64,000 bases of DNA from Sphaerimonospora thailandensis (lineage in GTDB: Bacteria > Actinomycetota > Actinomycetes > Streptosporangiales > Streptosporangiaceae): NCBI RefSeq assembly GCF_016863115.1, contig NZ_BOOG01000011.1:1-64000 (forward strand), in the 5' to 3' direction. How positions within the stretch are numbered: the first letter of the stretch is position 1; each line of letters opens with the position of its first letter. Both the position numbers and the translations under genes were made by a program. Shown piece after piece: positions 1-64,000 of this stretch. The notes below the pieces were generated by a model, which was given only the letters and a program-made list of their open reading frames with translations, did no database searches and was not told where the DNA came from.

Positions 1-690
1 TGTGGAGTGGCGGGCGAGCCAGTCACCGAAGTCGCTGACCACCTGGCCGATGGGCGGCCAGATCAGGCCGAAGACCACACCGAGGATCAGGGCCGCCAGG
101 GCGGTGACGAGCGGAACGAACCGGCGCCCCCCGAAGAAGGCCAGCCAGGCGGGCAGTTTGATCCGGTAGTACCGCTGCCAGAGCAGGGCGGTGACGATGC
201 CGATCAGAATGCCGCCCAGCACACCTGTCGGGTTGGCCGACGCGAGGTCGAGCACGCCCGTGACCTTGCCGTCACCGTCGACGACGGTCTGCGTCACCTT
301 CTCCCGAATGGCCGAGTCCGCAGAGGTGTCGAAGAACATCAGATGGGTGACCCGATCCCAGACCAGGTAGCCGACGACGGCCGCGAGGGCCGTCGATCCG
401 TCGGCGCGCCGGGCGAAACCGACCGCCACCCCCACGGCGAACAGCAGCGGCAGTGCGTCGAACAGCGCGTCGCCCGCGCCGCCCACGACCTGTGCGATCT
501 TGTCCAGGGTCGGATTGTCCGTACGGCCCAGCAGGTCGTCCTCACCCACGCGCAGGAGAACGGCGGCCGCCGGCAGCGCCGCGATCGGCAGCATGAGCGA
601 CCGGCCGATCCGGGACAGCACGGCCATCACCGGGGACTGCCGCCGCTCGGGAGCGGCGGGGAGCCCCGCGTCGGCGGAGGTGGAGCTCAT
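1..690 (-). CDS. PTS N-acetylglucosamine transporter, EIIC membrane subunit (3' end off the window)
   Basis: Polytopic permease that should carry GlcNAc across the membrane while EIIB phosphorylates it. The reading frame stays open from an ATG at 690, preceded by GGAGGA, to base 1, so about 230 N-terminal residues are present and the C-terminus is missing. Hydrophobic segments begin near residue 30 (RIGRSLMLPIAALPAAAVLL); others near residues 85-105, 160 and 195-215 are typical of the NagE/PtsG EIIC fold. It lies 79 bp downstream of the DasR-type regulator on the same strand, and EIIB, EIIA, HPr and EI are divergent on the other side of the shared palindrome. GlcNAc specificity is inferred from this context. 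The permease is split from EIIB, as is common in actinomycetes. Confidence 0.85.
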   Translation of the reverse strand, partial: MSSTSADAGLPAAPERRQSPVMAVLSRIGRSLMLPIAALPAAAVLLRVGEDDLLGRTDNPTLDKIAQVVGGAGDALFDALPLLFAVGVAVGFARRADGSTALAAVVGYLVWDRVTHLMFFDTSADSAIREKVTQTVVDGDGKVTGVLDLASANPTGVLGGILIGIVTALLWQRYYRIKLPAWLAFFGGRRFVPLVTALAALILGVVFGLIWPPIGQVVSDFGDWLARHST

Positions 691-769
691 CGATGTTCCT
701 CCAGCGGGGGAGAACGGGGAGGAGGATCGCCAGAGGCGTTCGACGCTCGCTGGAGAGCGTCGGACACAC

Positions 770-1510
770 CTAAGAGCGTCTGGCCGGGATTTCGAGGAGC
801 GTCCGGAGCTGGTAGCGGTCGGCGCGGTACGTGGAGACCCCGAGCTCTGCGCACACCCCTCCGGCGAACGAACGGCGCTGCAGCAGCAGCACGGGCCCGC
901 CGCGGGGCAGCTTGAGCAGGTCGGCGTCGTCCGGGTCGGCGATCCCGCCGTCGATCGTGAGCTCCCCGGCCTCCATCACGAGGCCGTAGCGCGACTCCAG
1001 GAGCGCGTACAGCGACCGGCCGGTCAGGTCGAACGCGTCGAGGTCGGGTGCGAGCGCCACCGGGATGTGGGCGCGCTCGATGCTCAGCGGTTCCCCGTCC
1101 GCCGTGCGCAGACGCTCGATGAAGTGCACGGCGTCCCCCGGCTGGATGCCGAGCTGCCGGGCGAGGTGCGCGCTGGCCCGGACCACGCGCCGGTCCAGGT
1201 CCCGCGAGCCCGGTTCCATCCCGCGCGCCCACATGTCGTCGGTGAACGAGGTGAGCTGGAGGGCCAGCTCGATCTTCGGCCGGGCGACGAATGTGCCCTT
1301 GCCGGGAACCCGGTGCAGCCGTCCCTCGGACACCAGGTGGTCCACGGCCTGCCGCACCGTCATGCGGGACAGGCCGAAGCGCTGGCACAGGTCACGCTCG
1401 GACGGAATCGCCGCCCCGATGGGCAGCTCGTCGCTGTCGATGAGGTCGAGCAGGATCTCTCGAAGTTGGAAGTACTTGGGCACCGGGCTGTCCGGGTCGA
1501 TCTTCGCCAC
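770..1510 (-). CDS. dasR: GntR/HutC-family regulator, DasR-like
   Basis: A 246-residue GntR regulator with an N-terminal winged helix (about residues 10-75; recognition region RFGLSRMTVRQAVDHL) and a C-terminal UTRA ligand-binding domain (about 95-240). In Streptomyces DasR represses GlcNAc uptake and chitin genes and is released by GlcN-6-phosphate. The GTG start at 1510 is preceded by GGGGAGGG. The position beside a complete GlcNAc PTS and a dre-like palindrome at 1560-1581 supports a DasR role. It is probably cotranscribed with the EIIC gene and autoregulated. Other HutC-family sugar-phosphate regulators cannot be strictly excluded. Confidence 0.88.
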   Translation of the reverse strand: MAKIDPDSPVPKYFQLREILLDLIDSDELPIGAAIPSERDLCQRFGLSRMTVRQAVDHLVSEGRLHRVPGKGTFVARPKIELALQLTSFTDDMWARGMEPGSRDLDRRVVRASAHLARQLGIQPGDAVHFIERLRTADGEPLSIERAHIPVALAPDLDAFDLTGRSLYALLESRYGLVMEAGELTIDGGIADPDDADLLKLPRGGPVLLLQRRSFAGGVCAELGVSTYRADRYQLRTLLEIPARRS

Positions 1511-1559
1511 TGATCCCTCCCCTCTCGATCCGGATCACGCGATGGGTTATCGTTCGTAC

Positions 1560-1581
1560 TGGTCTAGTCCGGACTAGACCA
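1560..1581. promoter_or_regulatory. Perfect 22-bp palindrome: two overlapping dre-like DasR sites
   Basis: The left arm is TGGTCTAGTCC and the right arm is its exact reverse complement. The known dre core is TGGTCTAGACCA. Bases 1560-1571 and 1570-1581 each match it at 10 of 12 positions, sharing two central bases, so the two site centres lie 10 bp (one helical turn) apart. The site lies 49 bp upstream of dasR and 82 bp upstream of the SIS gene, where it could control both divergent transcripts. Confidence 0.8.
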
Positions 1582-1663
1582 CATGCTGGAAATATGTGTC
1601 AATGTATGGACCGGAGACGGATCGGTAACGGCCATGTCTCGCGAGGCAAAGGAAGATCATCTG

Positions 1664-2698
1664 ATGACTACCAGGATGCGCGGTGAAATCGCCGAGCAGC
1701 CCGCGGCCATCCGAGCCACGCTCGAGGCGCTGCTGCCCAGGACCGGGGAGGTCGAGGCGGTCGCGCGAAACACTCGTCACGTGCTGTTCGTGGCCCGCGG
1801 GACCTCCGACAACGCGGCAGTCTACGGCCGCTACCTGATCGAGGCGAGGGCGGGTCGCCTGGCGGCGCTCGGCGCCCCCTCGATCGCGACGACGTACCGG
1901 CGCAGGCTCGACCTCGACGGCGTGCTCGCCGTGGGTCTGTCCCAGTCGGGCCGGACCGAGGAGATCGTCGAAACGCTCCAGTGGGCGCGCGACTGTGGGG
2001 CGAAGACCATCGCCGTCACCAACGGCGGAGAGTCGTCGCCGCTGGCCCAGACCGCCGATCTCGCCCTGTGCACGCTGGCCGGCGAGGAGAAGGCCGTCCC
2101 CGCGACCAAGACCTACACGACCCAGCTCGCCGCGCTGGCCGTGCTCGCCATCGGGCTCGGGGCAGACGTCGACTCCGGCGATCTGCGGCGGGTCCCGGAC
2201 GCGGTCGAGAAGCTGATCTCCGATCCGGGAGACCTGGAGGCCGTCGTCGAGGGCCTCGCCGGCAAGCCCGGCGTGGTCGTCTCCGGCCGCGGCATGGTGT
2301 TCTCGACGGCCCTGGAACTCGCGCTCAAGCTCAAGGAGGCGTGCTACCTGCACGCCATGGGGCTTTCGTACGCGGACCTGCTGCACGGCCCGATCGCGGT
2401 CGTCGACGAGGACACTCCCGCGATCCTGGTGGCGGCGGGGGAGGGGCCCACGCTGGCGGGCACCATCTCGCTGGCCGAACGGGTGACCGGTGCGGGCGCG
2501 TCCGCCTTCGGTGTGGGCGGCGGCGCCGGACTGGCCGGTGCGTCGACCGCGGCACTGAACGGCCCGGACCTGCCGGAGTGGTTGGCGCCGCTGGGACTCA
2601 TCGTTCCGGGGCAGCTGCTGACCGAGGCGCTCGCGCGCAGGCTCGGCATCGACCCCGACTCCCCTCGTGGGCTGAAGAAGGTGACCCAGACCGACTGA
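1664..2698 (+). CDS. SIS-domain sugar isomerase/deaminase, NagB-II (GlcN-6-P deaminase) type
   Basis: A 344-residue protein made of two SIS (sugar isomerase) domains, like the C-terminal half of GlmS but without the glutaminase domain. Visible SIS signatures are FVARGTSDNAAVYGRY, VGLSQSGRTEEIVE and TNGGESSPLA in the first domain and SGRGMVFSTALELALKLKE in the second. In this GlcNAc cluster it most likely converts GlcN-6-phosphate to fructose-6-phosphate and ammonia. The ATG at 1664 is chosen because AAAGGAAG lies about 9 nt upstream; an in-frame ATG at 1583 would start next to the operator and has no ribosome site. It heads the rightward operon. Confidence 0.8.
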   Translation: MTTRMRGEIAEQPAAIRATLEALLPRTGEVEAVARNTRHVLFVARGTSDNAAVYGRYLIEARAGRLAALGAPSIATTYRRRLDLDGVLAVGLSQSGRTEEIVETLQWARDCGAKTIAVTNGGESSPLAQTADLALCTLAGEEKAVPATKTYTTQLAALAVLAIGLGADVDSGDLRRVPDAVEKLISDPGDLEAVVEGLAGKPGVVVSGRGMVFSTALELALKLKEACYLHAMGLSYADLLHGPIAVVDEDTPAILVAAGEGPTLAGTISLAERVTGAGASAFGVGGGAGLAGASTAALNGPDLPEWLAPLGLIVPGQLLTEALARRLGIDPDSPRGLKKVTQTD

Positions 2699-2719
2699 GA
2701 GGCCGGGCGACTGAGCGAA

Positions 2720-2733
2720 TCGCCCTAGGGCGA
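2720..2733. other. 14-bp perfect palindrome in the SIS-EIIB gap
   Basis: TCGCCCTAGGGCGA is perfectly self-complementary and lies 21 bp after the SIS stop and about 70 bp before EIIB. With the nearby GGGCGA at 2705 it could form a small hairpin. It does not match the dre core. It could attenuate transcription between the genes, but nothing else supports that. Confidence 0.3.
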
Positions 2734-2801
2734 ACGGCCCCCCGGGGTACGCGCGGCAGGACATGATTTGCCGGAGACGACCCAGAACTATTGGAGGACC
2801 C

Positions 2802-3038
2802 ATGGCCGCGGACGCCGAGGCGATCGTCGCCGGACTCGGTGGCGCCGACAACATCATCGAGGTGGAGCCGTGCATCACGCGGCTGCGGACCGAGGTGCGT
2901 GACGCCTCGAAGGTCGATCAGGCCGCGCTCAGGGCGGCCGGCGTCCACGGCGTGATGGCGACGGGCAACGTCGTCCAGGTCGTGGTGGGCCCGGAGGCCG
3001 ACACGATCGCCAGCGACATCGAGGACATCGTCGGCTGA
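2802..3038 (+). CDS. PTS GlcNAc/glucose EIIB subunit
   Basis: A 78-residue stand-alone EIIB of the glucose/GlcNAc family. Cys24 in EPCITRLRTEV is the phosphocysteine that receives phosphate from EIIA and passes it to the sugar held by EIIC. The ATG at 2802 has GGAGG 4 nt upstream; an upstream in-frame ATG at 2763 has no ribosome site and adds an unrelated basic leader. It lies between the deaminase and EIIA genes, so the phosphorelay order EI, HPr, EIIA, EIIB, EIIC is all encoded locally. Confidence 0.88.
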   Translation: MAADAEAIVAGLGGADNIIEVEPCITRLRTEVRDASKVDQAALRAAGVHGVMATGNVVQVVVGPEADTIASDIEDIVG

Positions 3039-3118
3039 TGGGCGGGGCAGGACACGACCTGGGCATGCGGGACTGAACGGACAGGGGGAGCGGGCCGGAT
3101 GGGCCGGACGTCCCAGAT

Positions 3119-3595
3119 GTGCCGGATACGCCGGCGAAAGGCGCTCCGTTGACGACGGTTCTCGCCCCGGTGGCGGGGGCGGCCATCGGCCTGGCCGCCG
3201 TGTCGGATCTGGTCTTCTCTCAGGGGATGGTGGGGCCGGGTATGGCGATCGACCCTGAGCGGAGGTCCGGCGCGGCCGTGGCCCCGATCACCGGCACGAT
3301 CGTGAAACTGCATCCGCACGCCTACATCGTGGTGGGGGACGACGGGAAGGGGGTGCTGGTGCACCTCGGCATCGACACCGTGCAACTCAGGGGCGAGGGC
3401 TTCGCGCTCCTCGCCGCTGAGGGCGACCGGGTCCTGGCCGGGCAGCCCGTGGTGGCCTGGGACCCGGCGGCGGTCGAAGCCGGGGGGCGGTCGCCGGTCT
3501 GCCCGGTCGTGGCCCTGGACGCCGAGGACGGGATGGTCGGCGAGGTGGCCGAGGGCCGGGTGGGCGCCGGGGATCCCCTGTTCCAATGGGCGTGA
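3119..3595 (+). CDS. crr: PTS EIIA-Glc (Crr) domain protein
   Basis: A 158-residue soluble EIIA of the glucose family. The active-site pair is visible: His82 in VLVHLGIDTVQL is the phosphorylated residue and His67 in LHPHAYIV is its partner, with the same 15-residue spacing as His75/His90 in E. coli. It passes phosphate from HPr to EIIB. The start is uncertain: GTG at 3119 is annotated, but TTG at 3149 (protein starting TTVLAPVAG) has AAAGG upstream and gives a more usual N-terminus. It is followed closely by ptsH. Confidence 0.85.
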   Translation: MPDTPAKGAPLTTVLAPVAGAAIGLAAVSDLVFSQGMVGPGMAIDPERRSGAAVAPITGTIVKLHPHAYIVVGDDGKGVLVHLGIDTVQLRGEGFALLAAEGDRVLAGQPVVAWDPAAVEAGGRSPVCPVVALDAEDGMVGEVAEGRVGAGDPLFQWA

Positions 3596-3672
3596 CGGAT
3601 CACCGGTCGGGAGTGTTGACTGGTTCCCGGCGGAAAGTTCGATGGCCTGGCCCATCTGACGAAGGAGGAAGC

Positions 3673-3930
3673 GTGGCAGAACGCAAGGTGACTGTCACGT
3701 CCGAGGTGGGGCTGCACGCCCGACCGGCGGCGACGTTCGTGCAGACGGCGGCGAAGGCGCCCTTCGACGTCATGATCGCAAAGGTGGACGGCCCACCGGT
3801 GAACGCGAAGAGCATCCTCGCGGTGCTCTCCCTCGACGTGGAGCAGGGCGACTTCATCGTCGTGTCCGCGGAGGGTGAGGGCGCCGACGAACTGCTCGAC
3901 CAGTTGGTCGAGATAGTGTCGGCCCCCTGA
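3673..3930 (+). CDS. ptsH: Phosphocarrier protein HPr
   Basis: An 85-residue HPr. His15 in VGLHARPAATF takes phosphate from EI. NAKSILAVLSL contains Ser47, the position phosphorylated by HPr kinase in Firmicutes, although no kinase gene is seen here. The GTG at 3673 has a strong site, GAAGGAGGA. The ptsI start follows the HPr stop by only 5 bp, indicating one transcript. Confidence 0.93.
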   Translation: MAERKVTVTSEVGLHARPAATFVQTAAKAPFDVMIAKVDGPPVNAKSILAVLSLDVEQGDFIVVSAEGEGADELLDQLVEIVSAP

Positions 3931-3935
3931 CTTCC

Positions 3936-5681
3936 ATGGGGCAGGTGCCGACGGCGCCGCCGCCGACGCTCACGGGAACGGGCGTCAGTCCCGGCATCGG
4001 GTACGGCCCGGCCCGCGTCCTGGTGTTGGACGTCCCGGAGCCGGAAGCGGGGGCGCGGCACGACGGAGACGCGCGAGCCGAGCGGGAACGGGCCGAATGG
4101 GCGCTCGAACAGGTGGCGGCCGACCTGGAGGCACGCGGCGCGCGGGTGGGCGGCGAGGCCGAGCAGGTGCTCCATGCCCAGGCGATGATGGCTCGCGACC
4201 CGGAGTTGGCGACCCGGACCGGTGAGCTGATCGATCGGGGGGTCGCCGCGCCGCGGGCCGTTTTCGCGGCGTTCGGCACATATCGGGGCCTTCTGGCAGC
4301 GGCCGGGGGCTACCTCGGCGAGCGGGTCGCCGATCTCGACGACGTCCGTGATCGCGTGATCGCGCTGCTCACCGGACGGCCGCTGCCCGGCGCGGCCGAG
4401 TTCGCGGCCGCCGGGTCGGGCATGGGCGTCACGACGCCGTTCGTGCTGGTGGCCAGAGATCTCGCGCCCGCGGACACCGCGCTGCTGTCCCCGGACGCCG
4501 TCGCCGCGTTCGTGACCGAGCAGGGTGGCCCGACCAGTCACACCGCGATCCTCGCCCGCTCGCTGGGCGTTCCGGCCGTCGTCGGCTGCACGGGCGCGAC
4601 CGCGATCCCGCCCGGTGTGCCGCTGCTCGTCGACGGTGCCGGCGGCAGCGTACGGCTCTCGCCACCGGCCCACGAGGTGGCGCGTGCCCGCCGCGTCGCC
4701 CGGGCCGGACGGGCCGTGCTGCCGGCCGTGTCCTCCACCCAGGTTTCCGGGTCCCATCTCTTCAGGCGGGGGATGACCGCGGACGGCCATGCCGTACCGC
4801 TGCTGGCGAACATCGGCGGCCCACGTGACGTCGAGAGCGCGCTCGCGTACGGCGCGGAGGGGGTGGGCCTGTTCCGCACCGAGTTCCTTTTTCTCGGCCG
4901 GGCGGCCGCGCCGTCCGTGGCGGAGCAGGCGGAGGCCTACCGGGCGGTGTTCGAGGCGTTTCCCGGTGACCGTGTCGTGGTCAGGACCCTGGACGCGGGC
5001 GCCGACAAACCGCTCGCGTTCCTGCCGCCGTCCGGCGTGGAGCCGAATCCGGCGCTGGGAGAGCGGGGCCTGCGGCTGCTGCGTCGCCACCGGGACGTCA
5101 TGAACGTCCAGCTCGCCGCGCTGGCCGCCGCCGCCACGAAAACGTCGGCGAAAGCCCAGGTCATGGCGCCGATGGTGGCGACCGCCGAGGAGGCGGAGTG
5201 GTTCGCGCTGGCCTGCCGTACGGCCGGGCTCGCGAGCCCGGGCATCATGATCGAAGTGCCGGCGGCGGCGCTGCGGGCCGCGGACCTGATCGGGGCCGTC
5301 GACTTCTTGTCGATCGGAACCAACGACCTCACGCAGTACGCGCTCGCGGCCGACCGTCAGGTCGGCTCGGTCGCCGGGCTGCAGGACCCGTGGCATCCGG
5401 CGGTCCTCGATCTCGTCGCGGCGACGGCCTCGGCGGCGTCCGGCGCGGGCAAGGGCTGCGGGGTCTGCGGAGAGGCGGCCGCCGATCCCGTGCTCGCCTG
5501 CGTGTTCGTCGGCATGGGAGTGACCTCGCTTTCCATGGCCGCGCCAGCGCTGCCCGCGGTGCGGGCGGCGCTGATCCGGCACGCGCTCGCGCAGTGCGCC
5601 GCCGCCGCGTCCGCAGCGCGTTCCGCTCGGTCGGCCGTCGACGCCAGGGCCGCGGCGGAAGCGGCGCTTTCCCGCACCTGA
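3936..5681 (+). CDS. ptsI: Phosphoenolpyruvate-protein phosphotransferase (Enzyme I)
   Basis: A 581-residue Enzyme I that starts the PTS relay from PEP. His202 in GGPTSHTAILARSLG is the phosphohistidine. Downstream are GAEGVGLFRTEFLF, the metal/PEP-binding IMIEVPAAAL, LSIGTNDLTQYALAADR and the catalytic Cys511 in GCGVCGEAAADP. Length and motif order are complete. The N-terminal domain is alanine/arginine-rich. No clear ribosome site precedes the ATG, which fits translational coupling to ptsH. Confidence 0.93.
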   Translation: MGQVPTAPPPTLTGTGVSPGIGYGPARVLVLDVPEPEAGARHDGDARAERERAEWALEQVAADLEARGARVGGEAEQVLHAQAMMARDPELATRTGELIDRGVAAPRAVFAAFGTYRGLLAAAGGYLGERVADLDDVRDRVIALLTGRPLPGAAEFAAAGSGMGVTTPFVLVARDLAPADTALLSPDAVAAFVTEQGGPTSHTAILARSLGVPAVVGCTGATAIPPGVPLLVDGAGGSVRLSPPAHEVARARRVARAGRAVLPAVSSTQVSGSHLFRRGMTADGHAVPLLANIGGPRDVESALAYGAEGVGLFRTEFLFLGRAAAPSVAEQAEAYRAVFEAFPGDRVVVRTLDAGADKPLAFLPPSGVEPNPALGERGLRLLRRHRDVMNVQLAALAAAATKTSAKAQVMAPMVATAEEAEWFALACRTAGLASPGIMIEVPAAALRAADLIGAVDFLSIGTNDLTQYALAADRQVGSVAGLQDPWHPAVLDLVAATASAASGAGKGCGVCGEAAADPVLACVFVGMGVTSLSMAAPALPAVRAALIRHALAQCAAAASAARSARSAVDARAAAEAALSRT

Positions 5682-5723
5682 CTCCCTGGGTTTTCCACAG
5701 GCCGGAGGTTCGGCGGCGAGCAT

Positions 5724-7217
5724 GTGACCGGCGCGGCTACGGTAAACAGCGTGTCACGATTTGCGGGAGCGACCAGGCCGGGAGAAACCGGACCGAAGGG
5801 AGCGGAGCGACCACTGACCGGTGCCTCCGGTGCGGCGGCCTCCAGGGGCCGTGCGAGAGCCGGCGCCGTCATCCTGGGCGTGGCGGTGCTGCTCGCCACG
5901 GGCTGCTCGGCCGGGTTCGGCAGCACAGAAACCACGCCGAGGTCTCCGGGATCTCCGTCGGTCTCGGCGCGGTCGTCACCCACCGCGTCGTCATCCTCCG
6001 TGGAGGAGCCGACCGACGCCGCTGCCGACAGTGCGACCTCCGGGCGGAGCGAGTCGTCGAAGGAGGCGGCGTCGAAGAGCGCGCGGGAGGCCCTCGCCGC
6101 GATGAGCCTGAAGGACAAGGTCGGCCAGCTCTTCTTCGCCGTGGTGTACGGCTCACATGCCGGCTCGTCCAGTAAGGAGAACCGGGCGAGGTACGGCGTG
6201 GCGACACCGGCCGAGGTGGTCGCGAAGTACCGGCCGGGCGGAGTGATCCTCTTCCCCTGGGCAGGCAACGTCTCCGACGCCCGGCAGGTCGCCGCGCTCA
6301 CCACCGGGCTGCGCAGGGCCTCGCGGAAGACACCCCTGGTGATCGGGGTGGACCAGGAGAACGGCACCGTGTCCCGGCTCGGCTCAGTGATCACCAAGCT
6401 GCCCGGGGCGGGCGCCATCGGAGCCACCGGCGACCCCGCCAACGCTCGCGACGCGGCCCGGGTCACGGGGAAGGAGCTGCGGGCGCTCGGCATCCTGCTC
6501 GACTTCGCCCCGGTCGCCGACGTCAACGTCAATCCCGACAACCCGGTTATCGGCCCTCGGGCCTACGGCTCCGACCCCCGGAAGGTCGCGGTCATGGTGG
6601 GGGCGGCCGTGGACGGCTTCCACGCCGCCGGCGTCGCCTCGGTCGCCAAGCACTTCCCCGGTCACGGGGACACGACGGTCGACAGTCACACAGGCCTTCC
6701 AGTGATCAACCACTCGAAGGCTCAGTGGCGGCGGCTGGATGCCCCACCGTTCCGCGAGGCGATCGAGCACGGCGTGGACGCGATCATGACGGCGCACGTG
6801 GTCATGCCGGAGCTCGACCCGTCCGGTGATCCCGCGACCCTGTCCCGGCCGATCCTGACCGGACTGCTCCGCGGGGAGTTGGGTTTCGACGGCGTGATCA
6901 CCACCGACGCGCTCGGCATGGCGGGGGTGCGTGAGAAGTACGGCGACGCCGAGGTGGCCGTCCGCGCCATCCTGGCCGGTGCCGACGTCCTGCTCATGCC
7001 GCCCGACCTGCCCAAGGCGTACAACGCGGTGCTCAGGGCGGTCGAGTCGGGGCGGATCAGCGCGAAACGGCTCGACGAGTCGGTGCTGCGCATCCTGCGG
7101 CTGAAACAGGCGCGCGGCGTATTCGGGACGACGCGCACCGATCCGCGGGCGGTGAGGTCCGCCGAGCATCTCAAGATTGCTAAGCGGTTGACCGGGAAGG
7201 TGGCCGCGAAATCGTGA
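5724..7217 (+). CDS. nagZ: Lipoprotein beta-N-acetylhexosaminidase, GH3 NagZ type
   Basis: A 497-residue GH3 enzyme with a lipobox ending at Cys61 (LLATGCSAG) after a long N-terminus, so it is predicted to be anchored outside the membrane. KHFPGHGDTTVDSH (from residue 309) is the NagZ-type catalytic loop and Asp395 in GVITTDALGM is the likely nucleophile. It should release GlcNAc from chitin or peptidoglycan fragments, feeding the adjacent PTS. A GTG at 5751 would shorten the unusual leader and is an alternative start. The Ser/Thr-rich stretch after the lipobox is a typical linker. Confidence 0.85.
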   Translation: MTGAATVNSVSRFAGATRPGETGPKGAERPLTGASGAAASRGRARAGAVILGVAVLLATGCSAGFGSTETTPRSPGSPSVSARSSPTASSSSVEEPTDAAADSATSGRSESSKEAASKSAREALAAMSLKDKVGQLFFAVVYGSHAGSSSKENRARYGVATPAEVVAKYRPGGVILFPWAGNVSDARQVAALTTGLRRASRKTPLVIGVDQENGTVSRLGSVITKLPGAGAIGATGDPANARDAARVTGKELRALGILLDFAPVADVNVNPDNPVIGPRAYGSDPRKVAVMVGAAVDGFHAAGVASVAKHFPGHGDTTVDSHTGLPVINHSKAQWRRLDAPPFREAIEHGVDAIMTAHVVMPELDPSGDPATLSRPILTGLLRGELGFDGVITTDALGMAGVREKYGDAEVAVRAILAGADVLLMPPDLPKAYNAVLRAVESGRISAKRLDESVLRILRLKQARGVFGTTRTDPRAVRSAEHLKIAKRLTGKVAAKS

Positions 7218-7289
7218 TCATGGCGCCGCGTCATCCGCCCGATTGGTGTGATCCGCGCCTATATTGGATGAGCGTCAAAGGGGGGTACG

Positions 7290-7946
7290 GTGCTCAAAGG
7301 CGTCCTGATCGACTGGGCCGGTGTGCTCACGACGAGCATGGCGGAGTCCATAGCCGAGTGGATGGAGGCCGATCGGATCGACTCCCGGCATTACCGGGAG
7401 GTGATGCGCGAACTGGTGCAGCAGGCGTATGCGGGCGGGCTCGGACCGGGCATGGAGAACCCGATCCACGCCCTGGAGCGCGGGGAGATTCCGGCCGCCG
7501 AGTTCGAGCGGGACCTCGCGGCCCGCCTGCTGACTCTGGACGGCGTGCCGCCCGAGGCGGACGGGTTGCTCACCCGGATGTTCGCCGGCTTCCATCCGGT
7601 CGAGGAGATGCACGAGATGCTCAGGCAGGCCCGTGCCGCCGGGCTCAGCACCTGCCTGGTGTCCAACTCCTGGGCCAACGAGTATCCCCGCGATCGTTGG
7701 GACGGGCTCTTCGACGCCGTCGTCATCTCGGGCGAGGTCGGCATGCGCAAGCCGGAACCGCGCATTTTCCGGCACGCGCTCGGCCTGCTCGCCCTCGAGG
7801 CCGGGCAGTGCGTCTTCATCGACGACATCGAGGCGAACATCCAGGCCGCCTCAGGTCTCGGCCTCGTCGGCATCCACCATACGGAGCCACCGGTCACCAT
7901 CGCCGAGATGGAACGGCTCTTCGGCATGCGGTTCGGGCCGGCATGA
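7290..7946 (+). CDS. HAD-superfamily hydrolase (IA group)
   Basis: A 218-residue HAD phosphatase-like protein. Motif I is LIDWAGVL, with the nucleophile Asp8 present but the usual second Asp replaced by Ala, as in several epoxide-hydrolase-like or sugar-phosphatase HADs. Motif II is LVSNSW, motif III lies at GMRKPEPRIF and motif IV is FIDDIEANI. The GTG start has AAAGGGGGG upstream. The substrate cannot be told from the sequence. It is the first of three HAD genes within 3 kb. Confidence 0.78.
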   Translation: MLKGVLIDWAGVLTTSMAESIAEWMEADRIDSRHYREVMRELVQQAYAGGLGPGMENPIHALERGEIPAAEFERDLAARLLTLDGVPPEADGLLTRMFAGFHPVEEMHEMLRQARAAGLSTCLVSNSWANEYPRDRWDGLFDAVVISGEVGMRKPEPRIFRHALGLLALEAGQCVFIDDIEANIQAASGLGLVGIHHTEPPVTIAEMERLFGMRFGPA

Positions 7947-8048
7947 CACGCGGCCGGGTTCTTCGAACCCGCCTCCCCGGTGGTTCTAAGGTGGGAATCT
8001 GGTTCTCCGGGGGCCGTTGCCATCCGGATGTAGTGAGTCGAGGAACGC

Positions 8049-8573
8049 ATGCGCGTGTATCTGCCGTGCACGCTCTCCGCGCTGGCCGAACTGGTCGCCG
8101 CGGGAGAGTTGGGGCCCGCCCCGCTGACCGGTTACGCCGTAACGCCGGCGTTGGTGGAGTGGTACGTCTCGGGTGACACCGAGGAACTCGAGTACGTGGC
8201 GCTGACCGAGGCGGCCCGGGCCTCGCTGCGCATGTTGGCGGCCGAGCGGGCCGAGGAGATCAAGGACATCGAGGACGTCAAGGCCGCCGGCCGGCGGGTC
8301 GTGATCGCGGCCGAGGTGCCGGATGACATGGTCAAGGTCGGCACGGATCTGGAGGACCGCGGGCGGGTGCGGCTGCTCGAACCGGTGCCGCTCGCGAAGT
8401 TCGCATCCGTCCACGTGGACGACCTCGATGCCGTACCGGATGTGGCGGCCGCGATGGCGGCGCTACCCGCCGCGGACGCCGGCGACGACGACGCCCGGTT
8501 CGTCGTGGACGGGGCGGAGGACCACGAGCTCATGTGGTACGCCACGCAGGAAATCCCCTACCTCCTGACCTGA
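8049..8573 (+). CDS. DUF6912-family conserved actinobacterial protein
   Basis: A 174-residue soluble protein starting MRVYLPCTLSALAELV, with TGYAVTPALVEWYVSGDTE and a basic-hydrophobic RRVVIAAEVPDD segment. I recognise it as the conserved DUF6912 family found in many actinomycetes; its function is unknown. The start has GAGGAACGC upstream. It lies between two HAD genes, which gives no clear functional clue. Confidence 0.72.
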   Translation: MRVYLPCTLSALAELVAAGELGPAPLTGYAVTPALVEWYVSGDTEELEYVALTEAARASLRMLAAERAEEIKDIEDVKAAGRRVVIAAEVPDDMVKVGTDLEDRGRVRLLEPVPLAKFASVHVDDLDAVPDVAAAMAALPAADAGDDDARFVVDGAEDHELMWYATQEIPYLLT

Positions 8574-8624
8574 CCCCTCGGCCTTCACGGAAATGTCAGC
8601 GATCGCTATTAGGCTCAAGGACAT

Positions 8625-9257
8625 ATGACACACATAGTTTGGGACTGGAACGGCACGCTCTTCCACGACATCGACGCTGTCGTCGAGGCGACGAACGAGA
8701 TCTTCCAGCCGTACGGGCTGGGGCCGTACGACGTGGACGGCTTCCGGGAGGTGTACACCCGGCCGATCTGGGTGGCGTACGAGCGCATGCTCGGCCGGCC
8801 GCTCAGAGACGGCGAGTGGGAGGCGCTCGACCTCGGCTTCCACGAGCACTACCACCGCCTGATGGAGGCGTGCCAGCTCGCCGAGGGCGCCCTGTCGAGC
8901 CTGGGGGCCTGGAAGGACGCCGGACGTACGCAGTCCCTGCTGTCCATGTGGGCCCACGAACGCCTGGTGGGCAAGATCGGCGACCTCGGCATCGACGGGC
9001 ATTTCACCCGGGTCGACGGGCTGCGCTCGGCGGCCGGCGGCACGAAGGCCGAGCACATGGTCGAGCACCTCAAGGCGCTCGACCTGGACCCGGAGAAGGT
9101 GGTCGTCATCGGCGACAGCGTGGACGACGCGCACGCGGCACAGCACGTCGGCGCCCGCGCGATCCTCTATACGGGTGGGATGACCAGGCGGTCGGACCTC
9201 AAGAGCGTCGGCGTTCCGGTCGTCGACTCGCTGTCCGAAGCCCTCGGCCTGGTCTGA
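8625..9257 (+). CDS. HAD-superfamily hydrolase, phosphoglycolate-phosphatase-like
   Basis: A 210-residue HAD protein. Motif I is IVWDWNGTLFHD, keeping the nucleophile Asp but with Asn in place of the second Asp. The Lys region is GGTKAEHMVEHL and motif IV is VVIGDSVDDAHAA. The all-alpha cap spans about residues 20-100. The ATG is preceded by AAGGA at short spacing. Substrate unknown. Confidence 0.78.
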   Translation: MTHIVWDWNGTLFHDIDAVVEATNEIFQPYGLGPYDVDGFREVYTRPIWVAYERMLGRPLRDGEWEALDLGFHEHYHRLMEACQLAEGALSSLGAWKDAGRTQSLLSMWAHERLVGKIGDLGIDGHFTRVDGLRSAAGGTKAEHMVEHLKALDLDPEKVVVIGDSVDDAHAAQHVGARAILYTGGMTRRSDLKSVGVPVVDSLSEALGLV

Positions 9258-9286
9258 CCTCCCAAGACCGGGACTTTGGCAGGGGT

Positions 9287-10051
9287 GTGGGGGCGGGAGC
9301 CGTACGCTTGGGGGGCGAACCACCTTTATCCCCCCCGGAGGCCGCGATCAACCGCCTCGTTCTCTGGAACGTCGATCTCACGCTGGTCGACGTCACGCTC
9401 GTCAGCCGCGACGCCTACGCGGACGCGTTCCGGATGGTCACCGGTCGGCCGCTGGTCAAGCTCGCTCCGGCGATGGGCCGCCCCGACTCCGAGATCATCT
9501 TCGAGACCCTGGCCGTCAACGGCGTCGCCGTCGAGGACCATCACCTGCCGAGGTTCCTCGACGCGCTGACCGTGTCGTTCGCGGACAAGCACCGGCGGCT
9601 GGCGAAGGACGGGCGGATGATGCCGGGGGCCGGGGACGCGCTCAAGGCGGTGTCCCGGCTCGACGGCGTCGTCCAGTCGGTGCTGACGGGGACCATCAAG
9701 GGCAACGCGGTGCACAAGCTCGGGGCGTTCAGGCTGGACAAGTGGATCGACTTCGAGGTCGGCGGCTATGGCGAGGAGGTCTATCCCAAGGCCACGCTGC
9801 TTCAGGTGGCACAGGGCAGGGCCAAGGCCAAGTACGGCTCGGCCTTCACTGCCGGCAACACCGTGCTGATCGGGGATTCCACCCGTGACGTCCAGGCGGC
9901 GCGGATCGGCGGCGCCGGCATGATCGCGGTGGCGTCGGGCCGATCCACGGCCGCCGAGCTGCGGGAGGCGGGCGCCGACATCGTGCTGCCCGACCTGTCC
10001 AACGCCTCCGAGGTCGTCGCCGCCGTCGCCCGCCTCACCACCCTCAGTTGA
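9287..10051 (+). CDS. HAD-fold protein with Asn in place of the nucleophile; start uncertain
   Basis: The conserved part begins NRLVLWNVDLTLVD. HAD motif I normally reads DxDxT, but the first Asp (the phospho-nucleophile) is Asn here, while VLTGTIKGN, EEVYPKATLL and LIGDSTRDVQAA keep the other motifs. The nearest ribosome site, GGAGG at 9337-9341, points to an ATC codon at 9347, where no ATG/GTG/TTG exists. The annotated GTG at 9287 (or TTG at 9308) adds a low-complexity leader. The protein is either a non-catalytic HAD or one with altered chemistry. Confidence 0.68.
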   Translation: MGAGAVRLGGEPPLSPPEAAINRLVLWNVDLTLVDVTLVSRDAYADAFRMVTGRPLVKLAPAMGRPDSEIIFETLAVNGVAVEDHHLPRFLDALTVSFADKHRRLAKDGRMMPGAGDALKAVSRLDGVVQSVLTGTIKGNAVHKLGAFRLDKWIDFEVGGYGEEVYPKATLLQVAQGRAKAKYGSAFTAGNTVLIGDSTRDVQAARIGGAGMIAVASGRSTAAELREAGADIVLPDLSNASEVVAAVARLTTLS

Positions 10052-10186
10052 GCGAGTTGAGGAAGCGGGCCGCGACCGGGGCGGCCGCCCGGATCGCGAT
10101 CGATCACCTCAGGGCTCGTATGTGACAGCCTTTTTATGTTCCGGGGCGATGGTGACATACGCCGATCGGGTCGCGAAGATGGGCTC

Positions 10187-12115
10187 ATGGTTGAGGAAGG
10201 CACCCTGCTGTGGGAACCCACCCCGGATGTCGTACGTAACGCGCGAATCACCCGGTTCATGGAGTGGCTCGGACGTTCCGGCGACTACCAGGACATGTGG
10301 CAGTGGTCGGTCGAGTCTCCGGCCGACTTCTGGACGTCGATCTGGGACTACTTCGAGGTGATCGGCGATCGTGGTGACGGGCCCGTCATCAGTGGAACGA
10401 TGCCGGACGCCGAATGGTTCAGCGGGGCGACCGTCAATTACGCCGCCAACGCCCTGCGCGGTGACGACCCCGACCGCCTTGCCGTGATTTTTCGGGATGA
10501 AGCGGGCAACCGGCGGACGTACACGCTCGGTGAGCTCCGCGACGAGGTCGGCCGGGTCCGGGCCGGGCTCCTGCGGCTGGGCGTCGGACGCGGTGACCGG
10601 GTCGCGGCGTACGTCCCCAACGTTCTCGAGGCGCTCATCGCCTTCCTGGCCACCGCCTCGCTCGGTGCCATCTGGTCGTCCTGCTCCCCGGACTTCGGCG
10701 CGCCGAGCGTGACCGACCGTTTCACCCAGATCGAGCCGAAGGTGCTGATCGCGGTGGACGGCTACCGTTACGGCGGCAGGCCGTACGACCGGTCGGAGGT
10801 GGTGCGTGAGATCGCCGCCAAGCTGCCCACGCTCAAGGCCACCGTGTGGATCACGTCGGCGGATGCCGTACCGGGTGGTGGGGACGACCTGAGTTGGGAG
10901 GAGTTGCGGGCCGAGGCCGGTGCCGGATTGGAGTTCGAGCCCGTTCCGTTCGATCATCCGCTGTGGGTGCTGTACTCGTCGGGCACGACCGGCCTGCCCA
11001 AGCCCATCGTCCACGGCCACGGCGGGATCGTGCTCGAGCACCTCAAGTCGCTCTCCTTCCACCAGGACCTCGGCGAGGGCGACGTGTTCTTCTGGTACAC
11101 CACCACCGGCTGGATGATGTGGAACTACCTCATCGGCGGCCTGCTGGCAGGCTGCGCGGTCGTGCTCTACGACGGCAGCGCGGCGCACCCCGAGACGGAC
11201 GCGCTGTGGCGGGTGACGGCGGAGGAGGGCGTGACCTACTTCGGCACCGGCGCGCCCTACCTGGTGGCCTCGATGAAGGCGGGCCTGAAGCCGTCCGGAC
11301 TGGAGCGGCTGCGCGGCATCGGGTCGACCGGCTCGCCGCTGCCGCCCGAGGGATTCGCCTGGGTCTACGCGGATGTGAAGCCCGACGTGCAGCTCGGCTC
11401 GTTCTCCGGCGGCACGGACGTGTGCACGGGGTTCGTGGGCGCGGTGCCGCTGCTGCCGATCCGGGCCGGCGTGATCCCGTGCCGCTGCCTCGGCGCCTCC
11501 GTCGAGTCCTTCGACCCGGCCGGTGATGCGGTGGTCGGCGAGGTGGGGGAGTTGGTGGTCACCCGGCCGATGCCCTCGATGCCGGTGATGTTCTGGAACG
11601 ACCCGTCCGGCGACCGGTACCGGGAGTCGTACTTCGCGGACTATCCGGGCATCTGGCGGCACGGCGACTGGATCAAGATCCTCCCGGACGGCGGCTGCGT
11701 CATCTACGGCCGCTCCGACTCGACGCTCAACCGCGGCGGCGTCCGCATGGGCACCAGCGAGTTCTACCGGATCGTCGAGCGCTTCGAGGAGATCGCCGAC
11801 AGCCTGGTGATCGACACGGGCCGTCTGGGCCAGGAGGGCAGGCTGCTGCTCTACGTCACGCTCGCCGACGGCGCGACGCTCTCCAACGAGCTCATCTCGC
11901 GACTGCGTACGGCCCTGCGCGGCGAGTTGTCGCCGCGGCACGTGCCGGACGAGATCCACGCGGTCCCCGGCATCCCGCGCACGCTGTCCGGCAAGAAGTT
12001 GGAGATCCCGGTACGGAAGATCCTCCTCGGTACCCCCGTCGAGCAGGCCGCCAACCCCGACTCCATGGCCAACCCCGAGGTCCTCCGCCACTTCGTGCCC
12101 GAACCCGCGGGCTGA
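10187..12115 (+). CDS. Acetoacetate--CoA ligase (acetoacetyl-CoA synthetase)
   Basis: A 642-residue ANL-superfamily enzyme that activates acetoacetate to acetoacetyl-CoA via the AMP ester. Seen are the N-terminal ACAS region (MWQWSVESPADFWTSIWDYF), the P-loop YSSGTTGLPKPIVHGH (about 264-279), the hinge GRSDSTLNRGGVRMG and the C-terminal catalytic Lys in RTLSGKKLEIPVRK. The length is right for the family. The ATG at 10187 is preferred to an upstream ATG at 10136, which lies within a region of short inverted repeats. It appears to be a single-gene transcript. Confidence 0.9.
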   Translation: MVEEGTLLWEPTPDVVRNARITRFMEWLGRSGDYQDMWQWSVESPADFWTSIWDYFEVIGDRGDGPVISGTMPDAEWFSGATVNYAANALRGDDPDRLAVIFRDEAGNRRTYTLGELRDEVGRVRAGLLRLGVGRGDRVAAYVPNVLEALIAFLATASLGAIWSSCSPDFGAPSVTDRFTQIEPKVLIAVDGYRYGGRPYDRSEVVREIAAKLPTLKATVWITSADAVPGGGDDLSWEELRAEAGAGLEFEPVPFDHPLWVLYSSGTTGLPKPIVHGHGGIVLEHLKSLSFHQDLGEGDVFFWYTTTGWMMWNYLIGGLLAGCAVVLYDGSAAHPETDALWRVTAEEGVTYFGTGAPYLVASMKAGLKPSGLERLRGIGSTGSPLPPEGFAWVYADVKPDVQLGSFSGGTDVCTGFVGAVPLLPIRAGVIPCRCLGASVESFDPAGDAVVGEVGELVVTRPMPSMPVMFWNDPSGDRYRESYFADYPGIWRHGDWIKILPDGGCVIYGRSDSTLNRGGVRMGTSEFYRIVERFEEIADSLVIDTGRLGQEGRLLLYVTLADGATLSNELISRLRTALRGELSPRHVPDEIHAVPGIPRTLSGKKLEIPVRKILLGTPVEQAANPDSMANPEVLRHFVPEPAG

Positions 12116-12128
12116 CCCGCAGCGTGCT

Positions 12129-12178
12129 GTTATAAGTACACTTCTAAGAAGCTCGGTTATTAGAAGTGTACTTATAAC
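12129..12178. repeat. AT-rich perfect inverted repeat (19-bp arms, 12-nt loop) before the ATPase gene
   Basis: The left arm GTTATAAGTACACTTCTAA (12129-12147) is the exact reverse complement of 12160-12178. It is strikingly AT-rich against the surrounding GC-rich DNA and ends 15 bp before the ATPase start. The right arm contains TTATAAC, which could serve as a -10 element, so the repeat may be an operator over the promoter. It could equally be an end or target of a mobile unit. Confidence 0.75.
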
Positions 12179-12193
12179 CACGGGGGTGGCCTG

Positions 12194-13648
12194 ATGAAGC
12201 CCGAGTACGTCTTCGACCGAGACCGGGAGTGGGCGGCCCTGGAGCGCTTCGCGACCTCCCTGGGCGACGAGATGCGACTGGCCGTCGTGAGCGGCCGCCG
12301 TCGGCAGGGTAAGACCTTCCTCCTGCAGGCCCTCGCGGACACGCTGAACGGCTTCTACTTCGTGGCCGTCGAGTCCACCTCCCCCGATGCCCTCCGCCAG
12401 TTCGGCACCGCGGTGGCGAGCTATCTCGGCGTGGAGGGAACGCTGGCGTTCGGGAGCTGGGACGAGGCCATCACCTATCTCTTGGACCACTGCCCAGATC
12501 GGCTGATCGTCATCGACGAGTTCCCGTATCTGGTGAAGGCCGATCCGGTGATCCCCTCGATCCTGCAACGTGAGATCGACGCGCGGGGGGTCGGCACTCG
12601 GGGGGTGCACCGGGGTTCCGGCAGCCGGGTCCGCCTGGTCCTCGCCGGCTCCGCGATGTCCGTGATGGGCAAGCTCCTGGCCGGCCAGGCCCCGTTGAGG
12701 GGACGGGCATCACTCGATCTGGTCGTACAGCCGTTCGACTATCGGATGGCGAGGCAGTTCTGGGGGATGTCGGATCCGCGGCTCGCGCTCCAGGTCAACG
12801 CGATCGTCGGGGGGACTCCGGCGTACCGGACCCGGTTCGTCGACCACGAGGCCCCGGGAGACGACCTCGACGACTGGGTGATCAGGCGGGTGCTCAGCCC
12901 GGAGACGCCGCTGTTCCGCGAGGCCAGATATCTGCTGTCCAACGAGATGGAGATCCGTGACGAGGCGCTCTACCACGCCGTCCTGGGCGCGATCGCCGCC
13001 GGCAACAACACGCGGGGCGGCATCGCGGGACACATGGAACGCAAGTCGACGGACATCGCTCATCCGCTCGCGGTGCTGGAGGACTGCCAGCTGATCCGCA
13101 AGGAGATCGACCCGATCAGGAAACGCTCCGTCTACCGCGTCGCGGAGCCGCTCGTGACCTTCTACGAGGCGGTCATGCGGCCGGCGTGGAGCCAGCTTGA
13201 AAGAGGCTGGGGGGACAGGGTGTGGCAGGGCTCCCGGGCCCGATTCGCCTCCCAGGTGGTCGGCCCGCATTTCGAGCACGTGTGTCGCCAGTTCGCGCGC
13301 GGCCGCGAATGGGGCGGTGAGTTCGCGTCGGAGGTCGCCGCGGGTGTCGCGCCCGGCAGCGGCAGGGGGCAGAACATCGAGGTGGACGTGATCGTGCTCG
13401 CTCCGCAGGACGGCAACCACAAACGCCGGCTCCTTTCGGCTGGCGAGGCGAAGTGGTCGGGGATCATGACGCTCGGCCATCTGAGGCGGCTTGAGCAGGC
13501 CAGGGACCAACTGCACGTCCGGGGCCTGGACACCCGGGACACGGTGCTCGCCCTCTACAGCGGCGCCGGCTTCGACCCCGCGCTCACCGAGGCCGCCGCC
13601 CGCGACCCGCACATCCTCCTGGTCGATCTCCCCGCCCTGTACGGCTGA
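12194..13648 (+). CDS. Archaeal-type (SWACOS) ATPase with a DUF234/PD-(D/E)XK-like C-terminal domain
   Basis: A 484-residue protein of the archaeal-ATPase/DUF234 group. The Walker A region is VVSGRRRQGKT (Lys40), Walker B is LIVIDEFPYL (Asp108-Glu109), and a sensor-like VRLVLAGSAMSVM follows. After a winged-helix region (about 250-320) the C-terminus carries EVDVIVL (Asp398) and LLSAGEAKW (Glu418-x-Lys420), the D...ExK pattern of PD-(D/E)XK nucleases. The cellular role of the family is unknown; relatives are often linked to mobile DNA. The start has GGGGGTGG upstream, right after the long inverted repeat. The gene stands alone. Confidence 0.78.
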   Translation: MKPEYVFDRDREWAALERFATSLGDEMRLAVVSGRRRQGKTFLLQALADTLNGFYFVAVESTSPDALRQFGTAVASYLGVEGTLAFGSWDEAITYLLDHCPDRLIVIDEFPYLVKADPVIPSILQREIDARGVGTRGVHRGSGSRVRLVLAGSAMSVMGKLLAGQAPLRGRASLDLVVQPFDYRMARQFWGMSDPRLALQVNAIVGGTPAYRTRFVDHEAPGDDLDDWVIRRVLSPETPLFREARYLLSNEMEIRDEALYHAVLGAIAAGNNTRGGIAGHMERKSTDIAHPLAVLEDCQLIRKEIDPIRKRSVYRVAEPLVTFYEAVMRPAWSQLERGWGDRVWQGSRARFASQVVGPHFEHVCRQFARGREWGGEFASEVAAGVAPGSGRGQNIEVDVIVLAPQDGNHKRRLLSAGEAKWSGIMTLGHLRRLEQARDQLHVRGLDTRDTVLALYSGAGFDPALTEAAARDPHILLVDLPALYG

Positions 13649-13692
13649 GCCGCCGGTGCTCAGCAGCGTGACAATGGCCGCTTCGCGGTGGG

Positions 13693-15180
13693 TCAGATGC
13701 CCTGGGGGAGGCGGAACAGGCGGTCGGGGTCGTAGACGGCCTTGACCCGGGCCAGCCGGGCGGCGTTCGCGCCGTAGTACTGCCGCCGCCAGTCCGCCAA
13801 CTCGGGGTCGATGTAGTTGACATAGGCGTGGTCGCCGAAGTGCGGCCGCATCGCCGCGTGCGCCGCACGCGCCCAGGCGGAGGCCCCCGTCATGTGGGCG
13901 TAGTACTGCACGGTGAACAGCGCGCGGCGGTGGGGGAAGGCGGTCGCGTCCGGCCGCACGCGGCCGATCGCGCCGCCGAGCGCGTCGAGCAGCACCGAGT
14001 GCCGACCAGCCGAGGCCACCTGCCTGATCAGCGCCTTGATCCCGGCCGGCGACAGCGGTGCGTACGCGATGTGCGACTTGGCGGTGAACGCGTCGCGGAC
14101 GAGCCGTCCCTTCGAGGTCTCCCCGGGAAGCGAGCCGGGCCGGTGGCACTGCGCGACCGACAGACCGGAGCACCCGGCCATGACCATCATCGCGTGATCG
14201 TACGGCGACTGCGCCACATAGCGGCTCGACGGGCCGGCGCCCACGCGGTCCACCAGCGTCCGCAGCAGCCGTTCGCACCCGGACTTTCCTCCGACGTAGA
14301 GGCCGCCGACCATGACATCGGGCGACGGGTCATGGTCGAGGTGGAGGTTCGACCACAGTTCGTCCGGCGCGTACGGCGCCCACGCCTGCCAGGCCCGCAG
14401 CACGGCCGCCGCCCTGGACCAGGGCCAGTGCAGGAAGAACAGCGTGACGTCCCGGGTGGCGTGGGTGCGGAAGGTGAACGACGTCGCCACGCCGAAGTTG
14501 CCGCCGCCGCCTCCACGTGAGGCCCAGAAGAGGTCGGAGTTCGAGGTGGCCGAGCAGGTCAGCGTCCGCCCGTCGGCCGTCACGATCCGCACGGATTCCA
14601 GCACGTCACAGGTCAGGCCGTACTTCCTGGAAACGACGCCGAGGCCGCCGCCGAGCGTGAGCCCGGCGACGCCGACGGTCGGGCAGGAGCCGGCCGGGAT
14701 GCTCACCCCGTGCGCGGCGAGCTTGGCGTAGACGTCGACGAGCCGGGCGCCCGCGCCGATCGTGGCGTGGCCGCCCGAGTAGGAGACCTTGCTCATCGGC
14801 GACACGTCGATGACCAGCCCGTTCCGGGAGGTCGACCAGCCCGCGTAGCTGTGCCCGCCCGATCTGGAGGTCACCGGCACCCCGAACCGCCGGGCGAACG
14901 CCACGCACTCGGCCACGTCGGCCGCCGTCGAGCAGTAGGCGATGCCCGCCGGCCGCACCGAGTCGTACGCGCTGTTGAACAGGCGGCGGGCCGGGTCGTA
15001 GGAGGCGTCCCCGGGCCGGATCAGGCGCCCGTCGAGGCCGCGTCCCAGCGCCGCCCACTCGGCCACGCTCGCGCCGCTCGCTGACAGGCCGCCGGCCGTC
15101 GCGGTGCCGCATGCGGCCGTGCCGTACGCGAGAACGGTCCCGGCCATCGCCGAGACGCGCAGGAAATTCCGCCTGTCCAT
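13693..15180 (-). CDS. Secreted FAD-dependent oxidoreductase, berberine-bridge-enzyme type (Tat signal)
   Basis: A 495-residue flavoprotein with a twin-arginine signal (MDRRNFLRVSAMAG), so it is predicted to be exported folded. The PCMH FAD domain holds RSGGHSYAG with His110 and GSCPTVGVAGLTLGGG with Cys166, the pair that links FAD bicovalently in BBE-type oxidases. The C-terminal BBE motif is YVNYIDPELADWRRQYYG. It probably oxidises a sugar or secondary metabolite; the substrate is unknown. A relic of a closely similar gene lies at 16424-16505, so the locus once held two copies. Confidence 0.86.
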   Translation of the reverse strand: MDRRNFLRVSAMAGTVLAYGTAACGTATAGGLSASGASVAEWAALGRGLDGRLIRPGDASYDPARRLFNSAYDSVRPAGIAYCSTAADVAECVAFARRFGVPVTSRSGGHSYAGWSTSRNGLVIDVSPMSKVSYSGGHATIGAGARLVDVYAKLAAHGVSIPAGSCPTVGVAGLTLGGGLGVVSRKYGLTCDVLESVRIVTADGRTLTCSATSNSDLFWASRGGGGGNFGVATSFTFRTHATRDVTLFFLHWPWSRAAAVLRAWQAWAPYAPDELWSNLHLDHDPSPDVMVGGLYVGGKSGCERLLRTLVDRVGAGPSSRYVAQSPYDHAMMVMAGCSGLSVAQCHRPGSLPGETSKGRLVRDAFTAKSHIAYAPLSPAGIKALIRQVASAGRHSVLLDALGGAIGRVRPDATAFPHRRALFTVQYYAHMTGASAWARAAHAAMRPHFGDHAYVNYIDPELADWRRQYYGANAARLARVKAVYDPDRLFRLPQGI

Positions 15181-15293
15181 GCTGGGTCACTCTCCGAGGT
15201 GTCGATCTACCTCGTTGAGACGCCCGATGATCCGGCCAGGTTGGTCACATCTCCATCACCCCCGTGGGGTCTCACCCCCCCCGTGATCTCGCA

Positions 15294-15995
15294 CTAGCTC
15301 TGTCGGGGATCGAGAGACCACCAGGAATAGAACGTCACGGTGAGGCCGGTGGCGACGGTGCCGACAAGCAGGATCGCGGTGAGTGCCGGAACCGGCAGCA
15401 CGAAGCCGAACGCCAGCATGATCAGTCCCAGCCCGGCGAACATCCGTCCGGCCATTCGCTGGGCGCGTGGCGTGATCTGTAGGTCCTGTGCCGCCTGTCG
15501 ACCGCCCGTGCCGGTGGCCGAGCCGCCTCGGATCTTCGGGAGGTAGTTGCCGAGCAGCAGGTAGAGAATGCCCACCCCCGCGAAGGCGACGCGAACGACG
15601 GGGATCTCACCGCCGGTGGCATTGATGATGATCGCGCCGTGGCCACCTAAGAACAGGAGGAGCAGGCCCATCCAGACGGCCGTCATGAAGCGCGCCCTGG
15701 CCGCCATTTCCTGCCGGGGGATCAGAAACGGCAGGGCGGCGAACAGGGCGCTGACGGCGAGCATGACCAGTGGGAGTTCGACGAGAGCGCCGGTTTTGCC
15801 GCTGAAGCCGTCAGCCGTCCCGGAGCCATTCCAGTGGGTGGGGATCCGGGCGTCTTCCGGGATATGGATCCATCCCCAGATGGATACGCCTGCCGAAGCC
15901 AGTAAGGCGACGGCCGTACCGATGAGCCCGCGACGAAGGTAACGGCGCTTGCTGTCGGTGGATTCGGAGGATTCGGTGGATTCGTCAGTCGTCAT
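15294..15995 (-). CDS. SdpI/DUF1648-family membrane protein
   Basis: A 233-residue membrane protein with a Ser/Glu-rich cytoplasmic head and about six hydrophobic segments. The DUF1648 motif IPTHWNGSGTADGF follows the first helix, and the C-terminal part matches SdpI-type proteins. In Bacillus SdpI gives immunity to the SdpC toxin and sequesters SdpR. The ATG at 15995 is chosen for its GAGAGGAG site; an earlier ATG at 16010 lies inside the regulator gene. Start and upstream stop overlap by 11 bp, so the pair is coupled. No SdpC-like toxin gene is seen nearby. Confidence 0.8.
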   Translation of the reverse strand: MTTDESTESSESTDSKRRYLRRGLIGTAVALLASAGVSIWGWIHIPEDARIPTHWNGSGTADGFSGKTGALVELPLVMLAVSALFAALPFLIPRQEMAARARFMTAVWMGLLLLFLGGHGAIIINATGGEIPVVRVAFAGVGILYLLLGNYLPKIRGGSATGTGGRQAAQDLQITPRAQRMAGRMFAGLGLIMLAFGFVLPVPALTAILLVGTVATGLTVTFYSWWSLDPRQS

Positions 15996-16269
15996 CGACA
16001 CTCCTCTCACTCCCGATCCTGAACATTTCGAGGAGTGCGCCCAGCGCCTCCTCCAGCAGGGACAGATGCAGGTGGTACACGATCGATGTCCCGTGCCGCT
16101 CGCCGTAGATCAGGCCCGCTTCCCGTAGCAGGCGAAGGTGGCCGGACAGGGTCGGCTTGGCGATGTCGAAGTGCTCGGCGAGCTCGCCGGCCGACCGTTC
16201 GCGCCGGCGCAGCAGCGCGATGATCTGGCGGCGGGTCGGGTGGGCGAGTGCTTCGTAGACCCTGTTCAT
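15985..16269 (-). CDS. ArsR-family regulator, SdpR-like
   Basis: A 94-residue winged-helix repressor (LAHPTRRQIIALLRRRERSAGELAEHF, then KPTLSGHLRLLREAGLI). It lacks the metal-binding Cys motifs of ArsR/SmtB, like SdpR, which is an autorepressor of the sdpRI operon. It overlaps the SdpI-like gene. The perfect palindrome at 16313-16326, 44 bp upstream of its start, is the obvious operator candidate. Confidence 0.83.
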   Translation of the reverse strand: MNRVYEALAHPTRRQIIALLRRRERSAGELAEHFDIAKPTLSGHLRLLREAGLIYGERHGTSIVYHLHLSLLEEALGALLEMFRIGSERSVDDD

Positions 16270-16312
16270 CGTGTTCGGCGGTGGTTTCCGGGCTCTTCCA
16301 CGGGTTCTTTCC

Positions 16313-16326
16313 TAGTTAGCTAACTA
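16313..16326. promoter_or_regulatory. Perfect 14-bp palindrome, likely operator of the SdpR-like repressor
   Basis: TAGTTAGCTAACTA is fully self-complementary, AT-rich in a GC-rich region, and sits just upstream of the ArsR-type gene, next to AT-rich DNA (AAATTAATATCC) that could hold the promoter. This fits autoregulation by binding over the promoter. Binding itself is inferred. Confidence 0.6.
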
Positions 16327-16423
16327 CCAAATTAATATCCACAAGATCTTCTGTCCAGCCGTAGCCGTCCGGTCACGTTAACGGCGTGCCGATTCGAAGT
16401 CGATGCGGCTGTGGGTGATGAGC

Positions 16424-16505
16424 CGGGCCCGGCACCGATCATGGCGTGACCTCGGGTGAAAGAGGCCGTGCTCATCGGTGACAGGTCGATGACGAGCCCG
16501 TTCTG
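16424..16505 (-). pseudogene. Relic of a second BBE-type FAD oxidase
   Basis: On the minus strand this stretch reads QNGLVIDLSPMS, a short divergent part, then GHAMIGAGPG. It matches RNGLVIDVSPMS...GHATIGAGAR in the intact FAD oxidase at 13693-15180 (about 18 of 27 residues identical). The flanking frames show no further similarity, so only about 27 codons survive. It indicates loss of a tandem or inserted paralogue between the SdpRI and DoxX genes. Confidence 0.6.
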
Positions 16506-16517
16506 TACGCGTTCGCC

Positions 16518-16937
16518 TCAGGCGCGCGAGCTGACTCGCCGCTGCCAGAGAGTGTCGAGGGCGAGCGTGCCGCCACCGCTGAAGCCGATCGCCAACGCCG
16601 CCACGGCGAGGGCGAGGACGTACTCGTATCCGCCCTCGCCCACCGAGAAGCCGTTGGCTCCGTGAACGAAGACGATCGCACCGAGCATGTTGAGCGCGAG
16701 CAGGGTTCCGACGACCGGCAGGACGGCGCCCAGGATGAGGGCGAGGCCGCCGGCCACCTCCAGTACGGCGACTGCCGGTGCTGCCAGCCCGGGTAGCGGA
16801 ACCCCGATCTGCTCGAAGAACGCCGTGGTTCCGGGCAGTCCCATGGTCGTGAACTTCTGCCAGCCGTGCATGAGGAAGATGACCCCGATGCCGACCCGGC
16901 CGATCAGTAAGGCGATGGGGCGAATCTGAGCGAGCAT
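16518..16937 (-). CDS. DoxX-family membrane protein
   Basis: A 139-residue protein with four hydrophobic helices and the DoxX signature LLIGRVGIGVIFLMHGWQKF near the N-terminus. DoxX proteins form membrane oxidoreductase-type complexes linked to thiol or oxidative stress, but the precise role is unclear. The ATG at 16937 has AAAGGAG upstream; an upstream ATG at 16997 would put the operators inside the gene. It is divergent from a MarR gene, with two near-identical palindromes in between. Confidence 0.85.
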   Translation of the reverse strand: MLAQIRPIALLIGRVGIGVIFLMHGWQKFTTMGLPGTTAFFEQIGVPLPGLAAPAVAVLEVAGGLALILGAVLPVVGTLLALNMLGAIVFVHGANGFSVGEGGYEYVLALAVAALAIGFSGGGTLALDTLWQRRVSSRA

Positions 16938-16952
16938 GCGCTGACTCCTTTC

Positions 16953-16995
16953 GTTCGAATTTGAACGGATCTTAGTTGATGGTTCAAATTTGAAC
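16953..16995. promoter_or_regulatory. Twin MarR-type operators between doxX and marR
   Basis: Two copies of a 14-bp palindrome: GTTCGAATTTGAAC (16953-16966, one base off symmetry) and GTTCAAATTTGAAC (16982-16995, perfect). Their centres are 29 bp apart. The first lies 15 bp upstream of the doxX start and the second lies just upstream of the -10 element of marR. This layout suggests that the MarR protein represses both divergent genes. Confidence 0.75.
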
Positions 16996-17001
16996 AAGAC
17001 C

Positions 17002-17007
17002 TATACT
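17002..17007 (+). promoter_or_regulatory. -10 element TATACT of a leaderless marR promoter
   Basis: TATACT is followed by exactly six bases and then the GTG start at 17014, so transcription would begin at or next to the start codon. No ribosome site precedes the GTG. The operator at 16982-16995 ends 6 bp upstream of this hexamer and would block polymerase. Confidence 0.55.
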
Positions 17008-17013
17008 TGGCGG

Positions 17014-17487
17014 GTGAAGGAACCCCGTTGGCTCAGCGAGCGTGAGTTCGACGCCTGGCTGGCCTACCTCACGACGTCGCACCTGTTGGAACGCCGGATC
17101 GAGGAACAGTTGAAGGCCGACTCGGGCCTGACTCACTCGCAGTACGAGATCTTGGCCCGGCTTTCGGCTGCCCCCGGCAAGAGATTGCGCATGACCGAAC
17201 TGGCCCGTCTGGTGGTCGTCTCGAAGAGCAGGCTCAGCTACCAGATCGGCCGGCTGGAGAAGATCGGACTGGTCGAGCGGGTGAGCTGCGCCTCGGACGA
17301 GCGGGGCGTCGTGGCAACGCTCACCGGTGAAGGAGCGCGCTGCCTGGAGCGGACCGCGCCCGGCCATCTGGCCGTCGTCCGGGCCTTCCTCATCGACCAC
17401 TGCAGTCCGGACGAGTTGACGACCATGACGCGGATCATGCGGAAGGCGGCGGCGGCGATGGAGGCGGCCGGGTCTCCACCTTCATGA
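17014..17487 (+). CDS. MarR-family transcriptional regulator
   Basis: A 157-residue winged-helix regulator: LTHSQYEILARLSAAPGKRLRMTELARLVVVSKSRLSYQIGRLEKIGLVERV is interrupted only by normal MarR turns, followed by the wing CASDERGVVATLTGEG. It probably dimerises through its terminal helices and controls doxX and itself through the twin palindromes. Start choice: GTG 17014, as a leaderless transcript from TATACT at 17002; TTG at 16990 would lie within the operator. Confidence 0.85.
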   Translation: MKEPRWLSEREFDAWLAYLTTSHLLERRIEEQLKADSGLTHSQYEILARLSAAPGKRLRMTELARLVVVSKSRLSYQIGRLEKIGLVERVSCASDERGVVATLTGEGARCLERTAPGHLAVVRAFLIDHCSPDELTTMTRIMRKAAAAMEAAGSPPS

Positions 17488-17603
17488 TCTTGAGGGTACT
17501 GATGGTGGAAGGCGCCTACGGCGCGGCACAGCCTCTCCCAGCGCCGATGCCAAGGCCTGGTCGCGAGAGAACCGAACGAGATCGCCACACCCTGCAGGCA
17601 TGA

Positions 17604-17780
17604 GCGGACGAGTTCCCCTACGCCAGCAGCAAACAGGGCGCCAAGGACGCCAACGGGCACTACTCGATCATGTACATCCCGGCACGGCAGAACAACCTCC
17701 ACGGTCGGTACCTGTCGGCGTTCTACTCGCGCTATCGCGTGGGCACCGACAACAAGTTCTGGGTGAGAATCGTGGACTAG
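17604..17780 (+). pseudogene. C-terminal relic of a NucA/NucB-type secreted nuclease or toxin domain
   Basis: The frame reads ADEFPYASSKQGAKDANGH, then IPARQNNLHGRYLSAFYSRYR and NKFWVRIVD before TAG. This resembles the end of NucA/NucB deoxyribonuclease domains (xCDEYPFAST ... PARENxxQGGxLxxFY). An in-frame TGA at 17601-17603 precedes it directly and no start codon or ribosome site exists, so it is a fragment. Such domains occur as tips of polymorphic toxins; the gene about 100 bp downstream resembles an immunity-type protein. Confidence 0.6.
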
Positions 17781-17878
17781 GTGATCCACTAGCAGAGTGA
17801 TCGCGACACTGCTCTGGCGCGGCCCGCTTCCCGGCGTGCCGCGCCAGGGTGATTCCCCCATCCGAACAGGACTCGACT

Positions 17879-18484
17879 ATGGCTTTCCCCAACGAGCGTT
17901 ACGACCTGCTCAACGAGTATGAACTGCACGACGTTTTCATCGGCGCCTGGTGCAAGGGCCTGAGCGTCGCCGAGGCCGCCGCCCGGCTGCGGGTCGATCC
18001 CGATTCGGCCACCGAGTGTGTATGGGCGGAGATCGGCGACGGCCTGGGTGAGCTGGATGCGGAGACCGGCGTGGTGTGGATCGGCGAGCAAGCTCCCGGC
18101 TGGACGCAGATCATCCAGTACGCGGGCCTGCACATCGGCATCAACGAGCCGCAGCTGGAGCTCTCCGACGGCGGCGCGCTCCTCTACCTGGGCTGGCCGC
18201 TGCTGGAATTGGAGGGCCCAGAGGACCTGGAGTACGTGGTGGACGGGCGCGCGCTCACGAGCGTGTCCCTGGCCGACCCCGACGTCAGGTGCGGCCCCGA
18301 GCCCGACGTGCTGGACCGGTACATGGACGGGCTGCCCCTGGACCAGGAAACCCCAGTGGACGAGCTGCTCGACGCCGCTTTCCAGCTCGTCGGCCGGGTC
18401 ACCGGACGAGAACTAGACGCCGCCTGGCTGCGTGGCAGCCACACTCGGTACATCATCCCGGCTGGTGCCTGGGACCTGAAGTAG
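17879..18484 (+). CDS. DUF6461-like protein, possible immunity protein
   Basis: A 201-residue acidic soluble protein. DVFIGAWCKGLSVAEAAARL, a tryptophan/glycine-rich middle (WIGEQAPGWTQIIQYAGLHIGIN), PEPDVLDRYMDGLPLD and TGRELDAAWLRG follow the layout of the DUF6461 family, which is common in actinomycetes. The ATG at 17879 has AGGACT upstream. A nuclease-toxin relic ends about 100 bp upstream on the same strand, so an orphan immunity role is plausible but unproven. Confidence 0.62.
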   Translation: MAFPNERYDLLNEYELHDVFIGAWCKGLSVAEAAARLRVDPDSATECVWAEIGDGLGELDAETGVVWIGEQAPGWTQIIQYAGLHIGINEPQLELSDGGALLYLGWPLLELEGPEDLEYVVDGRALTSVSLADPDVRCGPEPDVLDRYMDGLPLDQETPVDELLDAAFQLVGRVTGRELDAAWLRGSHTRYIIPAGAWDLK

Positions 18485-18751
18485 CGGCCGGCCACTGGCC
18501 ACGTCATGCCGACGAGCACGGCAGCGACGGGCGGCCTGCCGTGCGCTCATCCTGGCTGTCTCGTCGGCGTTGTCAAGGGTGTGCAGGTCGTCCGATGCAA
18601 CCGGACTGGGTGACTCATCATGGCACCGGATGCGACCGAAGTGATGTCGTCGCAGCTTCTTCGTGTTGATGCCGGGTTGGTGCACGCGGCCGCCGAACTT
18701 TCCCGCTTCGCTCAGTTCGGCGGCCCCGCCACGCGCGCTGCCGACCTGCTG

Positions 18752-19180
18752 TCAAACCGGAACGACTGCCACCATGCTCTCAAGGCCGATGAAATCGGCG
18801 GGGTTCCGTGTGTAGAGCGACAGGCCACGGTTGGAGGCCACTGCGGCGATCATGAGGTCCATCCGACGGGGTCGGGGATCACGGCCCGCGGCCAAGGTGA
18901 GAGCCACGAGGGTTCCGTAACGAGCAGCGGCGTCGCCGTCAAACGGTAGCGGTTCGAAGTCGGCGACGGCCGCCCCAAGCTTCTCCATTCGGGCGGCTCT
19001 GGCGGTGGCGTCCTTCGCCATGGCGACACCTTGATGAAGTTCGGCCAGGGTAATCGCAGTGATCTCGGGGATAACGGGCAGGTCTGCGGGATCGATCACG
19101 CCGAGATCGATGTAGACACAGGTGTCGAGCACGCCGGACTGTTGCCGGTCAGGCACGGCTGCGCTCCCAGGGGTCGTCAT
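18752..19180 (-). CDS. vapC: VapC-type PIN-domain ribonuclease toxin
   Basis: A 142-residue PIN-domain toxin. Acidic active-site residues are visible: Asp in [10 protein letters not shown], Glu in [10 protein letters not shown] and Asp in [11 protein letters not shown], with the usual C-terminal YTRNPADF. It should cleave RNA unless bound by the Phd-type antitoxin encoded just upstream. The genes overlap by 32 bp. The ATG at 19180 gives 16 extra residues before the PIN core; a start nearer VLDTC is possible. A related pair occurs at 40960-41687. Confidence 0.85.
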
Positions 19181-19427
19181 CTCCGACGCGATCCTCCGTC
19201 CCGAAGAACTCGTCGGCTTCCCGCCGCATCTCGGCGTAGTCGACACGCGGCAGTCGACGGTGCCGGGCCACCAGTTCCTCGGCCGTAAGACGGCGTCGGC
19301 GGGCCAAGGGCCGTAGCTCGGCGACCTCAATGCCGTTGCGAGTGATGTGGTAGACCTCGCCGTTCTCCACCGCGTCCATAACTGCAGCAGAGTTGTTGCG
19401 GAACTCTCGCTGGGTGATGGTCTTCAT
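19149..19427 (-). CDS. vapB: Phd/YefM-family antitoxin
   Basis: A 92-residue antitoxin starting [24 protein letters not shown], the Phd/YefM DNA-binding fold, followed by [15 protein letters not shown] and an acidic C-terminal tail that would wrap the toxin. The ATG at 19427 fits the family N-terminus; longer in-frame starts add unrelated residues. It precedes and overlaps vapC, so both are made from one transcript and are probably autoregulated. Confidence 0.83.
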
Positions 19428-19854
19428 GACACCATCGTAGCTCGGTGTGTCTCTTAGTGCTACGGGAGAGTGATGTCTCATGACTTCCCGGACCGGGCCG
19501 AGATTTTGGTCACAAGGGCTGGCTTTTGGGGCGCGCACATGGTTGCCTTAATCGTGTGATCATGCTGGTGATCCGTCGCCACGTCGACTACCTGCGCGTT
19601 GCCAGCGCCATGTGTTCCGTCGCCATGCGCTGAGGCCGTGCCGCGCCGTCCACCGGCGCCCTGAAGCTTTCCTTCGCCGCCGCCCGGGTCTCGTCCGGGG
19701 TGGCGTTCCCAATGCCTGCCCGATGTCGTGCACGGTGACGATCACCCATCCCACCGCCCGCCGAACCCTGACGGCCGCCCGGCTGTGCCCGTACAGGGCA
19801 CATGACTACCAGCTGTAAACCAGTTTCAGGCTGTCCGATAACCTACGGAGAACC
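19428..19854. other. Intergenic stretch between vapB and metY with no supported gene
   Basis: About 430 bp. Short open frames on both strands (for example 19560-19803 minus and 19612-19818 plus) have no ribosome site, no recognisable motif and inconsistent codon bias. A decayed gene is possible. No SAM-riboswitch-like core was found ahead of metY. GGAG at 19845-19848 is the metY ribosome site. Confidence 0.4.
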
Positions 19855-21180
19855 ATGAGCGAGCAGCACACCGAATCCGCCCCCGCCTCCGCGAACTGGT
19901 CTTTCGAGACCCAGCAGGTGCACGCCGGAGCCGTACCCGACCCGACCACCGGCGCCCGCGCGGTGCCGATCTACCAGACGACCTCGTTCGTCTTCCGCGA
20001 CACTCAGCACGCGGCGGGCGTGTTCGCCCTGACCGAGCCGGGCAATATCTACACCCGGCTGGGCAACCCCACCCAGGACGTCTTCGAGCAGCGCGTGACC
20101 GCGCTCGAGGGCGGCGTCGCCGCAGTGGCGCTGGCCTCGGGGCAGGCCGCGGAGACCATGGCGATCCTCAACCTGGCCGGTTCCGGCGACCACGTGGTCT
20201 CCAGCTCAACGATCTACGGTGGCACCTACAACCTGCTCCGCCACACGATGCGCAAGCTCGGCATCGAGGTGACCTTCGTCGACCCCGACGACCTGGACGC
20301 CTGGCGGGACGCCATCCGCCCGAACACCAAGGCGCTGTTCGCCGAGTCCGTCGGCAACCCCAAGGGCAACGTGCTGGACGTGCGGGCCGTCGCGGACGTC
20401 GCCCACGCGGCGGGTCTCCCTCTCATCGTGGACAACACGCTGCCCACGCCGTACCTGATGCGTCCGCTCGAGCACGGCGCCGACATCGTCGTCCACTCGG
20501 CGACGAAGTTCATCGGCGGCCACGGCACGACGATCGCCGGTGTCGTGGTGGACGGCGGCACGTTCGACTTCGGCGCCCACCCCGAGCGCTTCCCGGACTT
20601 CAGCGAGCCCGACCCCACCTACAACGGGCTGCGCTACTGGCCGGCTCTCGGCCCGGGCGCGTACGCCATCAAGCTCCGCGTCCAACTGCTGCGCGACCTC
20701 GGCATGGCGCTGTCCCCGCACTCCGCCTTCCTCCTGCTGCAGGGGATCGAGACGCTGTCCCTGCGGATGGAACGGCACTCGGCCAACGCCCAGGCCCTGG
20801 CCGAATGGCTGGAGCAGCGGGACGAGGTCGCGGCGGTGCACCACCCCGGTCTGCCCTCCAGCCGTTGGTACGACGCCCGTCAGCGCTACCTGCCGCGCGG
20901 CGCGGGGGCGGTCTTCGCCTTCGAACTGCGTGACGGCATCGAGGCGGGCAAGCGGTTCGTCGAAGGCGTGGAGCTGTTCAGCCATCTGGCCAACATGGGC
21001 GACGTGCGCAGCCTGATCATCCACCCGGCGTCGACCACTCACAGCCAGCTGAACGAGGAGGAGCTCGCCGCCGCGGGTGTCGCGCCCGGGCTGGTACGGC
21101 TGTCGGTGGGCATCGAGAACATCGACGACCTCAAGGCCGATCTGGAGGCCGGTTTCCGAGCGGCCAAGGCGGCGTCTTGA
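19855..21180 (+). CDS. metY: O-acetylhomoserine sulfhydrylase (MetY)
   Basis: A 441-residue PLP enzyme of the Cys/Met metabolism family that makes homocysteine from O-acetylhomoserine and sulfide. The PLP lysine is Lys218 in [12 protein letters not shown]. Other family blocks are [32 protein letters not shown] and [14 protein letters not shown]. The length matches MetY rather than the shorter MetB/MetZ. It is followed by metX with overlapping stop and start, forming a direct two-step module. Confidence 0.93.
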
Positions 21181-22388
21181 CCGTACGGCAGGGCATGGCG
21201 CGGGAGGGGACGGCGCGGGAGGGCGTCGCGAACCTCCCGCCGCCACCGGCGACCGGCGCGTGGCAGGAGGGGGACCCTCCTGGCGATCGCCGATGGATGA
21301 CGCCGGACAGCCCGCTGCCGCTTGAGGCGGGGGGCGAGCTGCCCGGCGTCCGCGTCGCGTACGAGACGTGGGGGCGGCTCGCACCGGACGGCTCCAACGC
21401 GGTCCTGGTGCTGCACGCCCTGACCGGCGACAGCCACGTCGTGGGCCCGGCCGGTCCGGGCCACCCGACCGCCGGCTGGTGGGAGGGGCTCATCGGGCCG
21501 GGCCGCGCACTCGACACCGACCGCTGGTTCGTCGTCGCGCCCAACGTGCTCGGCGGCTGCCAGGGCAGCACGGGCCCCTCCTCCCGCCGTCCGGACGGAC
21601 GGCGCTGGGGCGGGGCCTTCCCGTTCCTGACCCAGCGTGACCAGGTGGCGGCCGAGGCCCACCTCGCTGACGCGCTGGGGATCGAGAGCTGGGCGCTCGT
21701 GATCGGCGGGTCGATGGGCGGCATGCGCGCGCTGGAGTGGGCGGTGACCCACCCGGCGCGGGTGCGGTCGCTGCTGGTGCTGGCCTCCACGGGCGCGGCG
21801 AGCGCCGAACAGATCGCCTGGGCGGGCATCCAGCTGCACGCCATCCGGTCCGACCCGGGTTGGCGCGGCGGCGACTACCACGACGCGGGTCCGGGGCGGG
21901 GACCCCACGCGGGGCTCGGCATCGCGCGGCGGCTGGCCCACGTGACGTACCGCTGCGAGCCGGAGCTGCAGGCCCGGTTCGGCCGGCTGCCGCAGGGGGA
22001 CGAGGACCCGTGGCGGGGCGGCCGCCGCCAGGTGGAGTCGTACCTCGACCACCACGCCGACAAGCTGGTACGCCGGTTCGACGCGGGCAGCTATGTCACG
22101 CTGGCCGAGGCGATGAACGCCCATGACATCGGCCGGGGGCGTGGTGGTACGGCTGCCGCGCTGTGTCGGGTCACCGCCCGGACGATCGTGGCCGGCATCG
22201 ACTCCGACCGGCTCTACCCGCTCGTCCAGCAGGCGGAGCTCGCCGACGGCATCCCAGGGGCTGACCGGCTACGGGTGATCGAGTCGCCGCACGGCCACGA
22301 CGGCTTCCTGATCGAGGTCGACCAGGTCGCCTCCCTCGTCAGGGAACTCACCGCCGACCAACCCCGTCTCGCCGCCGAGTGTCGCTGA
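21177..22388 (+). CDS. metX: Homoserine O-acetyltransferase (MetX)
   Basis: A 403-residue alpha/beta hydrolase-fold acyltransferase that acetylates homoserine for the MetY reaction. Nucleophile Ser179 lies in IGGSMGGMRALEW, and the C-terminal His lies in SPHGHDGFLIE. VLHALTGDSHVVG and APNVLGGCQGSTGP are family signatures. The TTG start at 21177 overlaps the metY stop (TTGA). An ATG at 21195 is an alternative. The first 40 residues, encoded by GCGGGAGGG-type repeats, are poorly conserved. Confidence 0.92.
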   Translation: MTVRQGMAREGTAREGVANLPPPPATGAWQEGDPPGDRRWMTPDSPLPLEAGGELPGVRVAYETWGRLAPDGSNAVLVLHALTGDSHVVGPAGPGHPTAGWWEGLIGPGRALDTDRWFVVAPNVLGGCQGSTGPSSRRPDGRRWGGAFPFLTQRDQVAAEAHLADALGIESWALVIGGSMGGMRALEWAVTHPARVRSLLVLASTGAASAEQIAWAGIQLHAIRSDPGWRGGDYHDAGPGRGPHAGLGIARRLAHVTYRCEPELQARFGRLPQGDEDPWRGGRRQVESYLDHHADKLVRRFDAGSYVTLAEAMNAHDIGRGRGGTAAALCRVTARTIVAGIDSDRLYPLVQQAELADGIPGADRLRVIESPHGHDGFLIEVDQVASLVRELTADQPRLAAECR

Positions 22389-22416
22389 CAGGCCCCGCCC
22401 GGAATCGATCACGACG

Positions 22417-22821
22417 TTAGTGCTGTCGAAACACCGTTTCGACAGCATCTTCGTCATGGTCGATTGCGTCGGCTGTTGAAGTATCCCCGAGCCGGCCAGG
22501 CCTGGCCGTCGATTTCTCATGCTTTGCGCCCATCACGTGTACGGCTGCTCCGGCGAGGTCTTCGAGCTTCTCCAGCATGAAGCTCCGTATGAGGCGGTGG
22601 CCGGACAGGTCGTTCAGCGTCGGGACCACCACGTCGTACGCCTCGGCCCGCTGGAGCTCGTCGAGTAGCTCGGTGAAGGCGGGAAACCTGCCCGGCTCGT
22701 CCTCATAGAAGATCGTGACGAGGTGGTAGCCCTCGGCCTCCGCGAAGCGCTTCATGGCCTTCTCGCGGTCGCGGATGGCCTGATCGGCCTCGCCGTCGTG
22801 GAGGCGCATGTAGCCGTACAT
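22417..22821 (-). CDS. Serine-recombinase-like N-terminal-domain protein without the catalytic serine
   Basis: A 134-residue protein resembling the resolvase/invertase catalytic domain: MYGYMRLHDGEADQAIRDRE, then YEDEPGRFPAFTELLDELQ and YDVVVPTLNDLS. True serine recombinases read YxRVS near the N-terminus; here that Ser is His (YMRLH), and no DNA-binding domain follows. It is therefore probably not a recombinase. The ATG at 22821 begins the domain; a longer start at 22878 is possible. It is divergent from the XRE/DUF397 pair. Confidence 0.65.
   Translation of the reverse strand: MYGYMRLHDGEADQAIRDREKAMKRFAEAEGYHLVTIFYEDEPGRFPAFTELLDELQRAEAYDVVVPTLNDLSGHRLIRSFMLEKLEDLAGAAVHVMGAKHEKSTARPGRLGDTSTADAIDHDEDAVETVFRQH
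22421..22447. terminator. Bidirectional hairpin at the metX / recombinase-like convergence
   Basis: TGCTGTCGAAAC and its exact reverse complement are separated by three bases (12-bp stem). It lies just after the end of metX and inside the last codons of the convergent minus-strand gene, where it could stop both transcripts. There is no T-tract on the plus side. Confidence 0.6.
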
Positions 22822-23024
22822 CAAGGGTTCCACCCGCGCACCGCTCCTCTCTGATCTTCGGTGAGCCGCCCGACGCACTGAGACAACTACAGTGCGCGAA
22901 CGGACGAATCTGATGAGTGACCAGAGTGAAGCACTGAGAAATGACGCCGCGCAAGGTTTCGTTTGAAATACTTACCTCGATGGCCACACTCGCATAAGTT
23001 CATTGCAAAGCGTTCGACCGGATG

Positions 23025-23043
23025 CTTTCATTGCGAGTGAAAG
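23025..23043. promoter_or_regulatory. Imperfect inverted repeat upstream of the XRE gene
   Basis: CTTTCATTGCGAGTGAAAG has 6-bp perfect arms, with further partial symmetry in the centre. It ends 25 bp before the XRE start. CATTGC occurs again at 23001. This is a plausible operator for the adjacent XRE protein, not proven. Confidence 0.4.
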
Positions 23044-23068
23044 ACGAATCTCAAGACGAGGAGGCGGG

Positions 23069-23953
23069 ATGATAGAGGGCGCTTCTGGCTCTACCGTGCC
23101 AAGGCGACAACTTGGCCGATACCTGCGCGATCTGCGCAATCGTGCACGGCTTAGTGTCAAAGCGGCAGCCGAAGCGCTGGAATGGTCAGAAACGAAAATC
23201 TGGCGTATCGAAACCGGGCAGACCTCGATGCGCTCACTCGACGTCGAGAGCATTTGCCGCATTTACGGTGCCCCCGACGATTTGACGCAATCGCTCATGG
23301 CGCTCGCGAAAGAGACCAAGGCGCGTGGTTGGTGGCTGAGCTACAGCGACGTCATCAACGAGGGCTTCGACGTCTACATCGGGCTGGAGGAGGCCGCCGC
23401 CTGCCTCCGCTGGTACGAGATGGAACTCGTCCCAGGGCTGTTCCAGATCGCGGACTATGCCCGCACGCTGATCCGCGCCGACAACCCCGACAACGACACC
23501 GCCGAGATCGAACGGCGTGTTCAGCTCCGCATCGCCAGGCAGACATTGCTCACCCGGGTAACGAACCGGCCCGAGCTACGGGTTGTGCTGGGCGAGGCGA
23601 TCCTGCGCCGGCCGGTGGGCGGCGAGAAGGTCATGAGCGCACAGCTCACTCGGTTGATTGAGGTGAGCGATCTGCCCAATGTGGAGCTCAAGGTCATGCC
23701 GTTCGAAGCCGGGATGTATGCCGGAATCATGTCCGGCCCGTTCACCATGCTGGAGTTTCCCCTGAACGGCAACGGCAAGCCGACCGAGCCGCCGATCGTC
23801 TACGTGGACGGCTTCACCGGCGCGCTCTTCCTCGACAAGCCGCACGAGATCGAGCGGTACGACACCGCGTTCAACGACATCTGGAGGGCCGCTCTAGACG
23901 AGGCGGCATCACGAGATCTGATCGCCAAGGCAGCAAGGGAGTTCGAACAATGA
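23069..23953 (+). CDS. XRE-family regulator with DUF5753 C-terminal domain
   Basis: A 294-residue actinomycete regulator. The N-terminal helix-turn-helix is LGRYLRDLRNRARLSVKAAAEAL and SETKIWRIETGQTSMR, followed by a DUF5753 domain (about 110-285) with YEMELVPGLFQIADYARTLI and VYVDGFTGALFLDKP. Such proteins pair with a small DUF397 protein, as in the WhiJ/BldB-type systems that affect development. The ATG at 23069 has GAGGAGG upstream. Its stop overlaps the next start (ATGA). Confidence 0.88.
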   Translation: MIEGASGSTVPRRQLGRYLRDLRNRARLSVKAAAEALEWSETKIWRIETGQTSMRSLDVESICRIYGAPDDLTQSLMALAKETKARGWWLSYSDVINEGFDVYIGLEEAAACLRWYEMELVPGLFQIADYARTLIRADNPDNDTAEIERRVQLRIARQTLLTRVTNRPELRVVLGEAILRRPVGGEKVMSAQLTRLIEVSDLPNVELKVMPFEAGMYAGIMSGPFTMLEFPLNGNGKPTEPPIVYVDGFTGALFLDKPHEIERYDTAFNDIWRAALDEAASRDLIAKAAREFEQ

Positions 23954-24162
23954 GCAGCGACGAACTGGCCACGGCCAGATGGTTCAAGAGCAGTCGTTCC
24001 AACGGCCAGAACAACTGCGTCGAGGTGGCCTTCCTCGGCAGCGGGCGCGTCGCCCTGCGTGACACCAAAGACAGGGGCGCCGGTCCGGTACACGTCTTCA
24101 CCCCCGGCGAGTGGGACGCCTTCATCGAGGGCGCCAAACTCGGCGAATTCGACCGAGCCTAA
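23950..24162 (+). CDS. DUF397 small protein (XRE partner)
   Basis: A 70-residue DUF397 protein with the core WFKSSRSNGQNNCVEVAFL and VALRDTKDR ... FTPGEWDAFIEGAK. In actinomycetes these are encoded next to DUF5753 XRE regulators and are thought to act as their antagonist or cofactor; some pairs behave like toxin-antitoxin units. The start overlaps the XRE stop by 4 bp. A strong hairpin follows at 24190. Confidence 0.88.
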   Translation: MSSDELATARWFKSSRSNGQNNCVEVAFLGSGRVALRDTKDRGAGPVHVFTPGEWDAFIEGAKLGEFDRA

Positions 24163-24189
24163 CCCCAACCCGCGCCCCGAGGCAGGTAC

Positions 24190-24224
24190 GGCTTCCGCCT
24201 CCTGATCATAAGGAGGTGGAAGCC
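24190..24224 (+). terminator. Hairpin terminator after the XRE/DUF397 operon
   Basis: GGCTTCCGCCTCC pairs with GGAGGTGGAAGCC (13-bp stem with one G-U pair, 9-nt loop). It stands between the DUF397 stop and the promoter of the next gene. There is no run of T, which is common for actinomycete terminators. Confidence 0.65.
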
Positions 24225-24234
24225 GGGTGAAATC

Positions 24235-24240
24235 TATACT
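24235..24240 (+). promoter_or_regulatory. -10 element TATACT of a leaderless promoter
   Basis: TATACT is separated from the GTG start at 24247 by six bases (GGCGGG), the same arrangement as at marR (17002). A leaderless transcript is predicted. Confidence 0.5.
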
Positions 24241-24246
24241 GGCGGG

Positions 24247-25167
24247 GTGAACGGGGGAGACGTCGGCGGCCTGGGGGAGCGGGTGGAGCTCGGGCGGGCT
24301 CGGGCCGTACCGCTCACGGAACTCCACGACGACCGCCTCGCCGCGGCCGGGGTACGGCTGCTGCTCAAGCGAGACGATCTGCTCCATCCGCTCCTGCCCG
24401 GCAACAAGTACCGGAAGCTGCGCCACAACCTGACCCGCGCCGCCGAACTCGGCCACGAAACGCTGCTGACGTACGGCGGGGCCTACTCCAACCACATCCG
24501 GGCCGTCGCGGCGGCCGGCGCCGAGTTCGGGTTCCGTACGATCGGCGTCATACGTGGTGAGGAGCACCTGCCGCTCAACGACACGTTGGCGTTCGCGACC
24601 GGGTGCGGAATGCGGCTGGTGTACGTGGACCGGACGAGCTACCGGGCCAAGGACGACCCGGAGGCCGTCGAGGCGCTGCGACGCCGGTTCGGCGACTTCT
24701 ACCGGCTGCCCGAGGGCGGCAGCAACGAGCTGGCGGTGCTCGGCTGCGCCGAACTGCCGGCCGAGATCGACGTGCCGTTCAACCTCGTCTGCTGCCCGGT
24801 CGGCACCGGCGGCACGCTGGCCGGCATCGCCGCCGGGCTGGCCCCCGGTCAGCGTGCGCTCGGATTCTCCGTGCTCAAAGGCGGCCGGTTCCTCGCCGAG
24901 ACCGTCGCCCACCTCCAGCAGGTCGCGTACGGCGGCATGTCGGCGAACTGGTCGATCAGTTACGACTTCCACGCGGGCGGCTACGCCAAGCGGAACGCCG
25001 ATCTCGACGCCTTCATCACCGACTTCGCCGACCGCCACGGCATGGTGCTCGAATGGGTCTACGTCGCCAAGATGCTCTGGGGGATCTTCACCCTGGCCGA
25101 GTACGGCGAGTTTCCCTCCGGGACGACCATCGTCGCCGTGATCACCGCCCCGATCACCAGGGCGTGA
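24247..25167 (+). CDS. ACC deaminase / D-cysteine desulfhydrase family PLP enzyme
   Basis: A 306-residue fold-type II PLP enzyme. LKRDDLLHPLLPGNKYRKLRHNL holds the PLP lysine (Lys54); TYGGAYSNHIRAVAAAG and CPVGTGGTLAGI are the phosphate-binding loops. The family includes 1-aminocyclopropane-1-carboxylate deaminases (ethylene control in plant-associated bacteria) and D-cysteine desulfhydrases, which cannot be separated by eye. The GTG start follows TATACT directly; no ribosome site is seen. Confidence 0.8.
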   Translation: MNGGDVGGLGERVELGRARAVPLTELHDDRLAAAGVRLLLKRDDLLHPLLPGNKYRKLRHNLTRAAELGHETLLTYGGAYSNHIRAVAAAGAEFGFRTIGVIRGEEHLPLNDTLAFATGCGMRLVYVDRTSYRAKDDPEAVEALRRRFGDFYRLPEGGSNELAVLGCAELPAEIDVPFNLVCCPVGTGGTLAGIAAGLAPGQRALGFSVLKGGRFLAETVAHLQQVAYGGMSANWSISYDFHAGGYAKRNADLDAFITDFADRHGMVLEWVYVAKMLWGIFTLAEYGEFPSGTTIVAVITAPITRA

Positions 25168-25201
25168 CAGTCAGGCGTCGTGTTCGACGGCGTCGGGACC
25201 C

Positions 25202-25295
25202 ATTTGGCGTGATCACCAAGGTCCGGTCTCGGTCGTGGCAGGCCTTGCGATTTGGCGTGCATCGAGTTGGCGTCTGTGGTGTTATGGGGTGATAT
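25202..25295 (+). promoter_or_regulatory. Short direct repeats and a possible promoter upstream of kynA
   Basis: ATTTGGCGTG occurs at 25202-25211 and 25250-25259, and a shorter form (GTTGGCGT) at 25266. TTGGCG at 25267 is followed after 17 bp by TGATAT, a passable -35/-10 pair. The repeats could bind a regulator of tryptophan or glutamate catabolism. This is inference from position only. Confidence 0.3.
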
Positions 25296-25360
25296 CGGGG
25301 ACGGTGGCCGAGCTTCTGATCAATGGGGATCGGAGGGCCCTGCCGCCGGAGGGGTGACGC

Positions 25361-26188
25361 ATGCCTGTAACGCCGAGTCGGCGAGCCGGCACGGGGGGCG
25401 AACGGAACGAACCCCCTCCGCGTAGCTTCGGAGAGGAAGGCGGACGCCTGTCCTACGGCGGCTACCTCCGGCTGCCCGGTCTGCTCGCCCAGCAGGAACC
25501 AAGGTCCGACGCCAGCGACGAACTGCTGTTCATCACCGTCCACCAGGTCTACGAACTCTGGTTCAAGCTGCTGCTGCACGAGCTGGAGCGGATCAGGGAC
25601 GCGATGATCGAGGGCTCGCTGTGGCGGGCCAGGCATCTTTTCCGCCGGGTTCACTCGGTGGAGCGGGTCATGGTCGAGCAGGTGCAGGTCATCGAGACCA
25701 TGACGCCGCAGGACTTCCTCGAGTTCCGGTCGGCGCTCGCTCCGGCGAGCGGGTTCCAGTCGGTCCAGTTCCGCGAGCTGGAGTTCCTCTCGGGGGCGAA
25801 GGACCCGGTGTATCTGGCCCGTCTGCGGGACGTCGGCGACGCGGAAACCGCTCGGCTCAAACGGCGTCTCGCGGAACCCTCGTTGTGGGATGCTTACCTC
25901 ACCGCTCTCTCCCAGCGCGGCCTGCCGGTCTCCGACGACGAGATCATGGATTCCCTGCTGGCGGTGGCAAGGGACCGCGGATCGCACGATGATCTGTGGG
26001 AGCTCGCCGAGGATCTCCTCACCCACGACGAGACCACCGCTCTCTGGCGGATGCGGCACGTCCAGATGGTCGAACGCCAGATCGGCACCAAATCCGGCAC
26101 TGGCGGCTCGTCCGGCGCGCCGTACCTGAGAGGGCGGACGCGCATGCATTTCTTCCCCCTTCTCTGGGAACTACGGGCGTGGCTTTGA
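25361..26188 (+). CDS. kynA: Tryptophan 2,3-dioxygenase
   Basis: A 275-residue haem dioxygenase that opens the indole ring of tryptophan to N-formylkynurenine. Family blocks are LSYGGYLRLPGLLAQQ, LLFITVHQVYELWFKLLLHE, FQSVQFRELEFLSG and the haem-ligand region LWRMRHVQMVERQIG (His233). The N-terminal 25 residues are a charged, variable leader. The ATG has CCGGAGGGG upstream. The gdh gene starts 34 bp downstream, suggesting cotranscription of amino-acid catabolic genes. Confidence 0.92.
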   Translation: MPVTPSRRAGTGGERNEPPPRSFGEEGGRLSYGGYLRLPGLLAQQEPRSDASDELLFITVHQVYELWFKLLLHELERIRDAMIEGSLWRARHLFRRVHSVERVMVEQVQVIETMTPQDFLEFRSALAPASGFQSVQFRELEFLSGAKDPVYLARLRDVGDAETARLKRRLAEPSLWDAYLTALSQRGLPVSDDEIMDSLLAVARDRGSHDDLWELAEDLLTHDETTALWRMRHVQMVERQIGTKSGTGGSSGAPYLRGRTRMHFFPLLWELRAWL

Positions 26189-26222
26189 TTTCTCAAGGCT
26201 CACAAAGGAGTGAGTAAGCGAC

Positions 26223-29200
26223 ATGCCGCTCGATATGCCGGTCAACGGGAATGAGCCGGACACGGCACTGGATCAGATCCTCCGTACGGCCGCCGACAGG
26301 TGCGTGCACACACCGGGAGCGCACACCCCGGGAACGGTCCCGGGACCGCAGGCCCCCGATGAGGGGACACCCGGCGCACCGGACCTGTGCACCCAGGTCT
26401 CCGGCGCGCATCGGATGCGGGCAGAGGACGCACTGGTCTTCCTCCGGCAGTACTACATGCACGTCGCCCCGGAGGACCTGGTCGACCGCGACCCCGTGAA
26501 CGTCTCCGGGCCCGCCATGGCCCACCGCCGGTTGGCCGAGAACCGGCCGCAGGGCCGCGCCCTGGTCCGGGTCTTCACACCGGCCCTCCCTGGCTGCGGC
26601 TGGGACTCCGGCCACTCGGTCGTCCAGATCGTCACCGACGACATGCCGTTCCTGGTCGACTCCGTCACGACAGAGCTCGACCGTCACGAGCTCCGCACCC
26701 ACCTGGTCGTCCACCCGCAGATGCCGGTTCGCCGCGACATGACCGGCGCGCTCCTCGACCCGGGTCAGGACGCCGTCACGGGCCAGACGCTGCGCGAGTC
26801 GTGGATACACATCGAGATCGACCGGCAGTCCGACCCGGCCGTCCTCGCAGGGCTCGAAGACGACCTGCGGCGGGTGCTGCTCGACGTCCGCTGCGCGGTC
26901 GAGGACTTCGCCAAGATGCGGGCCCTGGCCGTACGGACCGCGGAGGACCTGGCCGCGGACCCGCCGCCGCTGGAACGCGCCGGGGTCGACGACAGCGTCG
27001 AGTTGCTGCGCTGGCTCGCCGACGGGCACTACACGTTCCTCGGTTTCCGGGAATATCGCCTGGAGCAGACCGAGAAGGGGGAGAGCCTGCGCGCGGTGCC
27101 CGGCACCGGGCTCGGCGTCCTGCGCGCCGACAAGGCAGGGTCGGCCAGCTTCGCTGCGATGCCGCCCGAGCTGCGCGCCAAGGCCCGCGAGAAGCAGGTG
27201 ATGATCGTCACCAAGGCCAACAGCCGGGCGACGGTCTACCGTCCCCACTACCTCGACTACGTCGGCGTGAAGCTCTTCTCCCCGGAGGGGGAGGTGATCG
27301 GCGAGCGGCGTTTTCTGGGGCTGTTCACGCACGTCGCGTACAACGAGTCGATCTCGCGGATCCCGGTGCTGCGGCGCAAGCTCGCCGACGTGCTCGACCT
27401 GGCCGGGCTGTCTCCGGACAGCCACGACGGCAAGGACCTGATCGAGATACTGGAGACCTACCCGCGCGCCGAGCTGTTCCAGATCTCGGTGGAGGAGCTG
27501 CTGGCGATCGCCCTCGGCGTGCTGCGGCTGCGGGAGCGCAAGCAGGTCAAACTGTTCCTGCGCCGTGACGACTACGGCCGCTACATCTCGTGCCTGATCT
27601 TCCTGCCGCGCGACCGCTACACCACCAAGGTGCGGCTGCAGATGCAGCAGATCCTGCTGGACGTCCTCGGCGGCACCACGCTCGACTACAGCGCGATGAT
27701 CGGAGAGGCCGCGCTGGCCCGCCTGCACGTGGTGATCCGCGGTGAGCGCGGCACCCAGCTGGGGGAACTGCCGGCCGACGTGGAGGAGCTGGAGGCGCGG
27801 CTCGCCGCCACCACACGCTCCTGGGAGGACGACCTCGCCGCCGCGATCCATGAGCTGTGCTCACCGGAGGAGGCGCCGAGGCTGCTGCGCCGGTACGGCA
27901 CGGCCTTCCCCGAGGGGTACAAGGCCGACTTCCCGGCGCGTACCGCCGTAGCCGACCTGGAGCGGCTGGAGCGGATCGCCGACGATCCCTCTGAGATCGG
28001 GATGGACCTCTACGAGCCGGACGACGCGGCCGACGACGAGCGCAGGTTCAAGCTGTACAAGCTGGGCGCTCCGGTCTCGCTGTCGCGGGTGCTGCCGCTG
28101 CTGCAGCGGATGGGCGTGGAGGTCGTCGACGAGCGGCCGTACGAGATCCACCGGACCAACGACGGCGACACCCGGGACGCCTGGATCTACGACTTCGGCC
28201 TGCGCTACGCCCCCTCGGGCGACGTGGGCGGCGACGCCTTCAAGCGGTTGTTCCAGGACGCGTTCGCGGTGCTGTGGCGCGGCGAGGTGGAGGACGACGG
28301 CTTCAACGCGCTCGTGCTGGCCGCCGGCCTGTCGTGGGAACAGGCCGAGATCCTGCGGGCCTACGCCAAATATCTGCGGCAGGCCGGGACGACCTTCAGC
28401 GAGGCCTACATCGAGAAGGTGCTGCTCGGCAACGTGCGGCTGGCCCGGCTGCTGGTCCGGCTCTTCGAGGCCCGTCACGACCCGCGCCGCCCGGAGGAGG
28501 CCAGGTCGGAGGTCTGCGAGGCGCTGCGTGAGGAGGTGCTGGCCTCGCTGGACGAGGTCGCCTCACTCGACGAGGACCGCATCCTGCGGGCCTACCTGGA
28601 GTTGATCGAGGCGACGCTGCGGACGAACGCCTTCCAGCCCGACGGCGCCGGTGGCCGCGACACCGGTACGGCCGGCAGCCGGTTCGTCTCCGGGAAGCGC
28701 AAGCCGTACCTGTCGCTGAAGTTCGACTCGCAGGCGATCAGCGTGCTGCCGCTGCCGCGGCCGAAGTATGAGATCTATGTTTACTCGCCGCGCGTCGAGG
28801 GCGTGCACCTGCGGTTCGGGAAGGTGGCCCGCGGCGGCCTGCGCTGGTCTGACCGCATGGAGGACTTCCGTACGGAGATCCTCGGCCTGGTCAAGGCGCA
28901 GATGGTGAAAAACACCGTCATCGTGCCGACCGGGTCGAAGGGCGGCTTCGTCGTGAAGCGCCCGCCGACCGGCGGCCGGGACGAGCTGCAGGCCGAGGGC
29001 GTGGCATGCTACCGCCACTTCATCTCGGGCCTGCTCGACGTGACCGACAACCTGGTCGCGGGCGAGGTCGTGCCGCCGTCGCACGTCGTCCGGCACGACG
29101 GCGACGACACCTACCTGGTGGTGGCCGCAGACAAGGGCACGGCGAAGTTCTCCGACATCGCCAACGGCGTGGCCAAGGACTACGGCTTCTGGCTCGGCGA

Positions 29201-31253
29201 CGCCTTCGCCTCCGGCGGCTCGGTCGGCTACGACCACAAGGCGATGGGCATCACCGCGCGCGGCGCCTGGGAGTCGGTGAAGTACCACTTCAGGAGCCTC
29301 GGCGTCGACGTCCAGACCACCGACTTCACCGTGGTCGGCATCGGCGACATGTCCGGTGACGTGTTCGGCAACGGCATGCTGCTGTCGGAACACATCGGAC
29401 TGGTGGCGGCCTTCGACCATCGGCACGTCTTCGTCGACCCGTCGCCCGACGCGACCCGCGGCTTCGCCGAGCGGCGGCGGCTGTTCGAGCTGCCGCGCAG
29501 CTCGTGGGACGACTACGACCGCTCGCTGATCTCGGCGGGTGGCGGGGTCTGGCCCCGCACCGCGAAGTCGATCCCGGTCTCCCCGCAGATGCGGGCCGCG
29601 CTCGGCATCCCCGACGGGGTGACCGGGCTGGCGCCGAACGACCTGATCAGCGCCGTCCTCCGGGCCCCCGTCGACCTGCTGTGGAACGGCGGCATCGGCA
29701 CGTACGTCAAGGCGGCGTCGGAGAGCCACGCCGAGGTCGGCGACAAGGCCAACGACCCGCTGCGCGTCAACGGGGCCGAGCTGCGCTGCAAGGTGGTCGG
29801 CGAGGGAGGCAACCTCGGCTTCACCCAGCTCGCCCGGATAGAGTTCGCGCGGAGCGGCGGCCTGATCAACACCGACTTCATCGACAACTCGGCCGGGGTG
29901 GACACCTCCGACCACGAGGTGAACATCAAGATCCTGCTCGACCAGGTCGTACGCGACGGCAACGTGACGGCGGAGCAGCGCAACGCGCTCTTCCTCGACA
30001 TGACGGGCGAGGTCGGCCGGCTGGTGCTGGAGGACAACCACGCGCAGAACGTGGTGCTCGCCGCGGCCCGGGCGCAGGCGCCCGAGATGCTGCACATCCA
30101 CGCACGGTATGTCCGGCGGCTGGAGCGGGCCGGCCTGCTGAACCGGGAGCTGGAGTTCCTGCCGTCGGACAAGGCCCTCGCCGAGCGCCGGCAGGCCGGG
30201 CTCGGGCTGACCGGCCCGGAGTTCGCCGTGCTGCTCGCCTACACCAAGCTGGTGGTGGACGCCGAGCTGCTCCAGTCGGACATCCCGGACGATCCGTACC
30301 TCGCGTCCTGGCTGGTGTCGTACTTCCCGACCGCGCTGCGCGAGCGGTTCCGCACGTACATGGACTCCCACCCGCTGCGGCGGGAGATCATCACCACGGG
30401 CGTGGTGAACGACGTGGTCAACTTCGGCGGGACGAGCTTCGTGTTCCGCTTCACCGAGGAGACCGGGGCCTCGACGTCCGACATCGTGCGGGCCTACCTG
30501 GTGACCCGTGAGGTGTTCGATCTGCCCGGGTTCGTCCGCCAGATAGAGTCACTCGACCACGACGTGGACAGCGCCACCCGGCTCACCATGCTGTTCGAGG
30601 CGCGCAAGCTGTCCGAGCGCGGCACCCGCTGGCTGCTCGGCAACCGCAGGCCGCCGCTCGACCTCGCGGCCACGGGGAAGGTCTTCCTCGACGGCGCGAG
30701 GGACCTGCTGCCGCACCTGCCGAAGCTGCTGACCGGCTCCGACCTGTCGGCCTACGAGGAGCGCAGGGACTCCTTCGCCGCTCGCGGCGTGCCGGACGAG
30801 CTGGCCGAGCGGGTCGCGGCGATGGTGCCCGCCTACTCCACCTTCGACCTGGTCGAGACCGCCGCGTTCACCGGCAGGCCGGTGGACGAGGTGGCCGAGG
30901 TCTACTTCGACCTGGCCGACCGGCTGCAGATCGCCCGTCTGCGAGAGCGGGTGATCGCGCTGCCTCGCGACACCCGGTGGAACTCGATCGCCCGCGCGGC
31001 GCTGCGCGACGACCTGTACGCGGCGCACGCCGCGCTCACCCGCGACGTGCTGATCCACAGTGAGCCGGGCCTGTCGCCGGAGGAGCGGCTCATCCACTGG
31101 ACCGAGGTGAACGAGGCCGCCGTCACGCGGGCACGCCAGACGCTGTCGGAGATCTGGGAGAGCGACACCTTCGATCTCGCCACGCTGTCGGTGGCCCTGC
31201 GTGCCGTACGGACCCTCGTCTCGTCCAGCAAGCTCCCGCAACCAGGAGCGTGA
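26223..31253 (+). CDS. gdh: NAD-specific glutamate dehydrogenase, large (180-kDa) type
   Basis: A 1676-residue enzyme of the GDH-180 class known from Streptomyces clavuligerus. The N-terminal regulatory region (about 1-700) is followed by the catalytic core: GKVARGGLRWSDRMEDFRTE, QMVKNTVIVPTGSKGGFVVK, SVGYDHKAMGITARGAWES and the NAD site VVGIGDMSGDVFGNGM. A C-terminal helical domain completes it. It oxidatively deaminates glutamate to 2-oxoglutarate. The start has AAAGGAG upstream. Residues 20-60 are Pro/Thr-rich and unlike the rest. Confidence 0.93.
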   Translation: MPLDMPVNGNEPDTALDQILRTAADRCVHTPGAHTPGTVPGPQAPDEGTPGAPDLCTQVSGAHRMRAEDALVFLRQYYMHVAPEDLVDRDPVNVSGPAMAHRRLAENRPQGRALVRVFTPALPGCGWDSGHSVVQIVTDDMPFLVDSVTTELDRHELRTHLVVHPQMPVRRDMTGALLDPGQDAVTGQTLRESWIHIEIDRQSDPAVLAGLEDDLRRVLLDVRCAVEDFAKMRALAVRTAEDLAADPPPLERAGVDDSVELLRWLADGHYTFLGFREYRLEQTEKGESLRAVPGTGLGVLRADKAGSASFAAMPPELRAKAREKQVMIVTKANSRATVYRPHYLDYVGVKLFSPEGEVIGERRFLGLFTHVAYNESISRIPVLRRKLADVLDLAGLSPDSHDGKDLIEILETYPRAELFQISVEELLAIALGVLRLRERKQVKLFLRRDDYGRYISCLIFLPRDRYTTKVRLQMQQILLDVLGGTTLDYSAMIGEAALARLHVVIRGERGTQLGELPADVEELEARLAATTRSWEDDLAAAIHELCSPEEAPRLLRRYGTAFPEGYKADFPARTAVADLERLERIADDPSEIGMDLYEPDDAADDERRFKLYKLGAPVSLSRVLPLLQRMGVEVVDERPYEIHRTNDGDTRDAWIYDFGLRYAPSGDVGGDAFKRLFQDAFAVLWRGEVEDDGFNALVLAAGLSWEQAEILRAYAKYLRQAGTTFSEAYIEKVLLGNVRLARLLVRLFEARHDPRRPEEARSEVCEALREEVLASLDEVASLDEDRILRAYLELIEATLRTNAFQPDGAGGRDTGTAGSRFVSGKRKPYLSLKFDSQAISVLPLPRPKYEIYVYSPRVEGVHLRFGKVARGGLRWSDRMEDFRTEILGLVKAQMVKNTVIVPTGSKGGFVVKRPPTGGRDELQAEGVACYRHFISGLLDVTDNLVAGEVVPPSHVVRHDGDDTYLVVAADKGTAKFSDIANGVAKDYGFWLGDAFASGGSVGYDHKAMGITARGAWESVKYHFRSLGVDVQTTDFTVVGIGDMSGDVFGNGMLLSEHIGLVAAFDHRHVFVDPSPDATRGFAERRRLFELPRSSWDDYDRSLISAGGGVWPRTAKSIPVSPQMRAALGIPDGVTGLAPNDLISAVLRAPVDLLWNGGIGTYVKAASESHAEVGDKANDPLRVNGAELRCKVVGEGGNLGFTQLARIEFARSGGLINTDFIDNSAGVDTSDHEVNIKILLDQVVRDGNVTAEQRNALFLDMTGEVGRLVLEDNHAQNVVLAAARAQAPEMLHIHARYVRRLERAGLLNRELEFLPSDKALAERRQAGLGLTGPEFAVLLAYTKLVVDAELLQSDIPDDPYLASWLVSYFPTALRERFRTYMDSHPLRREIITTGVVNDVVNFGGTSFVFRFTEETGASTSDIVRAYLVTREVFDLPGFVRQIESLDHDVDSATRLTMLFEARKLSERGTRWLLGNRRPPLDLAATGKVFLDGARDLLPHLPKLLTGSDLSAYEERRDSFAARGVPDELAERVAAMVPAYSTFDLVETAAFTGRPVDEVAEVYFDLADRLQIARLRERVIALPRDTRWNSIARAALRDDLYAAHAALTRDVLIHSEPGLSPEERLIHWTEVNEAAVTRARQTLSEIWESDTFDLATLSVALRAVRTLVSSSKLPQPGA

Positions 31254-31259
31254 TCGCCT

Positions 31260-32450
31260 TCAGTTGTTGGAGGCCTCGGTGACCGCGCCCTCGTAGCCGA
31301 TGACGTGCACGGGCGCGGTCGAGGTCTTGGGCGGCACGGCGGTCACGTACTGCTGGGTCTCCTGGATGTGGCGCTTGGTGGAGATCTGCACGTCCTTGGC
31401 GGTCAGCAGCCACCGGGCGTCCCGGGGGATCGCCACCGGCCGGCCCTTGCCGCACTTGAGCCCGGGATCGGTCGACCAGGTGGAGGTGCGGACCAGGGTG
31501 TAGAAGACGAGCGCGCCGCCGTCCGCGGTCCGCATGGCGTAGATCGGGTAATTCGCCCCCACGGCGAAGATCGAGCTGTAGCTCATGCAGTCGCGGCCCT
31601 GGGCCTCCTTCCTGGTGGCCTCGATGTCTGCGGAGAAACCCGTCGTGTGCGGGCCCGGGGCGATCAGCGCGGAGGCGAAGCCCTTGGTCCCCTCCTCCGC
31701 GACGGTCGCGTGCAGGGGGCCCAGCAGGTTCGGGCTGACCGCCACGCTCTGGTCGCGCGGGTCCAGGGCCGCCGCATAGCCGTCCTCGTCGACGGCCACA
31801 TCCGGCGGCTCCTCGCCTTTGTAGAGCAGGGACTCGGAGCTGTTCTGCCAGGGCGAGCCCGCGCCCGCCCGGGCGAAGGTCAGCATGACCGTACGCGACT
31901 GCCCGGAGGCGTCCCGGCGCTCGGCCGTCGCGGCGAACCACTGAGGCGAGCTCCCAGGCCGCTGCCGCGGCACGAACACCTCACGGTGGCTCCAGGTGTA
32001 CGGAGCCGCCTCGCCGGTACGGGACCCCTTGGCGGAGTGGGTGTGGAGCTGGGCGACGGTGATCGGGCGTCGGCCGTCCCGGGTCAGGACGAGCGTCCAA
32101 CGGTCGGCCTGGGCCGCCCGCACGACCTCGTCGGTCGCCAGGAACGTGTCGAGCGCCTCGCGGGCCTCGTCGAGTGTCACGGCGGGCGGCTGGGTGCTCT
32201 CCGGCTGGGCTCCCTGTGGCTGGGCTCCCTGCGGCCGTGTTCCGTGGGGCTGGGGGCTGGGAGAGGTGCCGGGCGCCGCCGGGATGCTGGAGGCGGCGGC
32301 CGCCTGGGTGGCCGATGCCGCCGGCTCCGCGGGCCCGGGGCCGGAGCAGCCCGCCACGCCGAGAAGAGCGAGCGCGAGAACCGGCACGGCGACGCGGGTG
32401 ACGGCATGGGTGCGCGCGTTCCGAACGGCCCCGTTCACGCCACCCCCCAT
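31260..32450 (-). CDS. Putative lipoprotein of unknown function
   Basis: A 396-residue protein with a lipobox ([15 protein letters not shown]) and a long Ala/Pro/Ser linker containing repeats of GAQPQ type, then a globular domain ([19 protein letters not shown] ... [13 protein letters not shown] ... [24 protein letters not shown]). I recognise it only as a conserved actinomycete lipoprotein family; no catalytic motif is apparent. The ATG at 32450 has GGAG upstream; GTG 32438 is also possible. It converges with gdh (6-bp gap) and is divergent from prfB. Confidence 0.7.
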
Positions 32451-32556
32451 ATCCGCTCCACATGCTATGGCTTGGCGACAAATCATGCCGTGTTCCCGCC
32501 ACGGGGACCGGGCGTGGGACCCGAGCGGGTCCGCCGTTCGCGTACCCTTTACAAAC

Positions 32557-33675
32557 GTGGCAGTCATCGATCCAGCCGAAGAGATCAACGAGCTTACCGG
32601 CACGCTGAAGGGCATTCAGGACGTGCTCGACATCGACGCGATGCGCAAGCAGATCGCCGAGTTGGAGGAGCAGGCTGCCGCGCCCGACCTGTGGAACGAC
32701 CCCGAGCAGGCCCAGCGTGTCACAAGCAGGCTGTCGCACCTGCAGGGCGAGGTCAACCGGGTGTCGGTTCTGGTCGGCCGCCTGGAGGACCTGCCGGTCC
32801 TGTTCGAGCTGGCCGCCGAGGAGGACGACGAGGACGCGCTGGCCGAGGCGGGCCGGGAGCTGACCTCGCTCAGGTCCGACATCGGGGCGCTGGAGGTGCG
32901 CACGCTGCTTTCCGGGGAGTACGACTCCCGTGAGGCGCTGATCACCATCAACTCGCAGGCCGGTGGGGTCGACGCCGCCGACTGGGCGCAGATGCTGCTC
33001 CGGATGTACCTGCGGTGGGCGGAGCGCAAGGGCTACTCCACCGAGGTCTACGAGACGTCCTACGCGGAGGAGGCGGGCATCAAATCCGCCACCTTCACGG
33101 TGAAGGCCCCCTACGCGTACGGCACGCTGAGGGGCGAGCACGGCACGCACCGACTGGTTCGGATCAGCCCCTTCGACAACCAGGGCCGCCGCCAGACGTC
33201 GTTCGCGGGCGTGGACGTGGTGCCGGTCGTCGAGCAGACCGACCACATCGACATCAACGAGGACGAGCTGCGCGTCGACGTCTACCGGTCGTCGGGACCG
33301 GGCGGCCAGGGCGTGAACACCACGGACTCGGCCGTACGGATCACGCACATCCCGACCGGCATCGTGGTCTCCTGCCAGAACGAGCGCTCCCAGCTCCAGA
33401 ACCGGGCGACCGCGATGGCGGTGCTCCAGGCCAAGCTGCTGGAGCGCAAGCGCCAGGAGGAGGCCGCCGCGATGAACGAGCTGCGCGGCGAGTCCACGAC
33501 CTCCTGGGGCACGCAGATCCGCAACTACGTTCTGCACCCGTACCAGATCGTCAAGGACCTGCGCACGAGCGTCGAGGCGGGCAACCCGAGCGCCGTGCTC
33601 GACGGCGAGCTCGACGAGTTCATCGAGGGCGAGATCCGCTGGATGCGCCGTCAGGAGACCGACGGCGCCCAGTAG
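32557..33675 (+). CDS. prfB: Peptide chain release factor 2
   Basis: A 372-residue class I release factor. The RF2 stop-codon tripeptide SPF is present (Ser204-Phe206 in [11 protein letters not shown]), and the GGQ motif that triggers peptidyl-tRNA hydrolysis is Gly249-Gln251 in [11 protein letters not shown]. The frame is continuous, so there is no programmed frameshift as in E. coli. TACCCT at 32543 lies 8 bp before the GTG, so the mRNA may be nearly leaderless. It opens the conserved prfB-ftsEX-smpB block. Confidence 0.95.
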
Positions 33676-33737
33676 GCGGCCCCGCCCGGTCGATCCCCGC
33701 GCCGGCGTCGGTCACGGCGCCGGCGTGATCGGTGAAC

Positions 33738-33926
33738 CTAGTATCCGCCGACGTGCTTGAACGCCAGCAGAGCCATCGCCAGCAGCACCAGCAGCGTGAT
33801 GATGATCGGCGAGAGATTTCCCAAACCGTGATGGTGGACTTTGGCGCGGCCCTCCCGGCACACGGGGCAACGGCCCTCCACCACGGGGCCGGCGCACGCC
33901 GCGCAGATCAGATGTTCGCAGCTCAT
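33738..33926 (-). CDS. Small zinc-ribbon membrane protein
   Basis: A 62-residue protein with two Cys pairs (CEHLICAACAGPVVEGRCPVC, pattern CxxxxCxxC...CxxC) followed by a His-rich turn (KVHHHGLGN) and one transmembrane helix (LSPIIITLLVLLAMALLAF). It is probably a metal-binding, membrane-anchored peptide. It sits antisense between prfB and ftsE. No ribosome site is obvious, but codon bias and the intact motif support a real gene. Function unknown. Confidence 0.65.
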   Translation of the reverse strand: MSCEHLICAACAGPVVEGRCPVCREGRAKVHHHGLGNLSPIIITLLVLLAMALLAFKHVGGY

Positions 33927-33998
33927 AGCAGTTTTACCGCCCCACTACCCAAGGCCCATTTGTTTTGTTTCCGTTACGGACGTTCCATGCCAGTGTTA

Positions 33999-34089
33999 CC
34001 CCTAGACTGGCCTCTGGCCAACCCGAACGTCGATCATCGTTAAAGTGACCGGCGACCCGGGAACTGGATGTCCCACCCCCTAGACTGGC
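33999..34089. repeat. Direct repeats upstream of ftsE, each with a -10-like TAGACT
   Basis: CCCCTAGACTGGC occurs at 33999-34011 and again at 34077-34089, 78 bp apart. Each holds TAGACT, a plausible -10 hexamer. The second lies about 20 bp before the ftsE GTG and has GGAAC at 34060, which also resembles an ECF-sigma -35 box. Tandem promoters for ftsEX are a reasonable reading. Confidence 0.45.
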
Positions 34090-34105
34090 TTGCCGTGATG
34101 CGCCC

Positions 34106-34795
34106 GTGATCCATTTCGATAATGTCACCAAGGTCTACGCGAACCAAAACCGGCCCGCCCTCGACCACGTGAGCGTGGACGTCGACAAGGGCGAGTTCGT
34201 GTTCCTGGTCGGCCCCTCAGGGTCGGGGAAGTCCACCTTCCTCCGGCTTGTCCTGAAGGAGGAGCGGCCCAACTCCGGCACGATCCACGTGGCCGGCAAG
34301 GACCTCTCGCGGCTGTCCAACTTCAAGGTGCCCCATTTGCGGCGCCGTATCGGCTGTGTCTTCCAGGACTTCCGGCTCCTGCCGAAGAAGAACGTCTACG
34401 AGAACGTGGCGTTCGCGCTGGAGGTCATCGGAAAGCCGCGCCGGTTCATCCGCAAGGTGGTGCCCGAGGTGATCGAGCTGGTGGGGCTTGAGGGCAAGGC
34501 CCACCGCATGCCGGAGGAGCTGTCCGGCGGCGAGCAGCAGCGGGTCGCGATGGCCCGCGCCTTCGTCAACCGGCCGATGATCCTCCTGGCCGACGAGCCC
34601 ACCGGAAACATCGACCCCGCGACCAGCATCGGCATCATGAAGGTGCTCGACCGCATCAACAGGACCGGCACCACCGTGCTCATGGCGACGCACGACGCCG
34701 CCATCGTCGACTCCATGCGCAAGCGCGTGGTGGAGCTGGAGGACGGCAAGATCGTTCGCGACCAGTCACGCGGCGTGTACGGCCAGGCGTATTAG
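34106..34795 (+). CDS. ftsE: Cell-division ABC ATPase FtsE
   Basis: A 229-residue ABC ATPase. Walker A is GPSGSGKST (about 36-44), the signature is [14 protein letters not shown] and Walker B is [12 protein letters not shown], followed by the H-loop in MATHD. FtsE with FtsX regulates peptidoglycan hydrolases at the septum. The GTG start lies about 20 bp after the second repeat. ftsX follows after 14 bp. Confidence 0.95.
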
Positions 34796-34809
34796 GAGTA
34801 ACTGGGACC

Positions 34810-35709
34810 ATGCGGGCCAACTTCATCTTCTCCGAGGTCTGGATCGGCCTTCGCCGCAACCTCACGATGACCATCGCGGTCGTCGTGACCGTTGCCGTCG
34901 GCATGGCGCTGCTCGGCATCGGGCTGATGATCAACTCTCAGGTCTCGAAGATGACCAACTACTGGACCGACAAGGTCGAGCTGTCGGTCTTCCTCTGTCA
35001 GAAGGACAGCGCCTTCGAGTCGTGCAAGGGCAAACCCCCGCTGACCACGGCGCAGAAGACGCAGTTGCAGCAGACGATCGAGGGCCTGCCGGAGGTGGCC
35101 AAGGTCGAGTACGAGGACCAGAAGGCGGCGTACGAGAAGTTCCGCCGGCAGCCGAACAACAAGGTGTTCCTGACGGTGATCCAGGCCGGCGACCTGCCCG
35201 ACTCGTTCCGGGTCAAGCTCAAGGACCCCGACAAGTCCCAGGCCGTCGCGAACAGCCTGTCCGGTCAGACCGGGATCGCCAACATCGTCAACCAGCGAGA
35301 GATCCTCGACACGCAGTTCGGCTTCCTCGGGAAGCTGCAGTGGATGGCGCTCGGCGTGGCCATCATCATGGTGATCGCGGCCACCCTGCTCATCGCCAAC
35401 ACCGTACGGCTGTCCGCCTACAACCGCCGCCGGGAGACCGGCATCATGCGGCTGGTCGGCGCCTCCAACCTCTACATCCAACTCCCGTTCGTCATGGAGG
35501 GCGTGATCGCCGGCCTGATCGGCGGCGTGTGCGCGGCCGTTCTGCTGATCATCACCAAGATCCTCATCTTCGACGGGATCCAGGCGTACATGGCCGTCCC
35601 ACTCGGCTGGGACACGCTCGCCGGTGTGATCACGTTCACGATGGTGGTCGGCGTGGTGATCTGTATCCTCGCCTCCTTCGTCACCCTGCGCCGCTACCTC
35701 CGGGTGTGA
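34810..35709 (+). CDS. ftsX: Cell-division permease-like protein FtsX
   Basis: A 299-residue membrane protein: a short cytoplasmic head, one helix (TIAVVVTVAVGMALLGIGL), an extracytoplasmic loop of about 125 residues with two Cys (FLCQKDSAFESCKG), then three helices. The FtsX core GIMRLVGASNLYIQLPFVMEG is clear. The external loop contacts cell-wall hydrolases. The start has TTAGGAG upstream. It is cotranscribed with ftsE. Confidence 0.95.
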   Translation: MRANFIFSEVWIGLRRNLTMTIAVVVTVAVGMALLGIGLMINSQVSKMTNYWTDKVELSVFLCQKDSAFESCKGKPPLTTAQKTQLQQTIEGLPEVAKVEYEDQKAAYEKFRRQPNNKVFLTVIQAGDLPDSFRVKLKDPDKSQAVANSLSGQTGIANIVNQREILDTQFGFLGKLQWMALGVAIIMVIAATLLIANTVRLSAYNRRRETGIMRLVGASNLYIQLPFVMEGVIAGLIGGVCAAVLLIITKILIFDGIQAYMAVPLGWDTLAGVITFTMVVGVVICILASFVTLRRYLRV

Positions 35710-35775
35710 CCGGACGGACAGGCACCCCACCGCGCGCGGCGACTTCGCTCGCCGCGCCGACGGTAGGCTCCCTGT

Positions 35776-36282
35776 ATGCCACGTGAGACCGGGCGCAAGC
35801 TGATCGCCCAGAACAAGCGTGCCAGGCACGACTACTTCATCGAGGACACCTATGAGGCCGGTCTCGTGCTGACCGGCACAGAGGTCAAGTCGCTGCGCGC
35901 GGGCAAGGCCAACCTCACCGACGGCTACGCCTCGATGCAGGACGGCGAGGCCTGGTTGATCAACGTGTACATCCCCGAGTACAGCCAGGGCACCTGGACC
36001 AATCACGCGGCGCGGCGCACCCGAAAGCTGCTGCTGCACCGCAAGGAGATCGGCAAGCTGCAGGCGACCCTGCGGGAGCGCGGCCTGACCCTGATCCCGC
36101 TGTCGCTGTACTTCAAGGACGGCCGAGCCAAGATCGAGATCGGCGTGGGCCGAGGCAAGAAGGACTACGACAAGCGCCAGACCCTGCTGGAGAAGCAGGC
36201 CAACCGGGAGATGGCCCGGGCCATGTCCAACGCGACGGCCAAGGCGGCGGTCAAGGCGGTCCGCCGCCGGGGAGGCCGTTAG
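35776..36282 (+). CDS. smpB: SsrA-binding protein SmpB
   Basis: A 168-residue Smp[38 protein letters not shown] and the basic C-terminal tail are diagnostic. It delivers tmRNA to stalled ribosomes. Its RNA partner ssrA is encoded 2.3 kb downstream, with only one other gene in between. Confidence 0.96.
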
Positions 36283-36285
36283 GTC

Positions 36286-38220
36286 GTGTCCCGTCCCGTG
36301 TCCGCGACCACCGCCCGCGCGAGAGCCGTACGCGCCACGCTGGCACTGGGGCTGGCGATGCCCCTGCTGACGGCGTGCTTCGAGGAACCGTCCCCGCACG
36401 AGGCCGTGCGGGACTTCCTCGTCGGCTGGGAGACCGGGGAGTACGGCGAGGCCGCAAAGCGTGCCGACGGCGACCCGGCGACCGTGCGGAAGGCGCTGGA
36501 GAACGCCCGGCTGCAACTCGACGCCGCGTCGATCCGATTTCTGGTGAAGGGGATCAGCAGCGACGGCGACACCGCGCGGGCCGACTACCACGCCGAGGTG
36601 GATCTGGGGGAGAACAACCCCCTCTGGGAGTACGACGGCGCGCTGCCGCTGCACATGGTCGATGGACAGTGGAAGGTCCGGTGGTCACCGAGCGTGATCC
36701 ATCCCGACCTGCACGACGGGCAGCGCCTGGCCGTGGCGACCAGGCCCGAGGGCCGTCAGCCGATCCTCGACCGGAACGGCAATCCGCTCCAGGAACAGAC
36801 CATCCTCTACGTGGCCGGGGTCTACCCGGCGAAGATCAAGGACCCCGATCGGCTGTGCGACGAGCTGTCGCGGGTCACCGGATTCGCCCAGGACCGCCTG
36901 CTCAGCCGGATCCTCTCGTCGCCGCCGCAGGACTTCGTCCCGCTCGCGACGTTCGGACGCACCAAGTTCGCGCAGATCAAGGACAAGCTGACGGCGATCA
37001 CCGGCATCAGCATCGTCCCGGACGACCCGCCGGTGGCGCCGAAGTCGCCCGTGCAGATCGTGGGCCGGGTCAGCGCGATCACCCCCGAGGCCGAGCAGCA
37101 GCTCGGCGGTCCGCAGCGGGCGGGCGACTCGGTCGGCCGCGACGGCCTGCAGCGGGCCTACCAGGATCAGCTGACCGGCTCGACCGAGACCAGCGTCGTC
37201 ATCCTCGACAGCCGCACGGGCAAGCAGGTCAAGGAGCTCAAGGCCTGGCGACCGGTACGCAAGGCCATGCCGGTCCAGACGACCATCGACAGCGCCGCCC
37301 AGAGCGCGGGCGACGCCGCGGTGGCCGCCGCCCGCTCGTCGGCGCTCGTGGCCGTCAAGGGCTCCACCGGTGAGATCCTCGCGGTGTCCACGAACGGTCT
37401 CCACCAGGAGAAGGACGCCCTGGCCGGCAAGTTTCCGGCCGGCACGACTTTTTCGATCATCGCGGCGGCCGGCCTGCTCAAGGGAGGCCTCGATCCCATG
37501 CAGCGGGTGCCGTGCAGCGCCGACCGCACGGTGGGCGGCGCACGGTTCCTGCAGCCGGGGATCATCGGGCTCGTCTCGCCGACCTTCCGTACGGACTTCG
37601 CCGACGGCTGCGTGACGGCCCTCGCCTCCCTCGCCCGACGGATCGACGGGCGCTCGTTGAGCGCCACCGCGTCCAACTTCGGGATCGGCGGGGACTGGGG
37701 GCTGCCGCTCAGGACGTTCAGCGGGTCGGTCCCGAACGCGAACAGCGACGCCGCCGTCGCCAGGGTCATCACCGGGCAGACCGCGCAGGTGAGCCCGCTG
37801 ACGATGGCCCTCGTGGCCGCGGCGGTCGACTCCGGGACGTGGCGGCCGCCGGTGCTCGTCACCTCGCCCACCTCGCCGGACGCGGCCCCTCGACCCTCGT
37901 CCGGCGCCCTGCCCGACAGCCCGCAGCAGGGCCGGCCGCAGCCCATCCCGCTCGACGCCACCACCATCGTCAAGCTGCGTGCGCTCATGCGCGCCGGGGT
38001 CACCTCCGGCGCGGCCCGCGCGGCCGACGCCCCCGGCGGCGACGTCTACGGCGTGGCCGCCCAGACCACCCAGGTGGAGAAGAAACAGCGGGTGAACCTG
38101 TCATGGTTCGTGGGCTGGCAGGGCGACGTGGCGGTGGCCGTACTCGCCGAGAACGCCGACGCCGCAGCGGCTTCCGCGATCGCCGGGGCGTTCTTCAGGG
38201 GCCTGCCGGACGACCGCTGA
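36286..38220 (+). CDS. Lipoprotein penicillin-binding-protein homologue with degenerate transpeptidase motifs
   Basis: A 644-residue protein: lipobox at Cys31 (MPLLTACFEE), an NTF2-like MecA N-domain (EAVRDFLVGWETGEYGEAA), a linker domain and a PBP transpeptidase domain (from about 320). The catalytic motifs are lost: SxxK (normally PPGSTFK) reads PAGTTFS with Thr387 and Ser390; SxN reads GCV (441-443); KTG reads QTT (593-595). The surrounding fold is intact (FRTDFADGC, SPLTMALVAAAVDSG, SWFVGWQGDVAVAVL). It is therefore likely a non-catalytic, perhaps beta-lactam-insensitive or scaffold, PBP. It starts 3 bp after smpB. Confidence 0.82.
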   Translation: MSRPVSATTARARAVRATLALGLAMPLLTACFEEPSPHEAVRDFLVGWETGEYGEAAKRADGDPATVRKALENARLQLDAASIRFLVKGISSDGDTARADYHAEVDLGENNPLWEYDGALPLHMVDGQWKVRWSPSVIHPDLHDGQRLAVATRPEGRQPILDRNGNPLQEQTILYVAGVYPAKIKDPDRLCDELSRVTGFAQDRLLSRILSSPPQDFVPLATFGRTKFAQIKDKLTAITGISIVPDDPPVAPKSPVQIVGRVSAITPEAEQQLGGPQRAGDSVGRDGLQRAYQDQLTGSTETSVVILDSRTGKQVKELKAWRPVRKAMPVQTTIDSAAQSAGDAAVAAARSSALVAVKGSTGEILAVSTNGLHQEKDALAGKFPAGTTFSIIAAAGLLKGGLDPMQRVPCSADRTVGGARFLQPGIIGLVSPTFRTDFADGCVTALASLARRIDGRSLSATASNFGIGGDWGLPLRTFSGSVPNANSDAAVARVITGQTAQVSPLTMALVAAAVDSGTWRPPVLVTSPTSPDAAPRPSSGALPDSPQQGRPQPIPLDATTIVKLRALMRAGVTSGAARAADAPGGDVYGVAAQTTQVEKKQRVNLSWFVGWQGDVAVAVLAENADAAAASAIAGAFFRGLPDDR

Positions 38221-38322
38221 AAAATTCTCGGCCGGCGAGCAACCATCGGGGGCCTCCTCGGCGTCTTTCTAGGTGACTGGGCACCGCTTGGGGGGTTGCG
38301 GGCTCAGTCGCCGTGATGAGAC

Positions 38323-38417
38323 CAGGGCTCCATCTCGGGGGGAGCCCTGCCGTCCGGACCGGCTCGACCCTGCCGGTCGGCCCCCGGGACGTGTGCGTCA
38401 CGCCACGTTCCGGGGGC
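38323..38417 (+). terminator. Three tandem hairpins between the PBP-like gene and ssrA
   Basis: Hairpin 1: CAGGGCTCC/GGAGCCCTG (38323-38349). Hairpin 2: GACCGGC/GCCGGTC (38357-38378). Hairpin 3: GCCCCCGGGACGTG with a matching arm, one G-U pair and a 10-nt loop (38380-38417). No T-run follows. They probably terminate the ftsEX-smpB transcript and insulate ssrA. No gene is visible in 38221-38554. Confidence 0.55.
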
Positions 38418-38554
38418 TTCGCCGTACGGTCAACATTTGACCTCTCCGGGCGGGAATCCGGCTCGCGCCCCGGGCGTTGTCATAGCTAGACTGAGGACGC
38501 CCGGATCCGGCAGGTGACCGGCCCGCCAAGGGATCGGCCGCCGGGGAGACGGGT

Positions 38555-38560
38555 TTGACA
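38555..38560 (+). promoter_or_regulatory. Probable -35 (TTGACA) of the ssrA promoter
   Basis: A consensus TTGACA lies 38 bp before the mature tmRNA 5' end. The -10 is less clear (ATTTTCACAGT region, 38576-38586). Spacing fits transcription starting shortly before the RNase P-processed 5' end. Confidence 0.5.
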
Positions 38561-38597
38561 ACTCAAGAGGCGACGATTTTCACAGTTGCCCTTTCCA

Positions 38598-38980
38598 GGG
38601 GGTGACCGGTTTCGACTTCGGCATTGCAAGTCAGGGGAAGCGGGTCGGGGACTGCGGACATAACCCCGTCAACACTGTGACCGCGAAAAAATAAGTGCCA
38701 ATAACACGCGCACTGAGGCTAGCCAGGGTTCCCTGGCTCTCGCTGCCTAACCAGCGAGTGACCTCTGTCAGCCCGGGACCGCCTCCGGCCCGGATCTGAC
38801 ATCGCTAGGAGGCTCAACCGCTCGACCCGGTCACGGGGTCGTTCGGGAAACCAAACAGTGACTGGGCCCGTCGGCGACTCGCCTGTGAGATCACCGGGGC
38901 CGAGAAAATCGCAACAGGCTGCACCCGGAGAAGCCCTGTCTTGGTGTTGAAGGACGCGGGTTCGATTCCCGCCACCTCCA
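38598..38980 (+). ncRNA. ssrA: Transfer-messenger RNA (tmRNA)
   Basis: The 5' end GGGGGTGACCGGTTTCGACT and the 3' end TTCGATTCCCGCCACCTCCA form the tRNA-like domain; the 7-bp acceptor stem pairs GGGGGUG with CACCUCC. The 3' CCA is not encoded. The tag frame at 38697-38750 encodes ANNTRTEASQGSLALAA before TAA, a normal actinobacterial degradation tag ending LALAA. Between tag and 3' end lie the pseudoknot segments. It rescues stalled ribosomes with SmpB. An intrinsic terminator follows. Confidence 0.95.
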
Positions 38981-38988
38981 CGTCGCAC

Positions 38989-39018
38989 GCCCCCGCCCCA
39001 TCCGGGCGGGGGCTTTTT
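38989..39018 (+). terminator. Intrinsic terminator of ssrA
   Basis: GCCCCCGCCC pairs with GGGCGGGGGC across a 5-nt loop and is followed by TTTTT (39014-39018). It is one of the few classical rho-independent terminators in the window. Confidence 0.9.
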
Positions 39019-39037
39019 CGTCTGCCCACGCCGCTGC

Positions 39038-39071
39038 TGTCAAACAGCCAGGATATCCTGGCGGTTTGACA
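39038..39071. repeat. 34-bp near-palindrome, left boundary of the HEPN/MNT cassette
   Basis: Structure: TGTCAAAC, two bases (AG), CCAGGATATCCTGG, two bases (CG), GTTTGACA. The outer 8-bp arms and inner 14-bp core are both perfectly symmetric. It is identical to the copy at 40222-40255 at 32 of 34 positions; the differences fall in the two-base joints. It lies 20 bp after the ssrA terminator and 37 bp beyond the end of the HEPN gene. Confidence 0.85.
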
Positions 39072-39107
39072 TATTCGCATCTCTCGCCCCAGTCGGAGGA
39101 GGAGATC

Positions 39108-39578
39108 TCACGGAATGAACGGCGAGAGATGAGACAGTACCTTGCCGGTCGCGTCCACGACGGCGGCCGCCGCCGGAAGGTCATCGCGGACGCTCTCCTC
39201 GTCGATCCAGGTTGTCGGCGTCGGATACTCGCTTTCGTGTCGCGTCGTACGGATGCGATCGATCGGCCGGAGGATCGCCCCCAGGGAGGCGCCGAACTGG
39301 GCACGGGCTGCGTGCTGAACGGCCAAATGACCACCTGTCGTTGTCGCCCGCAGCCCTTGGACCTGCAGGAGCGCCGCCAAAGCTTTGCGAACGGCGTCAT
39401 GTAGCGCCGCATAGGCAAGATATGGATCCGTGTCGGCGAGTGTCTCGGCACTGACGAGGTGCTGCCGCGCGGTCGCGAGCATTCGTTCGGCGAGTTCGGC
39501 ATCCGCGACCACCTGAGTGAGTTCGCGCCGCTGGAGCATGCCGAGGATTTCCTCCCGTCCCCGTGCCCAACTGGTCAT
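39108..39578 (-). CDS. HEPN-domain protein, probable RNase toxin of a HEPN/MNT pair
   Basis: A 156-residue all-helical protein. The second half fits HEPN: a helix with YLAYAALHDAVRKALAALLQVQGL, then IDRIRTTRHESEYP, giving an R-x5-H motif (Arg108, His114) within the Rx4-6H range of HEPN ribonucleases. HEPN toxins of this kind are neutralised by a partner nucleotidyltransferase, encoded directly upstream with an ATGA overlap. A role in phage defence is possible. Activity is inferred. Confidence 0.75.
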   Translation of the reverse strand: MTSWARGREEILGMLQRRELTQVVADAELAERMLATARQHLVSAETLADTDPYLAYAALHDAVRKALAALLQVQGLRATTTGGHLAVQHAARAQFGASLGAILRPIDRIRTTRHESEYPTPTTWIDEESVRDDLPAAAAVVDATGKVLSHLSPFIP

Positions 39579-40165
39579 GCCGCATTCCCATGGGGAAGCG
39601 GCACTGCGACGACTGGGCGGCTGTGAAGTTCGCGGATGAATCCGTCCTTGTTGGCCTCCCAGCGGGAACGCGTGACGACCACAGCGTTGACTTCGCGTCC
39701 CAGCCGGGATTTCGCGCGTGCGGCGGCGTCGTAGAGGTCGTCGCGATCGGGTCGGCCGATGATGAGAAGATCGATGTCAACCGGCGTGGGGCCGGACTCG
39801 CCATGTATCCGTGCTGCCCAGGAGCCGAAAATGGCGGCTTCCTCGATCCCCTCGACATCCGCCAGTTCTTCCGACAGAACTTGGGCCGGGCCCAGAATGA
39901 TCGTGACAAGATCGCGCAGTGGCCCATAGAAGGGGGCCGCATGGTTGGCTCGCACCAGTTTGGTGCGCCCCACATGACGGCTGGCGAGAATGCCCGCTCT
40001 TTCGAGCCGGGAGACCTCACGGGCCATTGTGCCGCTGTCGGTGCCGGTCGCCGCAGCGAGTGCGGTGATGGAGTGCTCTTTGTCGCCCACGTATGTGTGT
40101 GTCAGCACGGCACACGTGATCCGCGAGCGGAAGATCGGAAAGATGGGAGGTGGTGGCTGCTGCAT
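39575..40165 (-). CDS. Winged-helix nucleotidyltransferase (MNT), probable antitoxin and autoregulator
   Basis: A 196-residue fusion. The N-terminal winged helix (about 15-75) reads HSITALAAATGTDSGTMAREV and RLERAGILASRHVGRTKLVRAN. The C-terminal minimal nucleotidyltransferase has FGSWAARIHGES (Gly114-Ser115) and the metal pair PVDIDLLIIG (Asp130, Asp132). MNT antitoxins silence HEPN partners, in some cases by AMPylation. The ATG at 40165 has GAAGGATCC upstream. The palindrome at 40222-40255 sits over its promoter, so the winged helix is a good candidate autorepressor. Confidence 0.78.
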   Translation of the reverse strand: MQQPPPPIFPIFRSRITCAVLTHTYVGDKEHSITALAAATGTDSGTMAREVSRLERAGILASRHVGRTKLVRANHAAPFYGPLRDLVTIILGPAQVLSEELADVEGIEEAAIFGSWAARIHGESGPTPVDIDLLIIGRPDRDDLYDAAARAKSRLGREVNAVVVTRSRWEANKDGFIRELHSRPVVAVPLPHGNAA

Positions 40166-40221
40166 GCCTGGATCCTTCAACAGGGGCATGCGTGACAAGA
40201 TGATCACGCTCCGTATATTAC

Positions 40222-40255
40222 TGTCAAACAACCAGGATATCCTGGCCGTTTGACA
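40222..40255. repeat. 34-bp near-palindrome at the promoter of the HEPN/MNT operon, right boundary
   Basis: Same layout as 39038-39071 with AA and CC in the two-base joints. On the minus strand TAATAT (40215-40220) directly follows and is a good -10 element, so the palindrome covers the -35 region of the mnt promoter. It may be the operator of the winged-helix MNT protein, a recombination site, or both. Confidence 0.85.
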
Positions 40256-40341
40256 GATTACCTCGGCCATCGTGGATGCTCCATGCCGTGGCCCGGGTCG
40301 CCGGCCGAACTGGAGGCCGTCGCAGGGGCTAGAGTCGCGGC

Positions 40342-40932
40342 GTGGTGAAGCGTGATGAGTGGTCGTCTCGGGCGGTCGAGCGGGACAGGCCTGTGATCGT
40401 GCGGCGGGCGCTGCCGACCGAGCCGGCCGTGCGGGGATCGGCGTCGTTGTTCATGACCGAGGCCGAGCGGCAGGGCGTCCGCGCCGACCGGCGGATGCTG
40501 CACGTGGGCCCGGAACCCGCCGGGCCGTACGTCGCGGAGGCGCTGCGGATCGAGCCCGGTACGGACGTCCTGGCACGGCGTAAGTTGCTCCTCGCGAACG
40601 ACGTTCCAGTGCGGATCGCCACGAGCTACCTGCGGCTCGACCTGTTCGGCGGCACACCGCTGGCCGAGCCGGACTTCGTCAAGCCGAGCCTGCAGGCGGG
40701 CATCGAGGCGCTGGGCCACCGCTTCGGGTGGGCGGAAGAGCGACTGATCGCCCGGCCGCCCGTCGGGTCGGAGCCCGACACCCTGGAACTCGAAGACGGC
40801 GAATGGGTCGTGGAGATCCTACGGATGAGTCGTTCGATCGAGGACGTTCCGATCCACGCCCTGGAGACCATCTGCGCCGCATCCCGGCACATCTTTCCCA
40901 TCGCCCAGGTGACCGGTGCCGATGAGTTCTGA
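40342..40932 (+). CDS. Orphan UTRA-domain protein (GntR/HutC effector domain without the DNA-binding domain)
   Basis: A 196-residue protein consisting mainly of the UTRA ligand-binding fold seen in HutC-type regulators (GPYVAEALRIEPGTDVLARRKLLLANDVPVRIATSYLRLDLFGGTPL ... LELEDGEWVVEILRMSRSIEDVPIHALETICAASRHIF is split here by variable segments). The first 50 residues contain no winged helix. The GTG start is supported by the open frame only. It could be a decayed regulator, a dominant-negative partner or a stand-alone effector sensor. Confidence 0.62.
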   Translation: MVKRDEWSSRAVERDRPVIVRRALPTEPAVRGSASLFMTEAERQGVRADRRMLHVGPEPAGPYVAEALRIEPGTDVLARRKLLLANDVPVRIATSYLRLDLFGGTPLAEPDFVKPSLQAGIEALGHRFGWAEERLIARPPVGSEPDTLELEDGEWVVEILRMSRSIEDVPIHALETICAASRHIFPIAQVTGADEF

Positions 40933-40959
40933 ATCTGGGAAGCCAAAGCAATTCTGATC

Positions 40960-41370
40960 TCAACGAGGACGGGTTACCGGGATCACGGTGAGGAGGTGAT
41001 CCAGCCCTTTGAAGTCCTTCGGGTTGCAGGTGTAAAGGGGTAGCCGATTAGCGATAGCCACACAGGCGATCATCAGGTCGGCAGTCCTGGGACGGGGTTT
41101 GCGGCCCGACGCGATGACAGCAGTCCAAAGCTGGCCGTACTCACGGGCCGCGGTTTGGTCGAAGGGGAGAGGGTCGAACTCGGCCTCGGCAGCCTGCAGG
41201 ATCTTCATGCGCTGGGCGAGTTCCCGGGGGTCGGTCGCAGTCAGAACGCCGACCGACAGTTCTGCCGTGGTGATCGAACTGATCATCATCTCGTCGGGTA
41301 GTTCGTCATGGTCGATGTCTGCACGCAGGATCAGGATGTTGGTATCGAGTAGCCCCGGGGAATGATTCAC
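40960..41370 (-). CDS. vapC: VapC-type PIN-domain ribonuclease toxin (second pair)
   Basis: A 136-residue PIN protein with acidic residues in LLDTNILIL, SSITTAELSVGV and RTADLMIACVAI, and the C-terminal YTCNPKDF. It is clearly related to the toxin at 18752-19180. The start overlaps the antitoxin stop by 4 bp (ATGA). Both pairs lie in accessory DNA. Confidence 0.87.
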   Translation of the reverse strand: MNHSPGLLDTNILILRADIDHDELPDEMMISSITTAELSVGVLTATDPRELAQRMKILQAAEAEFDPLPFDQTAAREYGQLWTAVIASGRKPRPRTADLMIACVAIANRLPLYTCNPKDFKGLDHLLTVIPVTRPR

Positions 41371-41687
41371 TGCTCGTCCTCGGTGAACTCGCCCTTGCCG
41401 TAGGTCCGGTCGTAGGGGTCGTAAAGCTCATCGTTGACGTAGCGATCCATCTCGGCCCGGTACCGTCGGTCATCCAGGCGGGGCATGCCCCGGGAAACGG
41501 CGGCGAACTCGGCTCGGGAGACGGCTCGCCGCCGACGGCGAATCGGAACCAGGTCGCCGATGTGATGTCCGTTGCGGGTGACGGCGTATCGCTCCCCACG
41601 CTCCAGGCCGTCCATGATCTCTGCGGAACGGTTGCGTAGATCACGCTGGGAGATCTGGTGGGTGAGGTCAGGCTCAGGACTTGTCAT
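41367..41687 (-). CDS. vapB: Phd/YefM-family antitoxin (second pair)
   Basis: A 106-residue antitoxin. SQRDLRNRSAEIMDGLERGERYAVTRNG is the Phd fold, followed by the shared HHIGDLVPIRRRRRAVS and an acidic, Tyr-rich tail that should bind the toxin. Its arrangement parallels 19149-19427. Confidence 0.85.
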   Translation of the reverse strand: MTSPEPDLTHQISQRDLRNRSAEIMDGLERGERYAVTRNGHHIGDLVPIRRRRRAVSRAEFAAVSRGMPRLDDRRYRAEMDRYVNDELYDPYDRTYGKGEFTEDEQ

Positions 41688-41710
41688 ACACCAACTGTAC
41701 CCGCGAGGTG

Positions 41711-42757
41711 CTACACCGTGCCATCAAGTAGAACGGCTGGGGTGTGCTCGGCGGCGTAGGCGTCGATTTCGGCGAGGAGGGCGCCTTTTCCCTCTGGGCT
41801 GAGGAAGGATGCGCGGACAGCCGACCGCGCCAGGTCCGCGACGCCGCCGGCGTCGAGGGAGAGCAGTTCGGCGGCTACCGAGTACTCCTGGTCGAGCGTG
41901 GTCCCGAACATCGGCGGATCGTCCGTGTTGATCGTGACGGGCACCCCGGCCTTGACCAGTTCGGGTAGTGGGTGATCGGCCAGGCTCGGGACCGCCCCGG
42001 TGCTGATGTTGGACGTGGGGCAAACCTCGAGCGTGATCTCGTTGGCGGCCAGGTATTCGAGCAGGGTGGGGTCCTCAACGCTTCGGATGCCGTGGGCGAT
42101 CCGCTCGGCGCCGAGATCCCGTACGGCCTCCCAGACCATCCGGGCGTCCGTGACCTCCCCGGCATGCGGAACCGAGTGCAGCCCGGCGGCACGGGCGGCG
42201 GCGAAATGCGGGGCGAACCGGCTGCGGGGCACCCCGGCCTCGGGACCGCCCAGCCCGAAGCTCACCAGCCCATCGGGACGCTGGTCGAGCGCCACCGCCA
42301 GGGTCTGGTCGGCGGCAGCGGGGCTCGGAATGTCGAAGCACCAGCGCAGCACGGTGCCGAAGTCAGCCTCGACCCGCCTCCGGGCGTCTTCGATGATCTC
42401 GCAGAACTCCTCGGGGGCGAAGCCCCTGGCGAGGTGGGGCTGGGGTGTGACCGTCAGTTCGGCGTACCGGATCCGCTGCTCGGCCATGTCGCGGCCGACA
42501 CCGTGGATCAGCGACCACAGGTCGTCCGGCTTCCTGATCAGGTCCATGACGGCCTGGTAGACCTCGATGAAGTGGTCGAAGTCCCGGAAGTCGTAGAACG
42601 ACCGCAGCAGGACGGGGTCGGCCGGCACGGATGTCGTCCCCTCGTGGCGGGCCGCGAGCTCGGCGACGATCCGGGGCGACGCGGCGCCGACGTGGTGGAC
42701 GTGCAACTCGGCCTTCGGCAGTCCGGCGATGAACCGCGTGAGTTCGGGGGAGATCAC
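41711..42757 (-). CDS. Adenosine-deaminase-family enzyme, possibly aminofutalosine deaminase
   Basis: A 348-residue metal-dependent deaminase. The N-terminal metal motif is PKAELHVHHVGAASP, unlike the HLHLEG of classical adenosine deaminase; further metal/catalytic blocks are LHSVPHAGE, ERIAHGIR and TINTDDPPMFG. From memory, the HVHHVG form occurs in Streptomyces proteins characterised as 6-amino-6-deoxyfutalosine deaminases of menaquinone synthesis, so that role is as likely as purine salvage. Confidence 0.8.
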   Translation of the reverse strand: MISPELTRFIAGLPKAELHVHHVGAASPRIVAELAARHEGTTSVPADPVLLRSFYDFRDFDHFIEVYQAVMDLIRKPDDLWSLIHGVGRDMAEQRIRYAELTVTPQPHLARGFAPEEFCEIIEDARRRVEADFGTVLRWCFDIPSPAAADQTLAVALDQRPDGLVSFGLGGPEAGVPRSRFAPHFAAARAAGLHSVPHAGEVTDARMVWEAVRDLGAERIAHGIRSVEDPTLLEYLAANEITLEVCPTSNISTGAVPSLADHPLPELVKAGVPVTINTDDPPMFGTTLDQEYSVAAELLSLDAGGVADLARSAVRASFLSPEGKGALLAEIDAYAAEHTPAVLLDGTV

Positions 42758-42873
42758 GCCGTGACCGTAGCAAGCGGCCCCGACCGCCCACCAGTCGAAA
42801 TCCGGTTATCTCACATCAACTTGTCAAGATCCGTGCACCTTGCGCGGAAGGGGATCATCTGAGGTGGAGGCGG

Positions 42874-43971
42874 CTACTGGGCGGTGGGGAGCTCGCCGAG
42901 GGCGACGTCGACCGTGGCGGTGCCGCCGTCGGGGTGGAGCAGCTTGACCGTCACCTTGTCGCCCGGCTTCATCGAGGCCAGCAGCTGGGACAGCGCGTTG
43001 GCCGTCGCAGTCGGCTTGTCGTTGATGCTCCGGATCACGTCGCCGGGCACGATGCCCGCCTTCTCGGCGCCGCTGCCCGGGGTGACCGAGCCGACGACGA
43101 CGCCGATGGGGTTGCCCTGGGCGTCGACCGCCGTGCCCACACGGACTCCCAGCGCCGCACGGTGGCTGTTGACGACCCGGCCGTTCTTGATGATCTGGTT
43201 GGCCACGTCGGTGGCCGTGTCGCTGGGAATGGCGAAGCCGATGCCCGGCGCCGCGCCGAGTTGGGGGTCGACGGCCGCGAGCGTCGGGATGCCGATGACC
43301 TTTCCGGACAGGTCGACGAGGGCTCCGCCGCTGTTGCCCGGGTTGATCGGGGCAGAGGTCTGGATGGCGTTGGAGATGGTCGCTCCGGGCCTGCCCTCGT
43401 GGCTCTCGCCCGAGACGGTACGGCCCAGTGCCGACACGATGCCCTGCGTGACGCTGCCGGAGAAGCCGAGCGGGTTGCCCATCGCGAGCACGATCTGCCC
43501 GACGCGGAGGTCGGCCGACCGGCCGAAGGACGCCGGGGTCAGGCCCCGGGTGTCGTCAACCTTTATCACCGCCAGGTCGCCGGCGGGGAAGGTGTTGACG
43601 AGCTTCGCCTTCCGGGGCTTGCCACCGGTCGCGAGCGTGACGTCGAACTCCTGTGAATCTCCCACCACGTGGGCATTCGTCACGATATGCCCCTGAGTGT
43701 CATATATGATCCCGGAGCCCAGGGACCGGCCCGTGGTGATCTGGACGGTCGACGGGAGCACCTTCTTGATCACGCTCTCGTAGACCGACTCCAGGGCCGT
43801 CGGATTCGTCGGATTCGTCGGCTCGGGGGTCGAGGCGGGGGGAGCCGTCGCAGCCGGCGCGGGCTGCTGCGCCGCCGGACCGCCGGTCGCCACGCCGCCG
43901 CCCCCGCATGCGGTGAGCGTGGCCAGTGCCAGTGCCGCCGCCGTTCGGGTGACCTTCCGTGAGAGCTCCAT
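42874..43971 (-). CDS. HtrA/DegP-family lipoprotein serine protease with PDZ domain
   Basis: A 365-residue protease. The lipobox ends at Cys22 (TLTACGGGG), followed by a Pro/Thr linker with PTNPTNPT repeats. The trypsin-like domain has His101 (TNAHVVG), Asp132 (GDLAVIKVD) and Ser214 (NPGNSGGALVD), and a PDZ domain covers about 265-360. It should handle misfolded proteins outside the membrane. The ATG at 43971 gives a proper lipoprotein signal; a start at 44058 would add 29 charged residues. No clear ribosome site precedes it. Confidence 0.86.
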   Translation of the reverse strand: MELSRKVTRTAAALALATLTACGGGGVATGGPAAQQPAPAATAPPASTPEPTNPTNPTALESVYESVIKKVLPSTVQITTGRSLGSGIIYDTQGHIVTNAHVVGDSQEFDVTLATGGKPRKAKLVNTFPAGDLAVIKVDDTRGLTPASFGRSADLRVGQIVLAMGNPLGFSGSVTQGIVSALGRTVSGESHEGRPGATISNAIQTSAPINPGNSGGALVDLSGKVIGIPTLAAVDPQLGAAPGIGFAIPSDTATDVANQIIKNGRVVNSHRAALGVRVGTAVDAQGNPIGVVVGSVTPGSGAEKAGIVPGDVIRSINDKPTATANALSQLLASMKPGDKVTVKLLHPDGGTATVDVALGELPTAQ

Positions 43972-44144
43972 AGCGGCTTGTCTACCCAAAACGGCGGAGG
44001 CTACCGGAGTGTCGGCGAGCGTTTGGCGGTCCCGATTCCGAAGCCGGACGTCTGTCATGAATCCGAGCCGGGGAGGCGACGACGGTAAGGGCGGTAGGCC
44101 CGCTTTGGTCGGATCTAATCTGATCTAGCCAACGAACATCGCTC

Positions 44145-44159
44145 TAGAATATGGTTCTA
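44145..44159 (+). promoter_or_regulatory. KstR-like inverted repeat upstream of the acyl-CoA dehydrogenase gene
   Basis: TAGAATATGGTTCTA has inverted 5-bp arms (TAGAA/TTCTA). The known KstR box is TAGAAC-NN-GTTCTA; this copy has a one-base-longer spacer and one changed arm base. TAGAAT could also serve as a -10. A related site precedes the acyl-CoA ligase at 53130. Confidence 0.4.
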
Positions 44160-44184
44160 CTAGGCTTCTGGAGCGGAGGATCAC

Positions 44185-46440
44185 ATGGCGATCGGGCTGA
44201 GCGAGGAGCACGCGGCGCTCCGCGCATCGGTGAGCGGGTGGGCTGAGCGCAACATCCCCATGGATGTGGTGAGGAGTGTCGTCGCCGGGTCGACGGCCTC
44301 CCGGACAGACCCCGGCTCGGACTCCGACACAGGCTCGGACGCAGACTCCGACCCCGGGACGCGACCCGCCTACTGGAGGGGGCTCGCCGATCAGGGCCTG
44401 CTCGGCCTGCACGTCCCCGAGGAGCACGGCGGCTCGGGATATGGCCTGCTGGAGACCGCGGTCGTGGTCGAGGCGCTGGCCGAACGCGTCGCGCCGGGGC
44501 CGTACGTCCCCACCGTGCTCGCGAGCGCGGCGATCCTCGCCTCGAACGGCAAGGCACAGGCGGAGCTGCTGCCGGGGCTGGCCGACGGCACGCTGACCGG
44601 CGCTCTCGCGCTGACCGGCTCGATCTCGGGTGTCCGCGAGGGAGGTGTGCTGACGATCAGCGGTGTCGCCGAGCCCGTTCTCGGCGGCGCCCTCGCCGAC
44701 GTGCTGGTGCTGCCGGTGTCGACGGACCGCGGACGGGAGTGGGTGGCCGTCGACGCCGCCAACGCCTCGATCACGCGGGTCGAGCCGCTCGACCTGACCC
44801 GGGGCGTGGCCAGGGTCGAGGTGGCGGCGGTGGCCGTACCGGCGGAACGCGTGCTCGACGGCCTGACCGAAACCGAGGTCGGGAACCTCGCGGCGATCAT
44901 CCTGGGGGCCGACGCGGCCGGCGTCGCGGCGTGGTGCGTGGCGGCGGCCGCCGACTACGCCAAGGTCCGCGTGCAGTTCGGCCGTCCCATCGGGCAGTTC
45001 CAGGGCATCAAGCACAAACTGTCGCGGATGCTCGTCGTGCTGGAGCAGGCCCGGGCCACGGTCTGGGACGCCACCAGGGCGATCGGCGACGAACGGGCCT
45101 ACGCTGCCGCGATCGCCGGGGTGATGGCGCCGGACGCCGCCGTGCGGTGCGCGAAGGACGCGATCCAGACGTTCGGCGGCATCGGTTACACGTACGAGCA
45201 CGACGCGCACCTGTACTACCGGCGTGCGCTCACGATCCGGGCGCTGCTCGGTCCGTCGGCCGAGTGGGCGGACAGGGTCGCCGCGCCGGCGCTGAACGGC
45301 GTCGGCCGCGAGATGGAGATCGAACTACCCGAGGACGCCGAGCCGATGCGGGCCGCGATCCGCGCCGAACTCGCCGAGATCGCCGTGCTGGAAGCCGCGG
45401 AGCAGAAGCGGGCGCTGGCGAAGGCCGGATTCGTCATGCCGCACCTGCCCCGACCGTGGGGTCGCGACGCGAGCCCGCTGGAGCAGGTGCTGATCCACCA
45501 GGAGGTCAGGGCCGCCAAGATCAAGCCGCCGCAGATGATCATCGGTGCGTGGGTGGTGCCGTCCCTCGTCTCGTACGGCACGCCGGAGCAACAGGAGCGA
45601 TTCCTGCCGCCCACGCTCAGCGGCGAGATGATCTGGTGCCAGCTCTTCTCCGAGCCGGGCGCCGGGTCCGACCTCGCCTCGCTGCAGATGAAGGCCGAGA
45701 AGGTCGAGGGCGGCTGGAAGCTCAACGGCCAGAAGATCTGGACTTCGCTGGCGCACGTCGCCGAATGGGCGATCTGCATCGCCCGCAGCGACCCGGCCAA
45801 GCCCAAGCATGACGGCATCACCTATTTCCTCGTCGACATGAAGGCGCCGGGCGTGACCGTGCGTCCGCTCACCGAGATGACCGGGGAGAACCTGTTCAAC
45901 GAGGTCTTCCTCGACGACGTGTTCGTGCCCGACGAACTGGTCGTCGGCGAGGTGAACGAGGGCTGGCGAGTCGCGCGCAACACGCTGTCCAACGAGCGGG
46001 TGTCGCTGTCGTCGGGCTCGGGGGGCACCGGCTCCTCGGTGCCCGACCTGCTCGCCCTGGCGGGCAGGCTCGGCCGGGAACTGACCCAGGTCGAGCGGCA
46101 GGAGGTCGCGCGCGTCGTCTGCGAGGGACACTCGATCAACGCGCTGTCGCTCCGGGTGACGCTGCGCCAGCTCGCCGGGTCCGAGCCGGGCGCCGACGCG
46201 TCGGTGCGCAAGCTGCTGTCCACCTCCCACGCTCAGCACGTGTCCGAGACGGCGGTGAGCCTGCTCGGCGCGGCGGCGGTCACCGCGGCGGACTGGAAGC
46301 TCGGCGACGCCGGCTACTGGAACCGCGCCGTCCTGGCCACCCGTGCCATGACGATCTACGGTGGCACGACCGAGGTGCAGCTCAACATCATCGGCGAGCG
46401 CATGCTCGGCCTGCCACGCGACCCCGAACCGGGCAGGTGA
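44185..46440 (+). CDS. Tandem-fused acyl-CoA dehydrogenase, FadE34-like
   Basis: A 751-residue protein made of two acyl-CoA dehydrogenase modules: the first (about 1-385) has YAKVRVQFGRPIGQFQGIKH and DAIQTFGGIGYTYEHD; the second (about 400-745) has WCQLFSEPGAGSDLASLQMKAE and TIYGGTTEVQLNIIGERMLGLP. Mycobacterial FadE34 has this fused form and oxidises steroid side-chain CoA esters; a similar substrate is possible. A Ser/Asp repeat segment (about residues 40-55) is an unusual low-complexity insertion. The start has GGAGCGGAGG upstream. Confidence 0.85.
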   Translation: MAIGLSEEHAALRASVSGWAERNIPMDVVRSVVAGSTASRTDPGSDSDTGSDADSDPGTRPAYWRGLADQGLLGLHVPEEHGGSGYGLLETAVVVEALAERVAPGPYVPTVLASAAILASNGKAQAELLPGLADGTLTGALALTGSISGVREGGVLTISGVAEPVLGGALADVLVLPVSTDRGREWVAVDAANASITRVEPLDLTRGVARVEVAAVAVPAERVLDGLTETEVGNLAAIILGADAAGVAAWCVAAAADYAKVRVQFGRPIGQFQGIKHKLSRMLVVLEQARATVWDATRAIGDERAYAAAIAGVMAPDAAVRCAKDAIQTFGGIGYTYEHDAHLYYRRALTIRALLGPSAEWADRVAAPALNGVGREMEIELPEDAEPMRAAIRAELAEIAVLEAAEQKRALAKAGFVMPHLPRPWGRDASPLEQVLIHQEVRAAKIKPPQMIIGAWVVPSLVSYGTPEQQERFLPPTLSGEMIWCQLFSEPGAGSDLASLQMKAEKVEGGWKLNGQKIWTSLAHVAEWAICIARSDPAKPKHDGITYFLVDMKAPGVTVRPLTEMTGENLFNEVFLDDVFVPDELVVGEVNEGWRVARNTLSNERVSLSSGSGGTGSSVPDLLALAGRLGRELTQVERQEVARVVCEGHSINALSLRVTLRQLAGSEPGADASVRKLLSTSHAQHVSETAVSLLGAAAVTAADWKLGDAGYWNRAVLATRAMTIYGGTTEVQLNIIGERMLGLPRDPEPGR

Positions 46441-46529
46441 CCCCGGGCAGGCGTACGCCGGGCCGTTGACGCGACCTTCGTGTGCGGGGAAACCGGCAAC
46501 GGCTCGACAGGACGGCCCGGCTGGACGAC

Positions 46530-46646
46530 GTGAACCCGATCACGTTGATCGGGACCGCGATCCCGTTGTTCTCGCCTATCCTCGGCATCATGGTGGTCGC
46601 CGGAATAGTCCCCTTCCTGCGCGTTCCGCAGGCCCGTCGTCACTGA
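46530..46646 (+). CDS. Possible 38-residue single-pass membrane peptide
   Basis: GTG at 46530 opens a frame reading VNPITLIGTAIPLFSPILG, then IMVVAGIVPFLRVPQARRH and a stop. It is one hydrophobic helix with a basic C-terminus and mostly G/C third positions. AGGACGG lies upstream at long spacing. It fits in the gap before ubiA and might be translated with it. No family is recognised; chance remains possible. Confidence 0.35.
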   Translation: MNPITLIGTAIPLFSPILGIMVVAGIVPFLRVPQARRH

Positions 46647-46673
46647 GCGCGTGGCTGCGCGACGGGCGGTGAC

Positions 46674-47654
46674 ATGAGCAGAGACAGCGCGGCGCCGCCG
46701 ATGGCGACGTCATCGGCGGGCGGGGTGCCGGGTACGGCCCCGCGATCGCAGGCGGTCGGCCTGCTGCGCGCCTGCCGCCCCCGGCAGTGGCTCAAGAACG
46801 CGCTCGTGTTCGCCGCCCCGGCGGCGGCCGGGGTGCTCACCACGGGTGCTGGACTGCGCGGCTCGCTCATCGCGTTCGTGGCGTTCTGCCTCGCGGCGAG
46901 CGGCACCTACCTGTTCAACGACGCGGCGGACGCGGCGGCCGACCGCCGGCACCCGCGCAAGCGGCTGCGCCCGATCGCGGCCGGGATCGTACCGATCCGG
47001 GTCGCCAGGCTCGCCGGCTCGGTCCTGCCGGCGCTCGGCCTCATCGTCGCGTTCGCCGGTGGGCGGCCTCTCGGCGCGGTGGTCGCCGCCTACCTCGCGC
47101 TCACCTTCTCCTATACGTGGTGGCTCAAGCATCAGCCGGTCGTCGATCTCGTCGCCGTCGCGGGCTGCCACGTGATCCGGGCCTACGCCGGCGCCGTGGC
47201 GGTGGCCGTACCCGTGACGAGCTGGTTCCTCGTCGTCGTCTCGCTGGGGTCGCTGCTGCTCGTCACCGGCAAGCGGGAGGCGGAGCTGCGCTCGTCCATT
47301 CCGGCCACCGGCACTCCGGCCACCGGCACTCCGGCCACCCAAGGTACGGTCCGCGACACCCGGGCCACACTGTCGGTCTACACCCCGAGCTACCTCGCCC
47401 ACGTCCGCGCCGTGGCGTCAGGGGCGATGATCGTGACGTACTGCCTCTGGGCGCTGCAGGAGCACACGGGGGCGGCCAAGGCGTGTTACGCGCTGAGCAT
47501 CGTGCCGTTCGTCCTCGTCGTGTTGCGGCATGCTCTACTCGTGGACCGCGGAGTGGGGGAGGAGCCCGAGGAGCTCGCCCTCGGGGATCGCCCGCTCCAG
47601 GTCTTCATCGCCATGATGCTGCTTCTGCTCGCCCTCGGGATCCACCTGTCATGA
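46674..47654 (+). CDS. ubiA: Decaprenyl-phosphate phosphoribosyltransferase (UbiA family)
   Basis: A 326-residue membrane prenyltransferase with about eight or nine helices. NDAADAAADRRHPRKRLRPIAAG is the Asp-rich motif of the DPPR synthases (Rv3806c type), which join decaprenyl phosphate to PRPP for arabinan donor synthesis. The next two genes, dprE1 and dprE2, epimerise the product, so the pathway is encoded in order. An Ala/Thr/Pro loop encoded by 15-bp repeats (47301-47340) is unusual. The stop overlaps dprE1 (ATGA). Confidence 0.9.
   Translation: MSRDSAAPPMATSSAGGVPGTAPRSQAVGLLRACRPRQWLKNALVFAAPAAAGVLTTGAGLRGSLIAFVAFCLAASGTYLFNDAADAAADRRHPRKRLRPIAAGIVPIRVARLAGSVLPALGLIVAFAGGRPLGAVVAAYLALTFSYTWWLKHQPVVDLVAVAGCHVIRAYAGAVAVAVPVTSWFLVVVSLGSLLLVTGKREAELRSSIPATGTPATGTPATQGTVRDTRATLSVYTPSYLAHVRAVASGAMIVTYCLWALQEHTGAAKACYALSIVPFVLVVLRHALLVDRGVGEEPEELALGDRPLQVFIAMMLLLLALGIHLS
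47301..47340 (+). repeat. 15-bp in-frame tandem repeats within ubiA
   Basis: CCGGCCACCGGCACT occurs at 47301-47315 and 47316-47330, with a partial third copy to 47340. They encode PATGT repeats in a loop between helices. Length variation would stay in frame. Confidence 0.85.
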
Positions 47655-49051
47655 CTCTCTTGACCGGGTGGGGACGCACCGCCCCCACACCCGCCACCCT
47701 GGCGCGGCCGCGATCGGCCGCGGAGGCCGCCGCACTGCTCACGCGGGCGGGCCGGCGCGGCGTCGTGGCGCGCGGCCTCGGCCGCTCGTACGGCGACGCC
47801 GCCCAGAACGCCGGCGGCCTGGTCCTCGACTGCACGGGGCTCGACAGTACGGGGCTCGACTGCACGGGGCTCGACAGTACGCAGGGCGACCGTACGGGGG
47901 GCGGACCGTCGTGGCGGCTCGATCCCACTGGCCTGGTCACCGCCTCGGCCGGGGTCAGCCTGCACGACCTGATGACCGATCTGATGCCGAAAGGTTGGTT
48001 CGTCCCGGTAACACCGGGCACCCGATATGTCACGGTCGGCGGAGCCGTCGCCGCCGACGTCCACGGCAAGAACCATCACGTGGACTCCTCTTTCGGCGCG
48101 CACGTCCGGTCGCTGCGCCTGCTGACCGCCGATGGGACGATCCATGAGCTCACCCCGGACGACGAGCTCTTCTGGGCCACCGTGGGCGGCATGGGGCTCA
48201 CCGGCGTCATCCTCGAGGCGACCTTCCGGTGCGTCCCCGTCGAGACCTCCCGGATGGTGGTGGACGTCGAGCGGACGCGCGATCTCGACCAGACCCTGGA
48301 GACGATGGCCGAGACCGACCACCGCTACCGCTACACCGTCGCCTGGATCGACCTGCTGGCCGGGGGCCGTCGGATGGGCAGGAGTGTGCTCACCCGCGGT
48401 GACCACGCCGCGCCGGCGGACCTGCCCGCCCGGATGCGCCGCGACCGGCTCGCCTTCGGACCGCGCCCCCGCCTCGCCGCGCCACCGTGGGCGCCCGGCG
48501 GGCTGCTCAACCGTGCGACCGTCAGGGCGTTCAACGCCGCCTGGTACGGCAAGGCGGCGCCCGCCGCCGGCAAGCGGCTGATTCAGGGCATCGCACCCTT
48601 CTTCCATCCCCTCGACGGGGTCGCCGGATGGAACCGGATGTACGGCTCACGCGGCTTCGTGCAGTACCAGTTCGCCGTGCCGTTCGGGGCCGAGGACACC
48701 CTGCGACGGGTGGTGGCGAGGCTGTCGGGCGCGGGGGTGGTGTCGTTCCTGACCGTGCTGAAGCGGTTCGGGCGGGGCACTCCGGCGATGCTGTCGTTCC
48801 CCATGCCCGGATGGACGCTGGCCCTGGACATCCCGGCCGCCCAGTCCGGCCTGGCCGGGATGCTGACCGAGCTGGACGAGTGGGTCGCGGCCGCCGGGGG
48901 ACGGATCTACCTGGCCAAGGACTCCCGCATGTCCGCCGCGATGATGTCCGCCACCTATCCCCGGCTTGACGAGTGGCGGGAGATCCGGCGGCGGGCCGAC
49001 CCCGACGGGCTGTTCGTCTCCGACCTGGCCCGGCGGCTGCGCCTGCTCTGA
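47651..49051 (+). CDS. dprE1: Decaprenylphosphoryl-beta-D-ribose oxidase DprE1
   Basis: A 466-residue FAD oxidoreductase that oxidises DPR to the 2-keto form. FAD-binding blocks: ARGLGRSYGDAAQNAGG and GGAVAADVHGKNHHVDSSFG. The residue equivalent to Cys387 of M. tuberculosis, the covalent target of benzothiazinones, is Ala391 (PGWTLALDIP versus PGWNICVDFP), so natural insensitivity is predicted. A Cys/Asp/Thr-rich insertion encoded by tandem repeats lies near residues 58-85. The start overlaps the ubiA stop. Confidence 0.92.
   Translation: MTLLTGWGRTAPTPATLARPRSAAEAAALLTRAGRRGVVARGLGRSYGDAAQNAGGLVLDCTGLDSTGLDCTGLDSTQGDRTGGGPSWRLDPTGLVTASAGVSLHDLMTDLMPKGWFVPVTPGTRYVTVGGAVAADVHGKNHHVDSSFGAHVRSLRLLTADGTIHELTPDDELFWATVGGMGLTGVILEATFRCVPVETSRMVVDVERTRDLDQTLETMAETDHRYRYTVAWIDLLAGGRRMGRSVLTRGDHAAPADLPARMRRDRLAFGPRPRLAAPPWAPGGLLNRATVRAFNAAWYGKAAPAAGKRLIQGIAPFFHPLDGVAGWNRMYGSRGFVQYQFAVPFGAEDTLRRVVARLSGAGVVSFLTVLKRFGRGTPAMLSFPMPGWTLALDIPAAQSGLAGMLTELDEWVAAAGGRIYLAKDSRMSAAMMSATYPRLDEWREIRRRADPDGLFVSDLARRLRLL
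47825..47884 (+). repeat. Four 15-bp tandem repeats within dprE1
   Basis: CTCGACTGCACGGGG and CTCGACAGTACGGGG alternate twice, i.e. a 30-bp unit repeated exactly, with the last copy diverging at its end. They encode LDCTG/LDSTG repeats in a surface region of DprE1 where M. tuberculosis has an unrelated loop. Confidence 0.88.
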
Positions 49052-49102
49052 TCGAGGGCCTGCTCTGATCGCAGGCAAACCTTTGGCTGAAGGCCTGCTT
49101 TG

Positions 49103-49870
49103 ATGAGGAATGTGAGAAACGCGTTGGGCGGCATAGACACGGTCCTGCTGCTGGGCGGGCGCAGCGAGATCGGCCTCGCCATCGTGGAGCGGCTCGTGCG
49201 GGACGGCGCCCGTCGAGTCATGCTGGCCGCGCGGGGCGGTACGGCACCGGCCGAAGACATCGAAAGGCTCGAACGGCTCGGGGCCGAGGTCCACCTGGCC
49301 GACTTCGACGCCGCCCGCCCGGAGACGCACGTCACGCTGATCGAGGAGGCCGCGGCCAAGCTCGGCGACCTCGATGTGGTGATCCCGGCCTTCGGCGTGC
49401 TCGGCAGCCAGGCGGTCTACGACGAGGACCCGGTGGTGGCCGCGCGCGACGTGGCGGTCAACTTCGGCGGACACGTCTCGGCCGGCCTGGCCGCCGCGCG
49501 GTCGCTGCGCGAGCAGGGCCACGGCACGCTCATAGTCCTGTCGTCGGTGGCCGGCGTGCGGGTGCGCAGGGCGAACTTCGTGTACGGCTCGGCCAAGGCG
49601 GGCCTGGACGGCTTCGCGCAGGGGCTGGCCGACTCCCTCCACGGGTCGGGCGCCCGGGTCGTGGTCGTCCGCCCGGGGTTCGTGATCGGCAGGATGACCC
49701 GGGGGATGACTCCCGCTCCGATGTCGGTGACCGTGGACGCCGTCGCCGACGCCGTGATCGACGCGCTCAGGTCGAGGCGGCGTACGGTGTGGGTGCCGGC
49801 CCGGCTCGGGCCGGTATTCGCCCTGATGCGGATCCTGCCCAGGGCCATCTGGCGCCGCCTGCCCCGCTGA
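49103..49870 (+). CDS. dprE2: Decaprenylphosphoryl-2-keto-beta-D-erythro-pentose reductase DprE2 (SDR family)
   Basis: A 255-residue short-chain dehydrogenase. The NAD(P) site is VLLLGGRSEIGLAIVERL, and the catalytic residues lie in SSVAGVRVRRANFVYGSAKAGLDG (Ser, Tyr-x3-Lys). It reduces the keto intermediate made by DprE1 to give decaprenyl-phosphoryl-arabinose. ATG 49103 is preferred; TTG 49100 is in frame. The short gap after dprE1 holds a partial repeat of GGCCTGCTxTGAT. Confidence 0.9.
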   Translation: MRNVRNALGGIDTVLLLGGRSEIGLAIVERLVRDGARRVMLAARGGTAPAEDIERLERLGAEVHLADFDAARPETHVTLIEEAAAKLGDLDVVIPAFGVLGSQAVYDEDPVVAARDVAVNFGGHVSAGLAAARSLREQGHGTLIVLSSVAGVRVRRANFVYGSAKAGLDGFAQGLADSLHGSGARVVVVRPGFVIGRMTRGMTPAPMSVTVDAVADAVIDALRSRRRTVWVPARLGPVFALMRILPRAIWRRLPR

Positions 49871-49947
49871 GAGAGGCGCCGCCGCGCCCATTGGGGGGTG
49901 ATGGGAGCGGCGGCGCCGGAGATGCCGTTGTCGCGAGGATTACCTCA

Positions 49948-51144
49948 TCAGCCGGTGACGAGGGTGAGTCCGAAGGCGGACAGCGCCGGCCTGACCGGCT
50001 GGAAGTAGGTCGTGCCGCCGGTCCTGCAGTTGCCGCTGCCGCCGGAGGTCATGCCCTGCGCCTGGCTGCCGGAGATGAAGGAGCCGCCGGAGTCACCGGG
50101 CTCGGCGCACACGTTGGTACGCGTCACCCCGCTGACAGTGCCCTGCGAGTAGCGGACGCTGGTGTTGAGCTGCTGGACGTAACCGCAGTGCCAGCCCGTG
50201 GTCGAGCCCGACCGGCAGATCGAGGAGCCCACGGGGGCCACGTTCGAGCCCTTGACGGTGACGTTGCCGCCGCCGCTGCCCTTGACGTACGGCCTGGGCG
50301 TCCAGTTGCTGTTCACCGCGACCCACGCGTAGTCGCTGCCGGGGAAGCGAGAGGATTGGAAGACGCCCTGCGCGACCCCGTTGTACCCGGTCGTCCTGTC
50401 GCCGGCACGACCGCAGTGGCCGGCGGTGACGAATCCGTTGGTGCTGCCGCGCCGTACCGAGAAGCCGATGGAGCAGCGAGACGAGTTGTTGATGTAGTAG
50501 GGATCGCCGCCGCGCAGATCGTAGAAGGTCTGCGGCTGCTCGGCGGACTGCTCCACCCGCACCAGCGACTTGTCGGCGCCGCCGGCGTCGATGAACGCCT
50601 CGGCTTCGGCCGGGTTGGAGGAGAGCACGACGACGCTGTTGCTCCTGACGTCGACGTACCAGACGGGGGTCGAAGCGGGCGCGTCGCCGACCCTGTCGAG
50701 TGCTTCCTTGGCGGCGGTGAGCGTGCCCAGCGACCGGCCGACGATCTGGGGCTGCGCGCCCGCGGCGAGGATCGCGCCGGCCTTGGAGGCGTCGTTGGTC
50801 GCGACGATCAGGACGTCGGATGTCGGCCCGGTGACCCACGACCCGGCGAAGGCGTCGCCGAGGTTGGTACGGACCTTCTCGTCGGTCGCCATCGCGCGGG
50901 CTTCGTTGGCCAGACGGGCCTGGGCCTGGCTCTCGCTGAGTCCGAGGTCGCGCTGCATCGCCTCGAGCATCGCGGGCGGGGGCTTGGTCACGGAGACGGC
51001 GGACTGGGCTGCGTGCTGGTCGGAGGCAACGGCACCCGGGTTGGGGGCCGCGGACGCGGGACCGGCCATCAGAGTGATCGCACTGACGGCCACGGCACAG
51101 CCGGCGGTAACCGCGTGCCGAGGGAACCTGCGCCTGTCGGGCAT
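49948..51144 (-). CDS. Secreted alpha-lytic/streptogrisin-type serine protease (prepro form)
   Basis: A 398-residue S1-family protease: signal peptide (1-32, cut near ASAAP), an alpha-lytic-protease prodomain (about 55-200) and a mature domain from about residue 209. The catalytic triad is His243 (TAGHCG), Asp271 (GSDYAWV) and Ser352 (EPGDSGGSF), with paired cysteines C224-C244, C310-C320 and C346-C-terminal. The prodomain acts as a folding chaperone and is removed. AAGGAG precedes the ATG. Confidence 0.92.
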   Translation of the reverse strand: MPDRRRFPRHAVTAGCAVAVSAITLMAGPASAAPNPGAVASDQHAAQSAVSVTKPPPAMLEAMQRDLGLSESQAQARLANEARAMATDEKVRTNLGDAFAGSWVTGPTSDVLIVATNDASKAGAILAAGAQPQIVGRSLGTLTAAKEALDRVGDAPASTPVWYVDVRSNSVVVLSSNPAEAEAFIDAGGADKSLVRVEQSAEQPQTFYDLRGGDPYYINNSSRCSIGFSVRRGSTNGFVTAGHCGRAGDRTTGYNGVAQGVFQSSRFPGSDYAWVAVNSNWTPRPYVKGSGGGNVTVKGSNVAPVGSSICRSGSTTGWHCGYVQQLNTSVRYSQGTVSGVTRTNVCAEPGDSGGSFISGSQAQGMTSGGSGNCRTGGTTYFQPVRPALSAFGLTLVTG

Positions 51145-51296
51145 GTCGTTCTCCTTGGTGACAGGGGGGCTTGACCGACAAGCTAGCCGAGAGTCAAATT
51201 TCGAGAACCTACCATTTCGTCAATAGCCCAGTGCTATGGAATCGCTCTGAACTATGGAACCCACGTCCCACCCTCCCCTCTACGCCCCCCACCCAT

Positions 51297-51487
51297 CGTG
51301 ATCTTGCAGTTTCTCGCAGGCGGGTCGCCTGACCTGCGCATATTTGTTTGGTGATCCTGCTGTCGTGAGTGCAAGATCACGAACAGCGTTTACGTTGTTC
51401 AGCGGGTAGGTCTGCGAGAAACTTCAAGATCACGAAACAGGTATTGCCTGCTCAGGGTGTATTCGTGCGAGCATTCGCAAGATCACG
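51297..51487. repeat. Intergenic repeat cluster with a long inverted repeat
   Basis: A 23-bp arm at 51297-51319 (starting CGTGATCTTGCAG) and its reverse complement at 51412-51434 (22 of 23 matches) are 92 bp apart. The word CAAGATCACG appears at 51372, 51425 and 51478, about 53 bp apart, each preceded by a purine-rich or CGAGAAACT context. The rest of 51145-51529 holds no supported gene. It resembles a REP-like element or multi-site regulator region. Confidence 0.65.
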
Positions 51488-51529
51488 GCAGGGGGGTGGA
51501 GGTGGGGTGGGGGTGGGGGCGTGCGGTTG

Positions 51530-52489
51530 TCAGGGGACTGTGCCGAAGTGGGGATTGTTGATCAACCAGTCGGCGTAGCGGCGGCTGCGGGACACCGCGT
51601 TCGCGTGCGCGGCCCTGGCGTGGGCGGCGACCGAAGGCGCCACCCGCGCGGCGATCGAGTCGTAGTGCCAGCCGAGCAGGTGCCGCCAGCGCAGCGGAGC
51701 CCCGGCCAGCGGCATCATCACCAGCCCGGCCGTGAGCTGGAACGTCGCCTGGCAGAGCAGCACGGAATTGCCGACTCCGACCAGGTGCAGGCAGGTCGCG
51801 ACGTCGCTCTCGTAGATCGACTTCGGTACGAATCCCGCACGGGCGCAGGCGACGACGAAGCAGTCGGAGAAGCAGCCCTCCCCGGGTACGGCCGCCCATT
51901 GCTCGTCCGCGAGCTGCGACAACTCCAGCTCGTTCTCGCCGGCGAGCGGGTGATTCTCGGCGAGCAGGACGAAGACCGGGTCGGTGGCGACGACGCTCCA
52001 GCTCATCGTGTCCGATGGGGGCGGCGGGCTGTCGCCGCACGTTCCGACCAGTGCGAAGTCGAGCAGACCCGCTGTCACCATCGTCGTCAGCTCGCGCGCC
52101 GACCACGAGGTGCGGGTCGTCACCGGCGACCCCGGATTGTCGGCGGTGAGGCGCTCGACCAGCCCGCCGAGGATTGACCCGTTGGTGGCGCCGAGGCGGT
52201 AGCCGGGGATCTGCTCGGAGGTGTTGGCGAACCGTACCGCGTCTTCTTGGAGTTCGCGTACGGCGGGGAGCAGGACGCGGGCCCGGGCCAGGACCATTTC
52301 CCCGAGTGGTGTGGGACGGGCGCCGTTACGGTCGCGTTCGAAAAGGGGACCCCCGAGAGAGCGCTCGATGCGCTTGAGCTGTGCGGTGAGCGAAGGCTGA
52401 GCCAGACCGAGACGGGTGGCCGCCTTGGTGACGCTGCCGGCGTCGGCGACCTCGCGCACGATTCTGAGATGGCGGAGCTCCAGATCCAT
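51530..52489 (-). CDS. LysR-family transcriptional regulator
   Basis: A 319-residue LTTR: the N-terminal winged helix MDLELRHLRIVREVADAGSVTKAATRLGLAQPSLTAQLKRIER is split here by its turn, followed by a two-lobed effector domain (about 90-300). The first lobe includes ELTTMVTAGLLDFALVG. A classical LTTR box (52512-52528) lies just upstream, consistent with autoregulation. Its target may be the divergent genes or the neighbouring protease. Confidence 0.88.
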   Translation of the reverse strand: MDLELRHLRIVREVADAGSVTKAATRLGLAQPSLTAQLKRIERSLGGPLFERDRNGARPTPLGEMVLARARVLLPAVRELQEDAVRFANTSEQIPGYRLGATNGSILGGLVERLTADNPGSPVTTRTSWSARELTTMVTAGLLDFALVGTCGDSPPPPSDTMSWSVVATDPVFVLLAENHPLAGENELELSQLADEQWAAVPGEGCFSDCFVVACARAGFVPKSIYESDVATCLHLVGVGNSVLLCQATFQLTAGLVMMPLAGAPLRWRHLLGWHYDSIAARVAPSVAAHARAAHANAVSRSRRYADWLINNPHFGTVP

Positions 52490-52511
52490 ACCGGGAAGGT
52501 ACGACTCCTGT

Positions 52512-52528
52512 GGTATGCCCGCAATACC
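52512..52528. promoter_or_regulatory. LysR-type box (GGTAT-N7-ATACC)
   Basis: GGTATGCCCGCAATACC contains the T-N11-A pattern within perfect 5-bp arms. It begins 23 bp upstream of the lysR start, as expected for an autoregulatory recognition site. Confidence 0.6.
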
Positions 52529-52667
52529 CGACTTGTCATTAACACTGACTTAAGGTAGTGAGGGCAAGCGTCACCATTATCGCACCACCCGCTCAATCCT
52601 ATACGATCTTGTGATCAATTTGGTGGGAATCGCGAAAACCCGGTGACCTGGCGGGCCGCTCCTCGCT

Positions 52668-52740
52668 GGAACGCGTTCCGGAGCGACCCCGCTCCACGCC
52701 TTCCGCGACGAGCCTTCCGCACCGAAATGGAACGCGTTGC
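52668..52740. promoter_or_regulatory. Two GGAACGCGTTCC-type palindromes near the crotonase relic
   Basis: GGAACGCGTTCC (52668-52679) is perfectly symmetric; GGAACGCGTTGC (52729-52740) differs in one base. The centres are 61 bp apart. They lie beyond the 3' side of the crotonase fragment and about 400 bp before the acyl-CoA ligase. They may be TetR/IclR-type operator remnants. Confidence 0.35.
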
Positions 52741-52779
52741 AGTATGACGGAGGCGGACCCGCATTCGGACATGCGGACA

Positions 52780-52899
52780 CGTGGATGCCGTGGCCGGCCC
52801 GACCAGCATGTCCATCGAGAGCGCGTTGCGGGCCTCGGGCCGGTCCATCGGGACGATCACAAGGTGGCCGTCGCGCCCGGTCCGGCAGTGCGGGGTGCT
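52780..52899 (-). pseudogene. N-terminal relic of an enoyl-CoA hydratase (crotonase)
   Basis: The minus strand reads TGRDGHLVIVPMDRPEARNA, then LSMDMLVG, matching the crotonase N-terminus (xDGHVxxVTMNRPEARNALS). The similarity ends within about 40 codons and no crotonase core follows. It is a fragment of a lost fatty-acid or steroid beta-oxidation gene that would have been divergent from the acyl-CoA ligase. Confidence 0.55.
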
Positions 52900-52986
52900 G
52901 ATCGGCAGGAGATCCACGGATTTCCCTCCGAGCGCGGACCGGTTCTTGTTACGTGCTGTTTCCCGGGTTAGTCTGCCCGCAAGAAC

Positions 52987-53000
52987 TAGAACCGATTCTC
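52987..53000 (+). promoter_or_regulatory. KstR-like box upstream of the acyl-CoA ligase
   Basis: TAGAACCGATTCTC matches the TAGAAC-NN-GTTCTA box at 10 of 12 fixed positions with the correct 2-bp spacer. It lies 130 bp before the ligase start. Together with the site at 44145 it suggests common control of acyl-CoA catabolism genes. Confidence 0.45.
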
Positions 53001-53129
53001 GCCCGTGTCGCTTCGCATTGCCAGAACCTGTCGGCGTCTCGCCCGTGTTCCACTCGCGTGCTTCATGGGCTGAACCGGCTCGTTCCGGCACCGGGCGGCC
53101 CGGGCGGGACCGCACCAAGGGAGCTGCGG

Positions 53130-54677
53130 ATGGGCTCACTCGGTTTCTGGAGGTTGGCGCAGGCCGATCCGGACTGGATCGCCGCGGTCGACCCCGACGG
53201 CACGCGTTACCCCGCCGGCGAGCTGCTCGCCCGGGCCAACCGGCTGGTCCACGGGCTGCGCGGGCTGGGACTCCGGCCCGGCGACGGCATCTGCGGGCTG
53301 ACGCCGAACGGCGTGGACGGACTCACCCTCTATCTGGCCGCCCTGCAGGCGGGCTGGTATTACACACCGATCAACTGGCACCTCACCGGACCCGAGATCG
53401 GCTACATCCTCGCCGACAGCGAGGCGAAGGCGTTCTTCCTGCACGAGCGGTACGCCGAGGCGGGGATGGTCGGGGCCGCGGCGGCGGACGTCGCCGCCCG
53501 CTGCCACGCCTTCGGGGAGGTGGCGGGGGCCCGGCCGGTGTCCGACCTGGTCGGCGGCATGCCGGACACGCTCCCGGAGGAGCGTACGGCCGGGGCGACC
53601 ATGCACTACACCTCCGGCACGACCGGCCGCCCGAAGGGGGTACGGCGCCCGCTCAACGGGCTCGATCCCGACGACTCGGCCGAGCTGATGTCCTTCCTGC
53701 TCGGTTTCTTCGGGATCACCACCGGGCGGCCGAACGTCCACCTGGTCACCTCGCCGAGCTACCACACCGCCGTCACCCAGTTCGGCGGTACGGCACTGCA
53801 CATGGGCCACACGCTCGTCTACATGGACACGTGGGACCCCGAGGAGACCCTGCGCCTGTGCGAGCGACACCGGGTGACCAACTCCCATCTGGTGCCCACG
53901 CACTTCAAGCGGCTGCTGGGGCTGCCGGAGGAGATCCGGCGGGGCTACGACCTGTCCTCGCTGCGGTGGATGATCCACGCCGCCGCGCCCTGCCCTGTGC
54001 CGGTCAAGCGGCAGATGCTGGACTGGTGGGGTGACGTGATCTACGAGTACTACGCGGCCACCGAGGGCGGCGGCACGATCGCGACCCCCGAGGACTGGAA
54101 GAAGCACCCCGGCACGGTGGGCAAGGCCTGGCCGATCGCCGAGCTCCGCATCGTCGACGACGACCTCAAGGAAGTGCCGGCCGGCACCCCCGGCACGATC
54201 TACATGAAGATGGCCGGCGCCGGCTTCGAGTACAAGGGCGACCCCGCCAAGACCGCGGCGAACCGATTGGACGGGTTCTTCACGGTCGGCGACATCGGCT
54301 ATCTCGACGAGGACGACTTCCTGTTCCTCTGCGACCGCAAGGCCGACATGATCATCTCAGGCGGGGCCAACATCTATCCCGCCGAGATCGAAAAGGAGTT
54401 GCTGGTCCACCCCAAGGTCGCCGACGTGGCGGTCTTCGGGATCCCGGACGAGGAGTGGGGCGAGCAGATCAAGGCCGTCGTCGAGCCTGCCGAAGGTCTG
54501 TCACCAGGTCCCGACCTCGCCAGGGAGCTGCTCGACTCGCTGGCGGGCAGGCTGTCCCGGATGAAGTGGCCGAAGTCGATCGACTTCATCGCGGAGATGC
54601 CTCGCGAGCCCAACGGCAAGCTGCTCAAACGCAAGCTCCGCGACCCCTACTGGGAGGGCCATGACCGCACCATCTGA
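53130..54677 (+). CDS. Acyl-CoA synthetase (FadD-type AMP-forming ligase)
   Basis: A 515-residue ANL ligase. The P-loop is MHYTSGTTGRPKGVRRPL, the A5 region is YEYYAATEGGGT, the A8 region is VGDIGYLDEDDFLFLCDRKADMIISGGANIYPAEIE is broken by normal turns, and the catalytic Lys is in EPNGKLLKRKLRD. It activates a fatty or other carboxylic acid as the CoA thioester. The ATG at 53130 has AGGGAG upstream. A KstR-like site and a crotonase relic upstream point to steroid or fatty-acid catabolism. The substrate is undetermined. Confidence 0.85.
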   Translation: MGSLGFWRLAQADPDWIAAVDPDGTRYPAGELLARANRLVHGLRGLGLRPGDGICGLTPNGVDGLTLYLAALQAGWYYTPINWHLTGPEIGYILADSEAKAFFLHERYAEAGMVGAAAADVAARCHAFGEVAGARPVSDLVGGMPDTLPEERTAGATMHYTSGTTGRPKGVRRPLNGLDPDDSAELMSFLLGFFGITTGRPNVHLVTSPSYHTAVTQFGGTALHMGHTLVYMDTWDPEETLRLCERHRVTNSHLVPTHFKRLLGLPEEIRRGYDLSSLRWMIHAAAPCPVPVKRQMLDWWGDVIYEYYAATEGGGTIATPEDWKKHPGTVGKAWPIAELRIVDDDLKEVPAGTPGTIYMKMAGAGFEYKGDPAKTAANRLDGFFTVGDIGYLDEDDFLFLCDRKADMIISGGANIYPAEIEKELLVHPKVADVAVFGIPDEEWGEQIKAVVEPAEGLSPGPDLARELLDSLAGRLSRMKWPKSIDFIAEMPREPNGKLLKRKLRDPYWEGHDRTI

Positions 54678-54711
54678 CGGGTTACGCGCCGCCGCCACGT
54701 GAGGGCTGCGA

Positions 54712-55350
54712 TCAGAGCCGCTTGGAGCCCTCGCTCGCGAAGGCGGCCACGGCGCCGAGGCCGAGATAGACCACGCCGCTGCCGACGTCGAGCCGCCGCC
54801 GGGCTCGGACGGAGGAACGCAGCCGTCCGGCCAGGGCCGAGGCCAGCACGGCGTACGTTCCGTCGCTCGCCATGCCGAGCACGATCCAGATCACGCCGAG
54901 CAGCACGATCTGCGCGGCGACCGGCCCGCGCGCCGGGTCGGCGAACTGCGGCAGGAAGGCGAGGAAGAAGATCGCCGTCTTCGGGTTGAGCACGTTGACG
55001 ACGAAACCCTCGCCGAACAGCCGGGACCGTGACGCGGCCGCGACCTCGGGTGAGTCGTCCTCGGACCGCCGGATCAGCTTCCGCACACCGAGACAGACGA
55101 GGTAGGCGGCGCCCAGGTACTTCACGATCGTGAACGCGGTGGCCGAGGCGGCCAGCAGGGCGCTGATCCCGAGGGCCGCCGCCCCCACGTGGACCAGCGA
55201 TCCCGCGTGGACGCCGAGCACCGACACCAGCCCTGCCGTACGGCCCTGCGCGACGCTGCGGGTCACGATGTAGACCACGGCGGGTCCCGGCACCACGAGC
55301 AGCGCGAGTGTGGCCGCGGCGAAGAGAGCGAGTGTCGCTGGAGTAGGCAT
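54712..55350 (-). CDS. LysE/RhtB-family amino-acid exporter
   Basis: A 212-residue membrane protein with about six helices. VVPGPAVVYIVTRSVAQGRTAGLVSVLGVHAG is the LysE signature region; GEGFVVNVLNPKTAIFFLAFLPQF is the second conserved block. It probably exports amino acids or homoserine lactone-type compounds. Its gene converges with the acyl-CoA ligase. Confidence 0.86.
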   Translation of the reverse strand: MPTPATLALFAAATLALLVVPGPAVVYIVTRSVAQGRTAGLVSVLGVHAGSLVHVGAAALGISALLAASATAFTIVKYLGAAYLVCLGVRKLIRRSEDDSPEVAAASRSRLFGEGFVVNVLNPKTAIFFLAFLPQFADPARGPVAAQIVLLGVIWIVLGMASDGTYAVLASALAGRLRSSVRARRRLDVGSGVVYLGLGAVAAFASEGSKRL

Positions 55351-55407
55351 GCCCGCGATCGTACGATCCCGCCATCCCGCCCGGCATCTCGATTTCCGGT
55401 CCTCCGA

Positions 55408-55497
55408 TCAGAGCAGGGTCAGGACGCGGGGACCGTCCTCGGTGACGGCCACGGTGTGCTCCATGTGGGCGGCCCGGCTGCCGTCCGTGGTGAGAGT
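55408..55497 (-). pseudogene. C-terminal relic of type I methionine aminopeptidase
   Basis: The minus strand reads [20 protein letters not shown], then DGPRVLTLL before the stop. This is the C-terminal end of MetAP ([21 protein letters not shown]), including the conserved Glu. The remaining 230 residues are absent: the sequence runs directly into the 5' end of the XRE gene on the opposite strand. Confidence 0.7.
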
Positions 55498-55768
55498 TCC
55501 CCTGACCCCCGAGGAGCGGCTGCGGGGGGAGCGGTTCGGCGCCCTGCTTCGGCAGGCCCGCGGCGAACGCAGCATGGTCGAGGTCGCCGCGGCGGCCGGG
55601 CTGTCCGCCGAGACGCTGCGCAAGATAGAGACCGGCTGGGCGCCCACCCCCGCCTTCTTCACGGTCGCGGCTCTGGCCGCGGCGTTGGGGCTCTCCTTGG
55701 ACGAGCTCGCCGCCGCGTGCGCCGACGCCTCAGCCAGGCGCGGCTCCGAGTTCCGAAAAGCCGGCTGA
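55490..55768 (+). CDS. Small XRE-family helix-turn-helix protein
   Basis: A 92-residue regulator: [63 protein letters not shown] spans one HTH domain (written here across its turns). GTG at 55490 starts [14 protein letters not shown], the usual N-terminus of this group; GTG 55487 is equivalent. Its first codons overlap the truncated map gene, so the 5' end lies exactly at a rearrangement junction. Its original promoter may be missing. Confidence 0.72.
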
Positions 55769-55970
55769 TACAGCGGAACAGCCGGGTTCGGCTCGGCACG
55801 ATGATTGGCATGGCGACCAAGGAACCCACGGCGAGACCCGGCCGATATGTCGCTTCGGTTGAAAAGCGTCGGCGTGAGCGGGACCGGAAGACCTCTCGTC
55901 GAGGGCGGCGAGCAGGGCGGCGGTGGCCGGAGGTGGACTTGTACCAGGCTGTTCCGTCAGGCTGGGCGGC

Positions 55971-56915
55971 ATGAACGATCTCCGTGACGTGCTGGAGGCC
56001 CGGCGGATCGTCGCCGCGCACCTCCCGGAAACCCCGATGTGGTCCTATCCCGTGCTCGACGCCGCCGTCGGAGCCGAGGTGTTCGTCAAGCACGAGAACG
56101 TGCAGCCCACCGGTGCGTTCAAGGTGCGCGGCGGGATCAACCTGCTGGCGCGGATGGCGGACCGCTCCCGCGGCGTCCTGACGTACTCGACCGGCAATCA
56201 CGCCCAGTCGATCGCGTACGCCGCCCGGCTGTACGGCGTGGCGTGCTCGATCGTGATGCCGGAGAACCCGAACCCGGCCAAGGTCGCCGCCGTCGAGGCG
56301 CTCGGCGCCACCGTGGAGATCGCCGGGGCGACCATGGTCGAGGCCGCCGAGCACGCCCGTGCCCTGGCGGCCCGTACCGGGAGGAGGTTGATCAGCCCCG
56401 CCGACGAGCCCGACATCATCGCCGGGGTGGGCACGTTGTACTTCGAGGTCCTCACCGCGCGGCCCGACCTCGACGCGGTCTTCGTGCCGGTCGGCAGCGG
56501 AACCGGTGCGGCGGCGGCTTGCCTGGTCGCGCGGGCGCTCGCGCCGAAATGTCAGGTGATCGGAGTCCAGTCCGCCCAGGCCCCGGCCGCCCACGACTCG
56601 TGGCGTCTGGGCGAGCTGGTCAGCCGACCCATGAAAACGGTCGTGGACGGCCTCGCCACCGGGTCCGCCTTCGCCACGCCCCAGGCCGTGATGCGGGACG
56701 GCCTGGCCGACTTCATGCTGGTCTCCGACGACGAGATCGTGCGAGCCCAGCGGATGCTGCTCACCGAGGCGCACACCCTGGCCGAGGGCGCGGGTGCGGC
56801 CGCCCTGGCGGCGCTGCTGGCCCGCCGCGAGCGCTTCGCCGGACGCAGAGTCGCCGTCATCTGCACCGGAGCCAACGCCGGCCCCGCCGAGCTCGCCCGC
56901 CTGCTCACCACCTGA
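55971..56915 (+). CDS. Serine/threonine dehydratase (fold-type II PLP enzyme)
   Basis: A 314-residue PLP enzyme. Lys51 in ENVQPTGAFKVRGG is the PLP lysine; TYSTGNHAQSIAYAARL and VPVGSGTGAAAACLV bind cofactor phosphate. The lack of a C-terminal ACT domain fits a catabolic threonine or serine dehydratase (or a racemase). The ATG at 55971 lacks a strong ribosome site, and the 200 bp upstream have poor coding character. Confidence 0.84.
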   Translation: MNDLRDVLEARRIVAAHLPETPMWSYPVLDAAVGAEVFVKHENVQPTGAFKVRGGINLLARMADRSRGVLTYSTGNHAQSIAYAARLYGVACSIVMPENPNPAKVAAVEALGATVEIAGATMVEAAEHARALAARTGRRLISPADEPDIIAGVGTLYFEVLTARPDLDAVFVPVGSGTGAAAACLVARALAPKCQVIGVQSAQAPAAHDSWRLGELVSRPMKTVVDGLATGSAFATPQAVMRDGLADFMLVSDDEIVRAQRMLLTEAHTLAEGAGAAALAALLARRERFAGRRVAVICTGANAGPAELARLLTT

Positions 56916-57002
56916 TGTCGGTGGCCCAGGCAGTGGATGCCACCCAGGCCCCGCGACGCGCTGACCCTGCCACGGACCGTGGCCCTGCCCGCGCATACAC
57001 GA

Positions 57003-57215
57003 TCAAGAATCTTGATCAATCGATGCCGAAACTTTCGGCGGCGGAATGCGTGTGTGGGGGGCGACTAGCGCCCACTGGCGCATCTTGTCGTTGTCGTTGT
57101 CTTCGTGTTCGAGAATGTGGCAGTGGTGGATGTACGTCGCCGGCAACTTGGTGCCGCTGTCCGGTATCGACGCGACCGGACCCGGCACATCGAATTTCAT
57201 GATGATTCTGGTCAC
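57003..57215 (-). pseudogene. C-terminal relic of a multicopper oxidase
   Basis: The minus strand reads TRIIMKFDVPGPVASIPDSG, then ATYIHHCHILEHEDNDNDKM and a short tail. HCHILEHEDND is the type-1/type-3 copper motif of CotA/bilirubin-oxidase-like enzymes. A repeated ND (from GACAACGACAAC) disturbs the normal EDNDMMR. The frame begins right after the stop of the gene at 57228, so roughly the first 85% of the protein is gone. Confidence 0.68.
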
Positions 57216-57227
57216 CAGGGGCCCGGC

Positions 57228-57983
57228 TCAGCCGAGATCGTCTCGGGTGGCCTCCTCGACCTCGCGCAGGCTCTGCCGGGTGAATTCCAGTTCTGAGGTG
57301 AGGTCTTCGAGCGCCTTCGTGCCGCCGTTCGTCTCCAACGAGGTGGCGGCCATCGTGGAGAGCTCTACCGCCCGGGCGACCAGGCCCTCCAGGCTGATCG
57401 CGCCGGACTCGAGCCGGGCCAGCAGCCGCTGCCGTGTGCCCGACACCCGGTCGTACACATCCTGCTGGGCCGCCAGCGACGCGATCGACCGGTCGAGCTC
57501 ACCGGCGACCTCCGCGCGGGCCGACCGCCGGGCGCGCGTGAGCCGTTCACGCTCCTGGTGAAGGAACCGCGGATCGAAGCGGGCGAGCGCCGAGCCGGTG
57601 ACCGTCGCCTGCCCGGCCAGCCGGCGCAGCGTCGCCACCGTGTCGTCCACCTCGGGCCGCATCGCGGCGATCCGGTCGAGCAGGATCTGCCCGCGCATCG
57701 AGGCGGTCAGATCGGCGAAGGTCGCGGCCGCCCGCTCGGCCCGCCGCAGCCACCCCTCCTCCGCGCTGCCCGGGCTTACTGCCGGCAACTCCTCCCGTTC
57801 CTCCGTACGGCTCTCGCCGCCGGCCGACTGCCATGCGGAGGCGAACGCCTTGACGAGCCAGACGGCGACGCCGACGAAGGCCGCGCCGACCGGGTGCACG
57901 TTCACGGCCCAGGCCGCACCTCCCGCGGTGGCGCCCAGGAGTAGCGCCCAGGGGTCGCGGAGTTCCTCACTGAAGCGGGACAA
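57228..57983 (-). CDS. Conserved membrane/coiled-coil protein paired with the VWA protein
   Basis: A 251-residue protein with two N-terminal hydrophobic stretches (LLLGATAGGAAWAV and VGAAFVGVAVWLVKAF), then a long helical cytoplasmic region rich in Ala/Arg/Glu (about 75-245), probably coiled coil. No catalytic motif is seen. It lies 13 bp downstream of the solute-binding/VWA gene on the same strand and is probably its partner. I know this pairing from other actinomycetes, but its function is not established. Confidence 0.7.
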   Translation of the reverse strand: MSRFSEELRDPWALLLGATAGGAAWAVNVHPVGAAFVGVAVWLVKAFASAWQSAGGESRTEEREELPAVSPGSAEEGWLRRAERAAATFADLTASMRGQILLDRIAAMRPEVDDTVATLRRLAGQATVTGSALARFDPRFLHQERERLTRARRSARAEVAGELDRSIASLAAQQDVYDRVSGTRQRLLARLESGAISLEGLVARAVELSTMAATSLETNGGTKALEDLTSELEFTRQSLREVEEATRDDLG

Positions 57984-57996
57984 GTTGGGCTCCGGC

Positions 57997-59823
57997 TCAG
58001 AAGTTGGAGATCACTGCGGTGAACACCTGATCGATGCTTCCCGGCTTGCGTGAATCGTAGGCCGCCGCGTCCGTGGTCTGCGAGATCTTCCGGAGCACCC
58101 CCAGGTCGGCGTCGGCGCCATACGCGATGGTGAACAGCCGGACCGTGTCCTGTCCGGCCTCCTTGTGCAGCTCGGCGAGCAGGTCGTCCAGCGAGATCGA
58201 GTAGTTGTCCTCGTTCCTGCCGTCGGTGAGCAGGACCACCGCGTTGATGGCGTCGCCGCTCTGCTGCTTGAGCACGTGCTGGTAGGACGCGAGCGCCGTG
58301 TCGTACAGGCCGGTGCCGCCGTTCGGGATGAGGCCGTTGATCCGGCTCTTCAGCCGGCTCTGGCTCCCCCGGCCCATCGGCACCAGTTCGCGGTAGTCCT
58401 TGTTGCCGTCCTGCTTGAGGGAGAACATCCACAGTCCGACGCTGTCGTTGGGGCCGAACTGCGGCAGCGCGTTGACGGCCGCCTGCTTGGCCAGGTCGAG
58501 CTTGGTCTTGCCGGTGCCGGGCACCTCCGCGCCCATCGAGCCCGAGACGTCGAGGACCATCAGCACGTTGGCGGGCTTACGCAGCTCCGCCCAGCTCTTC
58601 AGCACCCGGTCCAGCACGCCCGGCGCGGGCACGCTGAGCGTCGTCGCGGGTTCCTTGGGGTCGAGGCCGTTGGCCTTGGTGATCAGCTTGCCCGGCTTCC
58701 CGTCGAAGGAACGGAAGGCGTACTCCGCGAACTTGTCCTGCTGGTCCGACGACTGCAGATATTTCAGGAAATCGGCCGCGATCGCCTTCTTGTCGGCGTC
58801 CGCCCAGGACAGCACGGCGTACGGATGATCCGAGAAGAGCGTGCCCTCCTTCGGATAGATGGCCACGAGCGGGACCTTCGGCTTGGCGTGCTTGCCGAGG
58901 GTCGCCGGGTCGCCGGTGGGGTTGCCCTGGTTGTAGTCCCACACCGACTTCTCCTCGACGGCCACCGCCGAGACGTACGACATCGCGGCGCCGGAGTCGT
59001 CGGCGTTCTGCAGGTTCGACAGGAACGTCAGCGTGGTGTCGCCGTAGTGGACGATCGACCGCTCGACGCCCTTCACGAAGTCACGCGTACGCGCGGCCGT
59101 CAGGTCCTTGTCCGAAAGGTCCCCCGACAGACCGGTGGCGGCGAAATAGGCGCCGACGGTCGCGTTGAGGCCGGATGTGGAGAAGTTCGGATTGGTCTTG
59201 CCAAGGCGGAACGCGCCCCACTCGGGGTGGTCGTACTTCGCCCACCCCTTCGGATCGTTGGCGAGCTCCAGCACGTCCGACCAGCCGATCTTCTTGGCCG
59301 GCCAGCCGAGTGCCTTGGCCATCGGCTCCGGCATCGCGATCACCAGCGGTGACTTGGCGATTGTCGGGTTCTCGGAGGAGACGAGGCTGGCCCGGTCGCC
59401 GCCCTCGACCCGCCGCTGGAGCAGGGTGATCCAGCCGGCGCTGGCGGGCGTCCACACGTCGGGTTTCGGCCCGTCCACCCGCTTGTCCCAGCCGCGGGCC
59501 AGGGACTGCATCGCCTCGCCGGACGCCTTGGAGTTGACGACCACGTCGACGCAGTGCCCGTCCACCTTCCGCCCGCTGTACCCCTTGGCCATCTTGCCGA
59601 GGAGCTCTGCCTTCTCGCTGGACGCCGCGATGGTCAGCGTCACGCCACCGTCGCCGCAGGCACGGCTCTTGGCGGCCTTGTCATCGCTGTCACCGCCCGC
59701 GCCGCCCCCACCGGTCCCGCCGAAGAACATCTTCAGCCCCACGATGAGCGCGCCCGCGATGATGATCGCGACGATGAACGGGGCGAAGCTGCGGCGGCGC
59801 CTCTGCTGCTGCGGGGGGTACAT
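57997..59823 (-). CDS. Membrane-anchored solute-binding plus VWA-domain protein
   Basis: A 608-residue protein: an N-terminal helix (FAPFIVAIIIAGALIVGL), a Gly/Asp linker, an extracellular solute-binding domain (about 55-395; KPDVWTPASAGWITLL, TNPNFSTSGLNATVGAYFAATG), then a von Willebrand A domain (about 415-605) with an intact MIDAS, VLDVSGSMGAEV, and LTDGRNEDNYS. The ATG at 59823 has GGAGGACGG upstream. The fusion of a ligand-binding and an adhesion/metal-binding module suggests surface sensing; the ligand is unknown. Confidence 0.8.
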   Translation of the reverse strand: MYPPQQQRRRRSFAPFIVAIIIAGALIVGLKMFFGGTGGGGAGGDSDDKAAKSRACGDGGVTLTIAASSEKAELLGKMAKGYSGRKVDGHCVDVVVNSKASGEAMQSLARGWDKRVDGPKPDVWTPASAGWITLLQRRVEGGDRASLVSSENPTIAKSPLVIAMPEPMAKALGWPAKKIGWSDVLELANDPKGWAKYDHPEWGAFRLGKTNPNFSTSGLNATVGAYFAATGLSGDLSDKDLTAARTRDFVKGVERSIVHYGDTTLTFLSNLQNADDSGAAMSYVSAVAVEEKSVWDYNQGNPTGDPATLGKHAKPKVPLVAIYPKEGTLFSDHPYAVLSWADADKKAIAADFLKYLQSSDQQDKFAEYAFRSFDGKPGKLITKANGLDPKEPATTLSVPAPGVLDRVLKSWAELRKPANVLMVLDVSGSMGAEVPGTGKTKLDLAKQAAVNALPQFGPNDSVGLWMFSLKQDGNKDYRELVPMGRGSQSRLKSRINGLIPNGGTGLYDTALASYQHVLKQQSGDAINAVVLLTDGRNEDNYSISLDDLLAELHKEAGQDTVRLFTIAYGADADLGVLRKISQTTDAAAYDSRKPGSIDQVFTAVISNF

Positions 59824-59952
59824 CCGTCCTCCATGGCCAACCCGGGGAAGTGTCAGCACTTATCCCGACGAACGGCGACCCACGTTAGTTGCCGATCGTC
59901 TCGACTCGCTAACGCTCAACAGGAGGAAGCCTGCGGAGGCAGAGCGAATGCG

Positions 59953-60372
59953 CTATGCCGGAAGCAGGGTGAACGCGGAGACGTGGACGGGACGCACCAC
60001 GGTGAAGTGCCGCATGTCGAGGGTGAACACTTCGCCGATCTTCAGCCGTTCGGCCACCGCGACGATGGAGGCGTCCGCCCCGCCGAGGGGTAAACTCGCG
60101 TATCGCTCGACAAGCACGGTGGCCCGGGCGAGATCGGCCCTCGTGAGCTCGATGAAATTCATCAGGCCAGATTCGAGAGAACGGAGGAACGCCGCCTCTA
60201 GCCGAGCGCTCGCCTTGCCCAGCCAGTAGCACACCTCGGCTGCGACGAAACCAGTGACGAGAAGTTCCCGCTTTTCCTTGAACAGACGCTCGAACTCAAG
60301 GGCACACCGCTCGTGGTGCGCATCGTTCTTGATAGCGGCGGCCATGAGCGGTCCCGCATCGACGAGAATCAT
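59953..60372 (-). CDS. PIN-domain ribonuclease toxin (third pair)
   Basis: A 139-residue PIN protein. The acidic positions are in [23 protein letters not shown] and [13 protein letters not shown], followed by FTLDMRHF. It differs from the two VapC proteins elsewhere in this window. The start overlaps the small upstream gene by 4 bp (ATGA), the usual antitoxin-toxin order. Confidence 0.8.
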
Positions 60373-60605
60373 TGCGTCGCGGTGAGGATGACATCCTCAC
60401 TCCGCAGCTCTTCAAGTCGTTCCGAGATATCGGTACGTTCGGCGTGGATCGAGCCGACCCAGGAAGGCGGCCAGTTGCTGTCCTCGGTGTGCTCAGAGGA
60501 ATGGACGAGCCGTAGCGCGTGCGCGCGAAGCTCTCCCGCCTGGTCGGGAGTGAGCTGGTCGACCAGGCGATGCAGGTCTTCGTACTCTTCAAACGCGGCC
60601 GTCAT
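60369..60605 (-). CDS. Putative antitoxin of the third PIN pair
   Basis: A 78-residue acidic protein ([30 protein letters not shown], then a Trp/Pro-rich middle and [19 protein letters not shown]). It lacks the Phd fold of the other two antitoxins. It is identified by position and size directly upstream of, and overlapping, a PIN toxin. Confidence 0.65.
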
Positions 60606-60774
60606 GCTTCGAGTGTACGGCTCGGCGCCCCCATGAGTAATGCAGCCAGGTGAACCTGCGGCAGCCTGCTAGACCGAGAGGCGGCCGTGGATCAGGTCGT
60701 GAGGGTGACGGCACATCCTCGCCGGCGTCACCGCCGGCTTCGCTGCCCACCAGTCGGCTCCATGGGTGCGCCCA

Positions 60775-61110
60775 TCAGGCTCGCAGGTAGGCGAGTACGG
60801 CGAGGACGCGGCGGTGGTCGTCCTCGGCTGGCGGGAGGTCCAGCTTGGTGAGGATGCCGGCGATGTGCTCGGAGACCCCCGCCTCGGTGATCACGAGACG
60901 GCGGGCGATGGCGGCGTTCGAACGCCCCTCCGCGATGAGGCCGAGCACCTCGCGCTCACGGGGCGTCAGCCGGGCAAGGGCCCCTGACGTCGCCGACCCG
61001 CTCCTTGAGCAGCCCAGGCCTTCGTCGGAGAAACCGGGCGGCATCCGGACATCCGCGACGACGACGTCGGGCTCGTGCCGTCGCACCGCTGTCAGGAGGG
61101 CGTCGGCGTC
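60775..61110 (-). pseudogene. Deleted NarL/FixJ-type response regulator
   Basis: The frame reads DADALLTAVRRHEPDVVVAD, then VRMPPGFSDEGL from a receiver domain, and jumps to LARLTPREREVLGLIAEGRS and the rest of a LuxR-type HTH. About 85 residues of the receiver, including the Lys/Thr region, are missing in between, and the first 30 or so residues are lost at the hutI boundary. No start codon fits. The DNA-binding half ends normally (VLAVLAYLRA). Confidence 0.68.
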
Positions 61111-61114
61111 ACCG

Positions 61115-62278
61115 TCAGCCCAGGTCTTCCAGGGCCCGGGCGATGGGGACGCCGGGCCGGTACGGAATGTGCAGGTAGGTTGGGGCCTCCAGGACCGTGA
61201 GGTCGGCCCGGCGGCCGGGTGCGACGACCCCGATGTCGTCCCGGCGCAGCGCCCTGGCGCCGCCCGCCGTGGCCGCCCACAGCGCCTCCGCCGGGGTCAT
61301 CCGCATCTCCCGTACGGCGAGGGCCGCGACGAGCGGCATCGACGAGGTGTAGCAGGAACCGGGGTTGCAGTCCGTGGCGAGCGCGACCGTCACGCCCGCG
61401 TCGATGAGCCGCCGGGCGTCGGGATAGGGCGACCGGGTGGAGAACTCGACCCCGGGCAGCAGGGTCGCGACCGTGTCGCCGTCGGCGAGGGCGGCCACAT
61501 CGGCGTCGGTCAGATGGGTGCAGTGGTCGACGCTCGCGGCGCCGAGCTCGACGGCGAGCCGCACGCCCGGCCCGGCCGACAGCTGGTTGCCGTGCACCCG
61601 CAGGCCGAGCCCGGCGTCCCGCCCGGCCATGAGGATCTCGCGGGCCTCGTCCCCGTCGAACGCGTGCGGGCTCGCGGGCTCGCAGAAGACGTCGACCCAG
61701 CGGGCGTGCGGCGCACAGGCCCTGAGCATCTCCCCGGTGACCAGCGGCACGTAGTCGTCCCGGTCCACCCCGGCCGGCACGACATGCGCCCCGAGATAGG
61801 TCGTCTCCGGCGTGACCTCCGCGGCCAGGCGCAGCGCCCGCACCTCGTCGGCGACGGTGAGTCCGTACCCGCTTTTGACCTCGACGGTGGTGGTGCCCTG
61901 GGCGCGCATCTCCGCGATCCGGTCGCGAAGCAGTTCTCGCAGCTCGGCGTCGTCCGCCGCCCGGGTGGCGGCGACCGTGGTGGCGATGCCGCCGCCGTCA
62001 TACCGGGTGCCCGCCATGCGGGCGGCGAACTCGGCGGCCCGGTCCCCGGCGAAGACCAGGTGGGCGTGGGAGTCGACGAAGCCGGGGATGACCGCCCGTC
62101 CGCCCAGGTCGCGCCGCCGGTCGGCGTCGGGGGCGCGGCCGGCGGGCCCGACCCACATGACGCGCCCGCCTTCGACGACCAGCGCGGCGTCCCGGAACAG
62201 GCCGAGGGGCGAGCCGTCGCCGACGGACGGGTCGTTGGTGACGAGCTCGGCGATCCCGGTGAGCAGGGTGGACGTCAT
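61115..62278 (-). CDS. hutI: Imidazolonepropionase
   Basis: A 387-residue amidohydrolase that opens imidazolone-propionate to N-formimino-glutamate in histidine degradation. Metal-binding blocks are [38 protein letters not shown] and [18 protein letters not shown] is typical of HutI. The ATG at 62278 overlaps the hutF stop (ATGA). Its stop abuts the response-regulator relic. Confidence 0.92.
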
Positions 62279-63660
62279 GCGGTCTCCCACAGCGGTTCGA
62301 TGGCCGCCGCCAGCAGCGCCGCGACGTCACCCAGGACATGGCGGCCCTCGGAGACGATGACCCGCCCGTCGACGACCACGGTGTCGACGTCCGCGGCGGT
62401 GGCGGCGAACATGATCTGGTCCGGCGCGGCCCCGGCGGTACGCGGGGTGTCCAGCCGCACGGCGACGAGGTCGGCCCGCGCGCCCGGCTCCAGCCGGCCC
62501 GCGTCCGGCCAGCCGAGGCCGTCGTGGGCGGTCGCCGCGCCGAGCAGCTCCTCCGGAGTGAAGCGGCCGCGCCGCAGCGTGCGCAGCCGCTCGTGCGTCT
62601 CCAGCGCGCGGGCCTCCTCCAGCAGGTCGATGACCGCGTGCTGGTCGGAGCCCAGCGACAGCGGGGCCCCGGCGTCCCGCAGCGCGCGGGCGGGACCGAT
62701 GCCGTCGGCGAGGTCGCGTTCGGTCGTCGGGCACAGGCACGCCGTCGTACGGCTGCCCCCAAGGGCGGCGATGTCCGCCTCTGTCAGGTGCGTGGCGTGC
62801 ACGGCGGTCGTCATCGGGCCGAGCAGGCCCTCCGCGTCGAGCAGCCCCGTCGGGGTGAGGCCGTAGAAGCCCTCGCACGCGGCGTTCTCCGCCGGCTGCT
62901 CCGACAGGTGGAGGTGCAGTGGCCGTCCAGCCGCCACGTCGACCACCCCCGCCAGGGCCTCGCGGGGGACCGCGCGCACCGAGTGCACGGCGACCCCGAC
63001 GCGCATGCCCGCCGACGGCTTCAGCCCGGCCACCCGATCGGCCCAGCCCGCGACGTCGCCGTCGCCGTACCGCCGCTGCGGCCCGTCGAGGGGCACATGT
63101 CCCTCGGCCGTCAGGCCACCCGCGAGATAGAGCGTGTCGAGCAGAGTCAGCCGGATCCCCGCCTCGGCCGCCGCCTGCCGCAGCGCCTCGCCCATGGCGT
63201 TCCGCTCGTCGTACGGCCTGCCGTCGGGGCCGTGATGCAGGTAGTGGAACTCCCCGACGCAGGTGATCCCCGCGAGCGCCATCTCCGCGTACGTCGCCCG
63301 CGCCAGGGCGAGGTACCCGTCGGGGTCGAGCCGCCGCGCCACGCCGTACATGCGCTCGCGCCACGTCCAGAAGTCGCCGCCGCGGTCGTGGGTGCGGCCG
63401 CGCAGTGCCCGGTGGAAGGCGTGGCTGTGGGCGTTGGCGAGGCCGGGCAGCACGACGCCCGGCAGGCGGCGCGCCGCGCCGGCTTCGCTGTCGGGGGTGA
63501 CGGAGGTGAACCGCCCGTCCTCGATCTCGAAGGTCACGTCGCGGGCCGGCCCGCCGGGGAGCCAGGCGTACGGCGCATGCCACCGCGTCGGGCCGCCGGG
63601 GCTCACGAGGCTCCTGGGGCTGGTCGGGCTGATCGGGCTGGTCGGGCTGATCGGGCTCAT
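62275..63660 (-). CDS. hutF: Formimidoylglutamate deiminase
   Basis: A 461-residue amidohydrolase that converts formimino-glutamate to N-formylglutamate plus ammonia. Motifs: [53 protein letters not shown] and [12 protein letters not shown]. Its first 19 residues are SPISPT repeats encoded by tandem DNA repeats; GTG 63606 would omit them, but the ATG at 63660 overlaps the preceding stop as ATGA, which favours it. It is coupled to hutI. Confidence 0.92.
63612..63660 (-). repeat. Tandem repeats at the 5' end of hutF
   Basis: GGGCTGATCGGGCTGGTC-type units repeat two and a half times and encode [14 protein letters not shown] at the HutF N-terminus. They directly adjoin the stop of the upstream gene, so copy-number changes could alter the HutF leader without breaking the frame. 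Confidence 0.75.
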
Positions 63661-64000
63661 TCGGCCCGTCCCGCGAGGTTCTGTCGTCCCGCAAGGTCCC
63701 CGACGACCCGGGCGAGCGCGGCCACGCCCGCCAGGCAGTCCTCACGCGAGGCGTGCTCGGCAGGCGAGTGCGAGACGCCGGTCGGGTTCCGTACGAACAG
63801 CATCGCCGTGGGGACACCGGCCGCGGCGAGGATGCCCGCGTCATGGCCGGCGCCCGTACCGAGCACCGGTGCGTCCCCGAGGAGGGTGGCGAGCCGGTCG
63901 CGCAGCTCCGCCGAGAAGACCGTCTCGGCGGTGAACGACTCCTCTGCCGCTCCGATCCCACCGGAGGCATTCGCGACCTCGTCGACCACGGCCCGAACGT
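63657..64000 (-). CDS. M20-family amidohydrolase (allantoate/N-carbamoyl amino-acid type), C-terminal part
   Basis: The last 114 or so residues of an AllC/HyuC-type M20 metallo-hydrolase; the 5' part lies beyond the right edge. GTGAGHDAGILAAAGVPTAM and NPTGVSHSPAEHASRED carry the C-terminal metal-binding His and the substrate loop. In actinomycetes this gene commonly precedes hutF and hutI. It may act on N-formylglutamate or a ureido compound. It overlaps hutF by ATGA. Confidence 0.8.
   Translation of the reverse strand, partial: VRAVVDEVANASGGIGAAEESFTAETVFSAELRDRLATLLGDAPVLGTGAGHDAGILAAAGVPTAMLFVRNPTGVSHSPAEHASREDCLAGVAALARVVGDLAGRQNLAGRAE

Follow-up and report, generated by a model that had tools for sequence, protein, structure and literature searches.

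A penicillin-binding protein homologue without its catalytic lysines is retained beside ftsEX and smpB across a bacterial clade

What does a class B penicillin-binding protein (PBP) do for its cell once its active site is gone? This question is raised by a gene in a 64,000-nucleotide stretch of the Sphaerimonospora thailandensis genome (the window), where the gene order is prfB-like, ftsE, ftsX, smpB, the gene under study and ssrA. The gene is a 644-codon frame that starts with GTG 3 nt past the smpB stop, with a GGAGG within the 3' end of smpB, and 377 bases separate its end from the tmRNA gene. The initial annotation of this locus had described a full-length, uninterrupted gene with an intact lipobox lying between smpB and ssrA, and each of these points was borne out: the frame is open throughout, LTAC ends at C31, and both neighbours were identified. 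The features are as follows.

34106-34795, plus strand: ftsE (ABC_tran), named by position and kin
34810-35709, plus strand: ftsX (FtsX_ECD and FtsX, by Pfam)
35776-36282, plus strand: smpB (PF01668), the upstream neighbour
36286-38220, plus strand: pseudo-transpeptidase lipoprotein of class B PBP architecture with a lost active site, 644 aa
36367-36378, plus strand: lipobox L-T-A-C, residues 28-31, with C31 as its Cys (from the sequence)
36391-36723, plus strand: MecA_N (NTF2-like), residues 36-146 (Pfam)
36754-37236, plus strand: PBP_dimer (pedestal), residues 157-317 (Pfam)
37345-38199, plus strand: Transpeptidase fold, residues 354-638, motifs gone (Pfam, structure model)
37444-37455, plus strand: SxxK slot, TTFS, T387-S390 (alignment to relatives)
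37606-37614, plus strand: SxN slot, GCV, G441-C-V443 (alignment to relatives)
38053-38061, plus strand: true KTG slot, VAA, V590-A591-A592 (alignment with the K-T-G of intact relatives)
38598-38983, plus strand: ssrA tmRNA (end about 38981-38983), the downstream neighbour

MecA_N, PBP_dimer and Transpeptidase all score above the Pfam cut-offs in the window protein, and all three were matched (E 0.001) in 17 of 17 members of set A1. This is the architecture of the PBP2a/PBP5-type class B PBPs. The MecA_N-type proteins S. aureus PBP2a, E. faecium PBP5 and B. subtilis PBP3 have the same three domains and are the best matches by sequence and Foldseek; the nearest solved sequence is that of E. faecium PBP5, with the other two ranking lower. 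An AlphaFold2 model built on a 59-sequence alignment (the window protein and 58 named loci) reached a mean pLDDT of 85.6 and a pTM of 0.80. Its top Foldseek ranks were PBP2a, B. subtilis PBP3 and PBP5, and PBPA and PBP3 structures were also matched. Residues from about 145 to 644 align to class B-type transpeptidases at Z 39-43, and the PBP fold was recovered at Z of at least 8 in all 998 aligned chains, these being the chains ranked highest by Foldseek. The model contains no coiled coil, and its longest helix past the signal region has 17 residues.

S. aureus PBP2a, E. faecium PBP5 and B. subtilis PBP3 are active PBPs that carry SxxK, SxN and KTG. Compared with them, the window protein has lost both catalytic lysines. 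The initial annotation had reported the loss of all three motifs, and alignment to relatives agrees for SxxK, now TTFS, and for SxN, now GCV; the KTG slot, which it had read as QTT, is instead VAA. Residues 593-595, which spell that QTT, are three residues off register and pair with the T-A-E just after KTG; a second QTT occurs at residue 331. The strand that would hold KTG is still formed in the model (587-598). A pattern scan of the entire window protein found no SxxK, and the lone [KHR][TS]G (at 310) and lone [SY]xN (at 368) both lie ahead of the SxxK slot. With no intact motif set elsewhere in the window protein, the pseudoenzyme reading survives the first of the two checks that the initial annotation had named against it. 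Judged by these residues, the protein would lack transpeptidase activity.

We asked how widely this state is shared by taking one positional orthologue per genus from 58 genera of GTDB family f1 and one of family f2; with the window, which is congeneric with genome G001, these make up 60 rows that we call dead. The SxxK Lys and the KTG Lys are each lost in 60/60, the SxN Asn in 59/60, the nucleophile Ser in 54/60 and the SxN Ser in 47/60, and 41 of the 60 rows have lost all five catalytic residues together. The comparison set of 47 other relatives, called intact, keeps the SxxK Lys in 47/47 and the KTG Lys in 44/47. Its three exceptions are L045 and L229, which read TAFK and TTG, and L230, which is aberrant at the KTG slot. 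L045 and L229 (family f15) are a second MecA_N-type paralogue with a Thr nucleophile and TTG in place of KTG, possibly a separate and independent weakening of the active site. The orthologue alignment that the initial annotation had called for thus upholds the loss it described, but as a clade-wide and old one, not particular to this gene.

At residue 390, the lysine slot, every one of the 81 near rows (the window and 80 named loci) has Ser, and 53 of the 60 dead rows from the two families have Ser or Thr. At residue 387, Thr or Ser is found in all but one of the 81 near rows; in 33 of the 60 dead rows the slot is taken by E, M, Q, G, A, D, P or F. The constancy of Ser390 (37453-37455) is hard to explain by drift alone. 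C410 and C442 are invariant in 107/107 rows, dead and intact alike, and we would guess at a disulfide between them near the former active site. The motif readings cover 60 and 81 dead sequences; the search for the gene itself, described below, covers 196 f1 genomes.

The lipobox Cys column holds Cys in 49 of the 60 dead orthologues, and the lipobox implies that the protein is held at the outer face of the membrane. The other 11 (L031, L032, L033, L035, L037, L041, L065, L066, L068, L075 and L076) have no Cys there and show an apparent N-terminal membrane helix instead; the ten of them that were present in the tree described below form a single clade.

The gene was found in all 196 f1 genomes searched, within an order sample of 200 genomes. 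In 195 of them the match is at E <= 6.1e-137, beyond the best listed paralogue match (1.6e-117); in the remaining genome, G067, the gene starts after smpB at a contig end, so that its apparent absence is an assembly edge. The copies in G066 and G106 are likewise cut by contig ends, which makes three of the 196. A burst of premature stops among relatives, which the initial annotation had named as a sign against its reading, was not seen: 79 of the 80 named loci, the best 80 of 331 confirmed and hence the near part of the family (genera including Microbispora, Planotetraspora, Nonomuraea and Streptosporangium), reach a natural stop and give a full-length product, and L145 ends with its contig. 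An in-frame TAG flagged in 3 of the 19 genomes sampled for dN/dS (G060, G070 and G177) lies upstream of a 628-aa open frame, and we therefore read it as preceding the true start.

To place the loss, we built a tree of 74 rows (59 dead, 15 intact) from which the motif columns had been removed, by a quick method without bootstrap; L032, at a contig end, and most of the distant relatives were left out. The branch that splits the 59 dead rows from the intact ones has an SH-aLRT of 100, and one change is needed. As read from these sequences, a single event removed the catalytic lysines in the ancestor that families f1 and f2 share, from which a large group of soil bacteria descends.

The neighbourhood is older than the loss. 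All 59 other dead loci have smpB upstream, on the same strand and no more than 1.5 kb away; ftsX is present in 58 of them (the exception, L067, is a short contig), and the tmRNA lies within 3 kb downstream in 54, with one of the five misses at a contig end. A gene with intact motifs adjoins ftsE-ftsX-smpB at L036, L038, L039, L042, L193 and L206. These comprise 3/3 genomes of a third family of the order, f3, and three more distant loci (L042, L193 and L206); the positional orthologues share the locus with the dead gene, but read STFK, SCN and KTG. No tmRNA was found at the three f3 loci, and L206 has its tmRNA between smpB and the intact gene. No smpB turned up in the stretches fetched for the other intact relatives, some of which are short contigs. 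Since the six loci with an intact gene in the same neighbourhood fall outside the dead clade, the gene occupied this position before catalysis was lost; read most simply, its ancestral state in that place was the intact one.

Some loci in this neighbourhood carry a further gene. L063, L064, L177, L183, L187, L192, L193 and L206 have an ORF of about 390-440 codons between ftsX and smpB that resembles, by eye, a PDZ/S41 C-terminal processing protease, and L040 has a shorter one; the window has ftsX and smpB as direct neighbours. Just past the tmRNA in the window lies a cassette of two minus-strand genes (39108-39578 and 39575-40270), flanked by two 39-nt direct repeats (92%, at 39037-39075 and 40221-40259), each of which is nearly palindromic in itself (TGTCAAAC...GTTTGACA). 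The larger cassette ORF has a sub-threshold MarR-type match and seems by eye to contain a nucleotidyltransferase part; Pfam matches nothing in the smaller, which resembles a HEPN partner by eye. Near the cassette lie a UTRA-domain regulator (40342-40932, plus strand) and a toxin-like PIN-domain ORF (40960-41370, minus strand).

We estimated dN/dS for the dead gene from 19 genomes of five genera, with an active MecA_N paralogue from the same 19 genomes as a reference. The values were 0.074 for the dead gene versus 0.069 for the paralogue, and fixing dN/dS at 1 took the log-likelihood of the dead gene from -13221 to -14743 (with kappa then fixed at 2.5 as well), a cost of about 1,522 log units. 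Absolute dN/dS is probably rough owing to synonymous saturation between species with high-GC genomes, and the comparison of the two genes is one between paralogues; the contrast of domains within the gene is the safer part. Within the dead gene, dN/dS was 0.061 for the NTF2 domain, 0.039 for the dimer domain (the strongest constraint), 0.093 for the transpeptidase part (330-644) and 0.137 for residues 501-644. The active paralogue is equally constrained in its N-terminal part (0.061) and its transpeptidase part (0.062).

Sequence identity follows the same division. It is higher in the dead protein than in the paralogue for the NTF2 domain (0.835 vs 0.786) and the dimer domain (0.844 vs 0.797, the latter from the 79 alignable positions out of 161), lower for the SxxK helix (0.707 vs 0.869) and the KTG strand (0.758 vs 0.908), and about equal for the SxN helix (0.910 vs 0.923). 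This helix (436-455) and the strand ahead of SxxK thus remain well conserved in the dead protein, and since the transpeptidase part is itself still constrained, that half is no passive remnant. By these measures, selection now weighs most heavily on the pedestal and NTF2 domains and more lightly on the transpeptidase cleft. The dN/dS that the initial annotation had proposed to compute accordingly indicates purifying selection, and its view that the gene has a selected non-catalytic function and is not decaying gains from this value, from the single loss and from the presence in 196/196 f1 genomes.

The genome that carries the gene holds 11 PF00905 matches, the pseudo-transpeptidase included; of the other 10 proteins, 6 have SxxK and KTG by regular expression, a scan in which L169 and L170 stayed unassigned and the KTG reading excludes L166 and L167, and 2 have a GS/AS-x-FK stretch. 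Because other motif-bearing PBPs are present, cross-linking need not depend on the pseudo-transpeptidase gene. Two of them, L164 and L165, are MecA_N PBPs of 560-571 aa that resemble PBP-R/PcbR and its cluster in length and motifs as described in PMC6273383 and PMC9146315. Like the pseudo-transpeptidase they are MecA_N-related class B PBPs, and they carry an SCN motif; they belong to a separate tree lineage and their motifs are intact.

We considered whether the gene died after a duplication that left an L164-type paralogue as its sister copy, and rejected this. In a quick tree of 340 columns whose root is uncertain, the paralogues group with family f19 (82) and the positional genes, dead and intact, form another group (97), which suggests that the paralogues are the older lineage. 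Six genomes (G038, G039, G040, G046, G051 and G298) have an intact close relative that is itself their best L164-type match, the one in G051 (L043) sitting on a short contig; in the f1 genomes G025, G137, G154 and G181 the best L164-type match is weak and, where checkable, is the dead gene itself. This partly complementary distribution of the L164-type paralogue describes at most a permissive background.

Taken together, the catalytic residues are lost, the fold is kept, selection is purifying and retention is clade-wide, as expected of a conserved pseudoenzyme. Because the non-catalytic form has been kept intact under selection, it probably does a job without catalysis. We think it fairly probable that this job is that of a membrane-tethered scaffold or regulator in wall synthesis, binding through the NTF2/pedestal half. 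The sequences show that the ftsE-ftsX-smpB cluster once included an active class B PBP, that this protein lost both catalytic lysines in a single event, and that the gene then stayed in place under purifying selection. The protein, lipid-anchored in most members and, by appearance, helix-anchored in one subclade, would stand on the outer face of the membrane. There its NTF2/pedestal half may bind a partner in peptidoglycan synthesis or division (candidates are a SEDS glycosyltransferase, another PBP that is active, and FtsEX, whose genes are next door) and act as a scaffold or allosteric regulator. Cross-linking would fall to other PBPs of the cell, such as the intact MecA_N-type paralogues. 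Canonical class B PBPs use an N-terminal transmembrane helix with their SEDS partners; most dead members are lipoproteins without such a helix, which makes a SEDS partner uncertain.

A cleft that is still constrained might instead bind a ligand. The protein could be a sensor or decoy with a dead cleft that still binds muropeptides or beta-lactams, without covalent attachment, and so reports their presence or titrates them, and both the well-conserved SxN helix and preceding strand and the low-affinity PBPs (PBP2a, PBP5) among relatives of the same architecture would suit such a role. We consider it unlikely, as the SxxK Lys, the KTG Lys and the SxN Asn are gone from all or nearly all dead rows and constraint on the protein is weakest in the C-terminal half, where the KTG strand lies. 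The initial annotation had entertained a beta-lactam decoy; a covalent one is unlikely on chemistry and found no support, because the residues for acylation are gone and the transpeptidase half that bears KTG is least constrained. Much less probable still is a changed chemistry, in which Thr/Ser at 387 or the conserved Ser390 serves a new reaction: the near-constant hydroxyl residues at both positions in the near rows would favour it, but the 387 slot takes eight other residues in over half of the dead rows, and both lysines are lost.

The neighbours suggest other roles. An adaptor like EnvC, a dead wall enzyme moved by FtsX that controls a real hydrolase or synthase, would accord with the presence of ftsX at all but one of the other dead loci and with EnvC itself, which is no hydrolase and mediates between FtsEX and one (excerpts of PMC10694151). 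The same excerpts describe FtsEX partners as binding via a coiled-coil domain, which EnvC has and our model does not, and since the active version shares the locus, position alone lends this weak support; we rate it as improbable as the ligand sensor. The initial annotation had tied the gene to ribosome rescue, and a component linked to SmpB and tmRNA would fit their proximity at most dead loci. That tie is unsupported because the position predates the loss: intact-motif genes share the place, ftsE and ftsX are equally constant neighbours, and the product looks like an exported lipoprotein, unlike the cytoplasmic SmpB and tmRNA. We give it very little credence. Least credible of all is a pseudogene in decay. 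The transpeptidase half is relaxed relative to the active paralogue, but frames are open and full-length in 79/79 named loci not cut by a contig end (among the best 80 of 331 relatives), and the dN/dS and the presence of the gene throughout f1 already contradict this reading.

The scaffold or regulator role has precedents. In excerpts of PMC5656894, the catalytically dead B. subtilis PBP 2B (S309A) still supports division, a class B PBP keeping a structural role without catalysis; that protein is an engineered mutant, whereas the loss described here is natural and clade-wide. Excerpts of PMC8078798 describe contact between the bPBP pedestal and SEDS ECL4 during activation, and those of PMC10257715 a closed/open switching of RodA-PBP2 that couples the activation of polymerisation and cross-linking. 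A counter-precedent is S. aureus PBP1, whose transpeptidase activity is also essential (excerpts of PMC9426605). Streptomyces class A PBPs without SxxK have already been reported (PMC6273383), and the class B section of that paper covers Streptomyces without mention of the pseudo-transpeptidase gene. We found no earlier description of this family in open-licence PMC text.

A bolder version of the scaffold or regulator reading is tentative, and we hold it possible rather than probable: at least 58 genera would keep a pseudo-transpeptidase of natural and single origin, with its gene next to ftsEX, and the protein would control peptidoglycan synthesis at the septum or sporulation septum by protein contact alone. 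If true, nature would here have produced a PBP family that gave up the penicillin target and retained the pedestal/NTF2 half for regulation. For annotation the family carries a warning: by its Pfam cut-offs, the window protein would be taken for a penicillin-binding transpeptidase. Engineered dead PBPs already show that structural roles are possible; a class B PBP that died once, naturally and across a clade would be a clean evolutionary experiment, in which selection separated cross-linking from the other job and singled out the NTF2/pedestal half as the part that matters. That other job could be tested in a gene without the residues for beta-lactam acylation.
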